Part shown: piece by piece, positions 1 to 21,506 of the stretch
Layout: every line of letters begins with the position of its first letter
Numbering within the stretch: position 1 is the first letter of the stretch
NCBI GenBank assembly: GCA_000310025.1
Contig: FN649735.1
Location: 3,865,769-3,887,274 of the forward strand
Reading direction: 5' to 3'
DNA: 21,506 nucleotides
Source: Ectocarpus siliculosus
Taxonomy: Eukaryota; Sar; Phaeophyceae; Ectocarpales; Ectocarpaceae
Notes under the pieces: generated by a model
What the model saw: only the letters and a program-made list of their open reading frames with translations
What the model was told of the DNA's origin: nothing
Database searches by the model: none
Made by a program: the position numbers and the translations under genes

Positions 1-245
1 TCCCTTTGAAGGCCTTGGTTGTCTTCTCCAAGGTATTCGACCTTGTCAAGGCCTCAACAAGGGGGCGAGGGCATCCGACATTGTGGGGAAGGAGGGTGGA
101 CGTCCACCTGTGCAGAAATGAACCTGAAGGTAGTTAGTTCTTCGTTGCCGAACCTTTGGGCGAGCGAGGGTACTATTATACTGTAGCGATCAAGGCTGAC
201 CGTAACGTTAGCGTTCAAAGCAAGCTGGCTCTATTCTACGCTTAC
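1..245 (-). other. USP5 intron 5 (partial), no gene seen
   Basis: This stretch follows the exon 5 donor on the minus strand. No continuation of the ZnF-UBP domain (the Cys/His-bearing part expected next) is recognisable here in any frame, so the next exon should lie left of the window. Confidence 0.6.
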
Positions 246-403
246 CGGTGGACAGGTTGAGCCAGAGGTTCTCCGTCTTTCCGCTGTTTTCGCACACCCA
301 CGTCTTGGGGTTCGGAAGAGATCCTGCGGCCGCTGTCGACGTGCTCCAGTGTGTCGGCGTACTTGCTCACGATAAGCTCGTTGTCGGCCACCCACTGGCT
401 CCC
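246..403 (-). CDS. USP5: USP5 exon 5, frameshifted, start of ZnF-UBP
   Basis: 158 nt. The acceptor TTTCATTCCAG|GGG is preceded by a 16-base C run on the gene strand. The donor is CCACCG|GTAAG. The first part reads QWVADNELIVSKYADTLEHVD in phase with exon 4. The second part reads PNPKTWVCENSGKTENLWLN only one frame away, so there is one extra base, most simply in the AA at 316-317. Read without a shift, the frame meets TAA exactly at the donor. In the zinc finger the family has C-x2-C; here it reads C-E-N-S. Confidence 0.8.
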
Positions 404-3400
404 CTGGAATGAAAGGGGGGGGGGGGGGGGCACCGCCGAATCAGTAGGCGCTACCAAGGGGGCAACGCCGAATCAACAGGCACCTACAAAAGGGAGAAAC
501 GCCGAATCAATAGGCACCTACCAATGGGGGAACGCCGAATCATTAGGCACCTACCAATGGGGGCACCGCCGAATCAATAGGCACCCCTACCAAGGGAGCA
601 AACGCCGAATCAATAGACGCTACCAACGGGGCAACGCCGAATCAATAGGCACCTCTACCAAGGGAGCAACGCCGAATCAATAGACGCTACCAACAGGGCA
701 GCGCCGAATCAATAGGCTCCTACCAATGGGGACAACGAATCAAAAAGACACGTATGGATAGAATTTCATCGAGAAGAAACCGTGCGACCGCGGACCTACG
801 TACACAAGAGGCGGGCACCGCAGCAGCATAACCGTGCCTCTCTAGCCATATATTCGTGCCTTACGCGCAACAAATTGGGACCTTCATCGCAACCACAGCA
901 GTGCTGTAGATCGCCCCCGTACACCGTAGTCATCTGACAAGCTGACTACTCTCCGACTTGTGCGCTGCCGTCGCTCCAAGCGGGCGCCTTCGCTCAGGCC
1001 AACGAACCGCTAGAAAAAATACCGCAAACGCGAGGGCGCAGCAGCCCGAACAAGTGCTCAGATTCTCAAAGCCTGCACCCCCTATTTTCGGGAGGGCTCT
1101 AGATCAACCTACCACCCCCATTCTAGAGAGGGCTCTAGATCTGTGCCAGTTCGCGAGGAACTCTAAATGCGAGAAGCCTATTAGGCCACCTGTGTCGAGA
1201 ATTCACATTACGTCCAAGGCACGCACGCACGCCTGGGTACAACAGCGCGACTCTGTTGATCCACCAGCGCCCGCCTCCTCTCGAGACGTGGCTAAGGGTA
1301 CGATTGGCCGTCGTCCTTATTTCAAGCAAGGTGAAGACGCCACAGAGCCACACCCTACAACAGCACTGCTGTGCCGGTACAATCTATTCGTGGCGTACGT
1401 AACCTACACCTCTGTTGGGCTCTTCCCAAAAATGGATTCCATCTTGCTCGCGAGCAGAAATCAAACACAGAGACAAAAAGTATAACAATAAATCGACTTC
1501 GAGACTAGTGCATACCATCGGCGTACCTCAGTCTGTTCTGCCGCGCCTTGATGCTCGATGATGGCGTCGACCGCCTGGCTAACGATCGTAGGCAGCGCCT
1601 GCCACCACAAAACAACAACAGCGACGCAACATCAACATCAACAGCAACAACAACGTACGTTTGAAGCGTACCGAAGTGAGGGTTAGTTAACCGAGCATGG
1701 CCGAAAAACGGTTGTCAGCTTGACAACAAGGAGAAAACAAGACAGGGCCGCCGATACACCCGGCAGCGACACTTCATCGCAGACACACGCTCGTTGTGCT
1801 AAGTACAGACTTGGGGGTGCTGTGACTGAGTGACACCACTCATGACCCGGGCCGATCTAGGCTGCTACTCGAAACAACCATGAATATGAAAACTTGGGGA
1901 CACCGTCCGTACTTCGTGCGTCGTCAAGAACGCCGGCGTCAACCACTTTCACGCCGGCCGCAACCACCCTAAAAAACCCACACTGTGTATGCAGTTGAGG
2001 GTACAACAAGACCAACACAGACGTTTCTCAAGGCTGCAGACAAGAAGTACAACCGACCCGTCGTTACGAGCACTCTACGACTATGATTGGTTGCGGGGGG
2101 TTCCGTCATTGGTCTGGTCTTCAACCGGTACCAACTGTCTCGAAAAAACAAATAGAGTCATGGCAAATATATCCTGGACTCCTATCCGTGGATAGAGATA
2201 GCCTGTGGATAGAGATAGATTCGTTGCGTCACGTTGAGAAAACAAAACAAAACACGCGCACACAGTTAATGACATTTAGAAATGTTTTGTGCTTTCAACC
2301 GCACAAATGAGACTGACGTATTTTCATTGGTCAGCCGGTTAGCGCGGTCCATGCTAACAAAAAAGGCACAAACACAAAACAACATCGGGCTACACACAGA
2401 CCTCGTCGGGATAACTGACGCTCACGCCGTCAGTTCCACCGCCAGCCTTGAAGGCAACTAGCCGGTGCGTCTTGACGATGTCGTACTTCTGCTCGTCGGT
2501 CCGGAACCCGCCGTCCACTCCCAGCGCGAGCACGGTCGGGTCAGCCTTCGAGCCCCCCTGCGGCAGGAAACAGGTCAGGCATGGTATTTCATGTGGCTGT
2601 TTTCCTCATTTCATCTGAAAAAAAAATGGCCTAACCCATGGTTTGTACTCTACACTACCGTGACATTCTGGAATATATGGAGAAAACGGATCTCCGGAGT
2701 CAATCAAGAACACGATGAAAAAACAACCAAACGAGAGAACAACGTGGACACAACAACGGATTCGGACTTCGGGGAAAACGCAAGCACCATCGAGGCCCTT
2801 TCCATGTCGTTAGCCCTGAGCATACTACCGTCACATTTTCCAAACACGAAAACACTTGTGGAGCATGCACGGCGGCGACGTCAATACCGACGAGAGCCGC
2901 ATCATCAGATCAAGGTTATATAATGCCCTCGATTTTCTTTGCACGAAAACAGCTGCAGCGCCAATCAGGCAATTTGTTACGTTCTGCGGTAAGTGTACGA
3001 GGATCGTTGGTAACGTCGCATGTGGGTGAACGGTTTTGTCATCGCAAGAATGATTGAGACTTCATGACGCCAACGACACACTCGCCATCGATCCAGCTTA
3101 GCTGTGTTGGGGGTATGTACTCAAACCCTCAAGCAACCCGGCCGCTACGCGCGTCAACTAAGCTCCTAACGCGCTCGCCGTTAAGCTGTACAAGGGAGGG
3201 GTGCACTCTAACCGTCAAGAAACTCCGCGCGTCGACCAAACAAGCTCCTAACGCGCTCACCGAATCATCGGTGGTGTCCATGCTGGCGTCGTTTGCACCT
3301 TCGCCGGCGGCGGCCGCAGCCTTAGGCACGCGCTTCCATACCTGGTGCACATACAGGCACCCCGCTCCCCTCTCCAGTGCAAGACCGATGAAGTCTTGGC

Positions 3401-5232
3401 CGAAGCCCTGCCAGTTTGCAAGGCTCACGAATAGCCCTCCGGGCGAGAACGGCCTGCGGCGTTGGGGCGAAGAAGAGAGAGATAGAGAGAGTTACGCGGC
3501 TGTGGCGAGAGACTAAATTTAAGAAGCGGAGAAGTCACACAATTCGAACAGCTCAGCGCGATTAGTAGTCCAATGATTTCATTTCGGCTTCTAATAAAAC
3601 GTAGTCGTGGGGTCCGAAATAGCCTGGGTTTTACCCACCACTGAGTTTCTTAAGCTGAAACCAAACCGTTAGGCTGCTGTAGTAGTCGCTCTAGACTGAA
3701 ACCACGCCATTTTGGAAAGGAAACCCGAGCGATGGTGTTCTTCGCTGTGCACAACTGATGCTGGCTCACATTCTTCTCTGTGGGAACCAAAGACGAGGCA
3801 ATCGCTACGGGGACCAAGTTTCGTGGATGATGCCTTGCCAGCTGGCCCAGCCGCTTCGTACAAACCTTCTGGCTTGAGAGAGACAGCAGCCGTGCCACAT
3901 TGTACAGACATTCGGGCCCGGCAAGACACCTCTACATTATATACAGTCGGCGGTCCTCAATAGCGGTAGGTAGCGATAAGAGGTTTTGGTGCCGTTATTA
4001 AGGGCAGTGCAGCTATTCCTAATAGCGATTGTACTGAGAGATGCTTTTGTGCCAAGCGATTTCGGTGACGTTATCGCATACAAGAGGACCGCCGACTGTA
4101 ATTATAATTAATCGACACTTCCCGTAGAGCTACCGTCCGTAGCGCAAGAGGTATGAATAAGACGCATCAGGACAGGTGGCGAGTTACCTGCTAGACATGA
4201 GCATCGCGTCGCGTCCTGCTGCGCGCCTATGTAGCGCAATCCTATGGTGCGCTATGTTTGCCCGTACCGAACATCCACGCGCAACGTTTTCAAGCTTTCA
4301 GGGAAAAAAATTATACACGCAGAAAGACTACCCGTTCGAGATATACCCACAGCAGTCGAACGAGTTGTGCAAGAGGAGGGCGACGCTTTACTGCTGCCAT
4401 ATATTGCTATGTTCAAGTGCAGCGGTACCTTGATTGAGCAGCAGTGCGAGAATCGCTCGTACCGTAGACTGTTTTTCAATATCTGGTGGGTTTCGGAGCG
4501 AAACACAGAGAGGGGTTGTTCAGCTTTGATTAGTGTTGTCTACACCCCTCTGTGGAGGTAGATAATTTATGCATATCAGACACCAGACCGACCTTCCACG
4601 CAAAAACGCGGAGGAATAAGAGGAGGGCCTGATGTATTTTCTCTCGTTGCAGTGTCGACAGCAGCAGTGCAGTTGTGCGCACAAATAAAACAGCAGCGTG
4701 CTTGCAGCTCGAGAGTATGCGTTCGCAAAAGCCAAGAGCGGTATCAACAGTGGGAACTCGCCCGCGGCATCCCCGCAGCAGGAGGTTATTGGTTATTGGT
4801 GTACCCGTCCGGCGAAGACCTGGGGTATATCAAAAGGCTGCCGGTGTCAACACTGCGACAGGTGATATTCGCACAACGGCAACCAGGGCCAAAGGGTGGA
4901 CCCCAAGAAGTGAATCCTAGTAGGCGTGCTAAACAACCATAGAACATGGCCGTGAAATGCTCAAAGCAACAGGTTTATCTGGAGCAGCCCGTGGAGTGCG
5001 TTGTGACGGCAACAACGGCCGTGAGCTGCTTTGCAGACCCCCTGCCTGTCCTCTCTTCTCTAGTCTTCTATCGCCGTCGTGCTGCTGTCCGTGTTACTCA
5101 CGTGTCGAACGAGAACATGCACTCATCCTTGTAGACCTTGTCGTACGTGCTGGGCGCCTTGACTTTGCTGAAGTGGGGCCGGATCAAGCCCAGTACCTCT
5201 TCCGACACGGCATCGCTCTCCACTACGGGCAT
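246..5232 (-). CDS. USP5: USP5/UBP14-type ubiquitin carboxyl-terminal hydrolase (isopeptidase T), 5' half, partial
   Basis: This family disassembles free polyubiquitin chains in cytosol and nucleus. Five minus-strand exons join in phase: 5232-5102, 3453-3261, 2557-2402, 1598-1527, 403-246. Together they give about 236 residues. Family signatures in order are KDECMFSFDT ending exon 1, GGLF...GFGQDF in exon 2 (the N-terminal cryptic zinc-finger domain), LALGVDGGF in exon 3, an alpha-helical LPTIVSQAVDAII segment in exon 4, and VSKYADTLEHVD followed by WVCEN...TENLWLNL in exon 5, the start of the ZnF-UBP domain. The start at 5232 lies in a good context and gives an N-terminus of the usual family length. 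The catalytic Cys and His boxes and the UBA domains must lie beyond position 1. Exon 5 contains an apparent one-base frameshift near 316-317, and the second Cys of the C-x2-C zinc pair reads as Ser. The gene may therefore be damaged, or the base may be a sequence error. The family assignment rests on recalled motifs and is strong. Confidence 0.87.
415..430. repeat. G16 homopolymer serving as polypyrimidine tract
   Basis: Sixteen consecutive G on the plus strand, which are sixteen C on the USP5 strand. They are followed by TTTCATTCCAG and exon 5, so the run sits where the polypyrimidine tract of the acceptor belongs. It directly abuts the minisatellite at 431-740. Confidence 0.85.
431..740. 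repeat. 31-36 bp minisatellite, about nine to ten copies
   Basis: The core CGCCGAATCAATAGGC is followed by variants of ACCTACCAANGGGG. Copies start near 433, 465, 499, 531, 563, 602, 634, 667 and 702, with a decayed copy at about 734. Two sub-types (GGCACC...TACCAA and GACGCTACCAA) alternate in the second half, suggesting a higher-order unit. It lies inside USP5 intron 4, just upstream of exon 5 on the gene strand. There are no palindromic repeats or unique spacers, so it is not a CRISPR array. Confidence 0.92.
741..1526. other. Rest of USP5 intron 4, no further gene seen
   Basis: The long open frame on the plus strand (about 958-1485) has no recognisable domain, biased composition and no splice logic. 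It lies inside an intron of the opposite-strand gene and is best regarded as chance. Confidence 0.55.
1527..1598 (-). CDS. USP5: USP5 exon 4 (72 nt)
   Basis: 24 codons, phase 0 on both sides. The acceptor is GTGGCAG|GCG and the donor ACTGAG|GTACGC. It encodes ALPTIVSQAVDAIIEHQG followed by a short polar tail. This matches the helix in the family (LPxxVxxAVxAVxxA) that precedes the Trp-containing segment found in exon 5. It is too short to stand out as an open reading frame and was found by homology and phase. Confidence 0.8.
1599..2401. other. USP5 intron 3 with CAA-rich tract and SINE-like copy
   Basis: Holds a CAA/CAG-rich low-complexity stretch at about 1608-1660, a short duplication of GTGGATAGAGATAG near 2188-2220, and one copy of the SINE-like repeat at 2283-2379. 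No exon is recognised. Confidence 0.6.
2283..2379 (+). mobile_element. SINE-like dispersed repeat, copy 1
   Basis: It shares TTTTGTG.TTTCAACCGCAC, then GACTGACGTATTTTCATTGG, then TCAGCCGGTTAGCGCGGTC and GATGCT-like ends with the copies at 12041, 16000, 16111 and 16467. The 3' side passes into an A-rich, CA-containing tail. It lies in USP5 intron 3, on the strand opposite the gene. Confidence 0.75.
2402..2557 (-). CDS. USP5: USP5 exon 3
   Basis: 156 nt, exactly 52 codons, phase 0 at both ends. The acceptor is TGCCGCAG|GGG and the donor GACGAG|GTCTGT. It encodes ADPTVLALGVDGGF, matching the family's PT-x-LAIGV-x-GGF, followed by EQKYDIVKTHRLVAF, which corresponds to the family's conserved 'IVILP' strand. 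It ends in a Gly/Ser-rich loop. The donor is weaker than those of its neighbours (GTCTGT). Confidence 0.86.
3141..3262 (-). repeat. 40-bp duplication at the USP5 exon 2 donor
   Basis: On the gene strand, the last two exon bases plus the first 38 intron bases (3262-3223: CGGTGAGCGCGTTAGGAGCT...) recur at 3180-3141 as CGGCGAGCGCGTTAGGAGCT.... The spacing is 82 bp. In the downstream copy the donor GT has become GC. Confidence 0.8.
3261..3453 (-). CDS. USP5: USP5 exon 2
   Basis: 193 nt. The acceptor is CCGCAG|GCC. It encodes PFSPGGLFVSLANWQGFGQD..., the rest of the cryptic N-terminal zinc-finger-like domain, then a basic stretch (VWKRVPK) that aligns with the family's H-x-RR-x-RPK, then an Ala/Gly/Asp-rich linker ending TTDDS. 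The donor is TTCG|GTGAGC. An internal GTATGG after YVHQ could act as a donor but was not chosen, because the basic segment beyond it is conserved. The first 40 bp of the following intron are duplicated 82 bp further on. Confidence 0.85.
3942..4100. mobile_element. MITE with 17-bp perfect terminal inverted repeats
   Basis: The left end is TACAGTCGGCGGTCCTC and the right end is its exact reverse complement, giving a 159-bp element. The ends begin and finish with TA inside AT-rich flanks, consistent with a TA target-site duplication as in Tc1/mariner-like elements. It has no coding capacity. It is inserted in USP5 intron 1. Confidence 0.88.
4300..4370 (+). repeat. Dispersed repeat pair, member 1
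   Basis: About 70 bp resembling 9813-9888. The shared blocks are GACTACCC(G/A)TTCGAGATA and TACCCACAGCAGTC(G/A)AACG, with a GGAAAAA-rich left part. Both copies are in introns. The element class is unclear. Confidence 0.7.
5102..5232 (-). CDS. USP5: USP5 exon 1 (start codon exon)
   Basis: 131 nt, 43 codons plus two bases. It encodes an acidic-helical leader (VSEEVLGLIRPHF) and then VYKDECMFSFDT, the hallmark N-terminal motif of USP5/UBP14. The donor reads AC|GTGAGT. The split Thr codon is completed by the first G of exon 2, giving FSFDTPFSPGGLF across the junction, which matches the family's FSFDTPxSxGGL. The open frame extends upstream to 5394, but that extension looks like 5' UTR or promoter rather than protein. 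Confidence 0.88.
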
Positions 5233-5599
5233 GGCTGCTACTGCCTTGTCTGTAGCTGCTGTGATGTGCTGTGCAGTGTGGGGCGCGGCAAGGATCCGCT
5301 CTGGGGCTCCGTGGATTGTACGTTGAGAGTGGGGGAGGACGGGTAACACGTGTCTCTCTCCTTGCAGCTTGGCTGTGCTGTGTTCATCATCCAAAATACT
5401 CCAGTCTCAAGTCCCACTAGTAGCTGGGCGTTGGCAGACCGTTAACACCCTGTCGACACGGTGGACTCTGCCAACCAGGTCCTGAGGTAAGAGGTGCTGC
5501 TGGTCTAGCTTTTGGAGCTGCGGAACAAGACAGAGAGATCGCCAAATCGGGTGTTTGTTGCTCTTTCGGCCGCCGTCGTCCGGATCTAACGACAACAAC
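5233..5599. promoter_or_regulatory. Divergent intergenic region, probable bidirectional promoter
   Basis: Only 367 bp separate the start codons of the minus-strand USP5 gene (5232) and the plus-strand plastid-protein gene (5600), so both 5' UTRs and core promoters must fit here. No TATA box or named motif can be supported by eye. Confidence 0.65.
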
Positions 5600-6112
5600 A
5601 TGTTGTCCAAAGCAGCTCAGGTATGCGTGGCTTCTCTGTGCCTCGCTGCTACCTCAACGACCACGACAACCGAAGCTTTTGTCGTTTCCTCGACTGCCCT
5701 GAAGGGCTCGACGGTGGCAGCAGCAGCAGCAGCCAGGGGGCACCATCGTGGGGTATCCTGTGCGCGGTGCAACACTAGCCCGGTGCGCCCCTCTCCCAGC
5801 AGCAGGGTGTCAGCTACCATGGCGGGGGATGACCCCGCCGGCAGCAACGGCCGCCGCAGGACAACGCTAAGCAGCGCGTTGCGCAACAGACTTCTGTCTA
5901 GGGGCGGGGACGAGCTGGGTGGACGAGAAGACGATGCGGCCGGTGCAGATGGCGAGGTATCGATGAGGCGGCGGGTGCGGGGCGTGATGCGCAGGAGCTT
6001 CGTGGGGTTAGCTACGGCTGTGATCATCCGAGCTTCCTTCAACCCGCAGTCCGCTTCGGCGGTAGGGCTGTACAGGCCCAGGCTGGGTAGGGGAACGGCA
6101 ACGAGCCGCCAG
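5600..6112 (+). CDS. Plastid-protein gene exon 1: targeting exon
   Basis: 171 codons, phase 0 end, donor CGCCAG|GTAACC. It carries all targeting information: signal peptide (1-26), transit region rich in Ser, Arg and Ala (27 to about 120), and a twin-Arg segment with a short hydrophobic core (131-143) and SASA|V (151-154). Mature protein then begins VGLYRP. Confidence 0.85.
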
Positions 6113-9100
6113 GTAACCGGTGAAGCGCGCTGTCGAGCACGGAGGTGTAGAGCAATTGGATTGCGGAATACATCCGTATGCAGCAACCCCTCCAATGTTA
6201 CATGCGTCCTTGAGATGATGGATAGTCTGTTTTCACACCTCACCGCCATCATACAGCCGTCCGTGTGTTCGTCGCACTGTGTAATGTTTGTGGTGCGCAA
6301 CGCGAAGCAAGAGCAACGTTTGCACCAAGCCGCGTACTGCTTTTGTACTGCACCGACCACAGCAGTTGCGTGCAGCAGCTATCGGAGTGTTGGTGCTTGC
6401 ATTGACCGCTGCTGGCAAGAGTTTTTTACTACCGCAGAGCCGCCGTCGGTGCTTCCGTACACTCCCCTCCCTTTTCTTGCCTGCAGTACCACACAACATC
6501 GTAGTAATACAGCAGTAAATTTTCAGGTAGTCTTTGCCCAGATTTATTTCAAATGTTTTGTGCACTCGTCCGTGTTCTTGAAAACTGAGCGCCAAGCCCC
6601 GCAGGGGCAAAGGCGGCGATTCCTCCTGTGTTACAATACATTAGTATATCCCGGTTGGTGTTGATACGTCATACAATTATATAGAATAGTAAAAAAAAAT
6701 CGCTGTCTCACTTGTCTGTCTGTCTTGTTGACAAAGAAAAGAACAAAACAAAACCCGTTCAACCACTCTTGGAACTTCCAGGAAAAAAATGCTAAAATCT
6801 TAAGAGCGCCCGGGGCGATTCACGTTCCACAGGTCGCAGGTCGCAGCTCTTTGGCTACTCCCCCCTTGTCCCAGCTCGCTTGATCAGTGTGGCCCAGAAA
6901 GTGGACGCATGCGCCTCTTTTCTTGCCACATGTCTCACCACATACCGGTCGCCCAGGCTACGGTTCACAAGGATGGAGCAGGAGCTAACTGGTCATCATC
7001 CTTTGGCTTGCCGTGCCAAACCGGATATTGCACGGGCATCCCGGCTACCCCAAACTTTCCACACCCAGCAATTTAGTATTAGTACATCAATGGGGGGATA
7101 CTTATCTATGCACCCTGCAATCATGTTCGGCTGGGGCGTTTGTTTTTGTTTAGCGATGTTGACCGTGGCAGGGCAAGGGTTGTCCTAGTACCCGCCCTTA
7201 AGGGTGGCTGCGTTTGAAGGGTTCATGTCGGGCACTGAACGAACAAGAACAACAGTTGATATCGAGCAGCGGCGGAGTACCAGTGAGGCATCTTTCTTGT
7301 TCACAATGGGCACTGCATCTGCTGTATCTGTCTGTCTACTGTCTACTACTATTTGCCAGAGGAGCGGAGACCCAAGGAGATGATAGCGGTGTTGACTGGC
7401 TGATGCGCCAACTTTACGGTTTCCTAGATGGAAGAGGCGTGGTGTCCTACCCTTAGTTCACAACGGCGCCGACAATCATATCGCGATTCTCCGCAACATG
7501 GTCGGTCTGTGGTTGCCGTGGTGGGGGCAAATCAACGTACAGCACCACGCGATTGGACTGTCTTCCAGATGAGGCCCCCCAAGCACAACCACATACAGAG
7601 CTATACCCTTTTTATTTTAATTATCCGTTGGCCTCACACACGCTTGAGACAGCGACTCTTCCAGGGTAAGCGGCTCAACGCTTCATGCAACGTACTCAAG
7701 AATCACCCTGAAAAACAGCAGTGTCACAGCAGTACTAACACAGCAGTGCATCCGGCAAGCAGCATACATCGCCCTATCTCAGCACTAATACCTCTGTGTG
7801 TATATCTCTTGACTGCTGCCCACTTCCCTACAACCGACGCTATGATACAGCTGGAGGAGCAAGAGGCGAAGAAGCAGGAGCGGATACGCGAGCAGGTTCA
7901 GAAGGAGCATGAGGAAAAGCTCGGCTCTGCTGAGGAGATCTACGGAGAACAGGCAGCGCCGGCGGCGGTTTCGACCGCTGGAGAAGTCGTAGATCAGGTA
8001 TCTACCGCGACGATAGTTTTCTTGAGCCGCGGCTTGCGAAGCGCGACCTTTTTTCCCTTCATCCCAGGAGGAAAGAGAACGGCTCTAAATATCTGTTCCA
8101 ACACCATGTAGGGCGCCCCAAGTTTAGTTCCCGGGAAGCCTACATATATAGTCCCTACTTCCGACCCAACCGAGACCTATAGGGCACCGTTTGACGATCT
8201 GTTGCCTTCCGAGGCAAAATAGGGCACTCTTCTCCACACCGGTTTGGTCGTGCCGCGACAATAGTCGTGCCGGCCGTGCTACACAGGCACTCGTACCCAA
8301 AACGATTGGAAATAACTCACCCCAACCCCGGGTTTTCAAGGGGGGACACCAGAGGGGAGATCTCCCGCACAGACACATACACGGTTCTGGCTCAAACCAG
8401 GAAAAACAGAGGAAGCACTCAGCTAAACACGCAACCCCGCTGGGAGGAGCAGGACAGCACCGGCGGGGGAAGGGAATCATACACGCAGCTCGTGGCGGGT
8501 GCCTCTGTCATTGCTGTTGCTTCAGTGGGTGGGAAGGGATCATGGGCAAACCAAGCCTGTGTCAGGGGCATGAGAAAGACGAGCCAGTTCCAGGAGACGC
8601 GGTGTTTTTGTTTCAGACTCTGCCAGACTCTCGCGCTCACAATTTCTGAGCGCCCTGCAGCCTCCCGGTATGTATCAATCACCACACAAGACGGGGCATG
8701 AACACAGCTTGTGGTGGATACCTTTGTTATTGCTATTGCTTCGGTGGGTGGGGAGGGGTCACCTGGAAACAATCCTTTGTCACGGGCAAAAATGCGCAGT
8801 GGCCTTTGTGGCCTTTTTTCTTTTGCTTTGGCGTTTTTTTTTTTATTCTGTTTTTCCTCGCATGCACACATGTGTTGTCCACTCTCGCAACCTCAGCTTC
8901 CGTGGGTCCTATGGCGCCGTGGTCTCTCTCGGTCGCCCCACAAGACGTTGCATACGCACAGCTCGCGGGGAATGGCTTTGCAATTGCTACTGCTTCGCAC
9001 TGTGCAGAGAAACAACCGAAAAAACAAATCGGCGGAGGAACGCACATGCATAATGTATTGTGTATGACGTATGCATAGGTCGGCCGATGCACACGAATCT

Positions 9101-12100
9101 CCAACGGCGGTCGTTTTTCGTTTTTGTCGATGATCCCGGATTGAAAATGATCGGCTGCACCGCCGCCGGCAAAAGCATCGCAGGTAGACTGCTGCAGGTA
9201 TTGAGTCCCCGCGGCTCATTACCCCTCCCTATCTAAAACATACACGCAAGCAACGTCGACGGTTGCAGAGTTCGGAGGTGTGGGGTACCATGGCAGCTGT
9301 GCTCTCCTCGCTGTTGCGTGTGGGCCGACTTCGCGAGAAATTTAAGGTTACGAGGAAGTAGAAAAGGGGGGGGGGGGTACGCAGAACCAACAACCTAGCC
9401 CAACTTTTCCGAGTGCATGCTTTGTCCAACATGTTTACTTATTATCAATTCGCAGTCGATGTTTTTTGACGCTATGGCACGGTGAACGTTTCCTGGTTGC
9501 GTTCCCGATGGTGTTCCGCTTGTACTGCTGTCTCTACTGATGTGTCGATCGGCGTGAAGGGGGGAAGTTATCCACGCTTCGCGCTTGGAGTGATGTGTAT
9601 GTTGTTTGTGCCAAAGGTGGTTTTGGCTTGAAACCATCGTTACCTCGTTTACTGCAGCACACGTCATTTCGATTGTTGTCATTTCGATTGAAGATTCATG
9701 AATCATTTTTTGCGTGTTTTTTTTCGATCTGTAATCTTGGTTGGTGTTCCTTCAAACCCGTCGTCGAGTTGATTGGAGACACCCATGTTTGGCAAACCAC
9801 GGGCGGACCGTTTAGGAAAAATAAATAGAAACACAGAAGGACTACCCATTCGAGATACAGTATACCCACAGCAGTCAAACGGGATGTGGTGGAGTCTTTT
9901 CAGTGTGTGGAGGAAAACCGGCTGGGTACTGGATGGACTTACTTCTAACCTGTTTTAAGTCTATACACTGATGTTTTTTAAGCAGTGATACCAGCTGGTG
10001 CTAAGTACGAATCTTTTTGGACCTTTTGCTGGGGAAAAAGTCCGCCACAGTCGTGGTCCCGGTTCAGCGGTTCCTTCCGTGTTTAGCGGGATGCCCTGAA
10101 TACCGTTTCCAAAATCTCGTGGCACGGCTGCACCTCGGTATTCAAAACTACAATATTTACTTCCAATCAATCCGGTTTAGCGGCGATGCCCTCAGGGGCT
10201 ATAACATTTTGTTACACTACAAAGACCGCTATACCGGGGCCACGACTGCATGTCCCCAAAACGGCAGCAAGTAAGTCATTGTGACGTTTTGCTTTCGCTT
10301 CGGACACGGCTTTTTTTTTTTTCGTTGTTGCAGGCAGGAGAAGCCACCGCAAAACGGGCGCAGGCGACCACGGGGAGGACAGAAATCATATCGCGCATCA
10401 GCGATGAAACGGTGGCTAAGATTTGCGCGCTTCCGACTCCTGAGGCTCAAGAACGGGCTCTGCAGATGCTCCTAAAGGAGGACTATCCAACGGTAGGTTT
10501 GCACGCACGATGAGAAGCGTTTTTTTTTTGTTTTGTCCTCTTCTTGTGTGTTGGAATTTTTCTTTCTCGCGTTTCATCGAGAGCAGGATGATTGTTTCAC
10601 GATACACGTGTTTTTTTTTGTATCGATTCGTTTCAGCTTGTCTTGTGATATTTGCGAATTTGGACGGGGTTTTACTGGCGCGTGATGTTCGAACACCCAT
10701 ACCGTAAGCTCAACAACCGCCTACGCTTGGGTCTGCCCACGTTCTAGAAGATTCACCATGACCGGTCATCCTCTCATTATGTTTGTCATCATGAGACGGT
10801 CCCTGTTTAGCGCCGGTTGAATGGTGTCATCATGAGACTGTTCAGTAGAGGTCCCTGCCTATTATAGTGCGGGTTAAATAGTGTCATCGTGAGACTGTAC
10901 AGTAGAGGTCCCTGCCTATTATAGTGCGGGTTAAATAGTGTCATCAGGAGACTGTACGGTAGAGGTCCCTGTTTAGTGCGGGTTGAATAGTGTCATCAGG
11001 AGACTGTACAGTTGAGGTTCCTGTTTAGTGCCGGTTGAGTACTGCCGGTGTTTTCGGCGGGAACACACTGAATTTCAAAGTCATTCTCAACACTTGGAAC
11101 AGTGCCGGTCCGGTATAGTGCCGGTCTATACTCTGGGCACGTACCGGCACTAAACAGGGACCTTGACTGTATATGGTACATATTTGTAAGATTTTTATTT
11201 TAGTTTTGTTGAGGTTCGCTTGCCTGTTCGAGTCAAAAACACGTCAGCTGTGTGAGCTGTTGAGCTTGAGAAGTGTCACGCCACAGCTGGCAGCCAGCTG
11301 TTATCCCTGCTTTTCGTTTTCATCGTGCATCGCACCGCTTGATGATACTGCTGTGCTCACATGAACCCACTAATGTATGCATGCTTGGTTTTTTGTGTGT
11401 GAAAGGTCTGGAGGAAGTTAACGACGCAGCAGCGCGCCGCCATCACCAAGCTGAGGGTCGAGAACAAGACTTTCAAGGCCGTATCTATCGGGGACATGAG
11501 GAAGAGAGGGAAGCGGTGAGATACGTGCAGACTCTTTTGTATTTTGTTGTTGTTGGCTGTGCGGCGAGGCCGAACCACAAAAGGGAGTAAGGTCGACTTG
11601 AAGACCTTTGTTTTCGTTGATATGGCGAGTTTTCTGAGTACAGCAGTCACGATCCCGATACACCGCGGGATAGTGACAGGCAAAAATTACCGCGGTACAT
11701 CGGGACCCCCGCACTCTGGAGTGTTGGGGAATATACAGTTTTTTGTATGTAGGAAAATCCCGTGAAAAGGCGGTTTTTACCGCGCTGTATCGGTACCCAC
11801 ACTACTCGGGACCGCGGTACGGTGTATCGGTACGTTACATCGGGACCACCACTGTAAGAGGCAGGAGGCCGAAGCAGAGGCAAGTAGGTTGGCTTCGAAA
11901 ACCTTTGTTTCTTGATGTTGACTGCCAACCGACCAGCTTGCCACACTTCTCCCATAAATCCACCACCGACGGATGCATGCCCGCGCCAGTCAGGGGGTAC
12001 TCGGCAGAGTACTGATGTACGGCCCCCCCCGGGGAGGTTTGTGTGTGTCTTTATTATTAAATAGCATCGACCGCGCTAACCGGCTGACCGATGAAAATAC

Positions 12101-15100
12101 GTCAGTCTTACGATTGTGCGGTTGAAAACACAAAACGCTTCTATCTGCCATGAACTGGGACCCCGTGAGGGGGCAGCGTGTGTGTGTGTGTGTGTGTGGC
12201 TTACGTGCATCTTGTGTGCATGATGGACACAACGGGATGGGATCTTCTCGACTCGCACATGTCTCCGACTCAGGAAGCTCAAAAGACACAAGCATTTGCG
12301 TTACAACACCCATGAGGAGTTCCCGTGCGATAAAAAGGGCTTACCGCATTTGCCGGAGAGATGGCACCCCCGTGTTGGCGTTTTTTTTATTGCGTATTTC
12401 ACCACAACCACGGGGGTACCACTGCCGACAAGGGTAGTTTTGGAAACGTCTCATCGAGGGCTTTCCTGAGAGGTTTCGGTTGGCGTTTTCACCCTCCTAG
12501 TTGTGGAGAAATACGCTACGCTAACATAATGCTGACACGGGGGTGCCGTCTGTCCGACAATTACGGTGTTCGTGTCAACCCGGTGGAGCTTTTTTTTGTG
12601 TGTGTGTGTCCCGTTTTTGGCTCACAGCAGCACCAGCAGCAGCAGAAAAGAGGGTTTTGGCTTTAGTTTTTTTCGTTGCGATTGCTTCGAATTATTCACG
12701 AATATTCCACTTCATTTATCGCAGTACATGCCCCCCCCCCGCGCTTACATGAAACGTTTTGTTGATTGCACTACCCCGCCCGCCTGTGTCCGTTCATTTT
12801 CGGTTGCGAAAGCGACTTGTCCCCGCTTGGTCTGACCTTCTCGGCCTTCCTGTTCGTCACTGGCATGCGGGCGAGCCTCAGGAGCATGTCAAACCAAAGG
12901 AAGAGGGTGAGTTGGGAGTTGGGCCTATGTGCCGCCGAGGACACTCATTTGGTCTTAAGAAGAACACGACAGGTCCATCTCTTGCACAGATTAAGAGTCT
13001 GATTAGCGATTCCATAGCGTTGTTGTTGTTCTTGTGGTTCTGTTTACATAAAACAAAAACAAATAAACGTTCCGATATCTAGTCAGACCTTGATCTGTCC
13101 GTTGCACGGTGACCAACCTATGTTTCTACCGTTGCCCGAGCAGCATACATCGATATCTCGATATCTCCCCTGTGGGTAACAGGCTCGACAAGCTATCGTT
13201 ACTCATTTCTTCAATTTTTTGTCGGTGTCATGATCATCTCATATTCGCTGGGCACCCGTACAGGATTTCCTTGAAACCATTGTGTAAACCTAGGCTACTT
13301 AGCTGGGTTCACGATGAGGAGTTCCCGTGCGGGTAGGCGTTTTTTCTCCAAGGGACCATCCCAATTGGTCAGCAATGCTGTGTGGCTTTCCTATGTACGG
13401 TAGTCTCACGAAGAACGTGGTTCGGAAGTACAGCAGTCGTCCCTCCGTTAAGGACACGTACGGTTTTTCGTTGAAACAGGCGTCCTCTCAAGAGGGGGAA
13501 GTGTCATTGAGGTTTATCCCCCACCCCCTATGGTGTACATGAGTGAGCTGGGAAAATAGTAGGAAGGTACAGGGAGATGTTTGAGGCACCCTCTTATACC
13601 AGAATAGAGGGTACCCAACTATACTTAAGCGGGTCGAGTCTGTGACAACCAATTTCGACCGTCTTATAAGGCACCCTCTTAAATCAAAGCCCCCTCTTAT
13701 ACCAGAATAGAGGGTACCCAACTACCCTTAAGCGGGTCGAGTCCGTGACAACCGATTTCGACCGTCTTATAAGGCACCCTCTTAAAAGGTACCCTACCTC
13801 TTATATCGGAGCCATGACTGTACAGTATTGTATGCATAACTGTTCTTCAGGTGAAAGTGGAGTCGGCAAAGTTTGATGCCGAAAAGGACGAATTCATGGA
13901 CGTCGACGGGGAGGCTGAGTTTGACGTCGACATCATGAAGGAACTCAGGTGCGTCTCGTTATATCTTCGTCGTAGATCTCTTGTCGTAGATCTCTTGTCG
14001 TAGATCTCTTGACGTCGACGGGGAGGTTGAGTTTGACGTCGACATCATGAAGGAACTCAGGTGCGTCTCGTTATATCTTCGTCGTAGATCTCTTGTTGTA
14101 GATCTCTTGTCGTAGATCTCTTGACGTCGACGGGGAGGTTGAGTTTGACGTCGACATCATGAAGGAACTCAGGTGCGTCTCGTTATATCTTCGTCGTAGA
14201 TCTCTTGTTGTAGATCTCTTGTCGTAGATCTCTTGACGTCGACGGGGAGGTTGAGTTTGACGTCGACATCATGAAGGAACTCAGGTGCGTCTCGTTATAT
14301 CTTCGTCGTAGATCTCTTGTTGTAGATCTCTTGTCGTAGATCTCTTGACGTCGACGGGGAGGTTGAGTTTGACGTCGACATCATGAAGGAACTCAGGTGC
14401 GTCTCGTTATATCTTCGTCGTAGATCTCTTGTTGTAGATCTCTTGTCGTAGATCTCTGCCGTAGATTTCTATGTCTACGAACTCACAGGTGCGTTTCGTC
14501 GATCGGTCAAACAGATCTTGGTCGTAGATCTCTGTGGTAGATTTCTGTGAATGGACTCACAGGTGCGCTTCGTCAACCGGTCAAACACATGTTGCGATCT
14601 CTGGTGTAGATTCTATGCTGGGTCGTTGTGCGTACAACTTAATTTTGTAATGTATCAGGGACATGAGTACGAAGTAGAAGCGTTGGTCTTCATCGTACAT
14701 GTCTGTGTCGTGTGTTGTTTTGCGCATGTGTTCACGTATCAGAGATTCCAAGTGTAGATGTGTTGATCGTAGACATCTGTGGTAGATCTTTATCGTAGAC
14801 CTCTGTGATATGCGGATATTCTACGTGTCAGAGAACATGCATACGAAGAATAGATATTTATTCTTAGTTCTGTATCGTAAGCCTCTGTGATAGGGTTGTG
14901 GTACGGATAAACCAACGAATCAGAGAATACCCAGCTGACCCGTTCGCAACTCGCATTGATTGTGTTTGAATATGTCCATTTTTTTTTTTTTTTTGTTACG
15001 AAGAACGTAACAAATCCACGACCTCCACAGATGAGATTCCGTGGTAGATTAGCAATGCATTTATTGTATTGTACGGCGGTGAACAACTTATTTTGAAGTT

Positions 15101-16954
15101 TTTCGCGGTCGTACCCCTCTTTTTTTTTTTGCACGGTTACACAGGGACATGAAGGAGAAGATGGCCGGGCCGGGCGATAGTTACGCCAAGGACACCCGGG
15201 CCTACAACCCCGACTTTGCCGCGGCTGCGGGCGACGAGGAAGAGTACGACAAGAAGATCAAGGAGGTGAGTACGACAAGAAGATCCGAAGAGGTACAGCA
15301 CACCGCTTCGTTTTCGAAACCAACGACAGTATACCCTTTTTTCGGGGCTGAGTCCGCGCTCTCACAGTAGAGTACGACAACAAGATGAAGGTGATGCACC
15401 GCTTCGTTTTTGGAAACCAACTGTACCCTTTTTTGGCTTCAGTCGGCTCTCTCACAGCAGTAGAGTACGACAAGAAGATGAAAGAGGTACAGCACACCGC
15501 TTCGTCCTCGAAACCTACTAAATACTGCTGTACCCTCTTTTTTTTTCTCGCGTCGGCGCCCTTATTATCATACCTTGTTTTCCCAGGCTTTGGAGGGCAC
15601 CGGCAAGGCCGGAAAGTCGAACAAAGGCGAGACGAGGAAAGTGTTCACCAACGAACCTACCACCGGTCCGACCGCGGCTTCCGGGGACCAAGACCTGCTG
15701 GGTGGCGATGGCAATGCCGGGGCCGATACGAGCGGGGGTGCCGCAAGCGCGGCTGCGGAGGTATGTAGGGATCGTCTTTCGGCGAGAAATTTAAGTTTAT
15801 GCGGAAATAGAACAGGGAGGGGGTACGCAGACCCTATTCCCTAACCCTATCCCTAACCCAACTTCCCCGATTGCATTATTTATCCAACATGTTTTTGCTT
15901 TTTTCAAAAAGCCCTGCTAAGGCTACACTGGTATGTAGGCCCTGCCGCTCGCTCTCCCTTCTTCTTTGATTTTGTGTTTGTATATGCGCAAGTGTTACCA
16001 GCATCGACCGTGCGTACTGACCAATGAAAACCATCAGTCAAGTCTTATTTAGTGCGGCTCAAAGCAAAACAGGTTCTATAGGCCATGATCTGTGTGTGTG
16101 TGTTTTTTTTAGCATCGACTGCGCTAACCGACAGACCAATGAAAATACGCCAGTCTGTGCGTGTGTGTGTATGTGTGTTTGCTTTTCGATCGTCCGGTGG
16201 GTTGGTTCGACAAGGGGATTCCAGTTCTCCATCGTCCATGATCCATGCTCGTGTCGTGTTTTTGTTTTTTTTCTGTGTGTGTGTGTGTGTGTGTGTGTTT
16301 TTTTAGCGGGGTATTTTTTTCTTGTTTCTGGCCCTGTGAGGTACTGTATTGGCGGACAGCGGTCTACTCAGGCGAAGTGTCCGTGATTTTCGTGTTTTTG
16401 CTTGGTGAGAGGCCGTTGTGTGCAATACACAAGACACCCACACCCGCACACACGCTCCCTCACAAAGGGGTCCCAGATTGTGGCCTTAGAAGCATTGTGT
16501 GTTTTCAACCACACTGAGACTGACGTATTTTCATTGGTCAGCCGGTTAGCGCGGTCGATGCTAAAAAAAAAAAAAAACACGCACACACACACACACACAC
16601 ACACTCACGGGTCCCAGATCGCCTCTAGACGTGTTCTATGTACGAACGTTCTTCCTTTGGGCGACTGTCATGACCCGAGACTTTACCCAAATCACGAATC
16701 TGGCGAGACCTATCGCGTGGTCTGATCTTGTGCTTGTGACGTCATGTGTGCCACATGCTCAGTAGCGAGCATACGCGAAACGCCTATTACAACAACTCCA
16801 AAGGCTTGGTCTGATGTTGTCCTCGTCGTGTCTTGTGTGCTTGCCACAGGCGAAGAAGCAAGCGGACGCCAAAAGGCTGGAGGACCTGTTCAACAACTCC
16901 TCTATCGACGAGCCCGAAGACGACAACGCGGACGGCAGGGAACGCTTGCCGTAG
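5600..16954 (+). CDS. Predicted plastid (thylakoid-lumen) protein of unknown function, nine exons
   Basis: Exons: 5600-6112, 7851-7997, 10334-10492, 11406-11515, 11859-11883, 13851-13948, 15145-15265, 15587-15760, 16850-16954. All GT-AG phases agree, giving 1452 nt (483 residues). Residues 1-26 form a signal peptide ending TTTEA|FVV, the stramenopile A|F plastid motif. A Ser/Arg-rich transit region follows. Around 131-154, RRSFVGLATAV...SASA|V looks like a twin-arginine thylakoid signal with an A-x-A cleavage site. The mature part has a charged coiled coil (exon 2), a helical TVWRKLTTQQRAAITKL region (exons 3-4), an acidic DVDGEAEFDVDI segment (exon 6), a Gly/Ala/Asp-rich exon 8 and an acidic tail. 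I do not recognise the family. Exon 5, a 25-nt microexon, is the weakest part: without it exon 4 runs into TGA. The start at 5600 was preferred over an in-frame ATG at 5555 because it places the hydrophobic signal at the N-terminus. Confidence 0.8.
6113..7850. other. Intron 1, nothing identified
   Basis: 1.74 kb between exon 1 and exon 2. Open frames simply run on from exon 1 or lack domains. There is a small perfect hairpin, GCCCCGCAGGGGC, near 6595. No mobile element ends were found. Confidence 0.5.
7851..7997 (+). CDS. Plastid-protein gene exon 2: coiled coil
   Basis: 49 codons, phase 0 at both ends. The acceptor is TGATACAG|CTG and the donor GATCAG|GTATCT. It encodes LEEQEAKKQERIREQVQKEH followed by EEKLGSAEEIYGEQ, a strongly charged helical or coiled-coil stretch, then an Ala-rich linker. 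Confidence 0.82.
8481..9010 (+). repeat. Three diverged direct repeats, spacing 220-255 bp
   Basis: Units begin at about 8481, 8701 and 8956, each with an ACAGCT(C/T)G(T/C)GG-like start followed by a variant of GTTATTGCTATTGCTTCGGT. The first two also share GGTGGGNAGGG(A/G)TCA. The third copy is the most decayed. Confidence 0.75.
9330..9440 (+). repeat. Dispersed repeat pair R2, member 1
   Basis: About 110 bp matching 15779-15898. The shared blocks are CGAGAAATTTAAG, GGGGGTACGCAGA, CCAACTT(T/C)(T/C)CCGA and TCCAACATGTTT. It lies in intron 2; the partner lies in intron 8 of the same gene, in the same orientation. Confidence 0.8.
9813..9888 (+). repeat. Dispersed repeat pair, member 2
   Basis: Partner of 4300-4370, with GACTACCCATTCGAGATA and TACCCACAGCAGTCAAACG. 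It has a three-base insertion (CAG) relative to member 1. Confidence 0.7.
10048..10248. mobile_element. TIR element (MITE), 201 bp
   Basis: The left end CAGTCGTGGTCCCGGTTCAG and the reverse complement of the right end CAGTCGTGGCCCCGGTATAG match at 21 of 24 bases over the full 24-bp repeat. Flanks are CA on both sides, not TA. An inner motif TTTAGCGG(G/C)GATGCCCT occurs twice. The element ends 85 bp before exon 3. Confidence 0.8.
10334..10492 (+). CDS. Plastid-protein gene exon 3
   Basis: 53 codons, phase 0 at both ends. The acceptor follows a T11 run (TTTTCGTTGTTGCAG|GCA) and the donor is CCAACG|GTAGGT. It encodes an Ala/Thr-rich start, then ISRISDETVAKICALPTPEA and a helical segment ending LKEDYPT. 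Confidence 0.82.
10785..11048 (+). repeat. About 57-bp tandem repeat, five copies, made of a MITE end plus flank
   Basis: Units start at GTCATCATGAGAC-like motifs at 10785, 10826, 10883, 10940 and 10992, at spacings of 41, 57, 57 and 52. Each unit carries ACTGT(A/T)CAGTAGAGGTCCCT and a (G/C)GGTTNAATAGT tail. The internal part is the same sequence as the left terminus of the MITE at 11007-11171. Confidence 0.85.
11007..11171. mobile_element. MITE, 165 bp, 29-bp terminal inverted repeats
   Basis: The left end TACAGTTGAGGTTCCTGTTT and the reverse complement of the right end TACAGTCAAGGTCCCTGTTT continue into AGTGCCGGT on both sides, 26 of 29 identical. TA at both boundaries suggests a TA target site. 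It lies in intron 3. Confidence 0.87.
11406..11515 (+). CDS. Plastid-protein gene exon 4
   Basis: 110 nt, starting in phase 0. The acceptor is TGTGAAAG|GTC and the donor AAGCG|GTGAGA. It encodes VWRKLTTQQRAAITKLRVEN followed by a basic segment ending MRKRGK. The exon ends two bases into a codon. Direct joining to exon 6 would give an immediate stop, so an intervening exon is required. Confidence 0.75.
11639..11856. mobile_element. MITE, about 218 bp, abutting the microexon
   Basis: The left end TACAGCAGTCACGATCCCGA and the reverse complement of the right end TACAGTGGTGGTCCCGATGT are imperfect inverted repeats with TA termini, and inner GATACACCG motifs occur on both arms. Its right boundary is two bases from the predicted exon 5 start. 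If removed with one TA, the intron would shrink from 343 to about 127 bp and the sequence left of the exon would be TTTTCTGAGTAAG. Confidence 0.7.
11859..11883 (+). CDS. Plastid-protein gene exon 5, predicted 25-nt microexon
   Basis: The acceptor CTGTAAG| is weak, with little pyrimidine tract, and the donor GGCAA|GTAGGT is good. Its length corrects the phase between exon 4 (two bases over) and exon 6, giving GRRPKQRQ. An alternative start at 11861 gives QEAEAEA and would need exon 6 to begin at 13858; it reads more protein-like but uses a poorer exon 6 acceptor. This is an inference from phase, not homology. Confidence 0.45.
12041..12178 (-). mobile_element. SINE-like dispersed repeat, copy 2 (most complete)
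   Basis: On the minus strand it runs from ACGGGGTCCCAGTTCATGGC through TTTTGTGTTTTCAACCGCAC, GACTGACGTATTTTCATCGG and GTTAGCGCGGTCGATGCT to an A/T-rich end followed by ACACACAC. A TG run also borders its 5' side. Confidence 0.8.
13429..13822. mobile_element. Possible MITE with internal tandem duplication
   Basis: The right end (reverse complement TACAGTCATGGCTCCGATAT) is a good match to the other TACAGT termini in the window. The proposed left end, TACAGCAGTCGTCCCTCCGT, is only a partial inverted match. The boundary 29 bp before exon 6 is well placed; the left boundary is uncertain. Confidence 0.4.
13587..13790 (+). repeat. 103-bp tandem duplication
   Basis: Two copies starting CCTCTTATACCAGAATAGAG, at about 13590 and 13693, more than 90% alike by eye, continuing through GGGTACCCAACTA, AAGCGGGTCGAGT and ATTTCGACCGTCTTATAAGG. 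CCCTCTTAT...ATAGAGGG forms a short stem in each copy. Confidence 0.88.
13851..13948 (+). CDS. Plastid-protein gene exon 6
   Basis: 98 nt, phase 0 in and two bases out. The acceptor is TGTTCTTCAG|GTG and the donor AACTCAG|GTGCGT. It encodes VKVESAKFDAEKDEFMDVDG followed by an acidic segment ending MKEL. Its last 50 bases and the start of the intron form copy 1 of a five-copy tandem repeat, so four further decoy donors lie downstream. Only copy 1 is productive: reading on in frame reaches TAG before copy 2. Confidence 0.82.
13899..14460 (+). repeat. 112-bp tandem repeat, five copies, spanning an exon-intron junction
   Basis: Copies begin GACGTCGACGGGGAGG at 13899, 14011, 14123, 14235 and 14347, an exact 112-bp period. 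Each contains the exon 6 end, the donor CTCAG|GTGCGTCTCG, and three 14-bp subrepeats CGTAGATCTCTTGT. Copies 2-5 share a T (GAGGTTGAG) where the exon copy has C (GAGGCTGAG). Older decayed copies with ACTCACAGGTGCG continue to about 14600. Confidence 0.95.
14461..15144. other. Rest of intron 6, decayed repeat copies
   Basis: Two degenerate units with ACTCACAGGTGCG(T/C)TTCGTC at about 14482 and 14557, and scattered GTAGAT(C/T)TCTGTG motifs to about 14810. There are T-runs at 14980 and 15120. No gene seen. Confidence 0.65.
15145..15265 (+). CDS. Plastid-protein gene exon 7
   Basis: 121 nt. The acceptor follows a T12 run (GGTTACACAG|GGA) and the donor is AAGGAG|GTGAGT. It completes the split Arg codon and encodes DMKEKMAGPGDSYAKDTRAY, then NPDFAAAAGDEEEYDKKIKE. 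Phase 0 end. The exon's last 24 bases are repeated in the intron. Confidence 0.85.
15242..15560 (+). repeat. 93-102 bp tandem array, seeded from the exon 7 donor
   Basis: GAGTACGACAAGAAGATNAA followed by a GGTACAGCACACCGCTTCG-type stretch occurs at 15268, 15370 and 15463, and its first 24 bases are the exon 7 end (15242-15265). Copies 2 and 3 are preceded by CTCTCACAG(CAG)TAG and followed by AAG|GTG or GAG|GTA, so each looks like a small pseudo-exon with both splice signals. Confidence 0.88.
15587..15760 (+). CDS. Plastid-protein gene exon 8
   Basis: 58 codons, phase 0 at both ends. The acceptor is GTTTTCCCAG|GCT and the donor GCGGAG|GTATGT. It encodes ALEGTGKAGKSNKGETRKVF, then a Gly/Asp/Ala-rich low-complexity region that is probably disordered. 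Confidence 0.83.
15779..15898 (+). repeat. Dispersed repeat R2, member 2, with telomere-like motif
   Basis: Partner of 9330-9440. It carries CCCTATTCCCTAACCCTA followed by TCCCTAACCC (about 15832-15859), where member 1 has only ACCAACAACCTAGCCCAAC. The CCCTAA units match the common TTAGGG telomere repeat. Confidence 0.78.
16000..16091 (-). mobile_element. SINE-like dispersed repeat, copy 3
   Basis: AGCATCGACCGTGCGTACTG, then ACCAATGAAAACCATCAGTC and a diverged GCGGCTCAAAGCAAAAC. It is more decayed than copies 2 and 5, and its 5' end is followed by a TG run. Confidence 0.65.
16111..16157 (-). mobile_element. SINE-like dispersed repeat, copy 4 (truncated)
   Basis: Holds only the 3' half: AGCATCGACTGCGCTAACCG, ACAGACCAATGAAAATACGC and CAGTCTG. 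It is flanked by T8 and TG runs on one side and a TG run on the other. Confidence 0.7.
16154..16304. repeat. TG microsatellites
   Basis: Two TG runs, at about 16154-16177 and 16272-16298, separated by unique sequence. They adjoin SINE-like copies and may derive from their tails. Confidence 0.85.
16467..16577 (+). mobile_element. SINE-like dispersed repeat, copy 5
   Basis: From GGGGTCCCAG through TTGTGTGTTTTCAACCACAC, GACTGACGTATTTTCATTGG and TCAGCCGGTTAGCGCGGTCG to ATGCT followed by A15 and then a (CA)n run. The terminal poly-A plus microsatellite tail is the main reason to call this family retroposon-like. Confidence 0.82.
16578..16607. repeat. CA microsatellite tail
   Basis: About 28 bp of alternating CA directly after the A-run of SINE-like copy 5 and directly before the GGGTCCCAG start of a sixth fragment. 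Confidence 0.9.
16608..16640 (+). mobile_element. SINE-like dispersed repeat, 5' fragment (copy 6)
   Basis: CGGGTCCCAGATCGCCTCTA continues for a few bases and then diverges. It matches only the start of copies 2 and 5, in head-to-tail order with copy 5. Confidence 0.5.
16850..16954 (+). CDS. Plastid-protein gene exon 9 (last)
   Basis: 34 codons plus TAG, phase 0 start, acceptor CTTGCCACAG|GCG. It encodes AKKQADAKRLEDLFNNSSID, then an acidic tail ending GRERLP. The 3' UTR follows; a 7-bp stem CGCAACC/GGTTGCG with a four-base loop lies at 17026-17043. Confidence 0.83.
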   Translation, partial: AKKQADAKRLEDLFNNSSIDEPEDDNADGRERLP

Positions 16955-19912
16955 GCACGAGACAGACGACAGACTACATACCGTCAGAGTACGCGGAGAG
17001 ACCGGCTTTCAATACTCGATTGCTTCGCAACCAAGAGGTTGCGGGAAAATCCCAACTGGACGCCCTCGACGAGATTTTTCCAAAACCTTAGTTGGTGGTG
17101 TTGGCACAATCTTGGTTGTGGGGCCATCGAGCTTTGAGAACCGGTCCCCGGGGGGGGGGTGGGGGGGGGGTGCCGTTTCTCCTCTCGCGTCTTACGGTAC
17201 TAGGAGAAGAAGAGCAAGGGCTGAGAGACAAGTGGGCTCTCTCGCCTGGAGGCAGCAGACGAAAATACCAGAAAACCGGCGTCTGGGGCGGCAGACAGAG
17301 CCTTGTGCCGAAATTAGATTTTGTTTGACACCCATGCCGTGAAATTTCGGCCATGTGTTTTCCATGTGCGTTTTGTCCGCTCTTCCTTGTCGTCTTTCTT
17401 GTAGTCCCGTTGGCCGGATTGAGCCCCGCTCGAATACGATAGCTGGGGGTAGGTAATCACATCGTTGTAGCTAGCGCTCGACCGCTCGGTCCTCGCGCTG
17501 TTGCTATACCATAGCAGCCGTTTGCTAGTCCTCCTGGACTGCGTCGTTCTGCCCTTGACACGGCATACACTGACGGTTGGTTTTTTTCCCGAGCCACGTC
17601 ATGCTATTGTGGCACACACATACCGATACGGGTTTCGACCGTCTGCTTGGGGGATTTATTCGCGACCGGGTTAAACCCAGCGTGTTTCCTGCGCTCATTC
17701 TTTGCATGGCAACGCGTGGCAAGTCTTCGGCGGTGCTAGCCTTAAGGGCGCGCATACGAAGGGTAGGACATACTATTCGAAACAGCTAAAACATGACTGA
17801 GACGCGTAATCGTTTCGTTCAACAGTGCGAAACGTATTTTCTGGTTGTTTCGGGGTAAATTTGTTGCCGCGAGAAGCGGGAGGGGGGGAGCAAGGTTCGC
17901 ACGCATGTCGCATGTTGTCATGTCTTACCGGTATTTAGACATTTTTTTTTGTGGTCCGTTCCGTCCTTCGACATATGCGTACGACCTCGTACTCCTTAGA
18001 CATGCATACGCGTACTGGCTCGTACGCACAAATTGTTCCTTTTTTGTTCGTTGGAGATGCTGACCGGATCCAACAAGGCGAGGTGCTCAGTATGCCCAGG
18101 ATCCGAGTTTTGTTTTTTTTGTCCATTGGCCGAAAGACGAAGGGAAATGTTACACACTAAGATACGTACGGCATGAAGGCATGCTGTGCACAGCGAGCAG
18201 CGAGACGGCCGCCTTCAATCTATTCGCTCTCCCATGGTAGTGCTGTGAAGTCAGCAAGGTGCGATCACACATCTTCTATTGTTGAACTTTTTGCTTTTTT
18301 CGCCCACTGCAACAGCAGTACTTGCAGCAAACTCTCGAAACATTTTGCGCTCTTTCGCCGGCGCCGGGAAAAGAAAAGAAAAATGACCAACTAACCTGGT
18401 TCTATTGTAGATATTGTTGCGGGGGAAAACCAAGCCTCCCTCGTGTGATTGTTTTTGTTGATCACTACAAATCAGCGCTTCCACCACACAGCATTTTTCG
18501 TGCCATGTAGAAGCTCCATCCGATCAGTGGGCACACAGAAGAGTTCCTCTCCGTCCGCGCCTGCCTTCGATATTTAACGCGACAAGAGTACCCCCTACAC
18601 AAAAAGACAACTAGTGTACTGTACTCCCGCTGGGTATTGTGGGTATTGTTTCTGAGATCCGGGATCGATCGTGCTCCGTCCAAAGTATCGTCAGGCTTGC
18701 ATCAATTGCATGGTGGAAGATGTTTCGATACTCTTTTTTTGCGCTTCTGATGTCCAGGTTAGGTAGCAAGGGCGAAGGCGCTTTTTTTTTGGTATCATCG
18801 CGGTTCCATCACTCCGTGTTGGCCTTCCTTATCGTTTGTGACCACGGGCGGGCGAGCTTGGGAAAAAGCCCTTTTGGTGCCGCACCTCGATGAGTTGTCC
18901 TTTGCTTGACGCTAATGGAACCGTTCAAACTGCTGTAGATCGCTGCCCAAAGCGACGGAGTTGTTGTGTACTTGTGCTAGCCACGAAAAAGCTAAAAGCC
19001 TCCCCGCCGCTATAGCTGTGCAGCAAACAGGCCCGAGCGGCCAAAAACAAACACATACACATCGGAATAGTTGAGTTTCGAAACCGAAAAAGTAGCGGAA
19101 GAAACACCAGGAAGAAAAAAAAAAGCCGAATAGTTGGGTTTTGAAACTGAAAAATTAGCGGAACACCCCGCAACAAGACCTGATTCGGTTCCTTCCTTCC
19201 CCTAATACACAGACGGCGACACCCGCCCTCCCCTCTACCCATACGCATAAAATGACGAATAATCTTGAACGAAAAACACGGTGGTTCCTACACTTGTTAG
19301 CCGCCTTCCTGTTGGACTGATGCCGCAGAACACCAAAAAACATACGTAGACCATTAGACTGCTGCTGCTGTCCGCCAAACAGCAGCCACTGTTTTTCTCC
19401 CTTGGTAGTGCTAAAGCCCAGCCCTCTACCGTGGTGCCAATGATCTATGGCATGAGCAAAAAAAGTGACATATAGTAGGACGAGAACAGCGACTGACAAG
19501 ATCGTTCATCGTTCATCACTTCATCTCCCTAGACGACAATCACCGACCGGCACGGTGAGGAAAACAGTCGGTCTGCACCGTTCCAGCACTTCAGACAGGA
19601 GATCGGGCACTGGCAAGTCAAAATGGGACATACCGCGTGCCGGCGGGAGAAATCCATGAAAAATCTGGTAGATAACCACGGATCCATCCAGCCAAGCAAA
19701 ATCAGCTTACCCTGACAGCCTAGCGCTTCGCCTGCCTACAGTCAGAGAAAGGTCAAAACGGCAAAGCTTCAGACGGGCAACGCCGACGATACTCGTCGAA
19801 CGTTGCTACATCGAATACTGCCGTATCGTACGTATCATCTTGCCGAAGAAGATTCAGTTCCACCCCCTGGTAGACCTACCCCTACTACAATACCGGGGTC
19901 GTCGCTGCTACG
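16955..19912. other. Intergenic region between convergent genes, no gene supported
   Basis: Must contain the 3' UTRs of the plastid-protein gene and the glycolate oxidase gene. Contains a G-rich tract at about 17149-17170 and a short direct repeat at 19075/19128. The open frames on either strand lack domains, have biased composition and do not link by splice sites. Confidence 0.55.
19075..19172. repeat. 53-bp direct repeat, two copies
   Basis: GAATAGTTGAGTTTCGAAAC followed by CGAAAAAGTAGCGGAA at 19075, and GAATAGTTGGGTTTTGAAAC followed by TGAAAAATTAGCGGAA at 19128. Confidence 0.85.
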
Positions 19913-20053
19913 TTAGAGCTTGGAGTAGTACGACGTCTGGTGGGTGACCATGGAGCGGGAGGCCGAGCTGACCCGTGTGCAGCCCGTGAGCTGAAGGGCC
20001 ATGACAAGCTCGTCGTGCAAGAGCTTGAGGACCTTCGACACTCCTTCCTCGCC
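19913..20053 (-). CDS. GOX: Glycolate oxidase / FMN-dependent (S)-2-hydroxyacid oxidase, last exon, PTS1
   Basis: Glycolate oxidase turns glycolate into glyoxylate and hydrogen peroxide in peroxisomes during photorespiration. This minus-strand exon has 46 codons plus TAA and begins after GTGTACTAG|GGC. It encodes GEEGVSKVLKLLHDELVMAL and then the LTGCTRV motif. This is the classic C-terminal end of the family (GE-x-GV-x-KVL...DE...ALSGC), placed just after the FMN phosphate-binding GRP segment. The protein ends SYYSKL, a canonical peroxisomal PTS1. The preceding exon with the GRP motif is not seen between 20054 and the right edge, so either the upstream intron exceeds 1.4 kb or this is an isolated fragment. 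Related lactate oxidases are an alternative assignment. Confidence 0.82.
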   Translation of the reverse strand, partial: GEEGVSKVLKLLHDELVMALQLTGCTRVSSASRSMVTHQTSYYSKL

Positions 20054-20614
20054 CTAGTACACCCAACCAGATCGTTGATCGACAGAAAGGAAAGCACAGG
20101 GAGGGTTTTGACGATCGTGTCGTTGGCGTTTCGTTGACATTGACATTGTCACTACATGTACCGTCTTCCGACTATACGGGTCAATTTTACAGAAACACAG
20201 TCTTTGCAAGGACCGAGAAGCAATGGTTGGGGTTTGGACGTGAATGGAGGGAGGGTTGGGGATGGGGGGACAGGGGGCTAAATAGTTTCTGCTTCCGCTG
20301 TGTTTGCTCCCGCTGTGCGCGAGGTACCGGTCGACTGGTTCAAACAACAACATCAAGAACAACAACGTTGATGAAGTCTATTGGCAGTCTGCCCCGTCAA
20401 GTTGCTCTGTGCGCAAGACCCCAGAGAACCGGTAGAAAGAACAAAAACAACAGCAGCAATGACAACAACAATACAAGCCAAAAACAAAGTTGAAAAGAAA
20501 CCAATGGTAGGCTGTACCGCTGCTTTAACTTACGATGTGCGCGAGATCCCAGCCGACTAAACAACAACAACCAATCAAGTCAAGACAATGTACATAAAAC
20601 GGAAATAGACAAAA
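20054..20614. other. Upstream intron of the glycolate oxidase gene, nothing identified
   Basis: Contains a GT/GGA-rich stretch at 20220-20280 and a CAA-rich tract at about 20440-20490. No exon with the GRP flavin-binding motif is recognisable on the minus strand. Confidence 0.5.
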
Positions 20615-20732
20615 GTGGGTATACCCACCGGCTTCTAGAAGTACAGTTGTATTTTTTCATGTGCCCACCTTCTGTCCATTTGTGTACCCACCCATTCGTC
20701 CGAATTGTACCAACTTTTGTCCGCTTTGAAAA
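20615..20732 (+). repeat. Palindrome plus three iterated 22-bp motifs, possible MULE end
   Basis: GTGGGTATACCCAC (20615-20628) is a perfect 14-bp palindrome. It is followed by three iterations of a C-rich/TGTCC motif: CCCACCTTCTGTCCATTTGT, CCCACCCATTCGTCCGAATT and CCAACTTTTGTCCGCTTTGA. Iterated subterminal motifs are common at MULE ends, and the transposase start lies 400 bp on. The opposite terminus is outside the window, so this is not proved. Confidence 0.4.
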
Positions 20733-21128
20733 TCCACCTCCACGTCACCGCACGGCAGAACATCGAGAATAGCCTTGGACCATAACCTTAACCCCTGCTC
20801 AACACCGTACTCATGGCATCTTTCGCAAACAAAAATACCGCGGCGGTGAAACATGTCAGAATATGTCAGATCCCTTCGGTATCCAACGGCAACCACACAA
20901 CCTCGCGGCACGGCAAGATACCCGGCAAGTAGCGCACTCACGGCACGCCACAAACGCGTGCAACGAGACAACGGGTCGCGCATACAGATCAAGTACCGGA
21001 ACAGAGAACAACCCGCACATCACACACACACCACCCACGTGCAGGGCCAAGCGCGGGCACACCTCCGTCAATTGGTGTTGGCCCCGTGGTTGTGGGTGCA
21101 ACTTTTGCTTCGTCCAAGGACTTCAAAA

Positions 21129-21488
21129 ATGGGCTTCGAACGACGCACGATCGCGGATTCTAGGCAGTGCCGCTTAGACCCCAGGGTCAATGGCGGTAGG
21201 GGCAAGCTCTACCGCTGCACCGGGGTCATCATCACCGGGAAGGCGACATCCGGCTGCCCGGTACGTGCCCAGGCGTGCAAGGTACGGGACGGCAGCTGGA
21301 AGGTGACCGAGGTGGAATTAGAGCATGTGGCCTGCACCGGGCAGGCCGAAAAGAAGAAGAAGCACATCAACCGCAGGTGTGTGGAGGAGGAAGCGGTGGC
21401 GATTGTGAACTCCAACAACAGCATTAGCGCGCCGGAACTCGCGAAGACGCTTAAGCCAACCGCCGCCGGCACTCGCGAAGACGCTTAA
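21129..21488 (+). CDS. MULE-type transposase, N-terminal zinc-binding domain, frame broken
   Basis: 119 codons from ATG at 21129. Residues 28-70 carry YRC (Cys30), GCPVRAQA (Cys43), DGSWKVTEVELEH (His66) and Cys69. This is the layout of the FLYWCH/FAR1/WRKY-GCM1-type DNA-binding domain found at the N-terminus of Mutator-like transposases. A KKKKH basic patch and an SNNSISAPELAKTLK helix follow, the latter resembling the helix that precedes the catalytic region in MULEs. The frame ends at 21488 because a segment (21437-21470) is tandemly duplicated with a 34-bp period, shifting the frame. The catalytic DDE domain is beyond the window. An upstream in-frame extension exists but lacks domain character. 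Confidence 0.72.
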   Translation: MGFERRTIADSRQCRLDPRVNGGRGKLYRCTGVIITGKATSGCPVRAQACKVRDGSWKVTEVELEHVACTGQAEKKKKHINRRCVEEEAVAIVNSNNSISAPELAKTLKPTAAGTREDA

Positions 21489-21498
21489 GCCAACCGCC
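21437..21498 (+). repeat. 34-bp period tandem duplication in the transposase
   Basis: ACTCGCGAAGACGCTTAAGC followed by CAACCGCC occurs at 21437 and 21471, identical over 28 bp. The period is not a multiple of three. Confidence 0.93.
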
Positions 21499-21506
21499 CC
21501 GTCTTC

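Follow-up and report, generated by a model that had tools for sequence, protein, structure and literature searches.

Intron 6 of a nine-exon gene modelled in the window, by which we mean the whole 21,506-nt stretch of DNA analysed, begins with a tandem array that repeats the junction between exon 6 and the intron, so that one splice donor is followed by a series of its own copies. We consider it likely that the array is a young intronic minisatellite that arose from a duplication straddling the intron 6 donor, and that the first donor is used while the copies behind it act as near-neutral decoys.

A tandem array of exon-intron junctions

TRF identifies 5.0 copies of a 112-bp unit at positions 13899-14457 (99% matches, score 1104), bearing out the constant period reported in the initial annotation of this DNA. 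The units are arranged head to tail over 13899-14458, with four of the five copies inside intron 6. As had also been stated, each holds the exon end, the donor CTCAG|GTGCGT and the first intron bases; the exon part measures 50 nt and the intron part 62 nt. Matches to the donor core GGAACTCAGGTGCGTCTCG without a mismatch number five (at 13940, 14052, 14164, 14276 and 14388), and none of 100 shuffled sequences contained five such matches.

The copies had been described as exact, apart from one substitution separating copies 2-5 from the exon copy, and a base-by-base comparison of the units corrects both statements. Copies 2, 3 and 4 show no differences among them over 336 bp, copy 5 matches them at 111 of 112 bases with the mismatch at the final base, and copy 1 has C where copies 2-5 have T at two sites, position 17 in the exon part and position 87 in the intron part of the unit. 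Inspection shows that adjacent units meet at CTCTT|GACGTCG and that the outer flanks of the array read CATG|GACGTCG and CTCT|GCCG; no microhomology longer than about one base was seen between the unit junction and the outer flanks. Intronic minisatellites (VNTRs) are runs of near-identical units, about 10 to 100 or more bp long, placed head to tail in an intron, and the array has these properties. Unlike in the usual VNTR, the unit includes coding sequence of the host gene and a splice site.

A genome with fewer or more copies than the assembly is a very unlikely explanation, although the stretch over which copies 2-4 are alike would be unresolvable by short reads. The two base differences of copy 1 and the edge difference of copy 5 make it probable that more than one copy is real, and the diverged copies and the second array described below show that such duplications occur in this region. 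It is plausible that the copy number varies between individuals.

Table 1. Positions in the window of the two junction arrays and of the parts of the gene model that contain them
Feature	Positions	Strand	Description
Microexon, 25 nt	12882-12906		cctcag|GAGCATGTCAAACCAAAGGAAGAGG|gtgagt; fixes the phase between exons 4 and 6
Exon 6, 98 nt	13851-13948	+	flanks cttcag| and |gtgcgt; gene model with unbroken ORF; source of the copied exon end
Unit 1	13899-14010	+	donor after 13948; positions 17 and 87 unlike units 2-4
Intron 6, 1196 nt	13949-15144	+	
Candidate 57-nt cassette exon	14004-14060	+	TAG|ATCTCTT plus 50 nt, reaching into unit 2; acceptor tcttgtcgtag; repeats every 112 bp for units 3-5
Unit 2	14011-14122	+	donor copy after 14060; same sequence as units 3 and 4
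Unit 3	14123-14234	+	donor copy after 14172
Unit 4	14235-14346	+	donor copy after 14284
Unit 5	14347-14458	+	donor copy after 14396; final base deviates
Diverged 74-bp units	14436-14594	+	donors after 14488 and 14562 (CTCACAG|GTGCGY); TRF 82% matches; 49-nt copies 82% identical
Diverged copies of the 13-nt array motif TCGTAGATCTCTG	14459-14887	+	8 matches with at most 3 mismatches
Exon 7	15145-15265	+	gene model
Exon 7 end, EYDKKIKE	15242-15265	+	template of the copies in intron 7
Copy 2 of exon 7 end	15268-15292	+	GAAGAG|GTACAG; use would lengthen exon 7 by 27 nt, in frame
Copy 3 of exon 7 end	15370-15390	+	ATGAAG|GTGATG
Copy 4 of exon 7 end	15463-15486	+	AAAGAG|GTACAG; the modelled intron 7 ends after it

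The host gene

Nine joined exons give a 1452-nt ORF in which the sole stop is the last codon, and all eight modelled introns are of the GT-AG type. The proposed junction from 13948 to 15145 fits this model, including its microexon, and leaves the frame open. Searches of Pfam and NCBIfam with the translations of exon 1 and exons 3-9 (434 of 483 residues, all but residues 172-220 of exon 2) returned no matches, so the support for the gene model comes from its splice signals and open frame. In the viral contigs, the only collection searched for relatives, 60 stretches fit the pattern of the gene and none was confirmed, and the exact 25-mer of the junction had no match there. The N-terminus of the product appears signal-like by eye and GC content is near 50%; together with the intron sizes, these traits would suit a brown alga, and an algal origin, as the initial annotation had it, is plausible. 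No known RNA or tRNA was found.

Choice among the donors

Donors 1-5 are without any difference from −33 to +36 in the unit comparison, so sequence strength is nearly removed as a variable and position should decide among them. Exon 6, 98 nt in length, lies between introns of 944 and 1196 nt, and with these lengths exon definition predicts the use of donor 1. The spliceosome would define the exon across its length, joining the acceptor that ends at 13850 with the nearest donor, and copies 2-5 would then be removed with the remainder of the intron. In transfected minigenes with two identical donors and flanking introns of 365 nt, which were spliced by exon definition, only the upstream one of the pair was used, whereas sites in short introns obeyed the opposite, cross-intron rule, according to an excerpt of that report (PMC9225289). 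If exon 6 were instead recognized by intron definition, the donor nearest the acceptor of intron 6 would be expected to prevail and translation would meet a stop, which counts against the use of donor 1. We infer that exon definition operates at exon 6 and favours donor 1.

The initial annotation called the locus a natural test of donor choice. The description is fair, as the array lies in a natural gene, probably outside animals, in which cross-exon and cross-intron proximity can be compared; engineered tests with identical donors had, however, already been published (PMC9225289, in the same excerpt).

Read-through from exon 6 meets an in-frame TAG within copy 1, as noted earlier, and we place it at 14001-14003. 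The ORF is lost whichever of donors 2-7 exon 6 is extended to (six of six cases). The earlier claim that only the first donor gives protein therefore holds for simple extensions of the exon but goes too far otherwise, in that in-frame 57-nt cassettes or dual-specific use of AG|GT would also keep the ORF or leave a normal mRNA. The same stop codon and broken extensions, together with the identity of donors 2-5 to donor 1 around the splice site, are what one would expect if some transcripts used the later donors, stopped at the TAG and decayed, with copy number tuning expression. Proximity across the exon, on the other hand, predicts little use of later donors, and we regard such unproductive splicing as improbable.

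Each intronic copy could alternatively serve as an in-frame cassette exon that adds SLDVDGEVEFDVDIMKELR, so that the protein would vary by 0-4 repeats of 19 aa. The ORF indeed remains open over its full length with one, two, three or four cassettes inserted, and the pyrimidine fraction of the cassette acceptor (0.65) falls within the range of the eight modelled acceptors (0.41-0.82). Only one of the six AGs between donors 1 and 2 yields a 57-nt exon of matching phase. The frame is nevertheless weak evidence, as three TAGs spaced 14 nt apart place one of them in frame by arithmetic. Between cassettes the intron would measure just 55 nt, and the TAG ending of the cassette acceptor recurs at none of the eight modelled acceptors. 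A YTNAY branch-like site is also missing from the 55-nt stretch, although it is equally missing from the final 45 nt of intron 6. On balance the cassettes are unlikely.

Dual-specific or recursive splicing, in which each AG|GT copy acts as acceptor and then as donor, would remove the array in 112-nt steps and leave a normal mRNA. Descriptions of recursive splicing mostly concern introns far longer than intron 6. An acceptor-like pyrimidine tract before AG|GT is absent from the five young copies, which are purine-rich upstream (pyrimidine fraction 0.35, compared to 0.41-0.82 in the eight modelled acceptors); the two diverged copies farther into the intron reach 0.59 and 0.53 when the counted stretch is shifted by one base. 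On the other side, AG|GT is retained in all seven copies, and human UBC contains a tandem array of dual-specific sites with stochastic splicing, as reported in an excerpt of PMC10809524. Taken together, we find this way of splicing intron 6 distinctly unlikely.

RNA structure was considered as a selector of the donor and rejected, as the sequence folds no better than its shuffles. For unit 1, 189 of 200 shuffles were at least as stable, and for a 650-nt region all 20 shuffles were. The base at position 17, C or T, alters the predicted energy of a single hairpin (−10.1 versus −7.7 kcal/mol). Predicted accessibility gives donor 1 no clear distinction and is below 0.03 for all five donors; that of donor 1 is slightly higher than that of donors 2-4 in all three settings and lower than that of donor 5 in two of the three.

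Origin and growth of intron 6

An initial 112-bp tandem duplication would have placed a second exon end and donor inside intron 6; copy 2 would then have acquired two base changes and multiplied into four nearly identical copies. These three steps account for all differences among the units except that at the final base of copy 5, at the edge of the array. Slippage or unequal exchange probably drove the expansion. At position 87, in the middle one of three 14-mers, the T of the intronic copies is probably derived, because copy 1 and the 14-mers on either side show C there. The earlier proposal that the array expanded from an intronic copy gains support, as copies 2-5 have two differences from copy 1 in common.

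Two diverged donors behind the array, after 14488 and 14562, had been overlooked, and with them seven AG|GTGCG sites stand in a row. This end of the intron also holds short units of 13-14 nt besides the diverged 74-bp ones. Traces of the array extend still farther. The motif TCGTAGATCTCTG, which was picked post hoc after inspection, has 23 matches with at most 3 mismatches in intron 6 and a single match in the other seven introns combined. Past the array (14459-15144) its 8 matches compare with a mean of 0.12 and a maximum of 2 in 500 simulations, the last match ending at 14887. Among the larger units, those adjacent to the exon are nearly identical and the next ones, of 74 bp, agree at 82%. 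These observations suggest repeated rounds of growth of intron 6 at the donor side, and a similar event may have occurred in intron 7.

A broader view would be that introns of this genome grow from the donor end, with the junction as a duplication-prone seed, copy number and splice choice co-evolving, and the array serving in part as 19-aa cassettes or recursive AG|GT steps. If this were true, every round of growth would add an extra working donor, while earlier copies would be displaced downstream and decay. The motif did not become steadily more degenerate with distance from the donor, the mismatches of the successive matches past the array being 3, 0, 2, 2, 2, 3, 1 and 3. The absence of a gradient makes the broader view less likely, and we give it little credence.

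A second junction array in intron 7

Intron 7 contains three copies of the exon 7 end (EYDKKIKE), at 15268, 15370 and 15463, which the initial annotation had also missed. For every donor we aligned a surrounding segment of 70 nt with the remainder of its own intron and compared the scores with those of 200 simulated introns per donor. Two of the eight donors, those of introns 6 and 7, exceeded all 200 simulations (135 compared to a maximum of 27, and 44 compared to a maximum of 20). No junction copies were detected at the other six donors, among which intron 8 had the lowest number of simulations scoring as high (9 of 200). Copies of acceptors were convincing at none of the eight introns; 1 of 200 simulations scored as high for intron 6, 2 for intron 8, 11 for intron 2 and at least 47 for the other five. 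We dismissed the best of these acceptor scores because they are too weak for 16 tests, and the match in intron 6 sits in a T-run region. With YAG acceptors and lengths of 10-80 nt, none of seven candidate cassette exons in intron 7 is in frame.

That two adjacent introns each contain copies of the exon end before them suggests a way in which introns may lengthen, from the donor side. The two affected donors were noticed post hoc in one gene, and we treat them as a lead, not a rule.

Other repeats and reading frames in the window

Tandem duplications are frequent in the neighbourhood of exon 6. A 98-bp tandem duplication with 95% identity is located in intron 5 at 13586-13786, about 65 bp before exon 6. 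Elsewhere, tandem arrays are found near the window start (32/67-bp units at 426-737) and in intron 3 (57-bp units at 10798-11044), and a 34-bp duplication (97%) at 21430-21498 overlaps an ORF at the window end. The latter ORF had no Pfam match, and among the viral contigs 8 pattern matches yielded no confirmed relatives. Short repeats are dispersed in both orientations at 2245-2376, 12037-12197, 16000-16156 and 16434-16589; they are 74-88% alike in pairwise comparisons, several adjoin (TG)n runs, and they are possibly small transposable elements.

On the minus strand, the ORFs 3129-3491 and 5098-5406 jointly match positions 1-62 of the 64 in the variant UBP zinc finger PF17807, and the second of them has a weak match to USP5 (PDB 3ihp, E 0.13). 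Judging from these matches, there seems to be a USP5-like gene on the minus strand.

Comparison with known systems

The array resembles those of human UBC and VCX3A in being a tandem array with one dual-specific AG|GT per unit in the human genes and one AG|GT per unit here. The coding units of UBC measure 228 nt, a length divisible by three, and are spliced in and out, according to the same excerpt (PMC10809524). Unlike them, the unit in intron 6 has 112 nt, which is not a multiple of three, its acceptor context is weak, and dual use is hypothetical.

None of the matches listed names a natural array of identical donors in its title or abstract opening, a scope outside which most of the subscription literature lies. 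Identical competing 5′ splice sites were reportedly engineered by Lang and Spritz in 1983. As in the engineered competing donors, identical donors here stand in series before one acceptor; unlike the minigenes excerpted from PMC9225289, the array is natural, has five copies in nearly the same surroundings and is probably non-animal.

Tandem genomic duplication was proposed as a model of intron gain by Rogers (1989, as cited in PMC4974935). The model involves a duplicated segment that contains AG|GT or a boundary, and each unit of the array has AG|GTGCG. It differs from the present case in that an existing intron was lengthened here, with five to seven copies, and a single intron 6 already explains the frame. 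In fission yeast, two gained introns consist of tandem repeats (PMC3629103, excerpt), and the likeness to intron 6 lies in the presence of tandem repeats in the intron. For the RdRp gene of potato, an excerpt of PMC4974935 describes tandem duplication across an exon-intron boundary as a route to new introns. In both cases the duplication spans the boundary and the copies inherit splice signals; in potato the acceptor side was copied and here the donor side. The array is probably neutral. Tandem duplication across a boundary is a described process, and what is different here is that it copied the donor side, in five to seven copies that lie within an intron already present, and that the following intron shows it again.
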